DNA from: an uncultured Pelagibacteraceae bacterium
GTDB taxonomy: Bacteria; Pseudomonadota; Alphaproteobacteria; Pelagibacterales; Pelagibacteraceae
Reading direction: 5' to 3'
Length of the DNA: 64,000 nt
Assembly (NCBI GenBank): GCA_902539165.1
Contig: CACBHY010000002.1
Coordinates: forward strand, 62,001 to 126,000
A program made the position numbers and the translations under genes. Positions within the stretch are counted from its first letter, which is position 1, and each line of letters begins with the position of its first letter. The notes beneath the pieces are model-generated. The model worked only from the letters and a program-made list of their open reading frames with translations. It did no database searches and had not been told where the DNA came from. Of the stretch, positions 1 to 64,000 are shown piece by piece.

Positions 1-1658
1 TTGAGGGAAATATTTATTTTAGACAAGAAGGTAAAGGAATGTTGCTTGGAACTTATGAGCCAAAATCAACTCCTTGGAAAGTAGAAGGTACACCAATGAA
101 TTTTGGCCACGAGTTACTGGAGCCAAAGTTAGATAATATTGAAGATAGACTGGCAATTGGTTTTGAAAGAATGCCAGCGCTAGAACGTGCAGGTATTAAG
201 AATATAGTTAATGGACCTTTTACTTTTGGTCCAGATGGAAGTCCTCTGATTGGTCCAGTGCCTGGAATGAAGAATTATTGGGTTGCGGTTGGTGTTATGG
301 CTGGATTTTGCCAAGGTGGTGGTGTTGGTAAATGTATAGCAGAATGGATTATTGATGGTGAACCTTCAATTGATGTTTGGGCAATGGATGTTGCAAGATT
401 TGGAGATTATGCATCACCTCAATATGGAACAATAAAGTCCTCAGAAAATTATGAGAGAAGATTTATTATGACATTTCCAAATGAAACTTTGCCGAAAGGA
501 AGAAAACAAAAAACAACAGCACTTTATGATCGTTTTGTAAATCAAGGTGCTGTTATGGGTGATAGCTTTGGATTAGAAAATGTTTTGTGGTTTGCAAATA
601 ATAAAGCAGACGCCCATGAAGAGCCTACTATTAAAAGATCAAGATCTCATGATTATGTATCAAAAGAAGTTATTAATGTAAGAGAAAATGTTGGTTTAAT
701 AGAAGTTGCAAATTTTTCAAAACATGAGTTCAAAGGTCCTGATGCTAGAAAATTTTTAGATCATATAATGGCTGGAAGACTTCCAAAGCCAGGGAGAATA
801 TCTTTATCTCCAATGTTATCATATAGAGGAAAATTATGTGGTGATTTAACAGTGGCTTGTTTAGAGCAAAATGAATTCATGGTATTTGGATCTGGAGCTG
901 CTCAAGAAATGCATAGACGTTGGTTTGAAAGTCATTTAGATAAATTTAACTTAAGTTACTCCAATAGATCTGATGAGTATCATGGATTGTCTATTGCAGG
1001 ACCTAATTCAAGGAAAGTTTTAGAAAAAATTGTAAGAGATGATGTTTCAAATGAAAAATTTAAATTTAAAGATTCAAGGAGAATGTTTGTTGGTAGTGTT
1101 CCTGCAATAATAAATAGAATTTCATTTACAGGTGAACTTGGTTATGAAATTTATGTAGCGCCCCATTATCAATTAAAGCTTTATGAAGAATTAATGGAAG
1201 CTGGAAATGAATTTAATATTAAACCTTTTGGTGGAAGAGCATTAATGTCAATGAGGTTGGAGAAAAATTGGGGAGCTTGGACATTAGATTATCGACCAGA
1301 TTTTACTGCAAAAGAGACAGGCTTAGATGCTTTTATTAATTGGGATAAAGAGTTTATTGGTAAAGAAAGTGCACAAAAGGAAAATTCTTCAAATAAACTC
1401 ATACCATTAATTGTTGAAACAAATGATATTGACGTAACAAATAATGAAGCTGTCATTAATGGGGATCAAAGTATTGGTTACGTAACCTCAGGTGGTTTTG
1501 CACATTTTGTAAATAAAAGTGTAGCATTTACTTTTATTGATCAAAAAAACATTAATTCTGAAAATAAAATTCAAGTGGAGATAAACGGTGATTTATTTAA
1601 TTGTTCAATTATTAAAGAACCACTTTACGATCCAAGTGGTCAAAAAATGAGAAGCTAA
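1..1658 (+). CDS. Dimethylglycine/sarcosine dehydrogenase-like FAD oxidoreductase with C-terminal GcvT domain (5' partial)
   Basis: The frame is open from base 3, so the gene starts before the window. The visible part opens with the end of an FAD-dependent DAO-type amine oxidase fold (FRQEGKGM, then FGPDGSPLIGPVPG and VGVMAGFCQGGGVG, the FAD-closing segment). From about visible residue 160 it continues as a GcvT-like tetrahydrofolate-binding aminomethyltransferase domain (KPFGGRALMSMRLEKNWG near the end). Known relatives oxidise N-methyl groups of dimethylglycine or sarcosine, hand the one-carbon unit to tetrahydrofolate, and give electrons to ETF. Two sister genes lie in the window (11530 and 62453). 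Its stop overlaps the next start as TAATG, so it heads or joins the operon running to 6522. The exact methylated substrate cannot be read from sequence. Confidence 0.85.
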   Translation, partial: EGNIYFRQEGKGMLLGTYEPKSTPWKVEGTPMNFGHELLEPKLDNIEDRLAIGFERMPALERAGIKNIVNGPFTFGPDGSPLIGPVPGMKNYWVAVGVMAGFCQGGGVGKCIAEWIIDGEPSIDVWAMDVARFGDYASPQYGTIKSSENYERRFIMTFPNETLPKGRKQKTTALYDRFVNQGAVMGDSFGLENVLWFANNKADAHEEPTIKRSRSHDYVSKEVINVRENVGLIEVANFSKHEFKGPDARKFLDHIMAGRLPKPGRISLSPMLSYRGKLCGDLTVACLEQNEFMVFGSGAAQEMHRRWFESHLDKFNLSYSNRSDEYHGLSIAGPNSRKVLEKIVRDDVSNEKFKFKDSRRMFVGSVPAIINRISFTGELGYEIYVAPHYQLKLYEELMEAGNEFNIKPFGGRALMSMRLEKNWGAWTLDYRPDFTAKETGLDAFINWDKEFIGKESAQKENSSNKLIPLIVETNDIDVTNNEAVINGDQSIGYVTSGGFAHFVNKSVAFTFIDQKNINSENKIQVEINGDLFNCSIIKEPLYDPSGQKMRS

Positions 1659-2293
1659 TGGCTCAAAAAGACGTAGGAAACAAAATTCCAATTTATAAGC
1701 TTAAAACCACCGATGAAGTTATGAAGTATTACGATGAGTGGGGAGACAAAGACAAATATAATAAAGACATGGTTGACTGGAACTATACAGGACCTAAAGA
1801 GACCACAGAAATTTTTGATAAATATGAAAAGAATAAAGACATTTTAATATTTGATGCCGGATGTGGCACTGGTTTAGTTGGTTTAGAGCTAAAAAAATAT
1901 GGTTTTAAACATTTTCATGGAGCAGATTTATCACAAACCTTGTTAGACTCTGTTCCAAATAATCTTTATCAAAATTTAACAAAGGTTGATCTTAATAAAA
2001 AGATAGAAGCAAAAGATAATTCATATGATGCTGTAATGTGTGTGGGAACATTTACATTTGGTCATGTAAAACCAAATGCCTTAGATGAGTTTGTAAGAAT
2101 TACAAAAGCAGGTGGGTTAATTTGTTTTACTATTAACGAGGGTATTCACGAAGAATATGGGTTTGATAAAAAAATCACAAGTTTAAAAGAAAATAATAAA
2201 TGGAAAGAACTAGAGTTTTTCAAATCAGACTATATTGCTAGTAAAGATGTAAACGCTTGGCTAGGTTTGTACGAGGTTACGAAAAATGTATAG
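1658..2293 (+). CDS. Class I SAM-dependent methyltransferase (METTL27/WBSCR27-like)
   Basis: This 211-residue protein carries methyltransferase motif I as FDAGCGTGLVG (residues 65-75), an acidic ribose-binding position in HGADLSQ, and the post-I segment CVGTFTFGHV. The last is typical of METTL27/Williams-Beuren-type methyltransferases whose substrate is unknown. The ATG shares one base with the stop of the upstream dehydrogenase (TAATG), and its own end overlaps the next gene by 8 bases, so translational coupling is likely. The length suits a stand-alone small-molecule methyltransferase. Nothing in the sequence reveals the acceptor. The setting, next to a methyl-group oxidase and an organosulfur enzyme, suggests a small methylated metabolite, which is inference only. 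Confidence 0.8.
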   Translation: MAQKDVGNKIPIYKLKTTDEVMKYYDEWGDKDKYNKDMVDWNYTGPKETTEIFDKYEKNKDILIFDAGCGTGLVGLELKKYGFKHFHGADLSQTLLDSVPNNLYQNLTKVDLNKKIEAKDNSYDAVMCVGTFTFGHVKPNALDEFVRITKAGGLICFTINEGIHEEYGFDKKITSLKENNKWKELEFFKSDYIASKDVNAWLGLYEVTKNV

Positions 2294-2654
2294 ACCTCTT
2301 CCTGCAAATCTCACAATACAAGTCTCTAAAATTGATGGCTTGGGCTTATTTACTAAAACCAAAATTCAAAAAAATTCATTTATAGGGATAACACATGTAA
2401 AGCATGAGGATTTTCAAGACATGTATATAAGAACTCCTCTTGGTGGTTTCTATAATCACTCAAAAAATCCAAATGTAACTAAAATATCATCTGATAAACT
2501 TCCTAAATATGATTTTGGTCAAAATATTGAGAGGAAAATCAATGAATTTTTGGAAGATAAAAATAATAACTTAAAGTACTGTTATTTAGTTTCTTTAAGA
2601 GACATTGAGCCTGGTGAAGAAATTGTAGCTAAATATACATTTTATGAATTTTAA
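2286..2654 (+). CDS. Small SET-domain protein
   Basis: The 122-residue product is nearly all SET domain. It shows an N-terminal GLGLFTKTKI-like strand, the core YNHSKNPNV (the NHS-x-x-PN signature that forms the cofactor pseudoknot) and a C-terminal PGEEIVAKYTFYEF, matching the usual E-L-x-x-x-Y closing motif. SET proteins usually methylate lysines with S-adenosylmethionine. Bacterial stand-alone versions are widespread but poorly characterised. The gene overlaps the methyltransferase gene by 8 bases and is followed 17 bases later by the M24 enzyme. No pre-SET or post-SET cysteines are present. Target and role are unknown. Confidence 0.75.
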   Translation: MYRPLPANLTIQVSKIDGLGLFTKTKIQKNSFIGITHVKHEDFQDMYIRTPLGGFYNHSKNPNVTKISSDKLPKYDFGQNIERKINEFLEDKNNNLKYCYLVSLRDIEPGEEIVAKYTFYEF

Positions 2655-2671
2655 TGTAAAATTAACGAAAT

Positions 2672-3910
2672 ATGAAATTTAAAAGAAAAATCGCTCCAGA
2701 GATAAAATCAAGACAAAAATTTATTACTAAAAAAAGATTAAGAGAAGATGAGATTGATTTTGATAAGTTAAGATCATATCGTTTAGATAGAGTTAGAAAA
2801 GAATTAGTAAAAAATAATTTAGAGGCTTGTATTCTGTTTGATCCAGTAAATGTTCGTTATGCTTTAGACACTGTGAACATGAGTGTTTATAATATGCATA
2901 ATTTAACAAGATATTGTTTTGTACCAGTCAATGGTCCAACTATTCTTTATGAGTATTTTAATTGTGAGATATTATCTAAGCATTTAAATTTAATTGACGA
3001 AATAAGACCTGCAATCACATGGGACTACTTTAGTAATGGGGACCAAGCTAACAATCAATTATCAAAATGGATCAATGAAGTTAAAGATTTATCAAAGAAT
3101 TATTTTAAATCTAAAAAAATTGCAATTGATGTTCTTAATGGTCCTGCTGTTACAGCTTTAAATAAAGAAGGTATTGAAGTTATAGATGCGAAATTAATTT
3201 TAGAACAAGCAAGAGTAATAAAGTCTCCTGATGAAATAATTTGTATGAAAGCTGCAATAGAAGTTGCAGAAAAAGGTGTATCTAAGATGAGATCAGATCT
3301 TAAACCAGGAATGACAGAAGATGAATTGTGGTCAATTTTACATAAAACAAATATTGAAAATGGTGGCGAATGGATTGAGTGTAGGATTTTATCTTCTGGT
3401 GAAAGAACAAATCCATGGATGCAAGAGAGTAGCAATAAGGTAATGCAACAAGGAGAAATTGTTGCCTTTGACACTGATATGGTTGGTCCCTATGGATATT
3501 GTGCGGATATATCTAGAGCCTTTGTAGTCGGAAATGAATTTAATGATAAACAAAAAAAACTTTATTCAATGGCTAGAGATCAAATAGATCATAATTTTAG
3601 AACAATAAAACCAGGGATGAGCTTTAGAGAGTTTATTAAAAAATCTTGGGTTTTACCTGATGAATATTACGGAAACAGATATTCATGCATGGTTCATGGA
3701 ATTGGTTTGTGCGATGAGTGGCCTCAAATAAGATATCCAACTGATGGTGGTGAAGAAGGGGGAACTTTTGAGAAGAATATGACCATCACACTTGAGAGTT
3801 ATATTGGTAAAGTTGGTGGTAAAGAAGGTGTAAAACTTGAACAGCAGTACCTTGTTGGTGAAAATGGACTTGAATTGATGTCCCATCATCCGTTAGAAGA
3901 TATTCAATGA
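2672..3910 (+). CDS. dddP: M24-family metalloenzyme, probable DMSP lyase DddP
   Basis: This 412-residue protein has a creatinase/prolidase (M24) fold. Generic annotation would be Xaa-Pro peptidase, but the metal site has the DddP layout: D267, D269 and D279 (FDTDMVGPYGYCAD), H342, E375 and E390. It also has Y337 five residues before the His and D348 six residues after it (HGIGLCDEW). In characterised Ruegeria/Roseovarius DddP, as I recall it, the ligands are D295/D297/D307/H371/E406/E421 with Y366 and catalytic D377, so most spacings match exactly. Ordinary M24 peptidases use a D-x10-D pair and a different residue after the His. DddP cleaves dimethylsulfoniopropionate to dimethyl sulfide and acrylate in the cytoplasm. 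The next gene starts inside its end (4-base overlap). A related non-lyase M24 paralogue remains possible. Confidence 0.62.
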   Translation: MKFKRKIAPEIKSRQKFITKKRLREDEIDFDKLRSYRLDRVRKELVKNNLEACILFDPVNVRYALDTVNMSVYNMHNLTRYCFVPVNGPTILYEYFNCEILSKHLNLIDEIRPAITWDYFSNGDQANNQLSKWINEVKDLSKNYFKSKKIAIDVLNGPAVTALNKEGIEVIDAKLILEQARVIKSPDEIICMKAAIEVAEKGVSKMRSDLKPGMTEDELWSILHKTNIENGGEWIECRILSSGERTNPWMQESSNKVMQQGEIVAFDTDMVGPYGYCADISRAFVVGNEFNDKQKKLYSMARDQIDHNFRTIKPGMSFREFIKKSWVLPDEYYGNRYSCMVHGIGLCDEWPQIRYPTDGGEEGGTFEKNMTITLESYIGKVGGKEGVKLEQQYLVGENGLELMSHHPLEDIQ

Positions 3911-4317
3911 AGATTATTTTAGTAATGGGTTTACCAGGCGCCGGTAAAACTACTTTAGCCAATGAAATGGCACCAATGTTAAATGCAAAAAGATTAAATG
4001 CAGACGAAGTTAGAAAAGCTGCCAATGATTGGGATTTTTCAGAGGAGGGTAGAGTTAGACAAGCAAAAAGAATGGCAGAGGCCGCGTTAAAATTAAAAAA
4101 TGAAGGTCATTACGTTATAGCAGATTTTATTGCACCAACACCAGAAGCTAGAAACCTTTTTCCTGCAGATTATAGGGTTTGGGTGGATACAATTAAAGAA
4201 GGACGTTTTGAAGATACAAACCAGATGTTCGTTAATCCCAAAAAATTTGATTTTCATGTGACAACTCAAGATGCAAAAAAATGGGCACCTAAAATAATAC
4301 AGGAGATAAAAAAATGA
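3907..4317 (+). CDS. P-loop kinase of the adenylylsulfate-kinase (CysC-like) type
   Basis: The 136-residue protein begins with a Walker A loop, GLPGAGKT (residues 8-15). It then shows RLNADEVR and SEEGRVRQAKRM, which correspond to the LDGDNVR and FSEEDR segments of APS kinase, and VIADFIAPTPEAR, which corresponds to the VSFISPYR strand. APS kinase makes PAPS from adenylylsulfate and ATP. The protein is clearly shorter than standard CysC (about 175-200 residues) and lacks part of the lid region, so the substrate may differ. It overlaps the genes on both sides by 4 bases (ATGA-type junctions), and its direct partner is the nucleotidyltransferase downstream. A sulfotransferase that would use PAPS is encoded at 49605, far away. 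Confidence 0.65.
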   Translation: MKIILVMGLPGAGKTTLANEMAPMLNAKRLNADEVRKAANDWDFSEEGRVRQAKRMAEAALKLKNEGHYVIADFIAPTPEARNLFPADYRVWVDTIKEGRFEDTNQMFVNPKKFDFHVTTQDAKKWAPKIIQEIKK

Positions 4318-4688
4318 GCTATCAATGGGATAACAAAAAACCAACTGCTCAAATGTTAGGAAGATGGCAACCTTTTCATGACGGTCATTATAAGTTGTTT
4401 AAGGAAATAATTAAAAAAACAGGTCAAGTTTGTATTCAAATTAGAGATGTTCAAGGAGTGGATGATAACCCTTTTGATTTTGAAACTGTAAAAAAAAACA
4501 TTGAGGATAGATTGAATCCTGAATTTGAGGGAAGATTTAAAGTTATAGTAGTCCCCAATATTACAAATATTTGTTATGGAAGAGGTGTTGGATATAAAAT
4601 TGAGGAAATAGTTTTGGACGAAGAAACTCAAAAAATTTCAGCTACAAAAATCAGAGCTAAAATGAGAGAAGAAGGAAAATTAAAATAA
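4314..4688 (+). CDS. HxGH nucleotidyltransferase (NadM/cytidylyltransferase-like), short form
   Basis: The 124-residue product has GRWQPFHDGH with the HxGH nucleotide-binding signature at residues 22-25, and ends with the ISATKIR element (residues 108-114) that closes this superfamily's active site. The N-terminus most resembles archaeal-type NMN adenylyltransferases (GRFQPFHLGH in that family). At 124 residues it is shorter than NadM (about 170). The conserved middle is reduced, so NMN may not be the substrate. It is coupled to the CysC-like kinase by a 4-base overlap, and the pair probably acts on one compound. The activity (adenylyl or cytidylyl transfer) cannot be decided from sequence. 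Confidence 0.65.
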   Translation: MSYQWDNKKPTAQMLGRWQPFHDGHYKLFKEIIKKTGQVCIQIRDVQGVDDNPFDFETVKKNIEDRLNPEFEGRFKVIVVPNITNICYGRGVGYKIEEIVLDEETQKISATKIRAKMREEGKLK

Positions 4689-4692
4689 ACCA

Positions 4693-5544
4693 ATGAATGA
4701 TAGACTTAAAACTATAGTAGATCTTGACAATTATCCTATTCACGACCTTAACTCACCAAAAATAAAAAAATTAATTAATAGATGTAAAAACGAATTAGAA
4801 GAAAATAGCTGTTCCACAGTTTCAAATTTTATTTTACCACAGTCTTTAGAGATCATGAATTCTGAACTAGAAAAACAAATTGATGAAGTATACATGTCAA
4901 AAGAAAAAATTAATGCATATCTATATGCCAAAGATGATCCATCCTTACCGGAAGATCATCCTAAAAGAAATTTTATGAATAGATATAATGGATATCTAAA
5001 TTCTGATTGTTTCTCAAAAAGTTCTGAAATGAAATATCTGTATGAAACTGAAGAACTATTGAAATTTGTATCTGCTTGCTTGGGAGTTTTCCCAATATAT
5101 AGGTGGGCAGACCCATTAGCTTGTCATGCTTATAATGTTATGAAACCAGATGGAATTCTTCCATGGCATTTTGATAGTTGTGAATTTACATTGAGCTTAA
5201 TGATACAAAAACCAGAAAATGGTGGTGTTTTTGAGTATTGTCCAAATATTAGAGAACCAGGAAATGAAAACTTTGATGAGGTTAAAAAAGTTTTAGACGG
5301 AGATAGAGCGAGGGTAAAACAATTAAATTTGGAACCTGGCGATTTACAAATATTTAAAGGAAGATTTACATTGCATCGTGTAACTAAAGTAGAGGGTCAA
5401 AAATCAAGATATATGTGTATTCCAGCATATGTTTTAGATCCATGGAGAGTTAACACTCCAGAACATTCTAAGGCTATTTATGGTAAAGTTTTACCAATTC
5501 ATATAGAAAGAAATCAAATTAGATCTGATGGATTAGCTGATTAA
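4693..5544 (+). CDS. Fe(II)/2-oxoglutarate oxygenase of the BesD/HalD-like family, hydroxylase-type facial triad
   Basis: The 283-residue protein has a cupin-type non-heme iron site: H159-x-D161 in LPWHFDSCEF, distal H228 in FTLHRV, and R239 positioned to bind 2-oxoglutarate. The surrounding text (SLMIQKPENGGVFEYCPNIR) resembles the BesD/HalD amino-acid halogenase family. Halogenases replace the triad carboxylate with Gly or Ala, whereas this protein keeps Asp, so hydroxylation (or desaturation) is expected rather than chlorination. It follows the nucleotidyltransferase gene after 4 bases and precedes the crotonase by 1 base. The substrate is probably a free polar amino acid or similar small molecule by family analogy, but this is not shown here. 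Confidence 0.7.
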   Translation: MNDRLKTIVDLDNYPIHDLNSPKIKKLINRCKNELEENSCSTVSNFILPQSLEIMNSELEKQIDEVYMSKEKINAYLYAKDDPSLPEDHPKRNFMNRYNGYLNSDCFSKSSEMKYLYETEELLKFVSACLGVFPIYRWADPLACHAYNVMKPDGILPWHFDSCEFTLSLMIQKPENGGVFEYCPNIREPGNENFDEVKKVLDGDRARVKQLNLEPGDLQIFKGRFTLHRVTKVEGQKSRYMCIPAYVLDPWRVNTPEHSKAIYGKVLPIHIERNQIRSDGLAD

Positions 5545-5545
5545 A

Positions 5546-6325
5546 ATGACAAGTAACATTAAAATTAAAAAAATAACCAATGACATATCATCAATAATAA
5601 TTGATGAACAAAAAACCTATAATTCTCTATCATTTAAAAACCTTTCCGATTTATTAAAAGCGTTTAAAAAATTAGATGCCGACAAACAAGTAAAAGTAAT
5701 AATTTTAGAAGGTGCAGGAAAAGGTTTTAGTGCTGGACATAATTTAAAAGAAGTAAGGGGACTAAAGAAAAGAGATAAATACCTTAAACTATTTAACCTT
5801 TGCTCAAGTGTAATGACCCAAATCGTTGAGGGAAGAAAACCAGTTATTGCAAAAGTTCATGGCGCAGCTTTTGCTGCTGGCTGTCAATTAGTTGCAAGTT
5901 GTGATTTAGCATATAGCACCAAGGACGCTTTGTTTGCAACACCAGGAGTAAATATTGGTTTATTTTGCAGCACGCCTATGGTTGCTGTAAGTAGAAAAAT
6001 TAATCGAAAACCCATGATGAAAATGTTGTTAACAGGTGAACCAATCCATGCAAATTATGCTAAAGAGATTGGGTTAATTAATGATTGTTTTTTAAAATCA
6101 AAATTAAATTCAGAGGTTATAAAAGTTGCGAAAATAATTGCTTCTAAATCAAATCTAACAATAAAAATTGGAAAACAATCCTTTTATAAACAATTAGAAA
6201 TGCCACTAAGAAAAGCTTACGCCTATACAAGTAAAATGATGACAATTAATATGATGGCGATGGATGCAAAAGAGGGAATATCAGCGTTCCTTGAAAAAAG
6301 AAAACCTGTATGGAAAAATAAATAG
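5546..6325 (+). CDS. Enoyl-CoA hydratase/isomerase family protein (ECHDC3-like)
   Basis: This 259-residue protein has a crotonase fold. It shows GAGKGFSAGHNLKEV (first oxyanion-hole strand) and HGAAFAAGCQLVASCDLAY (second oxyanion glycine). The stretch ATPGVNIGLFCSTPMVAVSR matches the ECHDC3 subgroup almost word for word. The glutamate that acts as catalytic acid in true enoyl-CoA hydratases is replaced by a VNIG segment, so simple hydratase activity is doubtful. Other acyl-CoA chemistry (isomerase, thioesterase-like) is possible. A role in acrylate or methylmercaptopropionate-CoA processing next to the DddP-like gene is tempting, but the missing glutamate argues against direct equivalence with DmdD. 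It overlaps the next start by one base. Confidence 0.8.
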   Translation: MTSNIKIKKITNDISSIIIDEQKTYNSLSFKNLSDLLKAFKKLDADKQVKVIILEGAGKGFSAGHNLKEVRGLKKRDKYLKLFNLCSSVMTQIVEGRKPVIAKVHGAAFAAGCQLVASCDLAYSTKDALFATPGVNIGLFCSTPMVAVSRKINRKPMMKMLLTGEPIHANYAKEIGLINDCFLKSKLNSEVIKVAKIIASKSNLTIKIGKQSFYKQLEMPLRKAYAYTSKMMTINMMAMDAKEGISAFLEKRKPVWKNK

Positions 6326-6522
6326 TGTTTAATAAAAAAAATATTTTAATTATTTTTTTTATATTTTTAGGAATGTATATTATTTTAAATTTTAAAGATT
6401 ATAATTTTAAAAGAGCTGTTGATGCATGTCTGGCTGCTAGCCAAAAATTATCAGAAGCTAAAATTACTGATTTAGACGAAGCTAAAAGATTTTGTGAAGA
6501 TCAAATAAAAAAAAATAAGTAA
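6325..6522 (+). CDS. Small single-pass membrane protein, unknown
   Basis: The 65-residue product starts with GTG overlapping the upstream TAG by one base. It has one strongly hydrophobic segment (about residues 6-24, ILIIFFIFLGMYIIL) followed by a short charged tail with two cysteines (DACLAASQ and RFCEDQ). The tail probably faces the periplasm and could form one disulfide. It ends the operon; about 70 non-coding bases follow. I recognise no family. Reality is supported by the tight start/stop overlap and a plausible topology. Confidence 0.55.
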   Translation: MFNKKNILIIFFIFLGMYIILNFKDYNFKRAVDACLAASQKLSEAKITDLDEAKRFCEDQIKKNK

Positions 6523-6592
6523 ATATTGTTGTAGTGATGAAAAGGTTTAAAATAAAATTGATTTATTATAAAGTTTTAAATAGGATTAATTA

Positions 6593-7948
6593 ATGAGTGA
6601 ATCGTGTTGTGGACCTGGATATGTAAGCCCTTCTGCTGCTGTAAAAGCTCCAAATGAAAAGCTATTATATACAATAGCCATTTATACTGGAACTGGAATT
6701 CAAAAACCTGATTACTTGGCCACTATAGATGTAGATCCAAAAAGCCCAAATTATTCCAAGGTTATCCATCGTTTAGAAATGCCTGGTATTGGAGATGAAC
6801 TTCATCACATGGGATGGAATGCTTGTTCTTCATGTCATGGTGACGCTGAAATGAGTAGAAAATACCTTCTTGTTCCTGGTGTTAGATCAAATAATATCCA
6901 TGTAATTGATACCGCAACAGATCCTCACGCACCAAGAATACATAAAATAATTGAAGGTTCGGAAATCAAAGCAAAAACTAATTTATCTGGACCCCACACT
7001 GTTCATTGCTTAGGCTCCGAAATAATTATTTCATTCTTAGGAAATGCAAAGGGAGAGGCTCCGGGTGGATATTTACATTTAAATAAAGATTTTGAAATTG
7101 TTGGAAGATGGGAAAATTCCATGGGAGATATACCATTTAGTTATGATTTTTGGTATCAACCTAGACATAATGTAATGGTCAGCTCTGAGTGGGCAGCTCC
7201 AAATACTTTTATGCCAGGTTTTGATCTTGAGGAAGTAGGACATTTAAAATATGGACGTAGGTTACATATTTGGGATTTTAAGAAAAAGGAACCTATAGAA
7301 ACCATGTATCTTGGAGAAGATGGACTAATACCTTTAGAGGTAAAATTTCTGCATAACCCTGAAAGTAGTCATGGATTTTGTGGCGCAGCTTTAAGTGCAA
7401 ACGTAATTCATTTTTGGAAATCTAAAGAGGGTAAGTGGGAATGGGAAAAAATAATTGATGTTGATAATGAACCACATCCAGATTGGCCAATTCCTATACC
7501 AGGTGTTATGTCGGCAATACTTGTTTCAATGGATGATAAATATCTTTATTTAAATAATTGGCTTCACGGTGATATGAGACAGTATGATATTTCCGACCCA
7601 CATAAACCTAAATTAACTGGACAAGTTTGGATGGGTGGACTTTTAGGAAAAGCACCAGTTGTTAATGGAGTAAAGATTGCTGGTGGACCACAAATGTATC
7701 AACTGTCATTAGATGGCAAACGTATGTATGTAACAACTTCTTTATTCTCTACTTGGGATAATCAATTTTATCCTGAAATTAGAACACAAGGTGGAGCAAT
7801 GATAATGATTGACTGTGACGTTGAAAATGGCGGAATGAAAATTAATAAAGATTTTATAGTAGACTTTGGCAAAGAACCTAATGGTCCCAGCAGATGTCAC
7901 GAAAGTAGATATCCTGGTGGAGATTGTACCAGCGATATTTGGCTGTAA
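6593..7948 (+). CDS. mtoX: Methanethiol oxidase / selenium-binding protein 1 (SBP56) family
   Basis: The 451-residue protein aligns by eye along its length with human SELENBP1 (472 residues). Shared stretches include PDYLATIDVDPKSPNY, DELHHMGWNACSSCHGD (equivalent to the Cys57 region), YDFWYQPRHNVMVSSEWAAP, NWLHGDMRQYDISDP and the C-terminal RYPGGDCTSDIWL. Characterised bacterial members (MtoX) are copper-dependent and oxidise methanethiol to formaldehyde, hydrogen sulfide and hydrogen peroxide. The N-terminus has no clear Sec signal. The known Hyphomicrobium enzyme is periplasmic, so localisation here is open. The gene is followed by a ferredoxin gene through a TAATG overlap. Methanethiol is a DMSP product, which fits the rest of the window. 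Confidence 0.85.
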   Translation: MSESCCGPGYVSPSAAVKAPNEKLLYTIAIYTGTGIQKPDYLATIDVDPKSPNYSKVIHRLEMPGIGDELHHMGWNACSSCHGDAEMSRKYLLVPGVRSNNIHVIDTATDPHAPRIHKIIEGSEIKAKTNLSGPHTVHCLGSEIIISFLGNAKGEAPGGYLHLNKDFEIVGRWENSMGDIPFSYDFWYQPRHNVMVSSEWAAPNTFMPGFDLEEVGHLKYGRRLHIWDFKKKEPIETMYLGEDGLIPLEVKFLHNPESSHGFCGAALSANVIHFWKSKEGKWEWEKIIDVDNEPHPDWPIPIPGVMSAILVSMDDKYLYLNNWLHGDMRQYDISDPHKPKLTGQVWMGGLLGKAPVVNGVKIAGGPQMYQLSLDGKRMYVTTSLFSTWDNQFYPEIRTQGGAMIMIDCDVENGGMKINKDFIVDFGKEPNGPSRCHESRYPGGDCTSDIWL

Positions 7949-8310
7949 TGCAAATTAAAATCGCGAACCGTAAAAATATTGTTTATAAAGTTTCGGGACG
8001 AATGCCCTTACTTCAAGAATTGAGAGAACAAGGAGTAGATTTACCTTACGGATGTCAGTACGGTGGATGCATTACTTGTGCAGCCAAACTAATTGAAGGT
8101 GAAGTAGATCAACGTTCTCAAGTGGCATTAAATAATCGTCAGATAAATGATGGCTACGTAATATTGTGTGTTGCAAGACCAAAAACAGATTGTACAATTG
8201 AGATTGGAGTTGAAAGTCATGATAAACTTTATCGAAATCCTTTTCTTGACCCACTTGCACCTCATGAGTTAAAAGCTGATATAGCTACTCAAAAAAAATC
8301 AAAAAAATGA
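7948..8310 (+). CDS. 2Fe-2S ferredoxin (plant/phenol-hydroxylase type)
   Basis: I place the start at the ATG that overlaps the methanethiol oxidase stop (TAATG), giving 120 residues; an upstream in-frame ATG at 7924 lies inside the previous gene. The cluster motif is CQYGGCITC, i.e. C-x4-C-x2-C, with the fourth cysteine in VILCVARP, exactly the plant-type 2Fe-2S arrangement. The C-terminal tail (about 20 residues, lysine-rich) is extra. Such ferredoxins pass single electrons to or from oxygenases and reductases. Coupling to the methanethiol oxidase gene suggests a partner role, which is not an established feature of MtoX enzymes. It overlaps the next gene by 4 bases. Confidence 0.85.
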   Translation: MQIKIANRKNIVYKVSGRMPLLQELREQGVDLPYGCQYGGCITCAAKLIEGEVDQRSQVALNNRQINDGYVILCVARPKTDCTIEIGVESHDKLYRNPFLDPLAPHELKADIATQKKSKK

Positions 8311-8765
8311 AATACATGAACCATAGTGAGCCTTATAGTGATGACTATCTTAAAGGCATTTTGACATCAGTTAAAACAATTGCAATGGTTGGTGCCAGTC
8401 CAGATAAAACAAAATTCAGTTATGGTGTGCTTAGAGTTTTAAATGAAACTGGTTATGACATGATACCTGTAAATCCTCGTTCAGATATAACTGAAATAAG
8501 AGGATTAAAAGTTTATCCAAATTTAAAGTCAATCGACAGACCTGTAGACATGGTTGAAGTATTTAGAAAACCAGAAGACCTTTATGAAATCGCCAAAGAA
8601 GCAATTGAAATAAATGCAAAAGTTTTATGGGGACAAATCGGAGTTATAAATGATGAGGCTGCTCGTTTAGCAGAGGATGCTGGACTTAAAGTAGTAATGA
8701 ATAGATGTCCAAAAATAGAGCTTTTCAGACCTTTCTGGAAACCCCGTCTTGATCTTAAAATTTAA
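8307..8765 (+). CDS. CoA-binding domain protein (YccU-like)
   Basis: The 152-residue protein is a single Rossmann-like CoA-binding domain. It shows TIAMVGASPDKTKFSYGV near residue 30, PVNPRSDITEIRGLKVYPNL, VDMVEVFRKPEDL and the closing VVMNRCPKIEL with the family's conserved Cys. Relatives such as E. coli YccU have no settled function. It lacks the ligase half of succinyl-CoA-synthetase-like proteins. It is coupled to the ferredoxin by an ATGA overlap, forming a three-gene unit with methanethiol oxidase. Confidence 0.8.
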   Translation: MKYMNHSEPYSDDYLKGILTSVKTIAMVGASPDKTKFSYGVLRVLNETGYDMIPVNPRSDITEIRGLKVYPNLKSIDRPVDMVEVFRKPEDLYEIAKEAIEINAKVLWGQIGVINDEAARLAEDAGLKVVMNRCPKIELFRPFWKPRLDLKI

Positions 8766-8795
8766 AGCATTTAAATTTTAAATTTAATTTTTTTT

Positions 8796-10406
8796 ATGAA
8801 TAAAGTAATTAAATTTTTAGACAGTACATTTTTAGATTTAGGACGACAGTTTAAATGGACTTATTTACCACCATTAATGGTTTATGTTGCTGCAGGTATT
8901 TCTGGTTTAACAGGAATAGTTGGAACTTTTTTTGTTAAAGACTACCTTAATTTATCAGCAGCATTTCTAGCAGGATTGGGTTTTTGGGCAGGTATTCCTT
9001 GGGCTCTAAAGATGCCTTTAGGACATTTAGTTGATCTTATTTGGGAGAAAAAAAATTACATGGTTTACTTTGGGGCAACCTTAATTGCTCTAAGCTTATT
9101 AATTATGTATGGACTTATTATTCATACTGAGGATATGTCAGAAATATATTCAGTAGAAACATGGTTTGTAATAAGTGTGATATTGGCACCAGTTGGTTAT
9201 GTTATTCAAGACGTGGTTGCAGATGCAATGACGGTTGAAGCAGTTCCTTTAACTAATGACCAGGGCAATCATTATAACAAAGAAGAAATTAAAATAATGC
9301 ATACCACAATGCAAACACTTGGTCGTTTTGCGATAATTGGTGGTACAGTTTTAGTAGCGTCAGCTAACGTAATCTTATTTAGAGATATAGAAAATCTAGA
9401 ACAAGTAGATAAAATTCAATTATATGGATCAATTTATATTTATGCACTGATTATTCCTCTAGTTTCTATTTTTGGAGTTGTATTAGCAAAATATTTAAAG
9501 AACAGAAAAATAAAATATTTAAAATCGCAAGGATTAAAATTTATAACTGAGAGAGGTAACGAAAAAACTAAAGTTAATTGGTGGATATTAGGTGGAAGTT
9601 TAATATTTGTAATTTTTACATTATCTATTGGATCCTTAAATGCTCCATTCGCACAAGAAATAGTTTTTATGGGCTCTGTTGTGATAATTTTATTCCTAAT
9701 GTTTAAATTAATTAAGGAATTACCTCAAAACTTAAGACTTACAATTGTAGGCACTGCTGTAATAATTTTTATTTTCAGAGCTATGCCAGGGCCAGGGCCA
9801 GGATTATCTTGGTTTGAGATTGATGTATTAGGATTTAATGAACAATTTTTTTCAATATTATCTTTATTAGCCTCAATCCTTACTTTAGCAGGAATTGTAT
9901 TATTGAGGCCGTTTATGGCTAACAATTCTATTGCTAAAATTATAGTGATATTAAGTATTGCTGGTGCAATTTTATTTCTTCCAAGTGTAGGAATGTATTA
10001 TGGTTTTCATAATTGGACTGCATCTTTTACGGGAGGAGTAGTGGACGCAAAATTTATTGCGTTAATTAATACCGCTTTAGAGTCTCCATTAGGTCAAGTT
10101 TCAATGATACCCTTGTTAGCATGGATAGCTAAAAATGCTCCTGCTCATTTAAAAGCAACATTTTTTGCGGTTTTTGCATCATTCACCAATTTAGCATTAT
10201 CTGCAAGTGCGTTAGGCACTAAATACTTAAATGAAATTTTCACAGTTACCAGAGAGGTTAAAGACAAGGTGACCAATGAAATACAAACAACGGCTGACTA
10301 TTCTGAATTAGGGATATTATTGATTGTTGTAACTGGTTTAACCTTAATTTTGCCAATTTTATTTGTGTTTATAATTAACAACAGCAAATACAAAACTGCA
10401 GAGTAA
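8796..10406 (+). CDS. Multi-pass transporter, BT1/MFS-like
   Basis: The 536-residue protein has about 12-14 hydrophobic segments spread along its whole length. The N-terminal half (KDYLNLSAAFLAGLGF, then WALKMPLGHLVDLIWEKKNY) resembles the folate-biopterin (BT1) branch of the major facilitator superfamily, where a loop between helices 2 and 3 carries the P-x-G-x-L-x-D pattern. A long hydrophilic loop around residues 225-265 probably separates the two halves. The substrate is not evident. It follows the CoA-binding gene after 30 AT-rich bases with no clear terminator, so it may be co-transcribed. Confidence 0.6.
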   Translation: MNKVIKFLDSTFLDLGRQFKWTYLPPLMVYVAAGISGLTGIVGTFFVKDYLNLSAAFLAGLGFWAGIPWALKMPLGHLVDLIWEKKNYMVYFGATLIALSLLIMYGLIIHTEDMSEIYSVETWFVISVILAPVGYVIQDVVADAMTVEAVPLTNDQGNHYNKEEIKIMHTTMQTLGRFAIIGGTVLVASANVILFRDIENLEQVDKIQLYGSIYIYALIIPLVSIFGVVLAKYLKNRKIKYLKSQGLKFITERGNEKTKVNWWILGGSLIFVIFTLSIGSLNAPFAQEIVFMGSVVIILFLMFKLIKELPQNLRLTIVGTAVIIFIFRAMPGPGPGLSWFEIDVLGFNEQFFSILSLLASILTLAGIVLLRPFMANNSIAKIIVILSIAGAILFLPSVGMYYGFHNWTASFTGGVVDAKFIALINTALESPLGQVSMIPLLAWIAKNAPAHLKATFFAVFASFTNLALSASALGTKYLNEIFTVTREVKDKVTNEIQTTADYSELGILLIVVTGLTLILPILFVFIINNSKYKTAE

Positions 10407-10457
10407 CTATTACAAATATTCATTAGTTATTTAACCTATTTTAGTTATTACAAGATT

Positions 10458-11027
10458 ATGAAAAAAATATTTTTAATTTATGGTCATTACAGTGAGAATT
10501 CTTTTAATGCTGCAATTAAAAATGCATTTATTAAGGAATCTGAGGCAATAGGTAATAAAGTAGATGTGGTTGATCTATATAAGGAAAAATTCAATCCTGT
10601 CTTTGCTGGTGAAGATCCAGACTATGAAGTTTTAGATCACAGAAAACGAATAGAAACTTGTGATTCTATTGTTCTGATTGCCCCTATTTGGAATTTTAGG
10701 ATGCCAGCTATTGTAGAGGGATGGATTGACAAAGTTCTAGCTCCACCTTGGGCTTTCAAGTTCAAAAAATTGGTTGGAAATTATGGGTATCCCATTGGTA
10801 ACTTGAGGAATAAAAAAGCTGTTATCTTTTGTACATATGGCTCACCAAGATTAGCAATTACTACTTTTTTTTTAAACTTACCTATCAGAAGATTAAAGAG
10901 AGGAGTATTTCACATGTGTGGCATATATAACATTATCTATAGAAGATATTTTGCAGTACCATTTGTTGGTGATGCGAAAAGACAAGAATTCCTAGAAGAT
11001 GTTAAAAAAACTGCAAACAATATTTAA
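10458..11027 (+). CDS. Flavodoxin-fold NAD(P)H oxidoreductase (quinone reductase/KefF-like)
   Basis: The 189-residue protein has the flavodoxin-like FMN/FAD-binding pattern of the NQO/MdaB/KefF group: an N-terminal FLIYGHYSENSFNAAI phosphate-binding loop, the central IVLIAPIWNFRMPAIVEGW and the following WAFKF. Family members reduce quinones or other two-electron acceptors with NAD(P)H in the cytoplasm. The 3' end overlaps the next gene by 29 bases. Substrate unknown. Confidence 0.75.
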   Translation: MKKIFLIYGHYSENSFNAAIKNAFIKESEAIGNKVDVVDLYKEKFNPVFAGEDPDYEVLDHRKRIETCDSIVLIAPIWNFRMPAIVEGWIDKVLAPPWAFKFKKLVGNYGYPIGNLRNKKAVIFCTYGSPRLAITTFFLNLPIRRLKRGVFHMCGIYNIIYRRYFAVPFVGDAKRQEFLEDVKKTANNI

Positions 11028-11472
11028 AGTATTTGTTATTATAATTTCGTTGACTGTAGTTTCAAAAGCAGAATTATTAAATCCTAATAGCAACATTGCA
11101 CCTTCAGAAGTTGTCAAAATCCAATTAACAGGGCTTCAGAAAAATGATCTTAATTTCAAAGATAGCGGTATTGAGCAAACTTGGAAATTTGCACATCCAA
11201 ATAATAAAAAAGTAACTGGACCTTTAAATAATTTTAAAAGAATGATTAAAGGAAATGCCTATCAAATGATGATTAATCATCTAAGTCATACGATAACGGA
11301 GCTAGGAAGTGGTGACAATTGGGCACAATTTGAAGTAATTATTCTTGATAAAAATAAAATCTACCACAAATTCAATTGGCAAGTTGAAAAGTACACGTTG
11401 GACGGTGATTTAAAGGACTGTTGGCTAACCACAATGGTTTCAAGTCCCATACCTCTTGGAAGCTCGATATGA
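10999..11472 (+). CDS. DUF4864 family exported protein
   Basis: The 157-residue product starts with a Sec-type signal (FKVFVIIISLTVV, then probable cleavage after SKA). The mature part shows VVKIQLTGLQKNDLNFKDSG, WKFAHPNNKK, FKRMIKGNAYQMMI and YTLDGDLKDCW, which fits DUF4864, an NTF2-like fold of unknown function. The 29-base overlap with the upstream reductase gene is unusually long but the hydrophobic start supports it. The location is expected to be periplasmic. Confidence 0.65.
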   Translation: MLKKLQTIFKVFVIIISLTVVSKAELLNPNSNIAPSEVVKIQLTGLQKNDLNFKDSGIEQTWKFAHPNNKKVTGPLNNFKRMIKGNAYQMMINHLSHTITELGSGDNWAQFEVIILDKNKIYHKFNWQVEKYTLDGDLKDCWLTTMVSSPIPLGSSI

Positions 11473-11529
11473 TTATTCATATATACATTTTTGTTTCGGA
11501 ATTATTAAAAATTTAGTAGGAATCCTCAA

Positions 11530-13962
11530 ATGAAAACAAAAACTAAAGTTGTGGTAGTTGGCGGTGGTGTAGTTGGGGTTAGTGCTCTTTATCATCTAGC
11601 AAAAAAAGGATGGTCAGATGTTGTTCTTGTTGAAAGAAAAGAATTAACTTCAGGGTCAACATGGCATGCTGCTGGATTACTTCCTTTGTTTAACATGAGC
11701 TATTCGGTAGGACAACTTCATAAATATGCAGTCAATCTTTATAAAACTTTAGAAGAAGAAACTGGAAAAAATGTTGGATTTAGTGTTGTTTCAAATATTA
11801 GATTAGCAAGTAACAAAGATAGAATGGATGAGTACCATCAATATGCGGGTGTTGCACAAACTATTGGGGTAGATGTAAAATTTCTAACACCAGATCAAGT
11901 CAAAGAAATTTGGCCTTTATGTCATACAGATGATTTGGTTGGTGCAATTCAACATCCAGAGGATGGATATATTCAACCAGCCGATCTAACTCAGGCTCTA
12001 GCAACTGGTGCGAGGAATAGAGGAGCAGAAATTTATAGAAATACAGCTGTGTTATCTATGAAACAGACAAAAGAAGGATGGGTTGTTGAAACTGATAAAG
12101 GTTCAATAGAATGTGAACATGTTATTACATGTTCAGGAAATTTTGCAAGACAAACTGGCGAGATGGTTGGATTAGATATTCCAGTAATACCTGTTGAGCA
12201 CCAATACATTGTAACGGAACCACACCCCGAAATTCAAAAAAGAAAAAAAAATGGTCTTCCTGAAATGGGAGTGTTAAGAGATAGTGATAGCAGATGGTAT
12301 ATGAGGGAAGAAGCGGGAGGATTAATTCTTGGCCCTTATGAAGATGGTGCTCCAGCATGTTATGTAGAAGGACCGTCAAAAAATTCCGAGTATGAATTAT
12401 TTCAAGAGGATTTAGATAGATTAGCACCTCATATAGAAGGCGCTATTCATCGTGTTCCTGCTTTTGGAGAAGTGGGTGTTAAAAAAGTCTATAACGGTGC
12501 AATCTGTTATACACCAGATGGAAACCCAATTGTAGGACCTGCTTGGGGACTTAAAAATTTTTGGATTAATGAAGGGCATAGTTTTGGAATTACAGCTGCC
12601 GGTGGAGCTGGCTGGCAATTAGCAGAGTGGATTGTAGATGGAGAACCAACTATCGACATGCTTGGAGTTGAACCAAGACGATATGGAAATTATGCAACTA
12701 AATCATATTTAAAAGCTAAAAATGAAGAGGCTTATAGTCATGTTTTTATTACTCATTATCCCGATGAAGAAAGACCAGCTGCGAGACCATTAAGGACAGC
12801 ACCGTGTTATGAGAGAATGAAAAAACTAGGAGCAGTTTTTGGTCAAAAATTTGGATGGGAAAGACCAAACTTTTTTGCAACTGACGGAATGGAACAAAAA
12901 GATGATTGGTCATTTAGAAGATCAAAATGGTTTGATGCTATTAAAAAAGAATGTCAAAATGTAAAAGAAAACGTTGGTCTTTTAGATATGACAGCATTTG
13001 CTAAATGCAGAATTAAAGGACCTAAAGCAGAGGAATTTTTAGATTATTTAGTAGCGAATAAGCTGCCTAAAAAGATTGGTAGGATTAACTTATGTCATGC
13101 TCTTAATACAAAAGGAGGTGTACACTCGGAATTCACAATCATGAAGGAAGCAGAAAATTGTTACTATCTTGTTTCTGCAGGAGCAAATTTAAGATTAGAC
13201 CATGATTGGATACAAAAATGGATGCCAGATGATGGTTCAGTAATTTTTGAAGATTTAACAAATAGTACAGGTGTTTTGGTTGTAGCTGGACCAAAATCAA
13301 GACAACTAATGAAAAAAGTCTCAACAGACGATTTTTCAAATGAAAACTTTAAGTGGTTAACCGCCAAAAAGGTAGATGTGGGGTATGCACCTGTTAATGC
13401 TATGAGAGTAAATTTTGTTGGCGAATTGGGTTGGGAACTGCATCATCCAATTGAATATCAAAACCATATATTTGATAAATTGATGGAAGCTGGAAAAGAT
13501 TTAGGTATTAAACCATTCGGAATTAGAGCAATGAATAGTTTGAGACTTGAAAAGTCATATAAGTTGGTTGGTACTGAGCTATCAATAGAATATTCGCCAT
13601 ATGAGTCGGGCTTAGACAGATTTATACATCCTAATAAAGGAAATTTTATAGGATTAGATGCCCTAAATAAATGGAGAGAAAAAGGTTTTGATAATAAATT
13701 AGTTACCCTAGAGGTTCATAATACCAAAGATGCTGATGTTCTAGGAAATAATCCTATTTTAAAAGATGGAAAAGTTGTTGGAAGAGCTACCGGTGGAGAA
13801 TTTGGTTTTAGATTAGATAAGTCAATAGCGTTAGCAATGGTTAAACCAGATTGCTCTAATGTGGGCGACAAATTACAAGTTGATATTTTAGGAGAAATGT
13901 ACGACGCTACTATCTTGGGTGAGAGTCCATATGATACAGAAAACAATTTATTGAGAGCTTAA
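11530..13962 (+). CDS. Dimethylglycine/sarcosine dehydrogenase-type FAD oxidoreductase with GcvT domain
   Basis: The 810-residue protein has the full architecture of mitochondrial and bacterial dimethylglycine dehydrogenase. It begins with an N-terminal dinucleotide loop [15 protein letters not shown], followed by [11 protein letters not shown] with the histidine that carries covalent FAD in characterised relatives. A DAO substrate domain extends to about residue 400, and a GcvT-type folate domain from about 440 to the end ([18 protein letters not shown]). It demethylates an N-methyl compound, giving methylene-tetrahydrofolate. The next three genes encode EtfB, EtfA and ETF-quinone oxidoreductase, the expected electron path, and the junction with etfB is TAATG. 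Substrate choice among dimethylglycine, sarcosine and other methylamines is open. Confidence 0.88.
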
Positions 13963-14711
13963 TGAAAATCTTAGTCGCTGTAAAAAGAGTAATAGATTAT
14001 AACGTTCAGATAAGAATTAAAGAGGATGGGTCAGGTGTGGTTACAGACAATGTTAAAATGTCAACCAATCCACCAGACGATAATGCAATAGAGGAAGCGG
14101 TAAAAATTAAAGAGGCCGGTAAAGCAACAGAGGTTGTTGCTGTAACAATTGGAGAAGAAAAAGCTCAAGAAACTGTGAGAAAAGCTTTAGCAGTTGGTGC
14201 AGACAGAGGAATTCATGTTAAAGTAGATAATAGTCTTGAACCTTTGGCTGTTTCTAAAATTTTAGAGAAAATTGTAGATAAAGAGAAACCCGACTTAGTC
14301 TTTATGGGAAAACAAGCAATTGATGATGATTGCAATCAAACTGGTCAAATGTTAAGCGCACTATTAAATTGGCCGCAAGCAACTTTTGCATCTAAAATTG
14401 AAGTTAAGGAAAAAAGTTTAGAAGTTACAAGAGAAATAGATGAGGGATTAGAAACAATAGAAATTAATGTTCCAGCAATTGTAACCTGTGATTTAAGATT
14501 AAACGAACCAAGGTATGCTTCATTACCAAATATAATGAAAGCCAAAAAGAAACCCATCGAAGAAATTAGCGCTGCAGATTTAGGTGTAGACACTGCTCCC
14601 CGGGTTGAGCAAATAAAAGTAGAAGAACCACCAAAGAGAAAAGCAGGTATAAAGGTTGCCAATGTTGCAGAATTAGTTCAAAAATTAAAAAATGAGGCAA
14701 AGGTTATTTAA
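13962..14711 (+). CDS. etfB: Electron transfer flavoprotein, beta subunit
   Basis: The 249-residue product starts [16 protein letters not shown] and contains [20 protein letters not shown] and [15 protein letters not shown], all classical EtfB segments. EtfB binds AMP and, with EtfA, forms the FAD-carrying heterodimer that collects electrons from flavin dehydrogenases. It is translationally coupled on both sides (TAATG at 13960 and 14709), so subunits are probably made in equal amounts. The upstream dimethylglycine-type dehydrogenase is the likely donor, though fatty acyl-CoA dehydrogenases elsewhere could share it. Confidence 0.95.
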
Positions 14712-15664
14712 TGGCAGTTTTACTCATAGCTGAACACAACAATAAAGATTTAAAAGCATTTACATTAAATGCAGCAACTGCTGCATCACAAATGGACGAA
14801 GATGTACATGCAATAATTATTGGTCATAATTCAGGTGATGCATCAAAAAAATTATCAGAATTACCAGTAATAAAAAAGGTGATAAGTATAGATGCACCTC
14901 ATTATGAAAACTTTACAGCAGAAAATTTTGCACCAGTAATAACTAAAGTTGCTGAAAATTATTCTCATATCGTTTGTTCAGCAAATACTTTTGGTAAAAA
15001 TTTAATGCCCAGAATAGCTGCACATTTAGATAGTTCTCAAGTGAGTGACATTATAAAAGTAATTTCTAATGATACCTTTTTAAGACCTATTTATGCGGGT
15101 AATGCATTTGCAACAGTCAAAACCAATGATTCTAAAAAATGTATAACAATAAGACCTACATCCTTTGACCCTTGCGAAAGTTCAGGTGGTTCCGCACCAA
15201 TTGAAAACGCTGAAGCAGGTGAGGAATTTACAAATACTAAATTTATAAAAAGAGAAGAAGTTAAATCAGATAGACCAGAACTTGGCACTGCTAGAATTGT
15301 TGTTTCAGGTGGAAGAGGTATGCAAAGTGGAGATAATTTTAAATTAATCACAGAGGTTGCGGATAAACTAGGTGCCGCAATAGGTGCCTCTAGAGCAGCA
15401 GTTGATGCAGGCTATATTAGTAATGATCATCAAGTTGGACAAACTGGAAAAGTAGTTGTGCCAGACTTGTATATCGCAATAGGGATTTCTGGTGCCATAC
15501 AACATTTAGCTGGTATGAAGGAAAGTAAAATAATAGTCGCAATCAATAAGGATGGTGAAGCCCCAATATTTAGTGTGGCAGATTATGGCTTAGAGGCTGA
15601 TCTGTTCGAGGCTATTCCTCAGTTCATGGAAGAACTGAACAAATTAAACACTATACAAAAATAA
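14711..15664 (+). CDS. etfA: Electron transfer flavoprotein, alpha subunit
   Basis: The 317-residue protein has the EtfA C-terminal FAD domain signature: VSGGRGMQSGDNF, then GASRAAVDAGY, DHQVGQTGKVVVPDLYIAIG and SGAIQHLAGM. The N-terminal half is the alpha/beta domain that contacts EtfB. Length matches the family (about 310-320). It follows etfB through TAATG and precedes the ETF-quinone oxidoreductase after 23 bases. Confidence 0.95.
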   Translation: MAVLLIAEHNNKDLKAFTLNAATAASQMDEDVHAIIIGHNSGDASKKLSELPVIKKVISIDAPHYENFTAENFAPVITKVAENYSHIVCSANTFGKNLMPRIAAHLDSSQVSDIIKVISNDTFLRPIYAGNAFATVKTNDSKKCITIRPTSFDPCESSGGSAPIENAEAGEEFTNTKFIKREEVKSDRPELGTARIVVSGGRGMQSGDNFKLITEVADKLGAAIGASRAAVDAGYISNDHQVGQTGKVVVPDLYIAIGISGAIQHLAGMKESKIIVAINKDGEAPIFSVADYGLEADLFEAIPQFMEELNKLNTIQK

Positions 15665-15687
15665 TCCTTACAGTTAAAAACTAAATT

Positions 15688-17307
15688 GTGTCTAGAGAAT
15701 CAATGGAATATGATGTTGTAATTATCGGTGGAGGGCCATCTGGTTTATCTACTGCAATTAAGTTAAAACAACTAGATCCAAATATTAATGTATGCTTGCT
15801 TGAAAAAGCTTCTGAAATAGGAGCTCATATTTTAAGCGGTAATGTTTTTGAAACACGTGCCTTAGACGAACTTTTACCTAATTGGAGAGAATTAAATTCA
15901 CCAATCAAAACAAAAGTTAGTAAAGAAAAATTTTTATTTCTTGGAAAATCAAAATCATTGAGTTGGCCAACATGGTTGCTGCCAGCTGTACAACAAAATC
16001 ATAAAAATTATATAATTAGTCTTGCAAATTTATGTAGATGGTTAGCAGAACAAGCAGAAGCATTAGGTGTAGAAATTTTTCCAGGTTTTCCAGCAAGTGA
16101 AATTTTATATAACGAAGATGGATCTGTTAAAGGTGTTGCAACTCAAGACATGGGAATTGATAAAGAAGGAAATAAAAAAGATAGTTTTGAACCTGGTATT
16201 GAACTTTTAGGAAAAGTAACTGTTTTTGCCGAAGGATGCAGAGGTCATTTAGGAAAAGAACTTATTCAAAAATTTGAACTAGATAAGGGTAAAGATCCTC
16301 AACAATATGGAATTGGTTTTAAAGAAATTTGGGAAATCGATGAAAAAAATCATGAGGAAGGTCTAGTGATGCATACCGCAGGATGGCCTCTTGATAATAA
16401 TACTTATGGTGGAAGTTTTATGTATCATGCAGAAAATAAACAGATTTTTTTAGGGTATGTAATTGGTTTAGACTACAAAAACCCTCATTTATCTCCATAT
16501 GATGAATTTCAAAGATTTAAAACTCATCCAGCAATAAAAAAAATAATTGAGGGTGGAAAAAGAATTTCTTACGGAGCAAGAGCATTGATAGAGGGTGGTT
16601 TTCAAAGTTTGCCTAAAATGTTTATGCCTGGAGCTTTACTGGTGGGTTGTGATGCAGGTACTTTAAATATGCCTAAAATTAAAGGTTCACATACAGCAAT
16701 GAAAAGTGGAATACTAGCAGGAGAGACAATTTTTGAGCATTTAAAAGAAAATAAAGATTTATCAATCTTTGAGGAAAAATTTAAAAATAGTTGGTTATAT
16801 AAAGAATTATTTGAGGCAAGAAATGTAAAGCCTAGTTTTAGCTGGGGTTTAATTTTAGGAATAATATTCACAGGAATTGATCAAATACTTTTTAGAGGAA
16901 AACTTCCTTTTACTCTTAAACATAAACATGCAGATCATGAAACTTTAAAACCCGCAAAAGAAATGCCTAGAATAGATTATCCAAAATACGATAATGTTAT
17001 TACTTTTGATAAAACAAGCTCAGTGTATTTAACAGGAACCAATCATGCGGATAATCAACCTGTTCACTTAAAACTCAAAGATCCAGATTTACCAATTAAC
17101 TATACATTAGAAAAATTTGATGAACCTGCTCAGAGATATTGTCCGGCGGGTGTGTATGAAGTTCAAAAAGAAAATAATATTAATAAATTTGTAATAAATT
17201 CTCAAAATTGTATTCACTGTAAAACTTGTGACATCAAAGAACCTTCACAAAATATTATTTGGGTCACTCCAGAAGGTGGCGGTGGGCCAAAATATGGAAA
17301 TATGTAA
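15688..17307 (+). CDS. Electron transfer flavoprotein-ubiquinone oxidoreductase
   Basis: The 539-residue protein passes electrons from ETF to ubiquinone at the inner membrane. It has an N-terminal FAD loop VVIIGGGPSGLSTAIKL and a central FAD-binding GCRGHLG. The C-terminal 4Fe-4S ferredoxin domain has cysteines in RYCPAGVYE and NCIHCKTCDIKEP, ending with the family motif PEGGGGPKYGNM. I list the GTG start at 15688; an ATG five codons later (15703) would also work, and the Rossmann loop begins soon after either. The gene completes the dehydrogenase-EtfBA-quinone chain from 11530 and ends 1 base before the convergent gene on the other strand. Confidence 0.93.
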   Translation: MSRESMEYDVVIIGGGPSGLSTAIKLKQLDPNINVCLLEKASEIGAHILSGNVFETRALDELLPNWRELNSPIKTKVSKEKFLFLGKSKSLSWPTWLLPAVQQNHKNYIISLANLCRWLAEQAEALGVEIFPGFPASEILYNEDGSVKGVATQDMGIDKEGNKKDSFEPGIELLGKVTVFAEGCRGHLGKELIQKFELDKGKDPQQYGIGFKEIWEIDEKNHEEGLVMHTAGWPLDNNTYGGSFMYHAENKQIFLGYVIGLDYKNPHLSPYDEFQRFKTHPAIKKIIEGGKRISYGARALIEGGFQSLPKMFMPGALLVGCDAGTLNMPKIKGSHTAMKSGILAGETIFEHLKENKDLSIFEEKFKNSWLYKELFEARNVKPSFSWGLILGIIFTGIDQILFRGKLPFTLKHKHADHETLKPAKEMPRIDYPKYDNVITFDKTSSVYLTGTNHADNQPVHLKLKDPDLPINYTLEKFDEPAQRYCPAGVYEVQKENNINKFVINSQNCIHCKTCDIKEPSQNIIWVTPEGGGGPKYGNM

Positions 17308-17308
17308 G

Positions 17309-17683
17309 TTACGATAAATCTATTGCAAACTTTTTCAAAGTTTCAATAGGCACATGTTTAAGAGTATTTTCATGAGTTCTTTTCAAAAAAATCGGACATC
17401 CTTTACCTGCCTCAACTGCTCTTGCATACCAACTCGCGCACAAACACCATCCATCGCCATCTTTTAACCCTGGAAATCCAAACTCAGGATGTGGAGTTAT
17501 TAAATCGTTACCTGCTTCTTTCATCCACTCTAAACATTCGTTAGTAACCTTAGCACAAACTGTATGCAGTCCATGATCATTTTCATCTGTATTACAACAG
17601 CCATCACGAAACCATCCTGTTAATGGATCATTTGAGCATTCTTCTAAGTCTTCGCCTAGAACATTTTTTTGTCTTTCACTCAT
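17309..17683 (-). CDS. DUF2237 family protein
   Basis: The 124-residue protein is rich in conserved Cys and His: NVLGEDLEECSNDPLTGW, GCCNTDENDHGLHTVCA and GDGWCLCASWYARA. This is the DUF2237 pattern, a small soluble family found in many proteobacteria and of unknown function. The start lies directly next to the stop of hisI upstream on the same strand, so they form a unit. Confidence 0.8.
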   Translation of the reverse strand: MSERQKNVLGEDLEECSNDPLTGWFRDGCCNTDENDHGLHTVCAKVTNECLEWMKEAGNDLITPHPEFGFPGLKDGDGWCLCASWYARAVEAGKGCPIFLKRTHENTLKHVPIETLKKFAIDLS

Positions 17684-18151
17684 TTAAATTTTTGTTGGAT
17701 TAGGTTGGCCTTTGTATACTTTTTCTGGATCAAATTTTTTTTCTTTTTCTAGAAATTCCATTTCAATTTTTCTACCATTATCTATTGGTCCTAAGGGAAT
17801 AGATCTATAAAAACATGATCGATAACCAACATGGCAGCTAGCTCCATCGCCGATATTTACAGTCAACCATATAGAGTCTTGATCATCATCTATTCTAATT
17901 TCTGTAACTTTTTGAGTAAAGCCACTTGTTTTACCTTTGTGCCAGATGGTTTTTCTAGACCTACTAAAGTAGTGAGCTTCTTTTGTTTCAATTGTTTTTT
18001 TTAATGCCTCAATATTCATATACCCATGCATTAAAATATCTTTAGTTTGAGAACACATAGTAATAACTGGAATTAAACCATCATTATCGAATTTTGGAGA
18101 AAGTAGGTTCCCTTCCTCAATTTCAACTACATTTTCTCTTTTTTTGAACAT
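17684..18151 (-). CDS. hisI: Phosphoribosyl-AMP cyclohydrolase
   Basis: The 155-residue protein opens the adenine ring of PR-AMP in the third step of histidine synthesis. It shows GYMNIEALKKTIET, AHYFSRSRKTIWHKGKTSG and the metal-binding IRIDDDQDS, then the zinc cysteines in GASCHVGYRSCFYR. It is the stand-alone cyclohydrolase, without the HisE pyrophosphatase domain seen in enterobacterial HisIE. No other his genes of the main pathway are near apart from a HisN-like gene at 40483. Confidence 0.92.
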   Translation of the reverse strand: MFKKRENVVEIEEGNLLSPKFDNDGLIPVITMCSQTKDILMHGYMNIEALKKTIETKEAHYFSRSRKTIWHKGKTSGFTQKVTEIRIDDDQDSIWLTVNIGDGASCHVGYRSCFYRSIPLGPIDNGRKIEMEFLEKEKKFDPEKVYKGQPNPTKI

Positions 18152-18228
18152 TTAAGGTGATTATGTAGCATATATCTCAATATATTAAATATTTTTAAAA
18201 TGAAGTATTTACTGTATAAAAAGGCGCT

Positions 18229-18846
18229 ATGAAATTAGTAAAAGATACCGACACCAAAAACATAAATCTAGAAGTTTCTGACAAAGAAGCAGAGGAAGCT
18301 TTTAGGACAATCTTAACTTGGATGGGTGAAGACGCAAATAGAGAAGGCTTACTAGAGACGCCTAAGCGTGTGATGAAAGCTTACAAAGAATATTTTAAAG
18401 GTTATCATGAAGATCCCTCAAAAATTTTAGATAAAACCTTTGGTGATGTCGAGGGTTATGATGATATGGTTGTTCAGAAAAATATTTCTGTTCAAAGTCA
18501 TTGTGAACACCACATGGCCCCAATTATTGGTAAGGCTCATGTTGCTTATATTCCAAAAGAAAGAGTTGTGGGTTTAAGTAAACTTGCAAGAGTTGTTGAA
18601 GTATTTTCAAAACGACTACAAACACAAGAAAGACTAACAATGCAAATTGCTAATACTTTAATGGAATCATTAGATGCCAAAGGTGTAGCAGTTACAATAG
18701 ACTCTACTCATCAATGTATGACCATGAGAGGAATTAAAAAAGAGCAAGCAACAACTGTAACAAATTATTACTTGGGTCAATTTAAAGAGGATCTTAGCTA
18801 CCAAAATAGATATTTAAGATTTATTACCACTAGATTAAAAGATTAG
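18229..18846 (+). CDS. folE: GTP cyclohydrolase I
   Basis: The 205-residue enzyme makes dihydroneopterin triphosphate from GTP, the entry to folate synthesis. Its zinc site is visible in SHCEHHMAPIIG and HQCMTMRGI, and RVMKAYKEYFKGY and RLQTQERLTMQIA are family signatures. Length is normal. It is transcribed away from hisI across 77 AT-rich bases. Folate supply fits the many folate-dependent demethylation genes nearby, but this is context rather than evidence of a shared operon. Confidence 0.95.
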   Translation: MKLVKDTDTKNINLEVSDKEAEEAFRTILTWMGEDANREGLLETPKRVMKAYKEYFKGYHEDPSKILDKTFGDVEGYDDMVVQKNISVQSHCEHHMAPIIGKAHVAYIPKERVVGLSKLARVVEVFSKRLQTQERLTMQIANTLMESLDAKGVAVTIDSTHQCMTMRGIKKEQATTVTNYYLGQFKEDLSYQNRYLRFITTRLKD

Positions 18847-18854
18847 TAAATAAA

Positions 18855-19856
18855 GTGTCTGATCAATATAAAGCAATCGTCCTTAATCAAGAAGGCGAGA
18901 ACTTCAAAAGAGAAATAAAAACAATAGATAAAAGCTTTTTAAAGCATGGTGATGTTACTGTAAAAGTTGATTATTCAGATCTTAATTTTAAAGATGGCAT
19001 GATTTTGAAAAATGGTGGACGTTTAGTAAAAGAATTTCCTCATATACCTGGAATTGATTTTGCAGGAAAAGTTTTAGAAAGTGATAATTCAAAATTTAAA
19101 GAAGGTGACGAAGTTATTTTAACAGGCTTTAGAGTAGGTGAAATTTTCTTTGGAGGATATTCACAGATTGCAAAAGTGAATGCAGATTTTTTAGTTAAAA
19201 AACCAGATAGCTTATCCACAAAACAAGCAATGATCTTAGGAACTGCTGGTTTTACATCTTTGATGAGTGCTTTCGCAATTCAAGCAAGGGAAAGTATTTT
19301 ATTAGGTGAAAAAGTAAACGATGTATTGGTAACGGGTGCTACTGGAGGAGTAGGGAGCGTAGCAATCATGGCTTTAACAAAATTAGGATACAAAGTAACT
19401 GCAGTTACAGGAAAAGATTCTAAGACAGATTACCTTAAGTCACTTGGAGCTAAAAACATTGTAAATAGAGCAGAATTTGACAAAGATCCTAGACCTATTG
19501 ATAAAGGTTTGTGGGATGGAGTAGTTGACACTGTAGGTGGAAAGATTTTAGCAAATGCAATCGCTCAAACAAAATCCAATGGTATTATTGCTGTATGTGG
19601 CAATGCGAATAGTAACGAGCTTAATACGAATTTACTTCCGTTCATGTTAAGAGGAATAAAAGTTTGGGGAATGGACTCAGCAAACGCTAGTATCAAAAGA
19701 AGAGAGTTTATTTGGGGTGAAGCTTCAAAATTAATTGATTTTGATTTATTAGAAAATTCAATTTTAACATTGAGTTTAGAAGAATTACTAGAAACTTATC
19801 CAAAAATCTTAAAGGGTGAGATTTCTGGAAGAGTAATAGTTGATTTGAACAAATAA
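18855..19856 (+). CDS. acuI: YhdH/AcuI-type quinone oxidoreductase, likely acryloyl-CoA reductase
   Basis: The 333-residue medium-chain reductase starts with GTG 8 bases after folE. It shows HIPGIDFAGKVLE, VILTGFRVGE-x-x-FGGYSQ (the YhdH/AcuI subgroup signature) and the NADPH loop VTGATGGVGSVAI. It lacks the zinc-binding residues of alcohol dehydrogenases. AcuI reduces acryloyl-CoA to propionyl-CoA with NADPH, removing the toxic product of DMSP cleavage, which would complement the DddP-like gene at 2672. The subgroup assignment is firm; the acrylate role is inferred. It overlaps the LysR gene (TAATG). Confidence 0.75.
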   Translation: MSDQYKAIVLNQEGENFKREIKTIDKSFLKHGDVTVKVDYSDLNFKDGMILKNGGRLVKEFPHIPGIDFAGKVLESDNSKFKEGDEVILTGFRVGEIFFGGYSQIAKVNADFLVKKPDSLSTKQAMILGTAGFTSLMSAFAIQARESILLGEKVNDVLVTGATGGVGSVAIMALTKLGYKVTAVTGKDSKTDYLKSLGAKNIVNRAEFDKDPRPIDKGLWDGVVDTVGGKILANAIAQTKSNGIIAVCGNANSNELNTNLLPFMLRGIKVWGMDSANASIKRREFIWGEASKLIDFDLLENSILTLSLEELLETYPKILKGEISGRVIVDLNK

Positions 19857-20743
19857 TGGATTGGGATAAATTAAAAATTTTTCATGCTGTAGCAGAAGCT
19901 GGTAGCTTTACAAATGCTACAATTAACCTAAATTTAAGTCAGTCTGCAATAAGTAGACAAATACAATCATTAGAACAGGATTTAAAAGTACAATTGTTTG
20001 AAAGACATGCAAGAGGCTTAACACTTACAGAAAATGGAGAGTATGTTTTTAAAACAGCTCATGAAGTAATTAGTAAGTTAAAGGAAGTAGAAACATCTTT
20101 GGGTGACCAAAAAAATAAGCCCACAGGCAAATTAACAATTACGACTGTCAGAAGTTTTGGTACTCATTGGCTTACTCCAAGGATTCAGGAGTTTATGAGA
20201 CTAAATCCTGAAATTGAAATAGAATTAGTGTTTGATGATAAAGAATTAGATTTAAGTACACGCCAAGCTGATATAGGAATTTTTATGAGAAGGCCTAAAC
20301 AACTTAATTATATACAAAAAAAATTAGTTGATATTAAGTATTATATTTATGGATCAAACAAATACTTAGAAAAATTTGGAATGCCAAAAACTATTGCAGA
20401 TTTAAATAAACATAAGTTTGTTTCTTTTGGAAAAGGAGCACCATCACCAGTATATAACCCTGACTGGGCTTTAAAACTCGGAATGCATGATGGAAAGAAA
20501 AGAAAAACAATAATGAAAGTAAATAGTGTTATGGGATTACTCTTAGCAGTAGAGTCTGGAGTTGGTTTAGCTGCTTTACCTGAATATTTAGTTTCTAATT
20601 CATCAAACGTTATAAAGGTTTTACCAAAATCTGAGGGACCAATAACAGAAGCACATTTCGTTTATCCTCAATCTTTAAAAAACACTGCGAGAGTACAAGC
20701 ATTTAGAAACTTCTTATTTAGTAAGATTGGTGATTGGAAATAA
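19856..20743 (+). CDS. LysR-family transcriptional regulator
   Basis: The 295-residue protein has an N-terminal winged helix (KLKIFHAVAEAGSFTNAT, LSQSAISRQIQSLEQDL, LFERHARGLTLTENG) and a C-terminal periplasmic-binding-like effector domain. Its ATG overlaps the stop of the AcuI-like gene. This is an unusual co-directional arrangement for LysR proteins, which often diverge from their target, so it may control its own operon (folE-acuI) or a distant one. The effector is unknown. Confidence 0.88.
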   Translation: MDWDKLKIFHAVAEAGSFTNATINLNLSQSAISRQIQSLEQDLKVQLFERHARGLTLTENGEYVFKTAHEVISKLKEVETSLGDQKNKPTGKLTITTVRSFGTHWLTPRIQEFMRLNPEIEIELVFDDKELDLSTRQADIGIFMRRPKQLNYIQKKLVDIKYYIYGSNKYLEKFGMPKTIADLNKHKFVSFGKGAPSPVYNPDWALKLGMHDGKKRKTIMKVNSVMGLLLAVESGVGLAALPEYLVSNSSNVIKVLPKSEGPITEAHFVYPQSLKNTARVQAFRNFLFSKIGDWK

Positions 20744-20795
20744 ACCCCCAATATTTTAATTCTTAATTAAAACCATTGTAATCTGCGACAAAATA

Positions 20796-20837
20796 TGCGA
20801 TTGATAATCATTCGCATTGAGAATAATTCTCATTCGC
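20796..20837 (+). promoter_or_regulatory. Tandem Fur-type operator upstream of the iron transporter
   Basis: Two overlapping palindromes, centred on bases 20806 and 20825 (19 apart), sit 30-70 bases before the GTG of the ferric-iron binding protein. The first spans 20796-20816 with one mismatched pair (outer arms TGCGA/TCGCA, core TGATAATCA). The second has the perfect core GAGAATAATTCTC at 20819-20831. Both resemble the classical Fur box built from GATAAT/ATTCTC half-sites. The position implies iron-dependent repression of fbpABC. The regulator (Fur or another ferric-uptake-family protein) is not encoded in the window. Confidence 0.7.
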
Positions 20838-20865
20838 AAATAATATGGGTAAAGAAAAGTAAGCA

Positions 20866-21894
20866 GTGAAAAAAATAACTATCATAACATTACTATTAGC
20901 TCTATTTACCACTGTTTTTGTGGCAGCAAATGAAGTCAATATATATAACGCAAGACATTATAAAGCTGACGGTGAGCTTTATGACAAATTTACAAATAAA
21001 ACTGGAATTAAAGTAAATTTAATTAATGGTAAAGCCGGTGCTTTAGAAAAAAGAATGATTGAAGAAGGTTCTGACTCTTCAGCGGATCTTTATATCACAG
21101 CTGATGCAGGGAGATGTGGAGCGTTTCAAGCAAAAGGTATGACACAAGGGGGTTTATCATCAGATACTATTAAATCATCTGTGCCAAAAAACTTTAGAAC
21201 AAGTCACTGGGTTGGAGTAGCAAAAAGAGCAAGAATTATTTACTACTCACCAGAAAGAGTTACTGGAGCAGAGTTGTCCGGAATGTCTTATGAAGGTTTA
21301 GCTGATCCAAAATGGAAAGGTAGATTAGTAATTAGAAAATCTAGTAATATTTACAATAAATCTCTTGTAGCGTCATTAATTGCTAACAATGGAAAAAAAG
21401 CAACTGCTGAGTGGGCTAAAGGAGTTGTTGCAAACATGGCTAGAGATTCAAAAGGAAATGATAGAGCTCAAATTATGGCTGTAGCAGCTGGCGAAGCTGA
21501 CATTGCTGTAGCTAATACTTATTATTTAGCACTAATGTTGTCAGGTAAAAAAGGTGCAGAACAACAAGAGGCAGCTAAAAAAGTTAAAGCATTCTTTCCA
21601 AATCAAGATGACAGAGGAACACACATGAATATTAGTTGTGCTGCTTTAGTTAAAGGTGCTCCAAATAAAGCAAATGCAATTGCATTAGTTGATTTTTTAT
21701 TATCACCAGAGTCACAAGAGCATTTTACAAACAACACTTTTGAATTTCCAATGATTGGTGGTGTTTCACCAAGTCCATTGGTTGTAAACAATTTAGGATT
21801 AGATTTTAAACAAGATCTAAAAACTAAAGTTTCTACTTATGGTAAAAATCAAGCAGCAGCATTAGAAGTAATGACTGCAGCTGGATGGAAATAA
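20866..21894 (+). CDS. fbpA: Ferric iron ABC transporter, periplasmic binding protein
   Basis: The 342-residue product (GTG start) has a Sec signal (TIITLLLALFTTVFVAANE). The mature sequence matches the FbpA/FutA Fe(III)-binding group: VNIYNARHYKADGELYDKF at the N-terminus, TADAGRCGAFQAKG, RARIIYYSPERV and the tyrosine pair in VANTYYLALML. Tyrosines bind Fe(III) directly in this family. It lies behind a tandem Fur-like operator and is followed by a small ORF, a large hairpin, and the permease and ATPase genes. Confidence 0.93.
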   Translation: MKKITIITLLLALFTTVFVAANEVNIYNARHYKADGELYDKFTNKTGIKVNLINGKAGALEKRMIEEGSDSSADLYITADAGRCGAFQAKGMTQGGLSSDTIKSSVPKNFRTSHWVGVAKRARIIYYSPERVTGAELSGMSYEGLADPKWKGRLVIRKSSNIYNKSLVASLIANNGKKATAEWAKGVVANMARDSKGNDRAQIMAVAAGEADIAVANTYYLALMLSGKKGAEQQEAAKKVKAFFPNQDDRGTHMNISCAALVKGAPNKANAIALVDFLLSPESQEHFTNNTFEFPMIGGVSPSPLVVNNLGLDFKQDLKTKVSTYGKNQAAALEVMTAAGWK

Positions 21895-21899
21895 TATAA

Positions 21900-22094
21900 G
21901 TGAAAAAGAATTTATTTAATTTTGATTTAGATAATTCTTCTGATAAGAGGGGTTCATTAGTGGGTCAGATAACATGTGAACCTTGCTCATCGGAGTGTAA
22001 AAAAATAAAAAAAAAAATAAATAATAGAAAATTTTCTGAAATCAAAAAAAGTGATATTGATCATATAACTAATGTTTTTGATATAAAAAGATAA
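21900..22094 (+). CDS. Small protein with three clustered cysteines between fbpA and fbpB
   Basis: The 64-residue ORF starts with GTG 6 bases after fbpA. It contains ITCEPCSSECKK (C26, C29, C33) in a very lysine-rich context and no signal or membrane segment. Cysteine spacing C-x2-C-x3-C could bind a metal ion (iron, zinc) or take part in redox sensing. I recognise no family. The position inside an iron-regulated operon and immediately before a 48-base hairpin suggests a role in metal handling or in translation of the operon. The coding status is moderately supported by spacing only. Confidence 0.45.
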   Translation: MKKNLFNFDLDNSSDKRGSLVGQITCEPCSSECKKIKKKINNRKFSEIKKSDIDHITNVFDIKR

Positions 22095-22103
22095 TTTTCA
22101 GAA

Positions 22104-22151
22104 AGTGAACCTAATTTAATAGTTATTATCCTACTATTAATTATGTTCACT
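22104..22151 (+). promoter_or_regulatory. Large intercistronic hairpin between iron binding protein and permease genes
   Basis: Arms beginning AGTGAAC (22104-22110) and ending GTTCACT (22145-22151) continue inward almost perfectly, pairing about 18 bases per arm with one mismatch and one bulged T, around a loop of about 9 bases. No run of T follows, so it is not a standard terminator. It probably protects the 3' end of the fbpA message or reduces read-through to the permease genes, giving more binding protein than permease, as is common in ABC operons. Confidence 0.6.
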
Positions 22152-22170
22152 AAGATTTAAAAGGGTAAAA

Positions 22171-23793
22171 ATGTATTTAAAAAAAATTAATTTTTGGTTT
22201 GTAAGTTCATTATTAATTTCAGTAATTGTTGCTATTCCTATTATTACTGTTTTTTCAAGCTTTTTTGAAGATACTTCAAATTATTATCAAATTCTTAAAG
22301 ATACTTTTTTATTTGAATACATATTTAATTCATTAACTTTATTGATTTGTGTTTTAGCTCTCACTTTTTTATTTGGTATTAGTGCAGCTTATTTAGTTTC
22401 ATTTTATACATTTCCACTAAGTAATTTTTTTAAATGGGCGATGATTTTATCATTCGCAGTGCCGCCTTATATTTATGCATATTCTCTGACTGCTTTTTTT
22501 GAAAATTATGGAACATTATATTCAATTTTAAAAAATTTATTGGGGGAAGGAAATTACAATCAATATATACCAAAATTTGATGGTTTATTAGGAGCAGTGC
22601 TGTCACTTTCTTTTTCTTTATTTGCATATGTTTATATTCTCTCCAGAGCATCATTTCTTTATCAATCACAAAACTTAATAGATTTGGGGAGAAGTCTTGG
22701 ATTTTCAAAATATAAATCCTTTTATTCTTTAATTTTACCAGCGGCTAGACCAGCAATTGTTACCGGATTATCACTTGTTGCTATGGAGACATTGGCTGAA
22801 TTTGGAGCAGTTGATTTTTTTTCAATCAATACTTTAACAACAGGAATTTATAACTCTTGGATTACTTTTGATGATTTGGCTTTTTCAAACAGAATTTCTT
22901 TTTTTCTACTAGTTTTTATATTTGCACTTTTTATTTTAGAAAATTTATCTAGAAAAAAAGCAAGATATCATTCTAATACTAAGGGTGGTTTTAAACATAA
23001 AGAAAAATCACAATTATCTGGCATTAAAGCATTTTATGCTTTTTTTATTTGTTTCTTGATATTCTTTTTGAGTTTTTTATTCCCATTAGGTCAAATGCTT
23101 TACTGGACAATAAAATTTCCTGAAAATTTTTTTGATCTTGAGATAATATCTCTAACTTTAAATACAATTTATTTAGTATTTTTATCAAGCCTGGTTTTGA
23201 TATTTTTTTCTCTTATTTCAAATTATGGTAATAGGGTTTCAAAAAATAAAGTATTAAATATCTTATCAACATTATCTATTTCTGGTTACGCTATTCCTGG
23301 TGTTATTTTAGCAGTCGCGTTTATAACTTTTATTGCTTGGTTTGATGAGAATGTAATTCAGGCTTTAGGGTTTTTATCAATTAAAAAATTGTTTATTGGT
23401 TCTGTTCTTGGTCTAGTTCTTGTTTATTTTGTAAGGTTTTATTCTTTAGCGTTTAATGGAATAAAATCTGGATATGAAAAAATAAATATATCTGTAGACG
23501 AAAGCTCTTATCTTCTTGGCTATTCAAAACAAAAAACATTTACCAATATTCATGTTCCATATTTAAGAAATTCACTTTTATTTGTCGTAATATTAATTTC
23601 GCTTGAAATAATTAGAGAATTACCAATTACGTTAATTCTAAGACCTTTTAATTTTGAGACTTTTGCCACAACAGCTTATATTTCTGCTTCAGAAGATCTT
23701 TTGGAAGCTGCTGCAGCACCGTCTTTATTTTTAATTTTAATTGCAACTATATTTATTATGATTACATCTAAATATATTTTAAGGGAAAAATGA
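22171..23793 (+). CDS. fbpB: Ferric iron ABC transporter, fused double permease
   Basis: The 540-residue membrane protein has about 12 transmembrane segments in two homologous halves, each with the ABC permease EAA-type loop (GRSLGFSKYKSFYSLILPAARPAI in part near residue 175; SSYLLGYSKQKTFTNIHVPY in part near 450). This fused arrangement is normal for FbpB/ThiP-type iron(III) permeases. It moves Fe(III) released by FbpA across the inner membrane. The stop overlaps the ATPase start by 4 bases. Confidence 0.92.
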   Translation: MYLKKINFWFVSSLLISVIVAIPIITVFSSFFEDTSNYYQILKDTFLFEYIFNSLTLLICVLALTFLFGISAAYLVSFYTFPLSNFFKWAMILSFAVPPYIYAYSLTAFFENYGTLYSILKNLLGEGNYNQYIPKFDGLLGAVLSLSFSLFAYVYILSRASFLYQSQNLIDLGRSLGFSKYKSFYSLILPAARPAIVTGLSLVAMETLAEFGAVDFFSINTLTTGIYNSWITFDDLAFSNRISFFLLVFIFALFILENLSRKKARYHSNTKGGFKHKEKSQLSGIKAFYAFFICFLIFFLSFLFPLGQMLYWTIKFPENFFDLEIISLTLNTIYLVFLSSLVLIFFSLISNYGNRVSKNKVLNILSTLSISGYAIPGVILAVAFITFIAWFDENVIQALGFLSIKKLFIGSVLGLVLVYFVRFYSLAFNGIKSGYEKINISVDESSYLLGYSKQKTFTNIHVPYLRNSLLFVVILISLEIIRELPITLILRPFNFETFATTAYISASEDLLEAAAAPSLFLILIATIFIMITSKYILREK

Positions 23794-24851
23794 GGAAAGA
23801 TTTTTTAGAAATTAAAAACGTTGATTTTACAATAGGTGGTAAAATAAAACTGAAGAATGCCTCATTTTCTATTGAAAATGAGGGAGAGACTTTATGTTTA
23901 CTAGGCCCGTCAGGCATTGGAAAAACTACAATTCTTCGAACAATAGCTGGATTAGAAAAGATAGATAAAGGCTTAATAAAATTAAATGGCAAAATATTAT
24001 CCTCAGAAAAAGAAAATATTGAACCAGAACATAGAAATGTATCTTTAGCCTTTCAAGATAATAGTCTTTTTCCACATTACACAGTTGAGAAAAACATTTT
24101 ACTTGGGGCTGAAAGAAACAAAGCAAAAAAAAGACGTAAAATAAATTATAAAGAAATAATTAAATTACTCGATATCTTAAAAATACTACCAAAATATCCA
24201 CATGAAATAAGTGCCGGAGAGGCTCAGAGAGCTTCTCTTGCAAGATCTTTATTAACCCAACCAGATCTGTTGTTGTTAGATGAACCATTGTCAAATGTTG
24301 ATCAAAGTTTAAAAGAAGAAATTCAAGTAAGATTAAAAAAAATATTAAGTGAATTGAAAATTACCACGATAATAGTCACACATGACTCTTATGAGGCTTT
24401 TTATTTAGGAAACAAATGTGCAATTATTCTAGATGGTCAAATAAAACAGTTTGATGATCCATATAACGTTTATCATTTCCCAAATTCAGTTGAAGTAGTA
24501 AATTTTTTAAATAGAGGAATATTAATTCCAGCAAAAGTAACAGGAGAAAATTCACTGGAAAACAAAGATTTAGGGACAATCAAAGGTAATTTTATTAAAC
24601 ACTATCCTAAGGGTTCTGATGTTCAATTGTTATTACAGCCAGAAGATCTTGAGCATGATGATCAAAGTAATCTAAAATTAGAAGTTGTTGACAGAAAATT
24701 TAGGGGTACAAATTTTATATATACCTTAAAGACTAATAGTGATTTATTAATTCCTGTTTTTGTGCATTCCCATCACGTTCATCAACATGAGGTTGATGAA
24801 AAATTTGGTATTAAAAGACCAATAAATATTGATCATATAGTTTGCTTCTAA
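23790..24851 (+). CDS. fbpC: Ferric iron ABC transporter, ATP-binding protein
   Basis: The 353-residue ATPase has Walker A GPSGIGKT (about residue 40), signature ISAGEAQRASLARSL (a variant of LSGGQ), Walker B LLLLDEPLSNVD and the switch histidine in IIVTHDSYEA. The C-terminal 110 residues form a TOBE-like regulatory domain, as in FbpC and PotA. It is coupled to fbpB by a 4-base overlap. The signature motif with SAGEAQ in place of SGGQQQ is characteristic of the iron(III) and thiamine branch. Confidence 0.92.
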   Translation: MRKDFLEIKNVDFTIGGKIKLKNASFSIENEGETLCLLGPSGIGKTTILRTIAGLEKIDKGLIKLNGKILSSEKENIEPEHRNVSLAFQDNSLFPHYTVEKNILLGAERNKAKKRRKINYKEIIKLLDILKILPKYPHEISAGEAQRASLARSLLTQPDLLLLDEPLSNVDQSLKEEIQVRLKKILSELKITTIIVTHDSYEAFYLGNKCAIILDGQIKQFDDPYNVYHFPNSVEVVNFLNRGILIPAKVTGENSLENKDLGTIKGNFIKHYPKGSDVQLLLQPEDLEHDDQSNLKLEVVDRKFRGTNFIYTLKTNSDLLIPVFVHSHHVHQHEVDEKFGIKRPINIDHIVCF

Positions 24852-24864
24852 TACAAATTGTTCA

Positions 24865-25563
24865 ATGAGCAATAAATCTAATATCTTTGTTAAAGGCATA
24901 GTAGATGTAAGTCCATTAATGATACCTGTAGTTCCGTTTGGAATTATATTCGGGGTATTGGCTATAGATCTTGGACTATCGCCTGCTACTACAATGGCTA
25001 TGTCTATTATAATATTTGGTGGAGCGTCTCAAATTGTTTTTTTACAACTTTTTTCAGCAGGAGCTTCATCTTTAGTTATATTGAGCTCAGTGGGGGCTGT
25101 TAACTCAAGACATCTTTTATATGGAGCAGTCTTATCTGAACATACATCTGATTTAAAGATGATTTGGAAAATTATAATATCATATTTTTTAGTTGATCAA
25201 TCTTTTGCTGTTACAAATAAATATTTAAAACAAAGCAGTGATAAAGATAAAGTTTTTCACTCATTTGGAGCTGGTGTCACTTGCTGGATGATTTGGCAAA
25301 CAACAACTTTAATTGGAATTTTTTTAGGATCAATAATACCAGAGGAGTTGGGGCTTAGTTTTGCTGTACCTTTAACATTTATCGCCCTTTTGGTAGATGA
25401 TTTAAGAAAATTATTAAATGTTATTGTAATTATTATATCTGGATTAATAGCAACATTTGGTTACGAAATTATTCCTTTCAAAGCTTATGTAATTGTCGCT
25501 GCTGTAATTGGTTTACTATTAGCAATGATTTTAACAAAATTTAAGGTTTTCAGAAATGGTTGA
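24865..25563 (+). CDS. azlC: AzlC-family branched-chain amino acid exporter, large subunit
   Basis: The 232-residue protein has about 5-6 membrane segments and the AzlC hallmarks PVVPFGIIFGVLAIDLGLSP, IIFGGASQIVFLQL and AVNSRHLLYGA. With AzlD it forms an exporter of branched-chain amino acids or analogues. It starts 14 bases after fbpC with no terminator, so it may be transcribed with the iron operon. It overlaps azlD by 8 bases. Confidence 0.9.
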   Translation: MSNKSNIFVKGIVDVSPLMIPVVPFGIIFGVLAIDLGLSPATTMAMSIIIFGGASQIVFLQLFSAGASSLVILSSVGAVNSRHLLYGAVLSEHTSDLKMIWKIIISYFLVDQSFAVTNKYLKQSSDKDKVFHSFGAGVTCWMIWQTTTLIGIFLGSIIPEELGLSFAVPLTFIALLVDDLRKLLNVIVIIISGLIATFGYEIIPFKAYVIVAAVIGLLLAMILTKFKVFRNG

Positions 25564-25870
25564 TCTATCGTTAATTATATATTGTGGTTTAGTAACTTTC
25601 TTTTCAAGATATTTGATGATTGCTATTTTAAAGAAAGAAATGTTTACCGATAGAATTAGAGAAGTTTTATCTTTTGTTCCTTCTGCCATATTTCCAGCTA
25701 TCATATTTCCAGCAATTTTTTTAGACAACACTGGTATGTTTGTTTTTGATAGTAACCCAAAAATTTATGCTGCAGCAGTTGCTGTATTATTTGGACTAAT
25801 TACCAAAAATGTGATTGTTACAATTTTTTCAGGTCTGACGTCATATTGGTTAATTATCTACATGTTTTAA
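25556..25870 (+). CDS. azlD: AzlD-family small subunit
   Basis: The 104-residue protein has three to four membrane segments and the AzlD pattern GLVTFFSRYLMIAIL, FVPSAIFPAIIFPAI and GLITKNVIVTIFSGL. It partners AzlC. The overlap with azlC supports coupled translation. 164 bases follow to the next gene, containing only AT-rich sequence and the terminator of the opposing gene. Confidence 0.88.
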   Translation: MVDLSLIIYCGLVTFFSRYLMIAILKKEMFTDRIREVLSFVPSAIFPAIIFPAIFLDNTGMFVFDSNPKIYAAAVAVLFGLITKNVIVTIFSGLTSYWLIIYMF

Positions 25871-26008
25871 TATTTATATTTGTACATTTCACATAGCTGG
25901 GTTGTAGTAATAAGCTTAGTTAAATTTTAGATATATTGTAGTTTCACAATAGATATTTAATTAAAATTTCTTGAATTGAGTATCTCTCTCTTGTTATTTA
26001 ACTAAAAT

Positions 26009-26032
26009 TGCCTCTCCTTAAATGGGGAGGCA
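26009..26032 (-). terminator. Rho-independent terminator of the persulfide-dioxygenase-like gene
   Basis: A 9-pair stem (TGCCTCTCC with GGGGAGGCA, one G-T pair) with a 6-base loop lies 3 bases beyond the minus-strand stop codon. Read on the minus strand it is followed by ATTTTAGTT, a modest U-tract. Confidence 0.75.
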
Positions 26033-26034
26033 TT

Positions 26035-26715
26035 TCATCCGCCTAGCATCAAATTCCGAGAAACATTAATTTCAATCATTTTAGGTTTAGACAAATTCAA
26101 ATTGGACATAATTTCAATATATTGATTAATGCTATCTACCTGCAGTCTTGGATTAAATTTTTTTTCATCACCAATTGTACTAACTTTTTTTCCATTATAA
26201 TCATGACCTGGATAAAGAAGAGTTTCCTCTGGTAATTTTAATAATTTATCAAATAAAGAGTGATAAGCATCCTCTGAGCTCCCGTTTTGAAAATCAGTTC
26301 TACCAGTACCATTTATTAAAAGTGTATCTCCAGAAAATAGGTAGTTATTCATTAAAAAACTATAACTATCAGATGTATGTCCTGGAGTGTATAATGCCTT
26401 AATTTCCAATTGATCAACCTTGATTATTTCCCCATCTTTAAGTTTTAAATCAACTGTTTCAGCAGGAGAATTTTCACCCATTATAGTAGTACAATTTGTT
26501 TTATTTTTTAATTTTGATGCACCAGTTATGTGATCAGCGTGGATATGGGTATCTATTACTTTAACAAGCTTTAGATTTAACTCCTCAAGGAGCTTGACGT
26601 ACTCTGCAACATTTTCTTCAACAGGATCTATAATCAAAGCCTCGCGACCATTTGACGAAGCAATCAGGTAAGTATAAGTTGAAGATTTTTTATCAAATAG
26701 TTGTCTAAAAATCAT
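26035..26715 (-). CDS. Metallo-beta-lactamase-fold hydrolase, ETHE1/persulfide-dioxygenase-like
   Basis: The 226-residue protein begins MIFRQLFDKKSSTYTYL, as ETHE1 proteins do. It has the iron site DTHIHADH, a second histidine in LYTPGHTSDS, FSGDTLLINGTGRTDF (the aspartate and the ETHE1/Blh GRTDF motif) and YPGHDYNG. The CGRTDF/GRTDF segment separates persulfide dioxygenases from glyoxalase II. The reaction oxidises glutathione persulfide to sulfite, a sulfide-detoxification step. Sulfide is a product of the methanethiol oxidase at 6593. No rhodanese domain is fused. Confidence 0.78.
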   Translation of the reverse strand: MIFRQLFDKKSSTYTYLIASSNGREALIIDPVEENVAEYVKLLEELNLKLVKVIDTHIHADHITGASKLKNKTNCTTIMGENSPAETVDLKLKDGEIIKVDQLEIKALYTPGHTSDSYSFLMNNYLFSGDTLLINGTGRTDFQNGSSEDAYHSLFDKLLKLPEETLLYPGHDYNGKKVSTIGDEKKFNPRLQVDSINQYIEIMSNLNLSKPKMIEINVSRNLMLGG

Positions 26716-26768
26716 GATTTAAATTACCATATTTACTAATTAATATAAATTAAATATCAATCAATACC

Positions 26769-27206
26769 ATGTCAATTTTTATTAAAACTATTTCATCAAT
26801 AATTTTTTTGGTTTTTAATTTTTTGAACATTGCAAATGCTCATAATCATTTTCCAATAACTACAGACTCCAAACTCATGATCGAGCGAGGTAAAATTGCA
26901 TATCAAAATAATTGTGTTTCTTGCCATAAGGTTAATCTATCTGGAGCTAAAAATTGGAAGGGAATAGACAGTGATGGACATAGAAAAGCCCCACCTTTAG
27001 ATGGATCTGGTCACACTTGGCACCATGACGATAAAACACTACATGCTATAATTAAATATGGATTAGCTAAATTAGTAAAAAATTATGAAGGTAAGATGAT
27101 TGGATTTGAAGATAAATTATCTGACCAAGAAATTGACAGTATATTAGCTTACATGAAATCTTATTGGTCTAGAGAAAATTACGAATATCAACTAAAGCTT
27201 AATTGA
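26769..27206 (+). CDS. Exported class I cytochrome c
   Basis: The 145-residue product has a Sec signal (SIIFLVFNFLNIANA) and one heme-binding CVSCH near residue 50, followed by a downstream methionine region (YEGKMIGFEDKLSDQEI) that supplies the axial ligand. GYIAYQNNC-type spacing and the final helix IDSILAYMKSYW are typical of small soluble c-type cytochromes. It begins a plus-strand group with a cupredoxin and DUF4396, suggesting periplasmic electron or copper transfer. Confidence 0.88.
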   Translation: MSIFIKTISSIIFLVFNFLNIANAHNHFPITTDSKLMIERGKIAYQNNCVSCHKVNLSGAKNWKGIDSDGHRKAPPLDGSGHTWHHDDKTLHAIIKYGLAKLVKNYEGKMIGFEDKLSDQEIDSILAYMKSYWSRENYEYQLKLN

Positions 27207-27244
27207 TGCATTGAATTATTGATTAAATTAGCTATATCACAAAT

Positions 27245-27754
27245 ATGATCAAACATTTTTTTATAATATTAATTTCATTCACTGTATCAATTTCGACTGC
27301 ACTAGCTGATAAAAGTATGAAGATTGGTAAAAAAGGAGAACAAGAGGACGTTACAAGAATAATTAAAGTTTTAATGTATGATAATTATTTTGAACCAAGT
27401 TCTTTTAAAGTTCAATCTGGTGAGACTATAAAATTTGAGGTAGAGAATGTTGGTGAATTAGTGCATGAATTTAATATTGCTAATCAAACTATGCACAAAG
27501 ATCATCAATCTGAAATGCTAAAAATGGTTGAGATGGAAATAATATTAGCTGACAGCATTGACAAAGATAAAATGAAAAAAATGTCTAAGATGGACAAATC
27601 TATGGCTCATAGTCATGCTAATAGTGTTCTGTTGGAGCCAAATAAGAGTAAAGATTTAATTTGGAAATTTGAAAATGCATCTAATATAGAAATAGCCTGC
27701 AATGTACCAGGTCACTACGATGTAGGAATGATTGCAAAAGTAGAAATTAAGTAA
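27245..27754 (+). CDS. Exported cupredoxin with a Met/His-rich insert
   Basis: The 169-residue product has a signal peptide (IILISFTVSISTALA). Its blue-copper fold shows first ligand His in LVHEFNIAN and the C-terminal Cys-His-Met loop CNVPGHYDVGM. Between them, about residues 80-125, an insert carries about eight Met and four His residues (for example KKMSKMDKSMAHSHA). Met/His clusters bind Cu(I)/Cu(II) in copper-trafficking proteins, so this may be a copper carrier rather than a simple electron carrier. It follows the cytochrome c gene after 38 bases. Confidence 0.85.
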   Translation: MIKHFFIILISFTVSISTALADKSMKIGKKGEQEDVTRIIKVLMYDNYFEPSSFKVQSGETIKFEVENVGELVHEFNIANQTMHKDHQSEMLKMVEMEIILADSIDKDKMKKMSKMDKSMAHSHANSVLLEPNKSKDLIWKFENASNIEIACNVPGHYDVGMIAKVEIK

Positions 27755-27770
27755 AATAAAATTTTTTTAT

Positions 27771-28211
27771 ATGGAAAGCACTGTTAATTTTAATTGGTCT
27801 TGCAATCATACATGGAAAAGAAGTGCCAAAAATACTGCCTGGTGTTTATTAGGATGTGCAATTGGTGACTTTGGAACTATATTGTATTTCCAAATAACAG
27901 GAATTCCCTGGCCTGTTTTAGCCATTATGACTTTAGCAATTATCAATGGTTTAATTACAAGTGTTATTTTAGAAACCATAATTTTAATAAGACAAAATTT
28001 TAAATTTAAGGATGCCTTAAAAACTGCCTTGGGAATGAGTTTTATTTCAATGGTAAGTATGGAAATTGCAATGAATTTAACAGACTATCTTTTAACAGGT
28101 GGAGCCTTATTAACATGGTGGGTCGTACCAATAATGCTTATAGTTGGTTTTTTAACTCCTTGGCCTTATAATTATTGGAGATTAAAAAAGTTTGGAATTA
28201 ACTGTCATTAA
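27771..28211 (+). CDS. DUF4396 integral membrane protein
   Basis: The 146-residue protein has four membrane segments and the DUF4396 opening WKRSAKNTAWCLLGCAIGDFG. Two cysteines (WCLLGC) flank the first helix. The function is unknown, but family members often sit near copper or multicopper proteins, as here beside a cupredoxin. It lies 16 bases after the cupredoxin gene. Confidence 0.7.
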   Translation: MESTVNFNWSCNHTWKRSAKNTAWCLLGCAIGDFGTILYFQITGIPWPVLAIMTLAIINGLITSVILETIILIRQNFKFKDALKTALGMSFISMVSMEIAMNLTDYLLTGGALLTWWVVPIMLIVGFLTPWPYNYWRLKKFGINCH

Positions 28212-28217
28212 ATGTTT

Positions 28218-28745
28218 TTAAAGAATTTTTCTTAATAAATTTTCATCAAAGAATAACTTGTGAATTATAACAGCTGAAATATGTAGAGCGATTAAAACGA
28301 CAATCGTATAATTAGAGTATATGTGTATATTGTAAAATTGATCAGCTAACTCAAAATTATCTTGAATTTTAATTTCTTTAAAAAAAATCACTAAAGATTC
28401 TCCATTAAATAACTTTTTTAAGATTCCTGAAATAGTTATGGATAAAATTGCCACATAAAGAAGAATGTGATTTAGTTTAGCAATAAATTTTTGACCACTA
28501 AATATACTAGGATCTAATTTTGGAGGGGGATTAAAAATATTATTTAGTAATCTTATAATCACCAAGTAAAATATAGACAATCCAATGATGGTGTGTATAT
28601 TTTCAACATTTAGTCTTACCGCTCCAAAATCTAGATCAACTAAATAAAAACCAAGTGGAATTTGAAAGATAAGCAATGTTGCACTTAGCCAATGTAACAA
28701 CTTTGAAATAATACCATACTCTGTTAAGGTATTTTTAACATGCAT
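28218..28745 (-). CDS. Cytochrome b561-type membrane protein
   Basis: The 175-residue protein has four membrane helices with histidines placed for two b hemes: SKLLHWLSA (helix 1), ENIHTIIGLS (helix 2), AKLNHILLY (helix 3) and IALHISAVIIHKLF (helix 4). Family members pass electrons between quinol and periplasmic acceptors. It faces the DUF4396 gene end (6 bases apart). Its ATG sits within a palindromic ATGCAT shared with the start of the divergent cytochrome gene. Confidence 0.85.
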   Translation of the reverse strand: MHVKNTLTEYGIISKLLHWLSATLLIFQIPLGFYLVDLDFGAVRLNVENIHTIIGLSIFYLVIIRLLNNIFNPPPKLDPSIFSGQKFIAKLNHILLYVAILSITISGILKKLFNGESLVIFFKEIKIQDNFELADQFYNIHIYSNYTIVVLIALHISAVIIHKLFFDENLLRKIL

Positions 28746-29207
28746 ACCTTAGTAAACCATATTAAGTATTGCTTTTGTATCTTTTTGTTGTCACTGTTTT
28801 TTACCATAATTGGATCTCAAAGTATCGCAGAGCAAACAGCAGAAGAAATTATCAAAGGAAGAAAAGCTCTTTTTAGTAAGAATTACAGTACTGCAAAACG
28901 TGTTCAATCATTTTCTTTTAATGGCGATTTTGATAAAGCAAAAGAATTGATGATCGAAATGAGTGAAAATTATAAAACATTGTTAGGATTATTTCCTGAA
29001 AATACTCAAGAGGGATTTAAGACAGAATCTTTACCAATAATTTGGGAAGAAAAAGATGAGTTTAATGCTTTAATGCAAAAATCCTCAGACGATATGGTTA
29101 AGCTTACCTCGGTAATTGAAGACAGTGATGATATTCGAGGCACCCTTCAAGAATTAATGTGGAGCAATTGTAAGGCGTGTCATAGTAAATACCGAATGCC
29201 TTATTAA
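28740..29207 (+). CDS. Exported c'-type cytochrome (C-terminal heme motif)
   Basis: The 155-residue product has a signal (FCIFLLSLFFTIIGSQSIA) and a four-helix-bundle cytochrome c' layout: the only heme motif, CKACH, is ten residues from the C-terminus, preceded by helices containing MIEMSENYKTLLGLFPENT and LTSVIEDSDDIRGTL. It starts at an ATG overlapping the divergent b561 start; AAGG about 11 bases upstream can serve as ribosome site. Together with cytochrome b561 it probably forms a redox pair. Gas-binding (NO) roles are known in the family. Confidence 0.85.
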   Translation: MHTLVNHIKYCFCIFLLSLFFTIIGSQSIAEQTAEEIIKGRKALFSKNYSTAKRVQSFSFNGDFDKAKELMIEMSENYKTLLGLFPENTQEGFKTESLPIIWEEKDEFNALMQKSSDDMVKLTSVIEDSDDIRGTLQELMWSNCKACHSKYRMPY

Positions 29208-29226
29208 ACTAATTTCTTATCAAACA

Positions 29227-29763
29227 GTGATACCTCAAAAAGTTATAGAGCATTTAGAAGAGTATATTAGCCAAGAAATATACGTTCAAATAGCAATCAT
29301 TAAAGGTAAAGAAAAAGTTTCAAATGATTTAGCTATATATAAATATTTTAAAACTAATCATTTTAGAGATTTGTCTGAAGGAAGACCCTATGACCATTTT
29401 ATTGAAGGATTAAGAGATAAGTGTCTTGGAAAGTTAAAGAATTCACCAATGAGAAATAAACAAACAGATGACCCAATTATTATGGAATTACAGAATAAAT
29501 TAAATAATTTAAGTGATAAAGAATTAGATAATACTTATTGGGAAATAGAAACTGGACAATTTTTTACAGGAGAGCAAATCAAAGAATTAGAAGACAGTCG
29601 AGATAACTTAATATCTAAGTTAAAGACTGATAAAAATACAAATGAAAGTTCAGTCTTAAAATTAATTATAGATTTTTGTCAAAGATACGAAACACTTTGT
29701 CAAAAAAAATACCCAGATGCACCACTCCCACTAGAAATTTTGAAATCAATTAATAAGTTTTAA
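29227..29763 (+). CDS. Hypothetical soluble protein
   Basis: The 178-residue ORF starts with GTG 19 bases after the cytochrome c' gene. It is hydrophilic and mostly helical by composition, with no signal or membrane segment; notable stretches are NHFRDLSEGRPYDHFIEGL and ELDNTYWEIETGQFFTG. I recognise no domain. It ends just before a UUCG-type hairpin and a second terminator, supporting it as the last gene of a transcription unit. Confidence 0.55.
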   Translation: MIPQKVIEHLEEYISQEIYVQIAIIKGKEKVSNDLAIYKYFKTNHFRDLSEGRPYDHFIEGLRDKCLGKLKNSPMRNKQTDDPIIMELQNKLNNLSDKELDNTYWEIETGQFFTGEQIKELEDSRDNLISKLKTDKNTNESSVLKLIIDFCQRYETLCQKKYPDAPLPLEILKSINKF

Positions 29764-29775
29764 GGGTTCGCCCTT
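29762..29775 (+). terminator. UUCG-loop hairpin at the end of the hypothetical gene
   Basis: AAGGG and CCCTT pair around a TTCG tetraloop right at the stop codon of the upstream gene, followed by TAAGATTTT. It is short but unusually stable for this AT-rich sequence. Confidence 0.5.
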
Positions 29776-29821
29776 TAAGATTTTACCTAAAGAGCTCCCT
29801 TATATCGCCTTTTTGGCATTT

Positions 29822-29855
29822 AAATCCAAGTGGATTTTATGTTTTTGTTTTTTTT
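29822..29855 (+). terminator. Rho-independent terminator with long T tract
   Basis: AAATCC and GGATTT pair around AAGT (29822-29837), followed by TATGTTTTTG and eight T. This is the main plus-strand terminator for the unit ending at 29763. The rest of the 302-base gap (29764-30065) is AT-rich with no gene I can support. Confidence 0.6.
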
Positions 29856-29874
29856 GAAATATAAAGCTGTTCAG

Positions 29875-29904
29875 CTAAGTGTCAGGTGGTGATGAAATTA
29901 ACAT
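29875..29904 (-). other. Nine-codon mini-ORF with strong ribosome site
   Basis: On the minus strand GGAGG lies 5 bases before an ATG that opens a nine-codon frame (MLISSPPDT) ending in TAG. A short hairpin AGCTG/CAGCT follows directly. It could be a leader peptide or chance. No minus-strand gene follows it closely, which argues against a leader role. Confidence 0.2.
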
Positions 29905-30065
29905 AATAACCTCCTTAATAAAAAGGTAATTATATTAAATTAATTTTCAATAAATTTATTTTATTTTAGAGTAAATATATTTGTTGAATACAACCTAGTC
30001 CTTTAGTAGATTCCCGCTATCACATTTATCTTTTAGAAATAACAATTAAAAAATAAAATTTTATC

Positions 30066-31850
30066 TTAATGTGAATTTCTAGGAATGCCTTTTGAAGTAG
30101 ACACCTTAAGATAAACACCTCGTGACTTAATACAAGCACCGTCTTCAAGTTGACCTACAGTATCTCTAAAAATTTCTTGCCAAGGTGTTTGATTATTGAT
30201 TTTAAATTTTTTTATTTTTTTTCTTCTATTTTTAAATTCAGATTGAGAAATTAATAAATCAACTCTTCGTTTGTTTAAGTCAATTTTGATTTTATCACCA
30301 GTTTTAACTATACCTAAATCTCCACCAACGGCAGACTCAGGTGATACATGAAGAATTGATGGGCTTGCAGAAGTACCGCTCTGTCTCCCATCACCAAGCG
30401 TTGGTAAAGTATTAATACCTTTTTTTAATAATTTATCTGGTGGTTGCATATTTATCACCTCTGCTGAACCTGGATAACCTACCGGTCCACATCCTCTAAT
30501 AATTAAAATTGAATTTTCATCAATTTTTAATTTTTTACTATTCAATCGTTTATGATAATCCTCTGGTCCCTCAAAAACTACTGCATTTGCTTTAAAAACG
30601 TTGAAATGTTTAGGATTTGAAAGATATCTTTCTTTAAATTCCTTACCTATTACTGATGTCTTCATTATAGCTGTTGAAAAAAAATTGCTTCTCATTACTA
30701 AAAATCCTGCCTTATCTGCAAGTGCGTTTTTGAAGGTTTTAATTACATTTGGATCTACTTTTATTTTTTTTCTTAAATTCTGTGAAATTTTTTTACCAGT
30801 AACTGTTAGTAAATTTGTATGAATTTTTTTATTTTGTATTAATTCTCTCATTACAGCGGGAACCCCTCCTGAATTAAAAAAACTTTCCATTAAATATTCA
30901 CCTGCAGGCTGACAGTTTACCAGCAAAGGAATATTGTGACCTAATTTTTGCCAATCAGATAAATTAAACTTAATACCCATATGTTTAGCTATTGCACTTA
31001 AATGAGTGGTGCAGTTACTTGATCCTCCTATTGCACTTGCAACTACAACTGCATTCTCGAATGCTTTTCTAGTCATTATTTTTGATGGTATTAAATTTTC
31101 ATGTACCATTCCAACAATTCTCTTCCCAGTTTCAAATGAAATTTGTTTTCTCTCCTTATATGGAGCAGGTATAACCGCACATCCAGGCAAAGACATTCCT
31201 AATGCCTCTGCAACAGAATTCATCGACGAGGCGGTGCCCATAGTATTACAATGTCCGACACTAGGAGCTGACGAAGCAGCCATATCCATAAACTGATCAT
31301 AATTTATTTCACCTTTTGCTAATAGCTTGCGAGCTTCCCAAATAATAGTACCAGATCCAGCTAATTTACCTTTGTAAAAACCATCAAGCATAGGACCTCC
31401 TGAAAGAACAATTGCGGGAATATTTACAGTTGCGGCTGCCATCAAGGCTGCTGGTGTAGTTTTATCACAACCTGTTGTCAAAATTACACCATCTATTGGA
31501 TAACCGTATAATACTTCTACTAATGATAAATAGGATAAATTTCTATCTAACATTGCAGTGGGTCTTTTTCCAGTTTCTTGTATTGGATGAGTAGGAAATT
31601 CCATTGGAATACCTCCAGCTTTTTTTATCCCATCCTTAATTTTTTTACTTAAGGATAAAAAATGTCTGTTACAAGGTGATAAGTCACTGCCTGATTGAGC
31701 TATACCAATTATTGGTTTCCCAGATTGTAAATCTTTTCTTGTAAGACCATAATTCATATATTTTTCCAAATACAATGCAGTCATGTCTGGATTTTTTGGG
31801 TTATTAAACCACTGATCACTTCTTAATTTTGTTTTTAATTTTTTTGGCAT
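30066..31850 (-). CDS. IlvD/Edd-family sugar-acid dehydratase
   Basis: The 594-residue Fe-S dehydratase has the three cluster cysteines in SDLSPCNRHF, TTGCDKTTPAA and SVGHCNTMGTAS. The surrounding text, MLDGFYKGKLAGSGT and GRQSGTSASPSILHVSPE, fits the pentonate/hexonate branch (L-arabinonate, D-xylonate, L-fuconate dehydratases) better than branched-chain IlvD. It would convert a sugar acid to a 2-keto-3-deoxy acid. The gene diverges from a plus-strand set (31976-35357) encoding the other steps of such a pathway, so a joint role is likely. Confidence 0.85.
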   Translation of the reverse strand: MPKKLKTKLRSDQWFNNPKNPDMTALYLEKYMNYGLTRKDLQSGKPIIGIAQSGSDLSPCNRHFLSLSKKIKDGIKKAGGIPMEFPTHPIQETGKRPTAMLDRNLSYLSLVEVLYGYPIDGVILTTGCDKTTPAALMAAATVNIPAIVLSGGPMLDGFYKGKLAGSGTIIWEARKLLAKGEINYDQFMDMAASSAPSVGHCNTMGTASSMNSVAEALGMSLPGCAVIPAPYKERKQISFETGKRIVGMVHENLIPSKIMTRKAFENAVVVASAIGGSSNCTTHLSAIAKHMGIKFNLSDWQKLGHNIPLLVNCQPAGEYLMESFFNSGGVPAVMRELIQNKKIHTNLLTVTGKKISQNLRKKIKVDPNVIKTFKNALADKAGFLVMRSNFFSTAIMKTSVIGKEFKERYLSNPKHFNVFKANAVVFEGPEDYHKRLNSKKLKIDENSILIIRGCGPVGYPGSAEVINMQPPDKLLKKGINTLPTLGDGRQSGTSASPSILHVSPESAVGGDLGIVKTGDKIKIDLNKRRVDLLISQSEFKNRRKKIKKFKINNQTPWQEIFRDTVGQLEDGACIKSRGVYLKVSTSKGIPRNSH

Positions 31851-31975
31851 TTAAAATTATTGGTTTGTTTAGAATATAAGTTATATAATAAATTTATGTG
31901 TAATCTATTAGTTTTAAATCTGAATGACAATTTTGACATTATCTAGCAATCTTATTTTTTAATTAATCGTAATTC

Positions 31976-32845
31976 ATGAAAAAAATTGGCTTTATTGGAA
32001 TTGGTTTAATGGGTTTTCCTATGGCAAAAAATATACTTAAATCTGGGTATGAATTAAAAGCATTTAATAGGTCACTAGCTAAAGCAGAGGCGTTAGAAAA
32101 ATTTGGTGCTGAAATATCAAAAACAGTTGGAGAACTCGTCAAAAATAGTGACATTATAATAACTATGTTGACTGATGATAAAGCAGTTGATGAAATTATG
32201 GAAAGCTCTCATTTCTTGGAAAATTTAAAGCCTGGATCAATTGTAATTGATATGAGTTCGATTAAACCAATAACTGCAAAAAAACATGAAAAAAATTTAG
32301 GTTTAAAAAAAATTGAATATCTAGATGCTCCAGTCTCAGGAGGCACAGTAGGTGCTGAAGAAGGTTCTCTCGCCATTATGATTGGTGGAGACCAAAAAGT
32401 TTTTAAGGAGGCAAAAGATCTCTTAAAAACTATGGGAAATCCAACTCTTGTCGGTCCAGTTGGGAGCGGACAAGTTTCAAAATTAGCAAATCAAATTATT
32501 GTTGGTTTGACCATAGGTGCAGTAGCCGAAGCAATTACATTATGCGAAAAGACAGGTGCTGACCCAATTAAAATGATCAGTGCACTATCAGGTGGATGGG
32601 CGGATAGTAAAGTTTTACAAACACATGGAAAAAGAATGATTAACAAAGATTTTAGCCCAAAAGGTAAAACTTCTACACACTTGAAGGATATGAAAAATAT
32701 TTTAGAATGTGCAAACAATTTTAATACTCATTTACCTATTTCAAATTTAGTTAAAGAAATGTATAAAAACTTAGTTGAAAATGGTCATGGTAATGATGAT
32801 CATAGTTCATTGTATAAAGAAATTGAAAGGATGAACCAAAAATGA
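31976..32845 (+). CDS. 3-hydroxyisobutyrate dehydrogenase-family oxidoreductase
   Basis: The 289-residue protein shows the NAD(P) loop GFIGIGLMGFPMAKNIL, the substrate-binding DAPVSGGTVGAEEGSLAIM, the catalytic lysine in GQVSKLANQIIVG and a C-terminal KDMKNILECA helix. Substrates in the family include 3-hydroxyisobutyrate, tartronate semialdehyde and other beta-hydroxyacids. Here the neighbours suggest a sugar-acid product. It overlaps the next gene by 4 bases. Confidence 0.85.
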   Translation: MKKIGFIGIGLMGFPMAKNILKSGYELKAFNRSLAKAEALEKFGAEISKTVGELVKNSDIIITMLTDDKAVDEIMESSHFLENLKPGSIVIDMSSIKPITAKKHEKNLGLKKIEYLDAPVSGGTVGAEEGSLAIMIGGDQKVFKEAKDLLKTMGNPTLVGPVGSGQVSKLANQIIVGLTIGAVAEAITLCEKTGADPIKMISALSGGWADSKVLQTHGKRMINKDFSPKGKTSTHLKDMKNILECANNFNTHLPISNLVKEMYKNLVENGHGNDDHSSLYKEIERMNQK

Positions 32846-33585
32846 GCGGAAGATTACAAAATAAAAAAATTGTTGTAACAGCTGCAGGACAAGGAATTGG
32901 TAAAGCAACCGCAATTGCATTTCACGATGAGGGAGCCAACGTTATTGCAACAGATATAAATGATAAAACTTTAGCCGATTTAAATAAAGAGTATCCAAAA
33001 ATTAAAATTAATAAGCTAGATTCAACTAATAAAGACTCAATTACAGAATTTACAAAACAATTAGACACAGTTGACGTTTTGTTTAATGCGGTTGGTTTTG
33101 TACATCATGGAACTATTCTTGAATGCGAAGAAAATGATTGGGATTTTTCAAGTAACGTAAATATAAAATCTATGTATTTTATGTGTAAGGCAATTTTACC
33201 ATTAATGATTAAACAGAATAGTGGAAGTATTGTGAATGTTTCTTCTTGTGCTTCTAGTTTAAAAGGGTTTCCCAATAGATTTGTATATGGAACTACTAAA
33301 GGCGCAGTAATTGGTCTAACAAAATCAATTGCGGCAGATTTTGTTAAAAAAAATATTAGATGTAATTCAATTGCACCGGGTACAGTTTTTTCACCCTCTT
33401 GGCAAGATAGAGTAAATCAAAGCCCTGACCCTGTTCAAGCAAAAAAAGATTTTATAGCAAGACAACCTATGGGAAGATTGGGCACTGCAGAAGAAATTGC
33501 AGCAATTGCAATTTATTTAGCAAGTGATGAGTCAACATTTACAACAGGAACAACAATTTCTGTTGATGGTGGAATTTCAATTTAA
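32842..33585 (+). CDS. Short-chain dehydrogenase (2-keto-3-deoxy-L-fuconate dehydrogenase-like)
   Basis: The 247-residue SDR has the cofactor motif VTAAGQGIGKATAIAF, acidic D in ATDINDK (NAD preference), the NAVG motif, catalytic Ser in NVSSCAS and YGTTK. The stretch VFSPSWQDRV with MGRLGTAEEIA is typical of the DHRS6/BDH2 and 2-keto-3-deoxy-L-fuconate dehydrogenase group. In the fucose/rhamnose non-phosphorylating pathway it would oxidise the 2-keto-3-deoxy acid to the 2,4-diketo form used by the next enzyme. It is followed by an AAGGAG ribosome site for the hydrolase. Confidence 0.82.
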   Translation: MSGRLQNKKIVVTAAGQGIGKATAIAFHDEGANVIATDINDKTLADLNKEYPKIKINKLDSTNKDSITEFTKQLDTVDVLFNAVGFVHHGTILECEENDWDFSSNVNIKSMYFMCKAILPLMIKQNSGSIVNVSSCASSLKGFPNRFVYGTTKGAVIGLTKSIAADFVKKNIRCNSIAPGTVFSPSWQDRVNQSPDPVQAKKDFIARQPMGRLGTAEEIAAIAIYLASDESTFTTGTTISVDGGISI

Positions 33586-33599
33586 TTAAAAGGAGAATT

Positions 33600-34442
33600 A
33601 TGAAACTATTAAGAGTAGGACCAAAAGGAAAAGAAAAACCTGCAGCTTTAGATAAAGATGGTAAATTTAGAGACTTAAGTGCTTTTATAAAGGACTTAAA
33701 CCCTGACCACTTAAATTTTGAGACCTTTTCAAAACTTAAAAATTTAGAGCTATCTTCTCTTCCAGATTTAAATTCTAGTGATAGAATTGGTTCTTGTATT
33801 ACCAAACCTGGTAAATTTATTGCTATAGGTCTTAATTTTTCAGATCATGCTGCAGAAACAGGCGCAGAAACTCCGCCCGAACCAATAACTTTTATGAAGG
33901 CTACAAGTTCAATTAATGGTCCAAACGATGACATAGAACTCGTATCAGGTTCAAAAAAATTAGATTGGGAAGTTGAACTTGGTTTAGTCATTGGAAAAGA
34001 AACTAAACATATTTCAGAAGATAAATCCCAAGACCATATATTGGGATACTGTTTGGTAAATGATATCAGTGAACGTGAATGGCAAATAGAAAAAATGGGT
34101 CAGTGGGTAAAAGGTAAATCTCATGATACATATGGACCAATAGGACCTTATTTAGTAACTAAAGATGAAATATTAGACATTAATAATTTAAAAATGAGCC
34201 TAGATGTTAACGGTAATAGAATGCAAACTGGGAATACAAACACTATGATTTTTAATGTAAACTTTATTGTTTCCTACTTAAGTCAATTTATGTCTTTACA
34301 ACCAGGAGATATAATAACAACAGGTACACCCCCAGGAGTTGGTATGGGGATGAAACCTCAACAATTTTTAAAAGTTGGTGATACTATGAAATTGTCAATT
34401 GAAAATTTAGGAGAACAAAACTCAAAAGTTATAGAACTTTAA
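33600..34442 (+). CDS. Fumarylacetoacetase-family hydrolase (2,4-diketo-3-deoxy-L-fuconate hydrolase-like)
   Basis: The 280-residue protein has the FAH metal site residues in KLDWEVELGLVIG, ITFMKATSSINGP upstream, GKSHDTYGPIGPYLVT and the closing TGTPPGVGMGM. Sugar-acid branch members cleave 2,4-diketo-3-deoxy acids to pyruvate and a hydroxyacid. An AAGGAG site lies 6 bases before the ATG. The position after the SDR is the same as in characterised L-fucose/L-rhamnose clusters. Confidence 0.85.
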   Translation: MKLLRVGPKGKEKPAALDKDGKFRDLSAFIKDLNPDHLNFETFSKLKNLELSSLPDLNSSDRIGSCITKPGKFIAIGLNFSDHAAETGAETPPEPITFMKATSSINGPNDDIELVSGSKKLDWEVELGLVIGKETKHISEDKSQDHILGYCLVNDISEREWQIEKMGQWVKGKSHDTYGPIGPYLVTKDEILDINNLKMSLDVNGNRMQTGNTNTMIFNVNFIVSYLSQFMSLQPGDIITTGTPPGVGMGMKPQQFLKVGDTMKLSIENLGEQNSKVIEL

Positions 34443-34448
34443 TTATTT

Positions 34449-35357
34449 GTGAAAATAAAAACCTCGAAACCAATACCTCTCTGGAAAATTAAATGCAAAT
34501 TAGGAGAGGGTACGTTATGGGTGAAAGAACAAAATTCAATATATTTTGTAGATATTAAAGAGAAAAAAATTTTTTCGTTAAATATCAAAACAAAAAAAAA
34601 GAATATTTTTAAAACTAATAAAGAGATTGGTTTCATTGCACATTTTAAAGGTCAAATTTTCATATTAGGTTTACAAGGCGAAATTAGATTTCAAAATTTA
34701 AATTCACAAGAAATTTTAAAATCAATAAATATTGAGTCAAAAATAAAACTAAATAGAATTAATGATGGAAAAACGGATCCAAAAGGTAACTTATGGTTTG
34801 GCACAATGGATAATCTTGAAAGAAAAATTGAAAATGGATCTTTATATAAACTAGATAAGAATTTAAACTTAAAAAAAATAGATAAAAATTATAGAATAAC
34901 CAATGGACCTGCATTTATTGATCAATTTAATTTTTATCATACCGATAGTGGAAAAAAAATTATATATAAAATAAAAATAAATAATAAAAATAAAATTGTA
35001 AGTAAAAAAATCTTTAAGAAATTTACTTTAGATGAAGGTTCACCAGATGGAATGACCTTAGACAAAAATAAAAATTTATGGGTTGCTCACTACAATGGTG
35101 CATGTGTCTCAGTTTTTGATATTAAAGGTAAATTAATTCACAGAATTCATTTTCCAGCTAAAAACATTACTAACTGTGCGTTTGGTGGACAACATAATAA
35201 TGAGTTGTTTATTACCTCAGCAACTAAAGGCATGAACAAAGCAGAATTGCGAAAATTTAGATATTCTGGTTTCTTATTTAGTGTAAAAACTAATACAAAG
35301 GGGTTTGTACAAAATAAATTTAAATTAAGTTATGAAAAAAAGAGATCTTTATTATGA
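34449..35357 (+). CDS. SMP-30/gluconolactonase-family lactonase
   Basis: The 302-residue protein (GTG start) is a six-bladed propeller. It shows the metal-binding Glu in KLGEGTLWV, NRINDGKTDPKGNLWFGTMD, HTDSGKKIIYK and DEGSPDGMTLDKNKNLWVAHY. It would open sugar-acid lactones to the free acid, the first step upstream of the dehydratase. Its 3' end overlaps the PEP carboxylase start by 26 bases. Confidence 0.85.
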   Translation: MKIKTSKPIPLWKIKCKLGEGTLWVKEQNSIYFVDIKEKKIFSLNIKTKKKNIFKTNKEIGFIAHFKGQIFILGLQGEIRFQNLNSQEILKSINIESKIKLNRINDGKTDPKGNLWFGTMDNLERKIENGSLYKLDKNLNLKKIDKNYRITNGPAFIDQFNFYHTDSGKKIIYKIKINNKNKIVSKKIFKKFTLDEGSPDGMTLDKNKNLWVAHYNGACVSVFDIKGKLIHRIHFPAKNITNCAFGGQHNNELFITSATKGMNKAELRKFRYSGFLFSVKTNTKGFVQNKFKLSYEKKRSLL

Positions 35358-38019
35358 GAGAATACCTACCAAGCTACTTAAAGAAGATATCCGCTATCTT
35401 GGAAATATTTTAGGAGAAGTAATAAAAGAGCAAGAAGGAATTAAATTTTTTAATTTGGTAGAAAATGTCAGAAAACTATCAAAAGCAAATAAAAACAGCC
35501 TAAAAAATAACAAATCCTTAAAAAAAATAGTTAAATCAATAGAAAATATTAATCCAAAAGATACTTTCAGATTGACCAGGGCATTTACACATTTCATGAA
35601 TTTCATAAATTTAGCCGAGGCCATTGATACTTCAAGAAATTTAGATGCATATGAAAATAGTCAGAAAAAAAGTTTAAAGCACAACATATTTATTGAAGAA
35701 ATTTTTGAAAATCTTTTTAAAAATAATAAAATTCCTAATAATAAAATTTATAATCTTGCAAAAAATTTAGATATTGGAATTGTTTTAACTGCACATCCAA
35801 CAGAAGTTAAAAGAAGAACATTAATTCAAAAATATCATAGAATTATCGAAATATTAGAACAAAGAGACCTTTTAAAATCTTACCCATCAAAGTTAAAAAA
35901 ATTACATAAGCAACTATTTGATGAATTTACAATTATCTGGAATACAGATGATCTTAAAAGAACTCGACCTTCTCCTTTTGATGAAGCAAGATGGGGTTTA
36001 GCAATTATAGAAGATAGTTTATGGGACACAATTCCGAAAGTTTATAGAAGATTAAATTCAATTTTTTTAAAAAATATGAAGAAAGGATTACCTAAAAATT
36101 TTAATCCAATTCAATTTGGTTCATGGATGGGTGGAGATAGAGACGGAAACCCGAACGTTACCTCAAATGTGACTAAAGAAGTTATACTTTTGTCAAGATG
36201 GGAAGCAGCAAAACTTTATGAAAAAACTTTAACTAAAATTATCAGATCTTATTCAATGAAAAAATGTTCTAAAAAAATAATTAATAAAGTTGGTAAATCT
36301 TTTGAACCGTATAGGGTTTTTTTGAGACCATTGAGAGATAAGATGAGAATGACCCACAGATCAATAGAGCAGCATCTGGTTAATAAAAGACCTTTAAATA
36401 GAAAAATATTATTAAGCTCGACAGAGGAAATTTTAAAGCCATTGAGAACCGTAAGAGAGTCACTAGAGGAAAATCAAAATGAAAATATTGCAAGTGGAGA
36501 GTTACTGGATTTAATGAGAAGGGCTAAATGTTTTGGTATAAATTTGGCTAGACTAGATATAAGACAGGAATCATCAAGACATAGCCAATTAATTGCAGAA
36601 TTTGTAAAAAAGAAATTTAAAAAAAATTATAATAAATTTACTGAAGAGGAAAAAATAAATTTTCTTAAATCAAAAATAGTAAACAAAAAAAATATCATTA
36701 ATAAATTTAAGTTTACAAATCGAGAAAATAATGAGGTCTGGTCTACTTTCAAAACCCTCGCAGATGAACCATCAGAATGCTTAGGTGCATATGTAATTTC
36801 AATGACTACTTCTGCATCTGATATTTTATCAGTTTTATTTTTACAAAAAGAAGCAAATATCAGAAATAAGTTGAGAGTCGTACCTTTGTTCGAAACACTA
36901 GATGATTTAATAAATGCTAAGTCCATTATGCAAAGTCTTTTTTCTAAAATTTGGTACAAAAACCTCATTAACAATAAGCAAGAAGTAATGATAGGGTATT
37001 CAGACTCAAGTAAAGATGCCGGTAAAATATGCGCAAGTTGGCATCAGTATAAAGCTCAAGAAGATATAGTTAAATTAGCAAAAATTTTTTCTATAGAAGT
37101 TACTTTTTTTCATGGAAGAGGAGGTTCTCCTGGAAGGGGTGGGGGTCCAATCCAAGCAACATTAAGATCTCAACCTCCTTATTCTGTAAACGGGAAAATT
37201 AGAATTACTGACCAAGGTGAGGTTATACAGCAAAAATATGGCTATGAGCCAATAGCAGAGTATAATTTGTGTAGTTACATAAGCGCTGTGACAGAGGCTA
37301 CACTTGTTCCGCCACCAGTACCAAAAGATAATTGGAGATCTTTAATTGAAAAAATGTCTGACATTTCCAAAAGTTCTTATAGAAAAAATATTAATCAAAG
37401 CGCTGATTTTATTAAATATTTTAAAACTGTAACACCTCACATTTCTCTAGGTAAATTGTTTATAGGGTCTAGACCATCGAAAAGAAAAAATGTCGATAAC
37501 ATAAAAAGTTTAAGAGCTATACCTTGGGTATTTGCATGGACTCAGATTAGATTAATGTTGCCAGCATGGCTGGGTAGTGCTGAGGCTTTAAGGTATTGTT
37601 ATATTAAAAAATTTAGAAGGACATTATTTGATATGGAAAAAAATTGGCCTTTTTTTTATTCGATGTTAGATATACTTGACATGGTTATAACAAAAGCTGA
37701 TCCAGAAATTTCTAAAATATATGAAGAATATTTAGCAGATAAAAATTTAAAAAGAGTTGGAAAAAAACTCAGATTTCAGTTTGATACAGTTAAAAGACTT
37801 AATAAAAAAATTTCTTCAAAAGAGATGATACTATCTCGTAAGCAATTTAGAACCTTAATTGTTGTTAGGAGCGTGTATTCAGAGGTACTCAATATTATTC
37901 AACCAATTGTTATTCATAAAATAAAAAAAAACAAAAACATTATAGACAAGAAGTATTTAAATGATGCTCTCCTAACATCAATAGCAGGAATATCTGCAGC
38001 TATGAAAAACACTGGTTAA
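35332..38019 (+). CDS. ppc: Phosphoenolpyruvate carboxylase
   Basis: The 895-residue enzyme adds bicarbonate to PEP to give oxaloacetate. Catalytic landmarks are visible: VLTAHPTEVKRRT (catalytic His), GSWMGGDRDGNPNVT, GYSDSSKDAG, FFHGRGGSPGRGGGP and the invariant C-terminal K/RNTG (AAMKNTG). The length is standard. Frequent lysine and AT-rich codons match the rest of the window. It overlaps both neighbours (26 bases upstream, 1 base downstream). Confidence 0.97.
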   Translation: MKKRDLYYERIPTKLLKEDIRYLGNILGEVIKEQEGIKFFNLVENVRKLSKANKNSLKNNKSLKKIVKSIENINPKDTFRLTRAFTHFMNFINLAEAIDTSRNLDAYENSQKKSLKHNIFIEEIFENLFKNNKIPNNKIYNLAKNLDIGIVLTAHPTEVKRRTLIQKYHRIIEILEQRDLLKSYPSKLKKLHKQLFDEFTIIWNTDDLKRTRPSPFDEARWGLAIIEDSLWDTIPKVYRRLNSIFLKNMKKGLPKNFNPIQFGSWMGGDRDGNPNVTSNVTKEVILLSRWEAAKLYEKTLTKIIRSYSMKKCSKKIINKVGKSFEPYRVFLRPLRDKMRMTHRSIEQHLVNKRPLNRKILLSSTEEILKPLRTVRESLEENQNENIASGELLDLMRRAKCFGINLARLDIRQESSRHSQLIAEFVKKKFKKNYNKFTEEEKINFLKSKIVNKKNIINKFKFTNRENNEVWSTFKTLADEPSECLGAYVISMTTSASDILSVLFLQKEANIRNKLRVVPLFETLDDLINAKSIMQSLFSKIWYKNLINNKQEVMIGYSDSSKDAGKICASWHQYKAQEDIVKLAKIFSIEVTFFHGRGGSPGRGGGPIQATLRSQPPYSVNGKIRITDQGEVIQQKYGYEPIAEYNLCSYISAVTEATLVPPPVPKDNWRSLIEKMSDISKSSYRKNINQSADFIKYFKTVTPHISLGKLFIGSRPSKRKNVDNIKSLRAIPWVFAWTQIRLMLPAWLGSAEALRYCYIKKFRRTLFDMEKNWPFFYSMLDILDMVITKADPEISKIYEEYLADKNLKRVGKKLRFQFDTVKRLNKKISSKEMILSRKQFRTLIVVRSVYSEVLNIIQPIVIHKIKKNKNIIDKKYLNDALLTSIAGISAAMKNTG

Positions 38020-38726
38020 TGACTGAATTTTTAATTGCATTTGGAGCAGGTTTAATTAGTTTTTTATCTCCATGTGTATTACCATTAATTCCAGGGTACA
38101 TTTCGTATATATCTGGTCAATCTTTACAAGAAATTTTAAATTCAAAAAAAACAAACTTTTTACCATTGATTTTGTTTTGTTTTGGTTTCTCAACTGTGTT
38201 TGTAATTTTAGGTGCTTCAGCTTCTATTTTGGGTCAAACACTTCTTCAAAATTCAGAAACATTAAGGGTTATCGCAGGAATTATTATAATTGTATTTTCT
38301 CTACAGCTGCTAGGCATTATTAATATTGGGTACTTAAACTTTGAAAAAAGGTTTGACGCGAAAGAATCTAGAAATATTTTTTACCCTTATGCAATAGGCT
38401 TAGCATTTGGTTTTGGATGGACACCATGTATCGGTCCAATTTTAGGATCTATTTTAGCGTTGGCCTCTATTGAAGAAACCTTAGATCGAGCAGTAATTTT
38501 ACTGATATTTTACTCTCTAGGATTAGCAATACCATTTGTTCTATCTGGCCATTTAATTCAAAGGTTTTTATTGTTTTCTAAAAATTTTAGAAAAAATATT
38601 AATTTAATTTCAAAAATAGGAGGAATAACCCTTCTAATTACTGGTATTTTAATTTTAACTAATCAACTGCAAGCAATTGGTTTTTATATTATTGAAATCT
38701 TTCCTTTTATGCAAAATTTCGGATAA
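38019..38726 (+). CDS. ccdA: CcdA-type thiol-redox membrane protein
   Basis: The 235-residue protein has six membrane segments and the DsbD/CcdA cysteines in SFLSPCVLPLIPGYI (helix 1) and FGWTPCIGPILG (helix 4). It carries reducing equivalents from cytoplasmic thioredoxin to the periplasm for cytochrome c maturation. This suits the several c-type cytochromes at 26769-29207. Its start overlaps the ppc stop (TAATG). Confidence 0.92.
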   Translation: MTEFLIAFGAGLISFLSPCVLPLIPGYISYISGQSLQEILNSKKTNFLPLILFCFGFSTVFVILGASASILGQTLLQNSETLRVIAGIIIIVFSLQLLGIINIGYLNFEKRFDAKESRNIFYPYAIGLAFGFGWTPCIGPILGSILALASIEETLDRAVILLIFYSLGLAIPFVLSGHLIQRFLLFSKNFRKNINLISKIGGITLLITGILILTNQLQAIGFYIIEIFPFMQNFG

Positions 38727-38735
38727 AACTAATTA

Positions 38736-39323
38736 ATGAAAATTTATCAAATAGATTCTAGTGCAAGAAAAAAAGGATCTACCTCTCGCGCATTAGCTAA
38801 AAAACTTTTAGATAAAATAAAAAAACCAGGAGACGAAATTTTATATCGTGATTTGGATGAAGAGATGCTTTTTGTAAGCGGTCTAACTGAGTCTGGAATG
38901 AAAATTGAAGAGAAAGATCAAACAGAGCATCATAAAAAAATGTTCGAGTTATCTGATAAACTTGTAAAAGAGCTAAAGGAAAGTGATATTGTAATTATTT
39001 CTGCGCCAATTTATAATTATGGACCTCCTGCTACGCTTAAGGCATGGTCAGATTTAGCAGCAAGAATTGGAGAAACATTTAAATTTAAACCAAATGGAAG
39101 ACGAGAAGGGCTACTTAAAAATAAACAAGCCTATTTGGTTATAACATCTGGTGGTACCAAATTAAATAGTTCAGAAGATTTTCTTACACCATGGTTAAAA
39201 TTTATATTAAATTTTTTTGGAATAGAAAAAGTAGATGTGATCAGTGCTGACCAAATGGCTCTTGATTATGAAAAATCTATAAAAGATGCTGAAGCACAGA
39301 TTGAAAATTTATTTAAAGATTAA
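38736..39323 (+). CDS. FMN-dependent NADH-azoreductase family protein
   Basis: The 195-residue flavodoxin-fold protein begins YQIDSSARKKGSTSRALAK, the AzoR phosphate-binding start, and has ISAPIYNYGPPATLKAWSD and VITSGGTKLN. Members reduce quinones and azo compounds with NAD(P)H. Its end overlaps the convergent dioxygenase gene by 11 bases. Confidence 0.85.
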   Translation: MKIYQIDSSARKKGSTSRALAKKLLDKIKKPGDEILYRDLDEEMLFVSGLTESGMKIEEKDQTEHHKKMFELSDKLVKELKESDIVIISAPIYNYGPPATLKAWSDLAARIGETFKFKPNGRREGLLKNKQAYLVITSGGTKLNSSEDFLTPWLKFILNFFGIEKVDVISADQMALDYEKSIKDAEAQIENLFKD

Positions 39324-40416
39324 ATTTTCTCTTTAAGTGTCTAAGTTTACCTTCGGTACTATCATAATCTATATAACATCCTTGTAAAAATCTTTCGCCC
39401 TCAGATGCTTGGTAAGCTGTTCTACCGTGTAATAATCTATAATTATCCATCATAATTAAATCTTTAGCTGAAAGTTTAAATTCAATTTTATATTTATCAG
39501 AGTTGTACTTCTCAGATAATTTTTTTCGTGCTTTGTAATATAAATCTAATTTATCTTTATCAAGGACTGGTACAAAATCAAGTCTTGGACTAAACCGAAC
39601 TTGCTTGAATTCTCTATCATCACTTAATTCAATTAAAGGTGACCAATTTTCTAAAACAACTTCTTTATCTATAAATTTAAACTTGACTTTTATTTCAGTC
39701 AAAATTTTATAAAATTCAGGATGATCAGTTTTTAAATCTTCTGTGACTGTTAGACCATCAACTAAGGTAGACAGACCACCATTAACTTTATTTTCAATAC
39801 AGTGTAATAGCTGGATACATGGAACTGGATTTCTATAAGGATTATCTGTGTGAGGTGTAAGTGCTAAAGAAGTATAAGCAAGGTCATTAGGATCTGGCTT
39901 AGATTTTACATTGAAGTGTTCACCAAAATTTGTTCTTCTAACACTACCAATAGAATTTGCAAATTTTACAATAAAATTATCATTTGTTGGAACATTTTTA
40001 ATAATTACAAACCCATACTGGTAAAAAGAAATAAGTAAATCATGCATTTCTTTGCTGTCAAAAAGATCATCTTGGTATTCAAAATTTTTAATATTTTTTA
40101 AATCAGAGTTCCATTTAACTTTATCAATAGACTTAATAACTTTATCTTCATTTGAAAATTCTGAAGCAATTTTTTCAATGTTTAATTTTGAGTGAACACC
40201 ATCATTAAAATTAATCACAAGATAATCGTCGGAAATACTTGCTTTGCTTATAGCGATATTACTATTTAAAGAAGTAGGATCAAATAGCCTTTGTTGTGTA
40301 TTTTTATCTAAAAACTCCTCTCCATTAACTCTTTCTCTTAGCCAAAATGGATGAATTTCTTTTTTCAGTGAGTTACTGATGAAGTAAATTTTATTTTCAA
40401 CAAGTTCTATTTTCAT
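39313..40416 (-). CDS. Gamma-butyrobetaine hydroxylase-like Fe(II)/2-oxoglutarate dioxygenase
   Basis: I choose the ATG at 40416 (367 residues); a TTG four codons upstream is less likely. The C-terminal TauD-like domain has H189-x-D191 in LTPHTDNPYRNP, H330 in RLLHGRTAYQ and R342 for 2-oxoglutarate. HTDNPYR-x-P is typical of gamma-butyrobetaine and trimethyllysine hydroxylases. The N-terminal domain (HPFWLRERV, then NDGVHSKLNIEKI) matches the small domain of those enzymes but lacks the zinc-binding cysteines found in human BBOX1. Expected reaction: gamma-butyrobetaine to carnitine, or a similar trimethylammonium acid. This suits an organism that uses methylated amines. Confidence 0.82.
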   Translation of the reverse strand: MKIELVENKIYFISNSLKKEIHPFWLRERVNGEEFLDKNTQQRLFDPTSLNSNIAISKASISDDYLVINFNDGVHSKLNIEKIASEFSNEDKVIKSIDKVKWNSDLKNIKNFEYQDDLFDSKEMHDLLISFYQYGFVIIKNVPTNDNFIVKFANSIGSVRRTNFGEHFNVKSKPDPNDLAYTSLALTPHTDNPYRNPVPCIQLLHCIENKVNGGLSTLVDGLTVTEDLKTDHPEFYKILTEIKVKFKFIDKEVVLENWSPLIELSDDREFKQVRFSPRLDFVPVLDKDKLDLYYKARKKLSEKYNSDKYKIEFKLSAKDLIMMDNYRLLHGRTAYQASEGERFLQGCYIDYDSTEGKLRHLKRKFNL

Positions 40417-40482
40417 AAATACAATCAAGAATTATTTAAATTTTAACTTTAATCAACATAAATTAAATAGTATGAGTTCTTT

Positions 40483-41289
40483 GTGAATAAATTTGATTCA
40501 AAAAAATATCCAATATTTGCTAATTTTCTAAAACAATTAGCTAAAGACTTAACTAAACTGTATTACTCAAAATTAAGTAATTTTAAAGTATCCAATAAAC
40601 TTAAAGGTAAGCTTTATGACCCAGTTACAACTTCAGACAAAGCATTTGAAAAATTTATCAGATCAAAAATAAAGAAAAAATTCCCTTCTCATCAGATTAT
40701 TGGTGAAGAATTTGGACATACAAAATCAAAAAGTGAATTTTCTTGGATCATAGATCCAATTGATGGAACAAGATCTTTTGTAATAGGCAGCCCTACATGG
40801 AGTAACTTAATTTCATTAAATCATTTGGGCAGTCCAATTATAGGACTTGTTAATTTTCCTATTTTAAAAAAATACTATTTAAATGAAACAGATAAAAATG
40901 CATATGTTTTTGAAAATGGGAAAAAAAGAAAATTGAAAGTAAATATAGATGCTAAATTTAAAGGAATAAAACTAACAGCAGCATTTCATGGAAATCTCTC
41001 TTTTAAACAACAGGAAAAAATTTCTAAAATACTACAATTGAACAACTTTCCAACGTCTGACGCGTTAAGTTATATGCAAGTAGCCGATGGTACTTTAGAT
41101 ATAGCAATCCAATGTGGTAACCATATTTGGGATATTCATCCCTCTATACCTATTATAAAAGCCGCGGGTGGAGTGGTTACGAACTGGAGAAATGAAAAAA
41201 TTATTAAAAGGGATAATACTTTAGTGTCAGCTAACAAATTAGTGCATAAAAAAATACTTAAATTATTAAGTCCACTTAAAAAAATTTAA
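40483..41289 (+). CDS. Inositol-monophosphatase-family phosphatase (HisN-like histidinol phosphatase)
   Basis: The 268-residue protein (GTG start) has the metal-binding motifs GEEFGHTKSKSEFSWIIDPIDGTRSFV and a closing IWDIHPSIPIIKAAGG. PIDGTRSFV-x-G with TWSNLISL is typical of the HisN histidinol-phosphate phosphatase branch, which replaces HisB-type phosphatase in alphaproteobacteria. Inositol-1-phosphatase activity cannot be excluded. It ends 3 bases from the convergent DUF2798 gene. Confidence 0.82.
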   Translation: MNKFDSKKYPIFANFLKQLAKDLTKLYYSKLSNFKVSNKLKGKLYDPVTTSDKAFEKFIRSKIKKKFPSHQIIGEEFGHTKSKSEFSWIIDPIDGTRSFVIGSPTWSNLISLNHLGSPIIGLVNFPILKKYYLNETDKNAYVFENGKKRKLKVNIDAKFKGIKLTAAFHGNLSFKQQEKISKILQLNNFPTSDALSYMQVADGTLDIAIQCGNHIWDIHPSIPIIKAAGGVVTNWRNEKIIKRDNTLVSANKLVHKKILKLLSPLKKI

Positions 41290-41292
41290 ATT

Positions 41293-41514
41293 TTACTTTG
41301 TAATTTTATCTACAAATCTTCGAGCAATTGGCCCAACTATCAAAGCCGTTGATATAGCTATTGGCAATCCTACAGCCCAAGCTTTTAAAAATCTATTTAT
41401 AAATTCTTTATCTATACCAGTATTAATATATGTAATAATTAGGGTCATAAATAAACTCATTCCAAAACCCATAATCAATATAAACAACAAATTAGAATAT
41501 TTTTTGGGAAACAT
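41293..41514 (-). CDS. DUF2798 small membrane protein
   Basis: The 73-residue protein has two membrane helices (FILIMGFGMSLFMTLIITYI and the VGLPIAISTALIVGPIARR region), matching DUF2798. The function is unknown. It starts 2 bases after the SMR-like gene ends and is the last gene of the minus-strand run that begins at 45266. Confidence 0.75.
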   Translation of the reverse strand: MFPKKYSNLLFILIMGFGMSLFMTLIITYINTGIDKEFINRFLKAWAVGLPIAISTALIVGPIARRFVDKITK

Positions 41515-41516
41515 TT

Positions 41517-41849
41517 TTAATTATTACCTAATAAATTCACCATTAGCACACCAATGATAATTAATACTAAGCCAATTAAAGAGTACATATTGGGAACTTG
41601 ATTAAATCTAATTACACCTACCACCACAGTTGCAATGATTGTCAGACCAGCAAAAGATGCGTAAGTAATTCCCATTGGTATATTTTTCATAACTAGAGAA
41701 AGCGTATACATGCATAAGACTATTGTAATTGCTGTAATTACACTTGGTAAGAGAAGAGTAAAACCTTCAGCACTTTTAGCAAAACTATTTGAAGTAACTC
41801 CTAGGAAAACTGCAACGCCAAGGAACAAGTATGAAGTAGCGAGACTCAT
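41517..41849 (-). CDS. SMR-family small transporter lacking the essential Glu
   Basis: The 110-residue protein has four helices and aligns with EmrE/SugE: SAEGFT after helix 1, MGITYASFAGLTII in helix 3 and LIGLVLIIIGVLMVNLLG in helix 4. The residue equivalent to EmrE Glu14, which binds both proton and substrate, is Gly17 here (VAVFLGVTSNSF), and EmrE Trp63 is Phe. Tyr60 is kept. It is therefore unlikely to be a proton-driven drug exporter as in EmrE. It could pair with another subunit or have a different substrate. It is followed by the DUF2798 gene after 2 bases. Confidence 0.8.
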   Translation of the reverse strand: MSLATSYLFLGVAVFLGVTSNSFAKSAEGFTLLLPSVITAITIVLCMYTLSLVMKNIPMGITYASFAGLTIIATVVVGVIRFNQVPNMYSLIGLVLIIIGVLMVNLLGNN

Positions 41850-41887
41850 TAAATGAGTTTAAATGAAATCTCGCTAATTATATATAT

Positions 41888-42208
41888 TTATTTAGGCATC
41901 GGAGTAGCACCTGTCTCCAAACTTACTATTTTTCCATCCTTATACTTATAGACAGCCATTACAGCCTCAACATTTCCATCGTCAAATGTTACAAAAGCAT
42001 GGTGAATACCTACTTCATCATTTTCATAAACGATTCTTGTGTCTCTTTGGTTAATGTCACCGCTCATTGCCCATTTCATTACATCAGATTTACTTAATGT
42101 ATTACCTGATTTATGCATGGTGAATTTAAAATCATCATGTAAAAGTTCATTCATTGCAGCTTCATCTTTATCTTTTAATGCAGCTTCGTATTTTTCTAAT
42201 ATAGACAT
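41888..42208 (-). CDS. NTF2/SnoaL-like small protein A
   Basis: The 106-residue protein opens MSILEKYEAALKDKDEAAM, then LLHDDFKFTMH, YENDEVGIHHAFVTF, DGNVEAVMAVYKYKDGKI and LETGATPMPK. This is an NTF2-like cone fold of the SnoaL/ketosteroid-isomerase type. It is a close paralogue of the protein at 44545. A GGAG ribosome site lies 6-7 bases before the ATG. Catalytic role unknown. It is part of a ten-gene run of tiny proteins. Confidence 0.72.
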   Translation of the reverse strand: MSILEKYEAALKDKDEAAMNELLHDDFKFTMHKSGNTLSKSDVMKWAMSGDINQRDTRIVYENDEVGIHHAFVTFDDGNVEAVMAVYKYKDGKIVSLETGATPMPK

Positions 42209-42210
42209 TT

Positions 42211-42501
42211 TTATTCTCCTTGTATTATTATTCCGTTTGATTTTGCATTATCTATACGGATTTGTTTAATTGGTTGATATTCTTTCGAATTGTACCATTC
42301 CAATGCTTTTTCATATGAAGGAAATTTTATAACAACATTTCTACTATATTGCCAACTTCCTTCAACTACCTGATTATTCCCGCCCCTAACAACATATTCT
42401 CCTCCAAATTTCTCAGCAATAGGCTTAACACTTTGAACATATTGTTTGTAGGCTTCAGGATTTGTAACTTCGATATTAAAAATTACATATCCAGCTGGCA
42501 T
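42211..42501 (-). CDS. DUF1330 family protein (dimeric alpha/beta barrel)
   Basis: The 96-residue protein shows the DUF1330 pattern: GYVIFNIEVTNPEAYKQYV, FGGEYVVRGG, VIKFPSYEKALEWYNSKEYQ and IRIDNAKSNGIII. Such proteins form dimeric ferredoxin-like barrels. The function is unknown. It lies 2 bases from genes on both sides within the small-protein run. Confidence 0.85.
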   Translation of the reverse strand: MPAGYVIFNIEVTNPEAYKQYVQSVKPIAEKFGGEYVVRGGNNQVVEGSWQYSRNVVIKFPSYEKALEWYNSKEYQPIKQIRIDNAKSNGIIIQGE

Positions 42502-42503
42502 TT

Positions 42504-42785
42504 CTATTCATCCCTATGAATTGTATTATGAACAGGAAAAATTTGTGGTTCTCCTGAGTCAATACCCATTTCTTCTAATATAGGCCCCAATTTCTTTCCA
42601 TGATCTTCAAAAGACTCCATTGTGTCGTAAACTACTGAAACTTTCATTTGATCTCCTTCACCAAAGCATACTTCAAAATCTAATCCTTTGTGAGGATGTA
42701 TTCCTAACTCATATTCTTTTTTTACGATTGCATCATATTGCTCTGCAGTCATAGATTTTGGAGCATATCTAACCATTATACTCAT
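42504..42785 (-). CDS. Small dimeric alpha/beta-barrel-like protein, unknown
   Basis: The 93-residue protein opens VRYAPKSMTAEQYDAIVKK and has GLDFEVCFGEGDQMKVSVVY and FPVHNTIHRDE. The beta-alpha-beta rhythm, one conserved Cys and the VHN end resemble a widespread uncharacterised barrel family. An AGGAG ribosome site stands 9-10 bases before the first ATG. Confidence 0.65.
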   Translation of the reverse strand: MSIMVRYAPKSMTAEQYDAIVKKEYELGIHPHKGLDFEVCFGEGDQMKVSVVYDTMESFEDHGKKLGPILEEMGIDSGEPQIFPVHNTIHRDE

Positions 42786-42802
42786 ATTATTTATTCTCCT
42801 AA

Positions 42803-43093
42803 TTAGATATCTACTTTTGTCAATTCATAAAGTTTTACACCAGCTACACATTCTGCGTAAATTGATTTTGCTATTGGATTGTTACCAGCAACAAATTCTT
42901 TCATACCCGCTTCATTGTGAACTGAAACTTTAAACATTACCCCACTTTTATCCGGTTTAATTCCTGGAATAGTTTTTTCTGGATAGGCTACACTTTTTCT
43001 AACACCCATTCCTTCCTCAGATGCCATCCAACTCATAAAAGTATCAAACTTTCCCTCTTTTAAGCTTAAGATAGCTAACATTTCTTTTTCCAT
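42803..43093 (-). CDS. Small protein, unknown (barrel-like)
   Basis: The 96-residue protein reads MLAILSLKEGKFDTFMSWM, then GVRKSVAYPEKTIPG, GVMFKVSVHNEAGMKEFV and CVAGVKLYELTKVDI. Size and strand/helix alternation suggest the same dimeric alpha/beta-barrel class as its neighbours, but I recognise no named family. AAAGGAG lies 6 bases before the ATG. Confidence 0.6.
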   Translation of the reverse strand: MEKEMLAILSLKEGKFDTFMSWMASEEGMGVRKSVAYPEKTIPGIKPDKSGVMFKVSVHNEAGMKEFVAGNNPIAKSIYAECVAGVKLYELTKVDI

Positions 43094-43110
43094 TTTTTCT
43101 CCTTTGTTAT

Positions 43111-43584
43111 TTAATAAGTATAACTTCCACTCATTTGATTTAGTGAATGAGCCATTCCAGCTTTACCTTTTATATTTTGTCTACTAGAAAAACCAGTTCC
43201 TGATATTGTTTCATATTTTCCAGTTCCACCAACAATTACAAAATCTCCAGACCCACCTTGGCCACCAGTTCCTTTACCTTTGTAATTAATGAAAACCTTC
43301 TCACCATCCATTAAGTAAAAAGTACACATACCTGTCTCATCATCAAATTTACCCGCAACTAAAGTTAAACCTCCAATACAGTGCATTGTAGACTTATCAA
43401 AAATACTTCCTTCTTTATCTGAAAGTCCGGCATTACCATCATAAGTAATACTCATATTTCCGTTACCAGCATTCATAATATTTGTAACCCAAGACCCAGC
43501 TCCAGAGGCATTAAATTTACCTGTTTCAGCTAAAGAGTAGGTTGTTAATAGTGAAATTATTAATGTTAATATTGTTTTTTTCAT
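43111..43584 (-). CDS. Exported beta-rich protein, unknown
   Basis: The 157-residue product has a Sec signal (KKTILTLIISLLTTYSLA, cleavage before ETGKF). The mature part is rich in Gly and short strands (FNASGAGSWVTNIMNAGNG, GTGGQGGSGDFVIVGGTGKY), like a lipocalin or allene-oxide-cyclase-type barrel, with two cysteines (MHCIGG, GMCTFY) that may pair. It is the only exported member of the small-protein run. AGGAG precedes the ATG by 6 bases. Confidence 0.65.
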   Translation of the reverse strand: MKKTILTLIISLLTTYSLAETGKFNASGAGSWVTNIMNAGNGNMSITYDGNAGLSDKEGSIFDKSTMHCIGGLTLVAGKFDDETGMCTFYLMDGEKVFINYKGKGTGGQGGSGDFVIVGGTGKYETISGTGFSSRQNIKGKAGMAHSLNQMSGSYTY

Positions 43585-43593
43585 TTTTAGCTC

Positions 43594-43881
43594 CTATTTG
43601 TTAAAATCGAAAACTTCTTCTTTAACCTCAGTAAATTGGTGAGGCTCAAAAAAATCATTCATCTGAGAAAGCTGTTCATTAATAGCATCAGTACTTTCTG
43701 CCATCCAATGACAAAACATTGTCATAGTATCACCCGGGGTGAAATATGTCATTTGGCATTTTGCTTTATCACTAGTGGAAGATTTAATCATATCTTCTCT
43801 AGACATGCCTCCTGTAACCTCGTTAAATTTGTCTTTCATTTCTTTCGATTTGAAAGTGTGAGTTACCATATAGTATTTCAT
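43594..43881 (-). CDS. Small dimeric alpha/beta-barrel-like protein, unknown
   Basis: The 95-residue protein opens KYYMVTHTFKSKEMKDKFN and has KCQMTYFTPGDTMTMFCHWM and FFEPHQFTEVKEEVFDF. The layout fits DUF3303/DUF4242-like barrels, with Cys and His residues that could bind a ligand. AAAGGAG stands 6 bases before the ATG. It belongs to the small-protein run. Confidence 0.6.
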   Translation of the reverse strand: MKYYMVTHTFKSKEMKDKFNEVTGGMSREDMIKSSTSDKAKCQMTYFTPGDTMTMFCHWMAESTDAINEQLSQMNDFFEPHQFTEVKEEVFDFNK

Positions 43882-43902
43882 TTTTTCTCCTTTTTTTGTT
43901 GT

Positions 43903-44172
43903 TTAGTCAGAGCAAATGCTCATTACTGTCGTTTCTTGCTTGTGTCCTGATTGTTCAATTACTTTAGCATTTTCAGGATCTTGCATAAATTTTTGCATTG
44001 TATCTGCTGCAGGTGTTTCCATTACGATATGTACTTTATTTGTATTTTCTATTTCATTTCCAACATAAATTGTCTTAATTCCTGCGGCTTCTCTTGCATT
44101 AGAATGTTGGTCAAACATTTTCTTCCAGTGAACCCAATCATTAACCTCAAAGTTACCAATAATTTTTACCAT
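43903..44172 (-). CDS. DUF3764-like small protein
   Basis: I place the start at ATG 44172, which overlaps the upstream stop as TAATG and has GGGGAG 5 bases before it; an in-frame ATG at 44184 lies inside the previous gene. The resulting 89 residues read VKIIGNFEVNDWVHWKKMFD, IKTIYVGNEIENTNKVHIVM and FMQDPENAKVIEQSG, a DUF3764-like barrel of unknown role. Confidence 0.65.
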   Translation of the reverse strand: MVKIIGNFEVNDWVHWKKMFDQHSNAREAAGIKTIYVGNEIENTNKVHIVMETPAADTMQKFMQDPENAKVIEQSGHKQETTVMSICSD

Positions 44173-44522
44173 TATTCTCCCCAAACTCCTGCAAATTCGT
44201 ATGCTTCAACAGGTTCGTCACCAACAACCCAAGCGTCATGGCCCGGCTTGACAGAATAAGAATCTCCAGCAGTATAACTAATCTCTGTTCCATCATCATG
44301 TTTTGCAAAAACAGTGCCTTTGGTGATTATTCCTATATGATTTGCCTGACAACTATCAGTTCCAATATGTGGCTTAACATCTGTGGACCATCTCCACCCT
44401 GGTTTTAAATGTAATCTGACTACCCTTTGACCACCAACTTTAACCGCTTCTATTTTAGCGTTATTAAACTTATCAACCACTTCATCTGCTTTATCAAAAG
44501 TTTTAACTTCTATACTGCTCAT
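44172..44522 (-). CDS. Cupin-domain protein
   Basis: The 116-residue protein is a single small cupin: VVRLHLKPGWRWSTDVKPH, NHIGIITKGTVFAKHDDG and YSVKPGHDAWVVGDEPV. Metal-binding His positions (H in VKPHIG, ANHIG, PGHDAW) are partly conserved. It may bind a small ligand or a metal. AGGAGGAG precedes the ATG. It is coupled to the DUF3764-like gene by TAATG. Confidence 0.75.
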   Translation of the reverse strand: MSSIEVKTFDKADEVVDKFNNAKIEAVKVGGQRVVRLHLKPGWRWSTDVKPHIGTDSCQANHIGIITKGTVFAKHDDGTEISYTAGDSYSVKPGHDAWVVGDEPVEAYEFAGVWGE

Positions 44523-44544
44523 ATATATCTCCTCCTTTTATTAA

Positions 44545-44874
44545 TTACTGTGGTAATTTTGTAGCTCCAGTTTCTAATTCTATAATTTTGCCATCTTTAA
44601 ATTTCCAGTAACACATTAAAGCTTCTTTGTTTCCATCCTCGGCATAAGTAACAATAGAATGATCAAAACCTATTTCATCGTTTTCATATAAAATTCTATA
44701 TTTATCAACTTTCATGAAGCCTTTATTAATTGCCTCAATCATTCCTGTTTTTCCACTTTCGGTATAGGTTCCTTGAAGATGAGAATACCTCTTATAATCA
44801 TCATGAATTATCTCGGCTGCTGCCGCACCATCTTTTTCCATGATGACTTTATTTAGTTTTTCTAAAATTGACAT
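44545..44874 (-). CDS. NTF2/SnoaL-like small protein B
   Basis: The 109-residue protein opens MSILEKLNKVIMEKDGAAA, then IIHDDYKRYSH, YENDEIGFDHSIVTY, GNKEALMCYWKFKDGKI and LETGATKLPQ. It is a clear paralogue of the protein at 41888, sharing MSILEK, HDD, YENDE, KDGKI and LETGAT in order. No catalytic Asp/His pair of true ketosteroid isomerase is obvious. Function unknown. Confidence 0.72.
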   Translation of the reverse strand: MSILEKLNKVIMEKDGAAAAEIIHDDYKRYSHLQGTYTESGKTGMIEAINKGFMKVDKYRILYENDEIGFDHSIVTYAEDGNKEALMCYWKFKDGKIIELETGATKLPQ

Positions 44875-44882
44875 ATTGTTCT

Positions 44883-45266
44883 TTACTTCTTCATTGCATT
44901 GAACATGCTAAGTGTATCATCAAAAGTCATCATAACTTTTGTTTTTCCCTCGTCACTCACTTCAAAATAGTGACCAAACATAGTATCCATGTTATCCGCA
45001 GTTGCATGAACTCTTGCGAACACTTTATTACCTTCACTTATCATATCTAAAACTTTTAAATGGAAATTTGGCCAAGTAGCTGGGATTTTAGACATTGCAG
45101 CCATCATAGCTTGTTTTCCTTTATGAACTCCAGAAAGTGGATGTACACCTTCTTTGCCTGGAAATGTCCAAACGACTTCATCATCGATTATATCTTTAAA
45201 AAATGTTTCCATATCTCCTGAACTAAATAGTTCATATGCTTTTTTAGTTTGTTCTTTTGCGTCCAT
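44883..45266 (-). CDS. NTF2/SnoaL-like small protein C (first gene of the run)
   Basis: The 127-residue protein shows QTKKAYELFSSGDMETFFKD, VVWTFPGKEGVHPLSG and the SnoaL-type KVFARVHATADNMD strand. It resembles typical SnoaL-like limonene-epoxide-hydrolase-fold proteins more than paralogues A and B. It is the promoter-proximal gene of the minus-strand run; AGAGGA precedes the ATG by 6 bases. The divergent gene at 45461 shares its 194-base upstream region. Confidence 0.72.
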   Translation of the reverse strand: MDAKEQTKKAYELFSSGDMETFFKDIIDDEVVWTFPGKEGVHPLSGVHKGKQAMMAAMSKIPATWPNFHLKVLDMISEGNKVFARVHATADNMDTMFGHYFEVSDEGKTKVMMTFDDTLSMFNAMKK

Positions 45267-45349
45267 AGTTTTCCTCTAATTTTTTTTAATTTTTTTAAAT
45301 AATTTAATTCTTAGTTTAATACTGTTACACATTCATTAAAACGTCATGC

Positions 45350-45372
45350 GTCAAATGTGTATGTCAAATATG
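45350..45372. repeat. Direct repeat in the divergent promoter region
   Basis: GTCAAATGTG (45350-45359) and GTCAAATATG (45363-45372) are nearly identical and lie 13 bases apart. A third partial copy, CGTCATGCG, precedes them at 45342. On the minus strand they read as TTGAC-containing hexamers resembling -35 elements. They could be regulator sites for the small-protein run. This is a weak pattern in AT-rich DNA. Confidence 0.3.
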
Positions 45373-45460
45373 CAAAACTTTCATCAACTCACAATTGAAA
45401 TTAAATTTATTTTCGCAAAAATAAAGTGTATTCAAAACTTATTTTTGATATTGTTAAAAT

Positions 45461-45877
45461 ATGGTTGAAAAATTTAATGGAGTTTTTTATTTAATTCTTT
45501 TTTTAATTCATTTTATAGGCTTTGCTTATTATGGGTTTAGATGTGTTTTTCAAACTCAATCTTTTTTAGATCAATATGGCATGGATGCAACTGGAGCAGG
45601 AGCAGTTAGATTTTTTGGATCTATTTTTATTGGCTCAACCTTAATGGCAATCTATGTCGGCTTTATAAGACCTAACGGATTGGAAGCTACCTGGGGTTTC
45701 TTTAACGTAATTTTTTTACAAAACCTATGTGCTTTTTTTGTTGGTTTTTATAGTACTAAAATAAATAAACTTGGACATACGGATAAAACTTCGGATGAAG
45801 CAATTTATGCTCCGTTAGTGCTCACTATTTTAAGTGGTGTTCTTTGCTACGGATTAGCTGATAAAATTTATATTTAA
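45461..45877 (+). CDS. Small four-helix membrane protein (DUF4345-like)
   Basis: The 138-residue protein has four membrane segments (FYLILFLIHFIGFAYYGF; VRFFGSIFIGSTLMAIYVGF; FFNVIFLQNLCAFFVGFY; VLTILSGVLCYGLA). The layout and YGMDATGAGAVRFFGS resemble DUF4345-type proteins of unknown function. It diverges from the small-protein run, and its end overlaps cysK by 4 bases. Confidence 0.6.
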   Translation: MVEKFNGVFYLILFLIHFIGFAYYGFRCVFQTQSFLDQYGMDATGAGAVRFFGSIFIGSTLMAIYVGFIRPNGLEATWGFFNVIFLQNLCAFFVGFYSTKINKLGHTDKTSDEAIYAPLVLTILSGVLCYGLADKIYI

Positions 45878-46875
45878 AACCAACTAGGTAGTGGTAGTCC
45901 TTTTTCCTCTAAAAACTTTTTGTCAAACATTTTAGTAGCGTATTTATCGCTTCTATCACAAAGAATTGTAACAATTGTTTTTCCAGGGCCTAATTCTCTA
46001 CCCATTCTTATTGCGCCAGCAATGTTAACACCACAACTTGTACCTAAACTTAATCCTTCATTTTGAATTAAATCATAAAGAATTGGCAAAGACTCATTGT
46101 CATCAATAGAATAGGCATCGTCAATTTTAGCATCCTTAAAATTTGCTGTTATCCTACTAGATCCAATTCCCTCAGTTATAGAACCACCTTCAGATTTTAA
46201 TTCTCCACTTTTTATATAATTATAAAGAGCAGAGCCTTTTGGATCAGATAGAAATATTTTTATGTCTTTATTTTTTTCTTTGAGAGCATTGCTAACTCCT
46301 GAAATAGTGCCACCAGTACCAGATGAGCATACAAACCCATCCACCTTCCCATCAGTTTGTTTCCAAATTTCTTGACCTGTTCCATCGTAGTGACCTTTTG
46401 CATTTGCAGTGTTATCAAACTGATTAGCCCAAACTACTCCATTGTTATTTGATGGTCTGAGTTCATCAGCAAGTCTTGCCGCAACCTTAATATAATTATT
46501 ATCATCTTTATAAGGTTTAGCTGGGACCAATCTTAGTTCTGCTCCAAGATTTTTAAGTAAATCTTTTTTTTCTTGTGTCTGACTATCGTTCATTACAATT
46601 ATGGTTTTATAACCTAATGAATTTCCTAAAAGACCCAAACCAATTCCTGTATTTCCAGCGGTACCTTCAACCACAGTACCTCCCTTAGAAATTAATTTTT
46701 TTTGTTGTGCATCTTTAATTAATGCAAGAGCTGCTCTATCTTTGACAGATCCCCCTGGATTTAAAAACTCGGCCTTACCATAAATATTACATCCAGTAAT
46801 TTCAGACGCTGCCTTTAGTTTAATTAGTGGAGTGTTTCCTATCCCAGAAATAAAATCGTTTTGTATATTATTCAT
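45874..46875 (-). CDS. cysK: Cysteine synthase
   Basis: The 333-residue PLP enzyme shows [15 protein letters not shown], the PLP lysine in [12 protein letters not shown], the substrate loop [13 protein letters not shown] and [14 protein letters not shown]. It makes cysteine from O-acetylserine and sulfide. Slightly long compared with CysK (about 310-325), with a final [11 protein letters not shown] tail. It overlaps cysE by 4 bases, so the two are one unit. Cystathionine beta-synthase-type activity is less likely given the partner. Confidence 0.92.
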
Positions 46876-47453
46876 TTATCTGATTTTTTATCACTATCAG
46901 GTGTAATACCGTATGGTTTAAATTCACTATCTGCTTGACCAACATTTTTTGCAGGTATGCCTACCATGACAGCTTTTTCGGGAACATCTTTTGTAATGAC
47001 AGCGTTGGCACCAATTTTTGCACAACATCCAACTGTAACAGGACCTAATACTTGTGCACCTGATCCTATTACTACTTCGTCTTCAATAGTTGGGTGTCTT
47101 TTAATATTTCTTTGATTATTTGAATTTATGCTTGGCGCTATTCCACCCAGCGTAACCATATGATAAATGGTGACGTTATTTCCAATTTCAGATGTTTCTC
47201 CAATTACCACTCCCATACCATGGTCTATAAATAAATTTTTACCTATTTTTGCTTTTGGATGAATTTCTATACCTGTTAAAAATCTTGAGAACTGAGATAT
47301 AATTCTTGCAATTAAATCAAATTTTGCAGTACTAAAAAAGTTAGCTAATCTATGAAAGAATACTGCCTTAACCCCTGGATAAGTTAAAATTAAACTTATT
47401 CTTGATTTTGCAGCAGGATCTCTATCGATTATAGATTGTAAAAAATCGTTCAT
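46872..47453 (-). CDS. cysE: Serine O-acetyltransferase
   Basis: The 193-residue protein is the short (EpsC-like) form of CysE. A reduced N-terminal helical domain starts [17 protein letters not shown], followed by the left-handed beta-helix with [23 protein letters not shown] in part, [10 protein letters not shown] and [19 protein letters not shown]. It makes O-acetylserine for CysK. The C-terminal tail that inhibits or contacts CysK is present as a short acidic end ([13 protein letters not shown]). Confidence 0.93.
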
Positions 47454-47522
47454 ATATTTGCCTAGTTGAAATAAAAGTTAGAGGTTATATAATGACTAAT
47501 TTAAGTTATTAAAGGATTATTT

Positions 47523-47933
47523 ATGTACAAAAATACAAATTGTTTTCATTTAGCAATTCCATGTGGAGATTTAGAAACTGCAAAAAAATTTTATAGCGAA
47601 ATTTTAGGCTGTAGGCTGGATAATTCAGCACAAGAGTGGGCTGACGTAGATTTTTGGGGAAACGAACTTACATTGCACAAAAGTGAGCACAAATTAGATA
47701 GTGAAAGACACGATGTAGATATGGGTAACGTTTCAGTTCCTCATTTTGGTGTTCATTTATCTCGAAAAGATTTTGATGCATTAAAACAAAGATTAAAAGA
47801 TAGTGGTACTAAGTATTATGACGAACCTTATTTAAGATTTAAAGATACTAAGTATGAGCAAGAAACTTTCTTTGTTAAAGATCCAAACGAAAATATTTTA
47901 GAAATTAAAACACTTACAGCTAATTCAGAATAG
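47523..47933 (+). CDS. VOC (glyoxalase/dioxygenase) superfamily protein
   Basis: The 136-residue protein shows the VOC start CFHLAIPCGDLETAKKFYSE, VDFWGNELTLHK, HFGVHLSRKDFDALKQRL and FVKDPNENILEIK. His, His and Glu are placed for metal binding. It resembles small dioxygenase/isomerase-like members, and the substrate is unknown. A weak AAAGG ribosome site precedes the start. It is 7 bases before the regulator gene. Confidence 0.85.
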   Translation: MYKNTNCFHLAIPCGDLETAKKFYSEILGCRLDNSAQEWADVDFWGNELTLHKSEHKLDSERHDVDMGNVSVPHFGVHLSRKDFDALKQRLKDSGTKYYDEPYLRFKDTKYEQETFFVKDPNENILEIKTLTANSE

Positions 47934-47940
47934 TTTTTTT

Positions 47941-48417
47941 ATGAATAAAAACCTGGATGCTTACAGTGAAACTCTGTTTCATTTAATAAATTTTCGATGT
48001 AGTCAATTTAGACTTTCTAGATCTATGATCGGAATTGATTACGATTCTTTTTTGATATGTTCAGTGATAGGATCTCATTTTTTAAAACACAATACTAAAG
48101 ACGGAGACTCATGGGATGCAGTTTGGGAAGCAACAAGAACAAAAAAAATGCATGAAAATTATAGTGATAAAAAGTTAACTATATTTGCTGTAGCTAATAT
48201 TTTAGAATTACCTAAAGAAACTGTTAGAAGAAAAATTGAAGTTTTAAAAAAAAAAAAATTGGTATCACATTCATCTAAGTTAGGCTTGTTACCTACTGAA
48301 AAAATAGAAGATTTAATGAAACCTTTTGCCACTGCAGAGCTCATTTCACTTGCAAATTTCTTACAGGCTTTAAAAAAACATAAAGTATTAGATCAGCTTC
48401 TCACATTGAAAGATTGA
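47941..48417 (+). CDS. Winged-helix regulator, single-domain form
   Basis: The 158-residue protein has a helical N-terminal part and a DNA-binding winged helix at about residues 75-120 (FAVANILELPKETVRRKIE, then LKKKKLVSHSSKLG). The same pattern, SISDIxKxLxIPKESVRRKI, occurs twice in the 330-residue protein at 53706. It may repress the neighbouring VOC gene. Family name unknown. Confidence 0.65.
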   Translation: MNKNLDAYSETLFHLINFRCSQFRLSRSMIGIDYDSFLICSVIGSHFLKHNTKDGDSWDAVWEATRTKKMHENYSDKKLTIFAVANILELPKETVRRKIEVLKKKKLVSHSSKLGLLPTEKIEDLMKPFATAELISLANFLQALKKHKVLDQLLTLKD

Positions 48418-48431
48418 TTAAAAATTAATCT
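48411..48431 (+). terminator. Weak hairpin at the end of the regulator gene
   Basis: AGATTGATT and AATTAATCT form a 9-pair AT-rich stem (one G-T pair) over an AAA loop across the stop codon, followed by TTTAACATT. It is plausible but weak as a terminator. Confidence 0.35.
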
Positions 48432-48500
48432 TTAACATTAAGAACTTATTATGGGTTTTATTTTGATTTAAATAAATATTTTTTTCATTAAAATAAATGT

Positions 48501-48816
48501 GTGAGAAACCTCAATATATTTTATACACTATTAGTATTAATGATTACATCTTCATCCTATGCAAATGAAATTAAGAATAATATTTTATCCAAAACAAGTG
48601 ACAAGATATCAGAATATTCAATAATATGTTCAGCATAGAGTTGCTCTCACCACACCATTTACAGTTGGATTACTTACCCCCAATGTAGATATTGCTTTTG
48701 GAGTAAATAACGCACTTTTTGCTTATTTTACCAATGACAAAAACAACAACGGAGGTGTTAGCTTTGATTGTGCATTCTGGGCCGGCGAACCATCTGTTTC
48801 AGTAACTTTTAAATAA
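48501..48816 (+). pseudogene. Frameshifted remnant of a small secreted protein gene
   Basis: From GTG 48501 a frame encodes a signal-peptide-like start (TLLVLMITSSSYANEIKNN) and stops at TAG 48636-48638. In the +1 frame, coding-like sequence resumes at 48640 (VALTTPFTVGLLTPNVDIAF, later GGVSFDCAFWAGEPSVSVTFK in part) and stops at TAA 48814-48816. The two parts read naturally as one exported beta-rich protein interrupted by a small indel. This 450-base gap holds no other gene I can support. The second part alone could still be a small expressed protein. No family recognised. Confidence 0.55.
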
Positions 48817-48869
48817 ATTCAATTTAGATTAAAGCTGTCTATATATTTAAAATAGCTTAATAAAACTTA

Positions 48870-49481
48870 ATGGAGTTTTTATTATTAGGTTTTTTTACCA
48901 GCCTTAGTTTAATTTTAGCTATCGGAGCCCAAAATATATTTGTCATAGAACAAGGTTTAAAAAAACAACATATATTTCTAGTTTGTTTAATATGTTCAGT
49001 ATCTGATTTAATATTGATTTTTGCTGGAGTTTTTTTATTCCATTTTTTTAGTCAATATTTTAATTCAATAATTGAACTAATCTTCAATATAGCTTTGATT
49101 GTTTTTTTAACTCATTTTATTTATACAAAAATAAGATCTCACAATAAAACAATTAATTTCAATAAAGATTTTACGAATATTTCAGCACTTAATATTTCCT
49201 TTAAAACTCTTGGTTTTACTTATCTTAATCCACACGTTTATTCAGATACTGTTTTCTTTTTAGGAAATTTTTCTAAAAATTTTTTACTGAATCAAAAAAT
49301 AACATTTGGTATTGGGGCTGCACTTGCTTCATTTATTTTTTTTTATATAATTGGATATCTTTCTAAATATTTATCAAAGTATGCTCAAAATCAAAAAGTA
49401 TGGAAAGTAATTAATTTTTTTATAATTCTTTTTATGAGTCTTTTATGTTTTTTTGTCGCAATAAATTTTTTTACTGATTAA
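48870..49481 (+). CDS. LysE/ArgO-family amino acid exporter
   Basis: The 203-residue protein has six membrane segments and the family signature SLILAIGAQNIFVIEQGLKK near the N-terminus, then FTYLNPHVYSDTVFFLG. This branch (LysE/ArgO) exports lysine or arginine. A terminator hairpin follows directly. Confidence 0.87.
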   Translation: MEFLLLGFFTSLSLILAIGAQNIFVIEQGLKKQHIFLVCLICSVSDLILIFAGVFLFHFFSQYFNSIIELIFNIALIVFLTHFIYTKIRSHNKTINFNKDFTNISALNISFKTLGFTYLNPHVYSDTVFFLGNFSKNFLLNQKITFGIGAALASFIFFYIIGYLSKYLSKYAQNQKVWKVINFFIILFMSLLCFFVAINFFTD

Positions 49482-49490
49482 TAAGCTTTT

Positions 49491-49511
49491 AAAAACCTAA
49501 TATAGGTTTTT
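49491..49511 (+). terminator. Rho-independent terminator after the LysE-type gene
   Basis: AAAAACCTA and TAGGTTTTT form a perfect 9-pair stem around an ATA loop, ending in five T and followed by TATATTT. Confidence 0.65.
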
Positions 49512-49604
49512 ATATTTACCTTAAATTTGCATACCTGTTTTGTAAGATGCAAAATTGTCCAAAGTTCAATTGTCTATATACAAATCTTTGTAAAAATTTA
49601 TTTA

Positions 49605-50447
49605 ATGATTATTTGGTTAGCATCATATCCAAAAAGTGGAAATACATGGGTTAGATCTTTCTTGTCTGCATACTATTATAGTAATAATGGAATTTTTAAC
49701 TCTAACTTACTAAAAAAAATTAAACAATATCCAAGTTCAGTTTTTTTTGATAAAAAAATAGATAGACCTAATGAAGTTCCTAAATATTGGTTAGAAACTC
49801 AGGATAAAATTTTATCAAAAAAAGAAATTACAATTTTAAAAACACATAATAGTCTAACTTCAATTAACTCCATTCCATTTACTACACCAAAATACACTAT
49901 TGGTGTTGTTTATATTTTAAGAGATCCTAGAAATATTCTTACTTCTTTAAAAAATCATTATGATTTAGACTATGACGAGGCAATAAAGTTTATGTTGAAT
50001 GAAAAAAAATTTATTTATGATGACAGAACACCAGATAATATTAATTATTCAAATTTTCATTTTTTAGGTTCTTGGTCAAATCACTATAAATCTTGGATAA
50101 ATACAAATTTGTTTAGAAGAATGATTATAAAATATGAGGATTTAATTAAAAATCCATATGAAACTTTTAGAGATTTATCTGTTTTTATAAATACTCTTGC
50201 AAAATTAAATGACCCAATTAATCCACAAAAACTAAATAATGCTATCGAAAGTACAAAATTTGATAATTTAAGAGAAATTGAAAAAAATAATTTATTTCCA
50301 GAAAATGTTTTTTCAAAAACTAAAAAAAAAATTCCTTTTTTTAATTTAGGACCTAAAAATAAATGGAAACAAAAAATTCCATTAAAATCACAAAAAGATG
50401 TTAATCTTTATTTTGAAAATGATCTTAAAAAATTAGATTATTTTTAA
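49605..50447 (+). CDS. Sulfotransferase-domain protein
   Basis: I place the start at ATG 49605 (280 residues), directly before the family start MIIWLASYPKSGNTWVRSFL; an upstream ATG at 49527 would add 26 unrelated residues. The PAPS 5'-phosphosulfate loop is YPKSGNTWVR, the 3'-phosphate site is VVYILRDPRNILTS, and KYEDLIKNPYETFRDL matches the family. It would sulfate a small molecule or polysaccharide. PAPS could come from the CysC-like kinase at 3907 if that protein is a true APS kinase. The acceptor is unknown. Confidence 0.82.
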   Translation: MIIWLASYPKSGNTWVRSFLSAYYYSNNGIFNSNLLKKIKQYPSSVFFDKKIDRPNEVPKYWLETQDKILSKKEITILKTHNSLTSINSIPFTTPKYTIGVVYILRDPRNILTSLKNHYDLDYDEAIKFMLNEKKFIYDDRTPDNINYSNFHFLGSWSNHYKSWINTNLFRRMIIKYEDLIKNPYETFRDLSVFINTLAKLNDPINPQKLNNAIESTKFDNLREIEKNNLFPENVFSKTKKKIPFFNLGPKNKWKQKIPLKSQKDVNLYFENDLKKLDYF

Positions 50448-50499
50448 CAAGTTTCAGTTTAAAAGCCATACTTTTTAAATGACTTTATACCGATCGCAT

Positions 50500-51786
50500 C
50501 TAGTTAGAAAAACCATATTTCCTAAGTCTTACATCACCAGTTCTTGCATGTGCTTCCATTCCTTCATATCTAGATATTCTAGCAGCGGCAGCTCCAACTA
50601 ACTCAGTAGATTCTTTTGTCATTCTTTGAAAACTCAATGTTTTGATGAACTTTCCAACAAATAAACCTCCGGTATATCTTCCTGCACCTTTTGTTGGTAA
50701 AATATGATTAGTTCCAGAACATTTATCACCGTAAGCTACAGTTGTTTCCTCGCCTACAAATAGAGAACCATAATTTGTTAATCTTTTATGAAACCAATCT
50801 AGATTTTCAGTTTGAACTTCTAAATGTTCAGGTGCATATTCGTCACTCACTTTGACCATCTCTTCATCTGTATCACAGAGAATTACTTCTCCGTAATCTC
50901 TCCAAGCTGCATCTGCACTTTTTTTTGGAACCTCTGGAAGTTCAGCAATCAATTCAGGAACTCTTTTCATTACTTTATCAGCAAGTTCTTTGCTTGTTGT
51001 GTAAAGCCAACAAGGTGAATTATACCCATGTTCTGCCTGCCCCACTAAATCTACAGCAACAATTTCAGGATCAGCTTTAGCATCAGCTATAATTCCTATT
51101 TCAGTTGGTCCTGCAAATAAATCAATACCCACTTTTCCAAATAAAATTCTTTTTGCTTCTGCAACAAATTGATTTCCTGGTCCAACAATTATATCTGCTG
51201 GAGGATTATTAAATAATCCATTGGTCATTGCTGCAATAGCTGGAACACCACCAAGATTTAAGATTATGTCTGCACCACATAAATCAGCTGTATAAACAAT
51301 AGTTGGATGTGCCCCAACACCTTCTTTTGGTGGACTGCACGCAATAATATTTTTAACGCCAGCAACTTTTGCCGTAGTAACGCTCATCACCGCAGAAGCA
51401 ATATGAGCATATCTTCCACCTGGCACATAACATCCTGCTGTATTTACAGGTACTAGTTTTTGACCAGCATATAAACCATCTGATAATTCAACTTCAAAAT
51501 CTTGACCATAATTTTTTAATTGTGCTTCAGCAAATTTTCGAACACGATCAAAAGAAAATTGAATGTCGTCTTTTGTTTTTTGATCCAATGATTTTTTTAT
51601 TTCTTCAATTCTTTCTTTAGAAACGATTATTTCCCCATCATATTTATCAAACTTTTTTGTTAAATCGATACATCCTTGTTCTTTGGTGTTATCTAAATCC
51701 TTTAGTAGATCCTGAACGATACCAGTTGTTTTTGTATCATCTGTTGATGAAGTTTTTGGTGATTTTTTTAAATATGTAATAGTCAT
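50500..51786 (-). CDS. Histidinol-dehydrogenase-family enzyme, probable sulfopropanediol dehydrogenase (HpsN-like)
   Basis: The 428-residue NAD enzyme has the HisD fold: GQAEHGYNSPCWLY (Q and H zinc ligands), DEYAPEHLEVQ (catalytic Glu-His) and GTNHILPTKGAGRYTGGL. The segment YTGGLFVGKFIKTLSFQRM differs from biosynthetic HisD and is what I associate with the HpsN group, which oxidises 2,3-dihydroxypropanesulfonate (DHPS) to sulfolactate. The neighbours (Pta, sulfonate transporter, sulfolactate-dehydrogenase-like protein) support a sulfonate role. True histidinol dehydrogenase remains possible. Confidence 0.6.
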   Translation of the reverse strand: MTITYLKKSPKTSSTDDTKTTGIVQDLLKDLDNTKEQGCIDLTKKFDKYDGEIIVSKERIEEIKKSLDQKTKDDIQFSFDRVRKFAEAQLKNYGQDFEVELSDGLYAGQKLVPVNTAGCYVPGGRYAHIASAVMSVTTAKVAGVKNIIACSPPKEGVGAHPTIVYTADLCGADIILNLGGVPAIAAMTNGLFNNPPADIIVGPGNQFVAEAKRILFGKVGIDLFAGPTEIGIIADAKADPEIVAVDLVGQAEHGYNSPCWLYTTSKELADKVMKRVPELIAELPEVPKKSADAAWRDYGEVILCDTDEEMVKVSDEYAPEHLEVQTENLDWFHKRLTNYGSLFVGEETTVAYGDKCSGTNHILPTKGAGRYTGGLFVGKFIKTLSFQRMTKESTELVGAAAARISRYEGMEAHARTGDVRLRKYGFSN

Positions 51787-51810
51787 TTTTTTAATCTTTT
51801 ATACAATCAA

Positions 51811-52722
51811 TTAATCTAAAGCAACTACGGCCGCAGCTATTGATGCTAATCTTGCTGGAGCGTCATCTGACCTACTTGTGATCACAACTGGAACTTTGCC
51901 TCCAATTACAATGCCAGCAGCACAAGCTCCCATAAAATAAATCATCATTTTTACTAAAGCATTTCCTGCCTCTACATTAGGAACCAATAATACGTCTGCC
52001 TCTCCAGCAACTATGTTTTTTATTCCTTTTATACCTGCAGATTTTTTAGAGATACTATTATCAAAAGCTAATGGACCAAAAACATCTGCATTTAAATTTT
52101 CTTTTTCAGCCAATTTTGTAAGCTCGGCTGCTTCTAAGGAACTAGGAACACTATCTATTACTTCTTCAGTTGCAGATAGTATTGCAACTTTTGGTCTCGA
52201 AATTCCTATTCTATTTGAGAAATTTACTACGTTCTTAAGTATGTGCATTTTTGTTTTGATATTAGGTAATACATTTAAAGCACCATCAGTAATAATTAAT
52301 GGCCCATCGTCTTTTTCAATAGTCATATGCCATATATGACTTAATCGAGTTTTACCCATTAAATTATATTCACGCTTTAGAACTTCTTTCATCAAAATAT
52401 CTGTATGAATATGTCCTTTAACTATTATTTTTACTTTATCTTCGCTTGCTAGTTTAGCAGCTATAGGAGCTGTATTATTTTCAACAGGTTCATCAATAAT
52501 TTCATATTGAGAAATATCCCATTTCAAATCTTCAGCACATTTTTGAATTTCTTTTTTGTCTCCAATAAAAATTGGCTCTATTAAATTTTCTTTAACTGCA
52601 TCTTGAACAGAAAGCATTGGTAAGGGCATTCCTGCATTTACAACTGCAGCTTTAACTCCTTTTTTTTTATGTGCTACATCCAGTAGGTTGTTTGGGCAGA
52701 CAATTTCTTTATTAGATAACAT
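51811..52722 (-). CDS. pta: Phosphate acetyl/butyryltransferase family
   Basis: The 303-residue protein matches the Pta/Ptb fold: MPLPMLSVQDAVKENLIEPI, VKGHIHTDILMKEVLKREYN, IITDGALNVLPNI and a C-terminal GGKVPVVITSRSDDAPARL. It exchanges acyl-CoA and acyl phosphate. In taurine or sulfoacetaldehyde breakdown, Pta converts the acetyl phosphate made by Xsc to acetyl-CoA. Xsc is not in the window. It lies 25 bases upstream of the HisD/HpsN-like gene on the same strand. Confidence 0.82.
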   Translation of the reverse strand: MLSNKEIVCPNNLLDVAHKKKGVKAAVVNAGMPLPMLSVQDAVKENLIEPIFIGDKKEIQKCAEDLKWDISQYEIIDEPVENNTAPIAAKLASEDKVKIIVKGHIHTDILMKEVLKREYNLMGKTRLSHIWHMTIEKDDGPLIITDGALNVLPNIKTKMHILKNVVNFSNRIGISRPKVAILSATEEVIDSVPSSLEAAELTKLAEKENLNADVFGPLAFDNSISKKSAGIKGIKNIVAGEADVLLVPNVEAGNALVKMMIYFMGACAAGIVIGGKVPVVITSRSDDAPARLASIAAAVVALD

Positions 52723-52859
52723 TATTGATTTTTATTATTAATATTTAATCAAAAGTATATAGGCAATTGTTACTAATTTTACTAACTAAATTTTTCTATA
52801 AACATTCTAATTTATATTTATTTTATTAACCTCTCTCATAGTGGTATGATATTTGTGCT

Positions 52860-53705
52860 ATGGAGATAGTAACAACAATTGCACCAATAGTTTTAGCCCT
52901 AATCATGTTGGGATTGGGCCTAGGACTTTCAATTAAAGATTTTACAAGAATATTAAGAACCCCAAAAGATTTTATTGTAGGTTTTTTATCTCAATTAATC
53001 TTGTTGCCAATGGTAGCTTTAATCATTGCACTAACTCTCGATCTTTCATCTGCTATTGCGGTAGGTCTCATGATAATTGCTGCAGCACCTGGGGGTGTTA
53101 CTTCAAATGTTTTAACAAAATTTGCTAATGGGGATGTAGCTTTATCCATTTCGTTAACTGCAGTAACTAGCTTAGTTTGCATAATTAGTATTCCAATAAT
53201 TGTAATTAACTCTGCGAACATTTTGGGAGTTACCATTGCAAAAGAAATCTCAGTAATTGGAATTGCTTTAAAAATGGCTTTAGTAGTAACTGTCCCTGTA
53301 ATTATTGGGATGATTATAAGAGGTTTTGCTGAAAATTTTATTTTATCTAAAATTAATTTAATTAATAAATTAACGGGGTGGTTATTTGTAATTGTATTTA
53401 TTGCAATATGGATTGAAGAAAAAGATAATATTTTTACTTATCTTGCTCAGGCAGGTTTAGCTGTTTTAATTTTAAATGTTTTGATGATGGTACTAGCTTA
53501 TTTTATTGCTAAAAAATTTGTATCAGGAGCAGCTCAACAAAAATGCATTGCATTAGAGTGTGGTCTGCAGAATGGAACTTTAGCAGTGTTTGTTGCAACA
53601 TTAATTTTTGATGAGGTAGCTTATATGGTGCCAACAGGAGCCTATGCACTGCTAATGTATATAACTGGATTTATTTTTATTTATATTTTAAGAAAAAATA
53701 ATTAA
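52860..53705 (+). CDS. BASS-family sodium:organic-anion symporter
   Basis: The 281-residue protein has about nine membrane segments and family marks LIMLGLGLGLSIKDFTRIL, IIAAAPGGVTSNVLTKFANG and CIALECGLQNGTLAV (sodium-site region). BASS proteins import organic anions such as bile acids, pyruvate or sulfonates with sodium. It diverges from pta across 137 bases, so it may share control with the pta-hpsN unit. Substrate unknown. It ends immediately next to the convergent regulator gene. Confidence 0.87.
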   Translation: MEIVTTIAPIVLALIMLGLGLGLSIKDFTRILRTPKDFIVGFLSQLILLPMVALIIALTLDLSSAIAVGLMIIAAAPGGVTSNVLTKFANGDVALSISLTAVTSLVCIISIPIIVINSANILGVTIAKEISVIGIALKMALVVTVPVIIGMIIRGFAENFILSKINLINKLTGWLFVIVFIAIWIEEKDNIFTYLAQAGLAVLILNVLMMVLAYFIAKKFVSGAAQQKCIALECGLQNGTLAVFVATLIFDEVAYMVPTGAYALLMYITGFIFIYILRKNN

Positions 53706-54698
53706 TTATCTCAAATAACTAGGAATAAAATCAGAATCTTTATCTTTAGTAGAGTCAATAATTTTAATTTGGTTAAATACTTTATAAATAAAATTACTTA
53801 AAGTTTTAATATTTGCATCTTGTAATTCACTACTTCGTTTTAATTTTGCACCTTGAATATTAATAAAAAGAAGTTTTTTTTCATTAATACTTAGGTAATT
53901 ATTATCGATTAAATATTTTAATTTTCTAACAACGGTTGGCCTTGGAATTCCTGTGATATCAGATAAAGACATCGCATTCATTCCTCTTCCTTCTGAACCC
54001 ATAACTTTTTTTTGATATGTTTTTAAGTTTAATTCCTTTACTTTAAAACTCTTATTGTGAGATGCATTAAGCATTACCAAAACTCCAATACAAAAAGTTT
54101 CCAGATCCTTTACTTCTTTTCTCCACCTATTGGTAAAAATAAATATAAATTTGTAAAACTGATACCAACAAAAAGAAAAATTTTCTTTCATAGAGGATGA
54201 AATCTCATCAACGGTAAAAGTCTTTTCGTTTTTTAATAATTTATTAAATTCGAATAACAAAGAACTCATATCTTTTAGAGTATCTATAGCTTGGGTAGCA
54301 ACAAGTGTACCCCTATTAACAAACATTTTTTTTCCAGATTTTTTAATTACATCCTCTTTTTCTAATTCTAAAATTTTTCTTCTTACGCTTTCTTTTGGTA
54401 TATTTAGATCTTTTGAGATATCGCTGATATTTATTTTTTCAATTTCTATTGATCTATCTTTATAAAAAGTGTCGTAATTAACAATTAACCCGTTTCTTCT
54501 GAAAATAATTAGATCTTTATTGATGAGGTAAATAATAATTATATATTTATCTATATCTTTATGAACATTGTATGCTCGTATTAGCCAATTGCTGATTAAG
54601 TAATAATAACTTGGAGCTAATTTGCTAAAATTATTACTAATAATTTTAAAAATTTCTTTCTCATCAATTTGAGCCGATACACTCGGTATTATTGTCAT
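53706..54698 (-). CDS. Regulator with two winged-helix domains (tandem form)
   Basis: I choose the ATG at 54698 (330 residues) because GGAG stands 8 bases before it; upstream in-frame codons lack such a site. Two similar winged helices are visible: first around residues 95-130 (INISDISKDLNIPKESVRRK, KEDVIKKSGKKM), second around 255-290 (AMSLSDITGIPRPTVVRKLK). Both resemble the single-domain protein at 47941. It is probably a transcription factor with pseudo-dimeric structure. Target unknown; the adjacent BASS/Pta/HpsN genes are candidates. Confidence 0.65.
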   Translation of the reverse strand: MTIIPSVSAQIDEKEIFKIISNNFSKLAPSYYYLISNWLIRAYNVHKDIDKYIIIIYLINKDLIIFRRNGLIVNYDTFYKDRSIEIEKINISDISKDLNIPKESVRRKILELEKEDVIKKSGKKMFVNRGTLVATQAIDTLKDMSSLLFEFNKLLKNEKTFTVDEISSSMKENFSFCWYQFYKFIFIFTNRWRKEVKDLETFCIGVLVMLNASHNKSFKVKELNLKTYQKKVMGSEGRGMNAMSLSDITGIPRPTVVRKLKYLIDNNYLSINEKKLLFINIQGAKLKRSSELQDANIKTLSNFIYKVFNQIKIIDSTKDKDSDFIPSYLR

Positions 54699-54800
54699 TG
54701 TTATCTCCAGACCCACTATGGACAATTGTAAAAGTAATATCAACCCAAATTGGACTCTTAAAATGTATTAATTTTCATTGCAAAATGTTTTAGTTATGAA

Positions 54801-54998
54801 ATGAATAACGAAGGCTTAACTAGAACATCTAACGTTGTTGATGACCCCACTCAAGAAACTGAGACTCCTCTTAGAGTGAACGTAGATGTTCTAAAGCAAA
54901 GACTAATTGAACAAAAAAAAAAAGATAGAGTTAAACGAACAATCATTTTATCATCAGTAGTAGTATCTTTAGGCGCTTTGACTATTTTAACTTATTAA
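54801..54998 (+). CDS. Small tail-anchored-type membrane protein, unknown
   Basis: The 65-residue product has a polar N-terminus (LTRTSNVVDDPTQETETPLR), a basic amphipathic stretch (QRLIEQKKKDRVKR) and one C-terminal membrane helix (TIILSSVVVSLGALTILTY). The last part overlaps the convergent dehydrogenase gene by 12 bases. I recognise no family. The charge-then-helix layout supports coding. Confidence 0.5.
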   Translation: MNNEGLTRTSNVVDDPTQETETPLRVNVDVLKQRLIEQKKKDRVKRTIILSSVVVSLGALTILTY

Positions 54999-56006
54999 AG
55001 CTTCCAAATCCTTTTTAATTATATCAGGAATAGAAATTTCTTTTTTTAGATTATTTTTATATCTGTAAAACTTATTTTGTCCCGGATACATTATTTCTTT
55101 TACTCCTTTAATTTTTGGAAGTTTTTTAATTGTTTGAATATTATCTTTTATTCTTTGATTGTAATTTTTTTGAAATAAATTTGCCTTAAAGGTGATGAAT
55201 AAATGCCCAATATTTTGTGGTCCAGAAAAATCATCGAACGGATCTTTTACTCGTCCTGCATGATTTCCACCTGTGATTACTCCACTTAAAATATCCACCA
55301 TCCATGCAAGACCTGATCCCCTAAATCCTGCAATTGGGAGCTGAACACCTTCTAATGCTTTTTTGGCGTCATTAGTTGGTTTACCAAACTTATCTAATGC
55401 AACACCTTCAGGAATTTTTTGATTGTTTCTTGCAGCAACTCTTATTTTACCTCTGTTGATCATAGAGATTGAAGTATCCAATATAAAAGGAATTTTTGAA
55501 CCACTAGGTGTTCCAAAACATATGGGATTTGTACCAAATAAACTTTTTAAAGCACCGTGGGGTGCAACTGCAGGTGGGGCGTTAGTGTAAATCATAGTGA
55601 TCAAATTTTTTTTAACCGCTTGCTCAGCGTAATAACCTGATAATCCATAGTGCCCACTTCCTTTAATGGCAACCATTCCAATGCCAGTTTTTTCGGCATG
55701 TTTGATAGCAATCTTTATTCCAAGATCAGCAGCCACAAAACCTATACTGTTGTTCGCATTGATATGAGACACAGATTGGGAAATTTTTTTTGTTTTAATT
55801 TTTGGTTTAGGATTAATTACTTTCTTTGAAATTCTATCACAATACATTTTAAGTCTTGATAATCCATGTCCATAAGCACCAACCAGTTCAGCATTAATTA
55901 ATGCATTTGCTGAGATTGTTGCATGATCTTTACTTAATCCAAATTTTTGAAATATTTTAATGACTTGTTTTTTTAAGATTAAGGTTTTCACTTTAACCTT
56001 TTCCAC
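54987..56006 (-). CDS. Ldh/ComC-type malate/lactate/sulfolactate dehydrogenase
   Basis: The 339-residue protein belongs to the NAD(P) malate/L-lactate dehydrogenase family distinct from classical LDH: HATISANALINAELVGAYGHG, GKIRVAARNNQKIPEG, FGTNPICFGTPSGSKIPFIL and GFRGSGLAWMVDILSGVITGG. Family members include ComC, (R)-sulfolactate dehydrogenase. The start is GTG 56006, overlapping the permease by 14 bases; a GTG at 55991 with AAAGG before it is an alternative. Its place behind a taurine-type transporter and near an HpsN-like gene suggests sulfolactate, but malate, lactate or ureidoglycolate are alternatives. Confidence 0.78.
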   Translation of the reverse strand: MEKVKVKTLILKKQVIKIFQKFGLSKDHATISANALINAELVGAYGHGLSRLKMYCDRISKKVINPKPKIKTKKISQSVSHINANNSIGFVAADLGIKIAIKHAEKTGIGMVAIKGSGHYGLSGYYAEQAVKKNLITMIYTNAPPAVAPHGALKSLFGTNPICFGTPSGSKIPFILDTSISMINRGKIRVAARNNQKIPEGVALDKFGKPTNDAKKALEGVQLPIAGFRGSGLAWMVDILSGVITGGNHAGRVKDPFDDFSGPQNIGHLFITFKANLFQKNYNQRIKDNIQTIKKLPKIKGVKEIMYPGQNKFYRYKNNLKKEISIPDIIKKDLEALIS

Positions 56007-57918
56007 GCCATGGAATAGTTTTATCGATAACTTTTCTTAAAGTGATATCAAATAATAATCCAAGCATTCCCATGATAAAAATAGTGATCCAAATTACTTC
56101 GTATTGAAAGTATTTTTTAGCAACATTTTCCACAAACCCAATACCAGTAGTTCCAGCTAAAAATTCAGCAGCAACCAATGTTCCCCAACACATTCCAACA
56201 GCAACCCTTATTCCAGTTAAAATTTCTGGGAGTGAGTTTGGAAAAATTACATATCTTAAAATTTGTCTCTTTGATGCGCCTAATGAGTGAGCTGCATGGA
56301 TTTTTGAAAGCTGAGTTCCTGAAGCACCAGCTCTTGCAGAAATGATCATAATAGATAAAGATACCATAAATAATAAAAATACTTTTCCCGTGTTATCAAT
56401 TCCTAAAACTGAGATAATAAGAGGGGCCCAAGCAAGAGGCGGCACTGGTCTATATAATTCTATTAATGGATCAAAAAATCCTTTTGCAAATCTATTTAGC
56501 CCCATAAATAAACCTAAAGGAACACCAATCAGAATTCCAAACACTAACCCTAAAAATACCCTTAAAAACGAGTCCCAAATATGCCCGTAGGGCACTGGAA
56601 TTTTGAATAATTTAAAGTCACCAGTAACAACTTTTAAAACATTTCCCTTAAAGTTTTCTTTAACAATTCCATCTTTGGTGTGAACAGGATAATCCCCTGG
56701 CAAAATATCAGCTATCCAATCAGGTAAAATAAAACCAACTATTGATGAAACATCAATCATTTCTATCCAAAGCAGTGGAATATTTTTATAACCAACACTT
56801 GGTTTAGACATTAGGATAAATTTATTTAAAGTATCAGACGGTTTTGGTAGCCATCTTCCTGAACCTTGCTCTGAACAACTGGGTCCACTGGCAACTATTG
56901 TCCCTGCTGGAAATAGGAGAATATCAATTAATCTTAATCCACCTTGTTCTGATTTTTGTATATTATCAAACTCAATGATTGCTCTTTGCATCTCATCAAG
57001 AGCATTAGGAGGATAGATACTTGCAAACTCGATACGTCTTGCAATTTTAACAATATTTTTTGCATAGTCTGATGCTATTTCTTCATTATCATTTAAACTT
57101 TTCCTATAGGTTTTAATTTCATCTTTTAATTGTTTGATTAAAGTTTTGAATTGAGGATTATGATTTCTTAGTTTAAAAAATTTGTCACTAATGACTTTTA
57201 ACTCTTCAGCTGCAACATGAAATTTAAGACCTTTGTTTGTCTCAGGAACTACAGGGATTTCTATCGTATTTTCTATAGATCCAGTTCCAGTTTGAACTTT
57301 TGTAATTCCCCATCCTCCTTGTTCAGATATAGCTTTTTGTCTTTCATTTTTTTGCTCTTGAGTTTCAAATGGATAATCTTTTTGTTTGAAATTTGAAGTT
57401 AAGAGTTTTATCTCTTCAGTCATTTCGTTTATTTTAGCTTTGGTATCTCTCTCAATCAGATCTTCATTAGTTAACAAAGGTATTAATTGAATAGTTTTAT
57501 TAATGTAGCTAACCAAAATAGTTTTTTGCTGACTATTTAAGTCCGGAGAATTTTGAATTTCTTTAGTAATTTTTTGAAGATTTTTGTTTTCAATTTTAAT
57601 TATAGAGGTGCTCTTAAATTCTCTCTCTTCAATTGGAAATTGATATTTCAACCCCAGCAAAGAGTCGTTTACTTTAGCAACTTGACATAACTCATTTGCT
57701 GATTTTGGATAAAAACCTTTTGCAATATCCCAAGAGTAATATAGCCAAACCAAAAGTATTGCAGCACTTCCAACAATAACCCAGTGCGTACCACCTTTCG
57801 CTCTTTCAGGATTTCCAAATACGGCATCTACTTTTTCTGTTCTAATTAATCTTCGACCGTAAAGAATACTTCCAATAATCGCGACAAATATTAATAAAGT
57901 TATTATTTGAATAAACAT
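55993..57918 (-). CDS. tauC: Taurine/sulfonate ABC transporter permease with large N-terminal domain
   Basis: The 641-residue protein ends with a normal ABC permease domain (about residues 440-640; EAA loop HSLGASKRQILRYVIFP). TauC/SsuC are normally about 260-280 residues. Here about 400 extra residues come first: a membrane segment near residues 3-20, another near 48-66 (VIVGSAAILLVWLYYSW), and then a long polar region, partly coiled-coil-like (KNERQKAISEQGGW, LIKQLKDEIKTYRKSL). This region presumably faces the periplasm. It overlaps tauB by one base (TAATG). Confidence 0.8.
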   Translation of the reverse strand: MFIQIITLLIFVAIIGSILYGRRLIRTEKVDAVFGNPERAKGGTHWVIVGSAAILLVWLYYSWDIAKGFYPKSANELCQVAKVNDSLLGLKYQFPIEEREFKSTSIIKIENKNLQKITKEIQNSPDLNSQQKTILVSYINKTIQLIPLLTNEDLIERDTKAKINEMTEEIKLLTSNFKQKDYPFETQEQKNERQKAISEQGGWGITKVQTGTGSIENTIEIPVVPETNKGLKFHVAAEELKVISDKFFKLRNHNPQFKTLIKQLKDEIKTYRKSLNDNEEIASDYAKNIVKIARRIEFASIYPPNALDEMQRAIIEFDNIQKSEQGGLRLIDILLFPAGTIVASGPSCSEQGSGRWLPKPSDTLNKFILMSKPSVGYKNIPLLWIEMIDVSSIVGFILPDWIADILPGDYPVHTKDGIVKENFKGNVLKVVTGDFKLFKIPVPYGHIWDSFLRVFLGLVFGILIGVPLGLFMGLNRFAKGFFDPLIELYRPVPPLAWAPLIISVLGIDNTGKVFLLFMVSLSIMIISARAGASGTQLSKIHAAHSLGASKRQILRYVIFPNSLPEILTGIRVAVGMCWGTLVAAEFLAGTTGIGFVENVAKKYFQYEVIWITIFIMGMLGLLFDITLRKVIDKTIPWRGKG

Positions 57919-58715
57919 TAATTTTCTTTACCCATTATTTCTTCTTCCATGTTCCAGATCATGGACAAAATTTCTTCTCTCTTTGATGAAAATTCTTTAT
58001 TCTTTTTAATTTCTCTTAAATCTTCTTTAAGACCCATTTCTGCAAATGGAAGATTGTATTCTTTATGTATTCTCCCTGGTCTTGGCGCCATTACATATAA
58101 TCGTTCTCCAAGTAACAATGCTTCCTCCACAGAGTGAGTAATTAAAATGATCGTTTTTCCAGTTTCTTTCCAAATTTTTAATACTAAAGACTGCATTTTC
58201 TCTCTAGTTAGTGCATCTAATGCGCCTAATGGTTCATCCATTAAAATTAAATCAGGATCATTAATAAGACATCTTGCGAGCGCCACTCTCTGTTGCATCC
58301 CTCCAGATAATTGGTAGGTAGGTGTATTACCAAAACCTTTGAGACCAACAATGTCCAACCACTCTTCAACTTTTTCTTCAGTTAATTTTGTATTTTCTTT
58401 TTTCATCCGTAAACCAAAGTTTACGTTTTCAGCAACAGTTAACCATTCAAACAAAGCACCTTGTTGAAATACCATTCCTCTTTCAACACCCGGACCATCA
58501 ATTTCTTTATCATTTAAAGTTATTGTCCCAGATGTAGGTCTTAAAAATCCAGCAGTAATATTTAATAAAGTTGTTTTTCCACAACCAGAAGGACCAAGAA
58601 CAGTAAGTAGTTCTCCCTTTTTAAGAGTGAAACTTACATCTTTTAATGCGTGAACAGTTTCTCCTTTTGGAGTTTTAAAAATCATATTTAGATTTTCAGA
58701 GATAAGATCACTCAT
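57918..58715 (-). CDS. tauB: Taurine/sulfonate ABC transporter, ATP-binding protein
   Basis: The 265-residue ATPase has Walker A GPSGCGKT, signature QLSGGMQQRVALARCL, Walker B LILMDEPLGALD and the switch His in ILITHSVEEA. The MFQQGALFEWLTVAENV stretch is typical of the nitrate/taurine/sulfonate branch. It is separated from tauA by an 86-base gap with a terminator hairpin. Confidence 0.92.
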   Translation of the reverse strand: MSDLISENLNMIFKTPKGETVHALKDVSFTLKKGELLTVLGPSGCGKTTLLNITAGFLRPTSGTITLNDKEIDGPGVERGMVFQQGALFEWLTVAENVNFGLRMKKENTKLTEEKVEEWLDIVGLKGFGNTPTYQLSGGMQQRVALARCLINDPDLILMDEPLGALDALTREKMQSLVLKIWKETGKTIILITHSVEEALLLGERLYVMAPRPGRIHKEYNLPFAEMGLKEDLREIKKNKEFSSKREEILSMIWNMEEEIMGKEN

Positions 58716-58747
58716 TCACTACCTTATATTAGAAATTTTATAAAAAA

Positions 58748-58780
58748 AATAGGCACCAATCATTATAATCGGCGCCTATT
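58748..58780 (-). terminator. Intra-operon terminator/attenuator between tauA and tauB
   Basis: On the minus strand a 10-pair stem (AATAGGCGCC with GGTGCCTATT, one G-U pair) surrounds a 13-base loop and is followed by a run of six or more T. It should stop most transcripts after the binding-protein gene, leaving partial read-through into tauBC. Confidence 0.8.
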
Positions 58781-58801
58781 TAAATTTTAAACCTTTTAAA
58801 A

Positions 58802-59743
58802 TTATAAAGGTAGGAAACTTGTATCTACAGCTCCATCCGGTGTTCCCATTCCTTTTAGGAAACCATCAAGATTACCACTTTCCATAGACTGTTTAGTTTC
58901 TTCTGGAGTTAAGAATTTAAATCCATCTAAAGTCTCTTTCATGTCAGCAACTTTCATTTCAGAAGCTTTTGACATAGAATTCATATCGCTTTTACCAGCT
59001 CTATATCTATCGTTTGCTTCGTGAGTTACTTCAATAAAAGTTCTTAGCATTCCTGGATTTTCCTTCATAAACTTATCTGTTACAGAGGTAATATCTATTC
59101 CTAAGATACCTGCATCTCTAGCTTCTTGAACTGTCAATAATCTAGAACCAACAGCAACTGCAGCTTTAATAGAGTTACCACCAAATAAACATGCCATTAC
59201 AACATCACCACTAACTAATGCAGCAGCACCTTCTTCAGGATCCATTTGGATTATATCCATTTTACTTCTATCCGCTCCAACAACTTTCATACTTTCATCG
59301 AAAACATATTCAGCCATTGTTCCAAGAGGTACAGCAACTTTTTTACCCTCTAATTCTGAACCATTTGCTTTTGTAATTCCAGAAGCATTAGATGTAACAC
59401 AAGTTGTTCCACCCATACCGTATTCCATAGCAATATCGACTAACTTAATAGGTGCTTTTGATTTTACAGCGTTGATGAAAGGTACTAGACCTTGTGAGTA
59501 AGAAATATCAATATCTCCTGCTAACATTGCATCAGTCATGGCTCCACCGTTTGTGAAGTTTGTCCACTTAACTGGTACTCCTAGAGCTTTCGCAAAATTC
59601 TTCTTTTGCATGTCCTCTAAATTTGGACTTGGCCATTCTAGAAAATACGCAACTCTAACTTCATTTGCAGCAGAATTAGCTACTGAAATTGTTAGGTTAA
59701 GCGCAAATATAGATCCTAGAATAAAACTTAGTATTTTTTTCAT
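58802..59743 (-). CDS. tauA: Taurine ABC transporter, periplasmic binding protein
   Basis: The 313-residue product has a signal peptide (ILSFILGSIFALNLTISVANSA). The mature part matches TauA: RVAYFLEWPSPNLEDMQK, KWTNFTNGGAMTDAMLAGDI, MEYGMGGTTCVTSNASG and KKVAVPLGTMAEYVF. SAR11 TauA proteins have been reported to bind taurine. It is the first gene of tauA-tauB-tauC and diverges from the taurine aminotransferase gene across 211 bases, which presumably hold both promoters. I see no clear operator there. Confidence 0.9.
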   Translation of the reverse strand: MKKILSFILGSIFALNLTISVANSAANEVRVAYFLEWPSPNLEDMQKKNFAKALGVPVKWTNFTNGGAMTDAMLAGDIDISYSQGLVPFINAVKSKAPIKLVDIAMEYGMGGTTCVTSNASGITKANGSELEGKKVAVPLGTMAEYVFDESMKVVGADRSKMDIIQMDPEEGAAALVSGDVVMACLFGGNSIKAAVAVGSRLLTVQEARDAGILGIDITSVTDKFMKENPGMLRTFIEVTHEANDRYRAGKSDMNSMSKASEMKVADMKETLDGFKFLTPEETKQSMESGNLDGFLKGMGTPDGAVDTSFLPL

Positions 59744-59954
59744 TTATTCCCCTATGTTTAATTAATTAAATTACACATATTTAAATGCAATTTTTGATGG
59801 AAGTAAAACACTTTATATTGAAAACCAGTGTTGCAAATAATTCAATAGTTCTATTTATAGTTGTATATTAGAGTGGTTCATTATAGGTCAAAATAAATGT
59901 AGTAAACAAAACATTTTAGTCTAAGAATTTAGAAAATAATACTTTAAAATTTAT

Positions 59955-61301
59955 ATGAGCTCAGAAAATAGAACTTCAGTACCAAATTCTTTAAATGAAC
60001 ACTGGATGCCATTTACATCCAATAAAGATTTTAAAACAAATCCAAGATTAATTACTGAAGCCAAAGGAGTTTATTTAAAAACTCATCACGGTAAAACTCA
60101 AATCGATGCAAGTTCTGGATTATTTTGTAATCCTTTAGGGCATGGTAGAAAAGAAATTACTGAAGCTGTAACTAAACAATTAGAAACTTTAGATTATGCT
60201 CAACCTTTTCAACAAGGTTTCGGAGGATCGTTTGAATTAGCTACAAGAATTTCAAAACATACACCAGGCGATTTAAATAAAATGTTTTATACAATTTGTG
60301 GATCAACTGCTGTAGAGACTGCAATTAAAATTGCAGTGGCTTATCATAGAGCAAAAGGAAATGCTCATAGATTTAGATTTGTAGGTCGTGAACGTGGATA
60401 TCATGGGATGAATATTGGTTGTGTTTCTGTTGGAGGAATGATTAATAATGTAAAAACTTTTGCAAGTATTCTAATGCCTGGTGTTCAACATATGAGACAT
60501 ACGCATTTACCAGAACATAAATTTGTAAGCGGCCAACCAGAGACGGGTGCAGATTTGGCAGACGACTTAGAAAGAATAGCAACTAACTTTGGACCTGAGA
60601 ATATTGCAGCATGTATTGTTGAACCTATTGCTGGATCAACTGGAACTTTAGTACCACCAAAGGGTTATTTACAAAAATTGAGAGACACATGTGATAAACA
60701 CGGCATACTTTTAATTTTTGATGAAGTGATTACAGGATGGGGTAGAACGGGATCTGTATTTGCTAGTCAGGAGTTCGGAGTAACACCAGATATCATGACA
60801 ATGGCTAAAGCAACAACCAATGGTGTAGTTCCAATGGGCGTTGTTGCATGTAAAGATGAAATTTATGATGCAGTGATGGATGCTTCTCCAATGGGTTCAG
60901 TAGAATTATTTCATGGTTATACTTACTCAGGAATACCAGTTGCAGTAGCCGCAGCTTTAGCAGTTCAAGATATTTTTGAGAAAGAAGATATATTTGAAAG
61001 AGCAAAAAACTTAGCTCCTTATTTCCAAAAAGGTTTATTTTCACTTCAAGATTTAGAAGCTGTAGAGAATATTAGAGGATATGGAATGATGGGAGGAATT
61101 GATATGAAATTAAATACTAAGCCAGGTAAAGCAGGTTACGAAACTTTCAAGGCTTGTTACGAAGCAGGAGTTAATTTCAAAGCTACTGGCGATTGTTTAA
61201 TTATAGCTCCACAATTTATATGTGAAGAAAAACATATAGACGAAATTATCGATAAACTAAGAACTGGTATAACTAATTATCAAAAAAACCAAAAAAATTA
61301 G
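59955..61301 (+). CDS. tpa: Class III aminotransferase, probable taurine-pyruvate aminotransferase
   Basis: The 448-residue PLP enzyme starts EHWMPFTSNKDFKTNPRLI, as omega-amino-acid:pyruvate transaminases do. It shows YDAQPFQQGF-like substrate loop sequence (LDYAQPFQQGFGGS), CGSTAVETAIKIA, FDEVITGWGRTG and the PLP lysine in TMAKATTNGVVPMG. Taurine + pyruvate gives sulfoacetaldehyde + alanine. The context, next to tauABC and immediately before alanine dehydrogenase, which recycles the alanine to pyruvate and ammonium, argues for taurine. Beta-alanine-pyruvate transaminase is the main alternative. Confidence 0.82.
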   Translation: MSSENRTSVPNSLNEHWMPFTSNKDFKTNPRLITEAKGVYLKTHHGKTQIDASSGLFCNPLGHGRKEITEAVTKQLETLDYAQPFQQGFGGSFELATRISKHTPGDLNKMFYTICGSTAVETAIKIAVAYHRAKGNAHRFRFVGRERGYHGMNIGCVSVGGMINNVKTFASILMPGVQHMRHTHLPEHKFVSGQPETGADLADDLERIATNFGPENIAACIVEPIAGSTGTLVPPKGYLQKLRDTCDKHGILLIFDEVITGWGRTGSVFASQEFGVTPDIMTMAKATTNGVVPMGVVACKDEIYDAVMDASPMGSVELFHGYTYSGIPVAVAAALAVQDIFEKEDIFERAKNLAPYFQKGLFSLQDLEAVENIRGYGMMGGIDMKLNTKPGKAGYETFKACYEAGVNFKATGDCLIIAPQFICEEKHIDEIIDKLRTGITNYQKNQKN

Positions 61302-61331
61302 TTAATTTTAACTTAAAAAAAAAGAAAGCTT

Positions 61332-62450
61332 ATGAAGATAGGCGTACCTAAAGAGATAAAACCTCAAGAGAATAGAATTGGACTAACCCCTGAAAGTATT
61401 AAGACTTTAGTTTCTGAAGGTCACGAGGTTATTGTCGAAAACAATGGGGGTTTTGAAGCTGGTTTTGAAAATGAACAATATATAAAAGCTGGTGCAAAAA
61501 TTGCTAACACTGCTGCAGACATTTTTAATGACGCAGAAATAATTGTTAAAGTTAAAGAGCCTCAAAAATCAGAGGTAGAAATGATAAGAGAAAATCAGAT
61601 TGTTTACACTTATTTGCATCTTGCAGCAGCAAAAGAATTAACTGAAGGGTTAATTAAATCAAAAAGTATTAATATCGCTTACGAAACAGTAACTGATAAC
61701 AATGGTAGATTACCTTTACTTGCTCCTATGAGTGCAGTTGCGGGGCGTATGTCTGTGCAAGCTGGAGCTCATTGTCTTGAGAAAAATCAAAATGGAAGAG
61801 GTCTTTTATTAGGAGGGGCACCTGGTGTAACTGGGGCAACTGTTGTTATTTTAGGTGGCGGTGTGGTTGGAGAAAACGCAGCGGTAATTGCAACTGGAAT
61901 GCAAGCAAAAGTTCACATTGTCGATAAATCGGAGGAAAGATTAAAACAACTTACCGAAATGTTTGGTGATAAAATTATTCCAGAACAAAGTGATAAAATT
62001 AATTTAACTAAATTATTATCTGAGGCTGACCTTTTAGTTGGGGGTGTTTTAATTCCAGGGGCTGAAGCACCAAAATTAGTTACTAAAGAAATGTTAAAAT
62101 TTATGAAACGTGGATCTGTAATTGTTGATGTTGCAATAGATCAGGGTGGATGTGTTGAAACAAGTAAACCAACTACCCATGGAGATCCAACTTATATAGT
62201 TGATGATGTTGTTCATTATTGTGTAGCAAATATGCCTGGTGGTGTACCAAGAACATCAACATTAGCCTTAAACAATGCTACACTTCCATTTTTAGTAAAA
62301 CTTGCAAATAAAGGTTATCAAAAAGCTTTGGGCGAAGACAAACATTTTTTAGCAGGACTAAATGTTTACAAAGGTCAAGTAACCTATAAAGCTGTTGCTG
62401 ACGTTTTTGGTCATAGCTTTGTAGAGCCTGGAGAAGCTATCAAAAATTAG
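61332..62450 (+). CDS. ald: Alanine dehydrogenase
   Basis: The 372-residue enzyme opens KIGVPKEIKPQENRIGLTP and shows VKVKEPQKSE, the catalytic YTYLHLAA segment, the NAD loop VVILGGGVVGENAAVIA and VDVAIDQGGCVETS. It deaminates alanine to pyruvate with NAD, giving ammonium. In taurine dissimilation it regenerates the pyruvate used by Tpa. A purine-rich AAAGAAAG site lies before the ATG. The next gene begins 2 bases after its stop. Confidence 0.95.
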   Translation: MKIGVPKEIKPQENRIGLTPESIKTLVSEGHEVIVENNGGFEAGFENEQYIKAGAKIANTAADIFNDAEIIVKVKEPQKSEVEMIRENQIVYTYLHLAAAKELTEGLIKSKSINIAYETVTDNNGRLPLLAPMSAVAGRMSVQAGAHCLEKNQNGRGLLLGGAPGVTGATVVILGGGVVGENAAVIATGMQAKVHIVDKSEERLKQLTEMFGDKIIPEQSDKINLTKLLSEADLLVGGVLIPGAEAPKLVTKEMLKFMKRGSVIVDVAIDQGGCVETSKPTTHGDPTYIVDDVVHYCVANMPGGVPRTSTLALNNATLPFLVKLANKGYQKALGEDKHFLAGLNVYKGQVTYKAVADVFGHSFVEPGEAIKN

Positions 62451-62452
62451 TG

Positions 62453-64000
62453 ATGGATAAAAAGTATCCTTCAAGCACAAAAGTTGTTGTAATAGGAGGC
62501 GGAGTTATTGGATGTTCTGTTGCTTATCACTTAACAAAGTTTGGTTGGAAAAATGTTGTTTTATTAGAAAGAGACCAACTAACATCCGGAACAACTTGGC
62601 ATGCAGCAGGATTAGTTAGCCAGTTAGGTCCATCAGCCGTTGTAACTAAAATTAGAAAATATACTTTAGATTTATATAAAAATTTAGAAAAAGAGGTGGA
62701 TCACTCAGCTGGACTAAGACTTAATGGTGCACTTTCAATTGCACAAACCGATAGTCGTTGGCAAGAACTTAAAAGACAAGCAACAACCGCTCAACTTTAT
62801 GATGTTGATTTAAAGATACTTAATAAAGACGAGATAAAAAAAAAATACCCAATGATGAATACAGAGGACTTAAAAGGTGGTGTTTTAATGCCAGGAGATG
62901 GCTCTGCGGATCCAAGTGGGGTAACTCATATGCTTGCAAAAGGGGCAAGAAAAGGAGGAGCAAAAATATATGAACAATCCCCAGTCGAAACTATATTGAC
63001 TAAAAATGGAAGAGTTCATGGCGTTAGAGTTAATGGTAAAGATATAGAGTGTGAGTATGTTGTTCTAGCAACTGGAATGTGGTCTAGACAAATTGGTGAA
63101 AAGATTGGAATTAGCATTCCTCTTTACCCTGCTGAACATTTTTATGTAATTACTGAACCAATAGAAAAGCTTTCACCAACTTTACCAGTGATTAGAGATT
63201 TTGATAGCAGTGTTTATTTTAAAGAAGATGCAGGGAAATTATTAATTGGAATATTTGAGGGTAAATCTATACCTGCCTTTAATAAAACTAATCAAGTACC
63301 AGAGGATTTCTCTTTTGGAGAACTTCCTGAAAATTTTGAGCACTTCGAACCTTATTTAGAAAAATCTATGAAAAGGTTTCCTGTATTAGAAAAAATAGGA
63401 ATTAGAAAATTTTTTTCAGGCCCAGAATCTTTTACCCCTGACACCAATTCTTTATTAGGTGAAGTTCCTGAGGTAAAAAATTTATTTGTAAGCTGTGGTT
63501 TAAATAGTATTGGAATTGGGAGTGGAGGAGGTGTTGGAAAAGTAACTGCTGAATGGTTAATGAATGGACATATTAATGAAGATATTTTTAATTACGATAT
63601 AAAAAGATTTCAGAAATTTCATTCTGAATTAGGTTTTATTAAAGATAGGATTACCGAGTCTTTAGGGGATTTATACGGAATGCATTGGCCTTACAAACAA
63701 CACAAAACGTCAAGAAATATAAAAATTTTACCTCATCATGATTTATTAAAAAGTTTTGGAGCATGCTTTGGAGAGTCAGCAGGATACGAAAGACCAATGT
63801 GGTTTGCGCTCGATGGCGAAAAAACTGAATATGAATACAGTTACAACTATCAAAATTGGTATCCAGCTGTTGAGTACGAGACAAGTAATACAGTCAATAA
63901 TGTAGGTTTGTTTGATTTAACTCCATTTTCTAAATTTGAAATCAAATCAGATCAAGCTCATGAAAATCTACAAAAGATTTGTACAGCAAATATTAAAAAT
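62453..64000 (+). CDS. Dimethylglycine/sarcosine dehydrogenase-type FAD oxidoreductase (3' partial)
   Basis: The frame opens with ATG 62453, two bases after ald, and stays open to the window end (516 codons). It starts VVVIGGGVIGCSVAYHLTKF and has LTSGTTWHAAGLVSQLG with the probable FAD-linking His, followed by a DAO domain (FSGPESFTPDTNSLLGEVP, GIGSGGGVGKVTAEWL). From about residue 400 a linker and the beginning of a GcvT domain appear (ERPMWFAL, NVGLFDLTPFSKFEI). It is the third member of this family in the window. Linkage to the taurine genes suggests a methylated amine such as N-methyltaurine or sarcosine, purely by position. Confidence 0.88.
   Translation, partial: MDKKYPSSTKVVVIGGGVIGCSVAYHLTKFGWKNVVLLERDQLTSGTTWHAAGLVSQLGPSAVVTKIRKYTLDLYKNLEKEVDHSAGLRLNGALSIAQTDSRWQELKRQATTAQLYDVDLKILNKDEIKKKYPMMNTEDLKGGVLMPGDGSADPSGVTHMLAKGARKGGAKIYEQSPVETILTKNGRVHGVRVNGKDIECEYVVLATGMWSRQIGEKIGISIPLYPAEHFYVITEPIEKLSPTLPVIRDFDSSVYFKEDAGKLLIGIFEGKSIPAFNKTNQVPEDFSFGELPENFEHFEPYLEKSMKRFPVLEKIGIRKFFSGPESFTPDTNSLLGEVPEVKNLFVSCGLNSIGIGSGGGVGKVTAEWLMNGHINEDIFNYDIKRFQKFHSELGFIKDRITESLGDLYGMHWPYKQHKTSRNIKILPHHDLLKSFGACFGESAGYERPMWFALDGEKTEYEYSYNYQNWYPAVEYETSNTVNNVGLFDLTPFSKFEIKSDQAHENLQKICTANIKN

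Follow-up and report, generated by a model that had tools for sequence, protein, structure and literature searches.

The M24-family gene at positions 2672-3910 of the DNA studied here, which comes from an uncultured Pelagibacteraceae (SAR11) bacterium, a member of a very common marine group, raises the question of whether its product is the DMSP lyase DddP or a relative that acts on another substrate. Dimethyl sulfide (DMS) is a climate gas, and dddP ranks with the DMS-producing genes that have been surveyed most often in the ocean. Should the SAR11 protein cleave DMSP, these SAR11 cells would have a source of DMS in addition to the cupin lyases, next to a DMSP-type transporter. We conclude that the protein is DddP-like and probably an onium-osmolyte enzyme, not a proven DddP.

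The M24 protein and its nearest relatives

The window (the whole stretch of DNA analysed, 64,000 nucleotides long) spans bases 62001-126000 of contig 2 of a 1.21-Mb genome. The feature under study was defined from its open reading frame and a residue alignment:

2672-3910, plus strand: DddP-like M24 metalloenzyme, 412 aa, ATG start

The M24 domain of the protein scores 114.8 bits (Pfam), and its Creatinase_N-type N-domain scores exactly at the Pfam cut-off. By alignment, the metal ligands are D267, D269, D279, H342, E375, and E390, and Y337 and D348 are the equivalents of DddP's proposed catalytic residues; each of the eight was found where the original prediction had placed it. The protein is predicted to bind two metals. 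Membership of the M24 family, the six metal ligands, the active-site Tyr and Asp, and the N-domain motif NMxxxNxHN are common to the SAR11 protein and to DddP (RlDddP, 4rzy, and RdDddP, 4b28). In the order D267, D269, D279, Y337, H342, D348, E375, and E390, the counterparts in RlDddP are D295, D297, D307, Y366, H371, D377, E406, and E421, read from entry 4rzy, which we take to be RlDddP (it is labelled 'Peptidase M24' in the PDB, with matching residue numbers). In RdDddP (entry 4b28), six of these positions are named as metal ligands, and a catalytic role is proposed for the other two (PMC4108388).

The top solved relatives of the protein are the DddP structures, at 289 and 276 bits, and the next M24 structure scores 70.5 bits. 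With phmmer, the E-value is 4.5e-85 to 4rzy as against 1.1e-18 to 2zsg, the best other M24, a difference so large that the resemblance to DddP is not a matter of chance. At the same time, the curated DddP model (NCBIfam NF043017) gives the protein 353.9 bits, below its cut-off of 600, and identity to RdDddP is 34.9% over 384 aligned columns. Identity is higher to the HIMB59-like protein of genome G030 (53%) and, among the matches listed, to the nearest relatives outside SAR11 and the HIMB59-like group (47-49%). Genes 87-97% identical to the M24 gene occur at 80 loci (the best 80 of 238 relatives). A search of 50,697 phage records for signs of a phage origin gave no match at E <= 1e-10. AlphaFold2, run on 15 SAR11 M24 sequences, gave a mean pLDDT of 43.5, and the model was not used.

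Creatinase and ectoine hydrolase are metal-free M24s in which the metal ligands have been lost. Both identities were rejected, since the SAR11 protein keeps all of its ligands; its scores against ectoine hydrolase models are at most 41 bits. M24B prolidases and aminopeptidase P share the canonical metal ligands and the M24 domain with it, but those compared differ at the positions of D269 and D348. The original prediction had stated that ordinary prolidases lack the third Asp and the Asp six residues after the His, and this was borne out in the M24s compared: neither of the two outgroup rows has the set, and in 2zsg the positions of D269 and D348 are occupied by Gly and His. In DddP, two substrate-binding His residues of M24 enzymes are replaced by an Asp and a Phe, the latter given unnumbered (PMC5395565). 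The 2zsg His positions align with D377 and F278 of RlDddP and with D348 and M250 of the SAR11 protein, which thus has the Asp of the DddP-type replacement, but Met250 instead of the Phe.

Residue pattern and phylogenetic placement

Residues were counted on 111 of 113 aligned proteins (rows L004 and L165 were dropped from counts and trees), nine of them SAR11 homologues, the number that also entered the trees. The eight-residue set is complete in all 36 rows of the DddP clade, 58 of the 61 other DddP-like proteins, 3/3 HIMB59-like proteins, and 9/9 SAR11 proteins, and in neither of the two outgroup M24s. The set therefore splits DddP-like proteins from the peptidase-type M24s compared. It cannot tell DMSP lyases from paralogues, because those 58 relatives outside the DddP clade share it, and for the same reason it was rejected as proof of a DMSP lyase; it is also found in paralogues inside single genomes. 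The DddP-type layout that the original prediction had seen is thus real, in that the set is complete and the nearest solved relatives are DddPs, but it is a common property of a large subfamily of paralogues.

The size of this subfamily is apparent from the curated DddP model, which matches 136 of 385 genomes of the window's class at E <= 0.001, 12 of which pass the curated cut-off, and 147 of 398 genomes from the phylum, with 17 passing. Several genomes have more than one DddP-like copy (e.g., four in G086, at 370-391 bits). DddP-like paralogues of the 'Xaa-Pro peptidase family' in Alpha-, Beta-, and Gammaproteobacteria carry the eight-residue set in 58 of 61 rows, as the SAR11 protein does. 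Among the 15 plasmid relatives listed, six are annotated 'Xaa-Pro peptidase family protein', one DddP, and eight have no annotation. The expectation that automatic annotation would name a peptidase agrees with these six and with the failure to reach the DddP-model cut-off.

Two further positions set the SAR11 proteins apart. The position of RlDddP W95 holds Trp in 36/36 DddP-clade and 58/61 other DddP-like rows, Phe in the HIMB59-like proteins and in two of those 61 rows, and Tyr (Y73) in SAR11. The F278 position holds Phe in 34/36 and 53/61 rows, respectively, Met in four of the 61, and Met (M250) in SAR11. In DddP the sulfonium is held by a Trp and a Tyr. The SAR11 protein keeps the Tyr, and the Trp, if we infer correctly that it is W95, is replaced by Tyr73; we found no paper that discusses Trp95 of DddP. 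Both Y73 and M250 may bear on substrate binding.

In a careful tree of 91 rows, the SAR11 proteins group with the three HIMB59-like proteins (100/99), and both solved DddPs lie in a separate clade of 28 rows (100/99). A quick tree of 111 rows gave the same placement; it keeps the 20 further rows omitted from the careful tree, namely 16 from well-sampled groups (including L124 and L126, which are not near-duplicates) and four long branches. When SAR11 and the HIMB59-like proteins are constrained to join the DddP clade, the log-likelihood drops by 48 units (AU p = 3e-4, for groups named after the tree was seen); with SAR11 alone it drops by 89, partly because the link to HIMB59 is then broken. 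Letter make-up is unusual in the SAR11 rows and in part of the HIMB59-like ones, which is a known cause of error in trees and could pull these rows together. Phylogeny had been put forward as a check on the DddP assignment, and on this point the result goes against the original prediction, as far as the tree can tell: the M24 protein falls outside the DddP clade, in a tree in which RlDddP and RdDddP are the DddPs placed by name and the fungal and Oceanimonas DddPs are absent.

The gene island and its conservation

The other genes of the island, and two upstream genes located in the assembly, are as follows:

1-1658, plus strand: 3' part of a DMGDH-GcvT fusion (801 aa; FAD oxidoreductase and aminomethyltransferase) that starts 748 bases before the window
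1658-2293, plus strand: SAM-dependent methyltransferase, 211 aa
2286-2654, plus strand: small SET-domain protein, 122 aa, optional (8/46 full-length SAR11 loci)
3907-4317, plus strand: small P-loop kinase (APS-kinase/AAA_33-like), overlapping the M24 stop codon
4314-4688, plus strand: small nucleotidyltransferase (cytidylyltransferase-like)
4693-5544, plus strand: 2-oxoglutarate/Fe(II) oxygenase, HalD-related, with an HxD motif (HFD) read from the sequence
5546-6325, plus strand: enoyl-CoA hydratase/isomerase (crotonase) family protein, which ends the tightly packed run
L184:5213-6253 (G000:C2:60213-61253), just upstream of the window: BHMT-like methyltransferase, island type
L300:16645-18003 (G000:C2:54645-56003): DmdA/GcvT-like protein, 452 aa, 233.5 bits with the DmdA model (cut-off 410)

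From the end of the DMGDH-GcvT gene (1658) to the crotonase gene (6325), the genes overlap or are separated by no more than 17 bases. The 2-oxoglutarate oxygenase is probably a hydroxylase, because its motif is HxD (HFD). Upstream of the window, the BHMT-like methyltransferase and a Rieske oxygenase are encoded on the same strand, and a divergent group is made up of genes for an OpuAC-type, DmpX-like binding protein (G000:C2:57731-58741), a permease, and a protein with weak similarity to MTHFR (24.7 bits against a cut-off of 24), followed by the DmdA/GcvT-like gene. The last of these adjoins the MTHFR-like and DmpX-like genes; of 12 other SAR11 regions inspected, with or without M24, 11 have it next to the MTHFR-like gene. 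A probable DmdA (388.6 bits against the cut-off of 410) is encoded in the genome from which the window comes, and no match to a cupin DMSP-lyase family was found there. An SBP56/methanethiol-oxidase-like protein (6593-7948) was considered as a part of the island and rejected, as it occurs in 3/46 loci, scores 161 bits against 650, and is separated by a gap of 267 bases. Together with a 2Fe-2S ferredoxin, this SBP56/MtoX-like protein occupies 6593-8310 after the island, a pair that was seen in three of the 46 full-length SAR11 loci. Further downstream, at 11530-14711, another DMGDH-GcvT-like protein (810 aa) and then an ORF resembling an electron-transfer flavoprotein were recognised by eye.

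Three of the partners were compared with characterized proteins. The Rieske protein has a carnitine monooxygenase as its nearest solved relative (108 bits). The BHMT-like proteins of SAR11 are of two types, 45-51% identical, and the Zn cysteines are kept in both; the second type is found in genomes such as G396, and both types co-occur in 6/201 genomes. Of the aromatic-cage residues of human BHMT, Y77 survives in the island type alone, and neither SAR11 type has W44 or Y160. The SAR11-type Bhmt is said to keep the betaine-binding residues (PMC12478193), but neither type fits this fully in our alignment, and either may be SAR11_1173. The island binding protein scores 216 bits against 7yle and 29 bits against the next structure. 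Entry 7YLE was deposited as RnDmpX with DMSP (PMC10030565), and its chain carries exactly the eight pocket letters reported there. At least seven of these eight DmpX pocket residues are kept in 15/15 aligned SAR11 binding-protein rows (residue list from PMC10030565).

The island is well conserved among the close relatives of the window. Ten families (binding protein, Rieske, BHMT, DMGDH, SAM methyltransferase, M24, kinase, nucleotidyltransferase, 2-oxoglutarate oxygenase, and crotonase) were detected in 46/46 full-length SAR11 loci (17.2 kb; 46 of the 80 loci fetched, close relatives from the best 80 of 238), and the permease in 45 of them. The Rieske gene varies in position: it is found at the front of the island or else separates the SAM methyltransferase gene from M24. 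At a further, more distant locus (G388), the 2-oxoglutarate oxygenase was not detected. The kinase gene directly follows M24 in 79/80 loci, the remaining one being a contig end, and the kinase and nucleotidyltransferase are also kept in three SAR11 genomes without M24.

Across the genus, M24 is present in 57 of 201 genomes, about a quarter, twice as fragments, most of these genomes being incomplete. The island-type BHMT (partial copies counted) occurs in 53 of the 57 M24 carriers as against 5 of the 144 other genomes (p = 1e-37), on the same contig at a distance of 2.4-5.9 kb in 46 carriers and on another contig in seven. Contig breaks could account for the M24-only genomes G437, G426, and G459 and for the BHMT-only genomes G481 and G422; G414 and the three genomes G485, G566, and G492 make up the rest of the exceptions. 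For the DmpX-like binding protein, the counts are 49/57 carriers against 15/144 others. Five genomes with the binding protein but without M24 were inspected. In G565 and G527 the transporter is still present, as are the SAM methyltransferase, kinase, nucleotidyltransferase, and crotonase, but there is no Rieske, BHMT, DMGDH, M24, or 2-oxoglutarate oxygenase gene; G452 has the Rieske and 2-oxoglutarate oxygenase genes and is without BHMT, DMGDH, and M24; in G504 the contig ends, and in G536 the binding protein is located elsewhere. BHMT, DMGDH, and M24 are thus jointly missing in all three informative genomes (G565, G527, and G452) and, because the transporter, SAM methyltransferase, kinase, and crotonase can persist without M24, the link of M24 with BHMT and DMGDH is closer than that with the transporter.

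Related neighbourhoods also occur outside SAR11. BHMT-like genes lie near M24 in two of the three HIMB59-like loci, and a homologue of the SAM methyltransferase (45%) lies beside M24 in one, that of G030. The G030 locus (L185:10916-13041) has two tandem BHMT-like genes beside M24 and the SAM methyltransferase, with metK and ahcY nearby. Genes for MttB, BHMT, DMGDH, Rieske, or OpuAC proteins lie within 8 kb of a DddP-like M24 in 19/51 regions, or 16/47 when the SAR11 and HIMB59-like regions are left out, as against 4/21 regions for the DddP clade and 0/20 for another M24 family used as a control; the difference between 4/21 and 19/51 is not significant (p = 0.17). These regions, 3 to 20 kb long and some sharing a genome, were taken from match lists before their neighbours were viewed, and four of the 51 are from SAR11 or HIMB59-like genomes. 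Of 178 matching plasmid records, six loci were opened: in Rhizobium, Paraburkholderia, and Caballeronia, M24 lies near genes for Rieske proteins and reductases, in one locus each close to a 4-hydroxyproline epimerase gene or a pyrroline-5-carboxylate reductase gene; the Parasedimentitalea M24 lies beside trimethylamine methyltransferase and sarcosine oxidase genes; and at the Pseudomonas and Oceanisphaera loci no Rieske/reductase or methyltransferase-type gene was found as an immediate neighbour. The common theme of the neighbourhoods is the removal of methyl groups from onium compounds. The DddP-like paralogues thus resemble the SAR11 protein in having onium demethylation genes nearby at part of their loci, and the SAR11/HIMB59-like branch differs from them in the aromatic change at W95 and in having BHMT-like partners instead of MttB or Rieske-reductase pairs. 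In three genomes from another class of the phylum (G869, G656, and G863; loci L257, L258, and L259), a DddP-like M24 gene follows closely after a 2-oxoglutarate oxygenase gene whose product is related to that at 4693-5544 (216-231 bits).

Candidate roles of the SAR11 protein

We lean, with modest confidence, towards a DddP-like M24 enzyme, outside the clade of the solved DddPs, that serves an accessory island through which a methylated onium osmolyte is imported and degraded. The basis of this reading is the relationship to DddP, the active-site set, the tree placement, the neighbourhood, the co-inheritance with BHMT, and the DMSP-type cage of the binding protein. Against it, the neighbourhood is guilt by association, and MttB-rich genomes may give chance neighbours. 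To our knowledge, the kinase, nucleotidyltransferase, 2-oxoglutarate oxygenase, and crotonase fit in no known onium pathway. The osmolyte, a betaine-type compound or DMSP, would be taken up by the DmpX-like transporter, and methyl groups would be stripped by the BHMT-like, Rieske, and DMGDH-GcvT proteins and passed to homocysteine, formaldehyde, or folate. In the M24 enzyme, the metal pair may hold the substrate carboxylate, with D348, together with Y337, acting as the base that removes a proton, and the onium substrate or its demethylated product might then be cleaved by beta-elimination or hydrolysed.

That the protein is a physiological DMSP lyase, so that DddP activity is not confined to the Roseobacter-centred clade and, in these SAR11 genomes, takes the place of the cupin lyases DddK/DddQ, with DMSP arriving through a DmpX-type transporter, seems to us possible but on the doubtful side. 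All metal and catalytic residues are kept, and the adjacent binding protein has the DMSP cage of DmpX; the DmpX of HTCC7211, a possible orthologue, binds DMSP with a Kd of 100 nM (PMC10030565). Moreover, the fungal enzyme FgDddP is 32% identical to RdDddP, yet E. coli carrying it released DMS (PMC4108388), so that DMSP activity is conceivable at the distance of the SAR11 protein. In other respects the latter is unlike DddP: it is 35% identical, reaches 353.9 of 600 bits with the curated model, lies outside the clade of both solved enzymes (AU p = 3e-4), has Tyr for Trp95 and Met for Phe278, and occurs in a different gene context, in which it tracks BHMT and DMGDH more closely than DmpX. Matches to cupin DMSP-lyase families were found in 0/57 M24 carriers as against 20/144 other genomes (p = 0.0012, lineage uncontrolled), but in 17 of these 20 genomes none is over the Pfam cut-off, and in three it is. 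This exclusion could reflect functional replacement, lineage, or incomplete genomes; it was set aside as strong evidence for a DMSP lyase and kept as weak. The context points to methylated-onium osmolyte metabolism and neither proves nor excludes DMSP.

The remaining alternatives retain the hydrolytic chemistry of the M24 family. Hydrolysis of an osmolyte conjugate at an amide bond or a bond like it, with the freed betaine or N-methyl amino acid feeding the neighbouring demethylases, appears improbable, and we know of no such conjugate. It would agree with C-N hydrolysis as the normal chemistry of M24 enzymes (PMC5395565) and with the Rieske-reductase-M24 groups found near 4-hydroxyproline epimerase or pyrroline-5-carboxylate reductase genes, but the DddP-type Asp takes the place of a substrate-binding His of M24 peptidases (PMC5395565). 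An ordinary M24B dipeptidase or aminopeptidase is highly improbable. The M24 domain, the Creatinase_N domain at its cut-off, and the plasmid relatives annotated as Xaa-Pro peptidases would suit it; however, the His pair that binds peptides in M24B enzymes is replaced by Asp348 and Met250 (2zsg alignment), the extra ligand D269 is absent from 2zsg and the outgroup rows, matches to peptidases in the PDB reach at most 70.5 bits as against 289 for DddP, and RlDddP itself is reported in a review to have no measurable Val-Pro activity (PMC5395565). A betaine-type substrate other than DMSP, whether in the onium-osmolyte island or in conjugate hydrolysis, is a serious possibility, though we place it somewhat short of an even chance.

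The island that we favour as the setting of the M24 enzyme resembles the known SAR11 glycine-betaine pathway (BHMT SAR11_1173, DMGDH, and SARDH; PMC3160333, PMC12478193) in having BHMT-like and DMGDH-GcvT genes near an OpuAC-type binding protein. The SAR11 glycine-betaine genes, DmpX, and DddP are already known. For an M24-BHMT-DMGDH island, no description was found in the available text of PMC12478193, PMC10030565, PMC4108388, PMC3160333, PMC8520302, PMC7039863, PMC6309047, PMC10686828, and PMC5395565, nor among the titles and abstract openings listed from the DddP, SAR11, M24/creatinase, BHMT, MttB, and proline-betaine/Rieske literature, of which few subscription journals were covered; the main texts of PMC3160333 and PMC12478193 do not contain the word 'peptidase', and M24 is not so named there. 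A bolder form of the island reading, which we hold only tentatively and consider unlikely, is that of a self-contained island in 57/201 sampled genomes of the genus in which DmpX-type import of DMSP or an onium analogue, methionine synthesis by the BHMT family, transfer to folate by DMGDH-GcvT, and cleavage of the skeleton by M24 make up an undescribed onium-lyase branch. Such a branch would couple osmolyte cleavage to methionine supply in SAR11 cells, which are reported to be without MetE and MetH (PMC12478193).

The placement also bears on dddP surveys, in which genes are called by E-value, at 1e-30 in metagenomes (PMC8520302) and below 1e-70 in genomes (PMC5395565). Because the SAR11 protein has an E-value of 1.2e-105 with the DddP model and so passes these thresholds, it and its paralogues could inflate dddP counts. 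The DddP of sediments is attributed chiefly to Pseudomonas and Mesorhizobium (PMC7039863). DddP has been listed among the enzymes of Pelagibacterales on the basis of model hits (PMC8520302), and the SAR11 M24 may therefore have been counted as DddP before.
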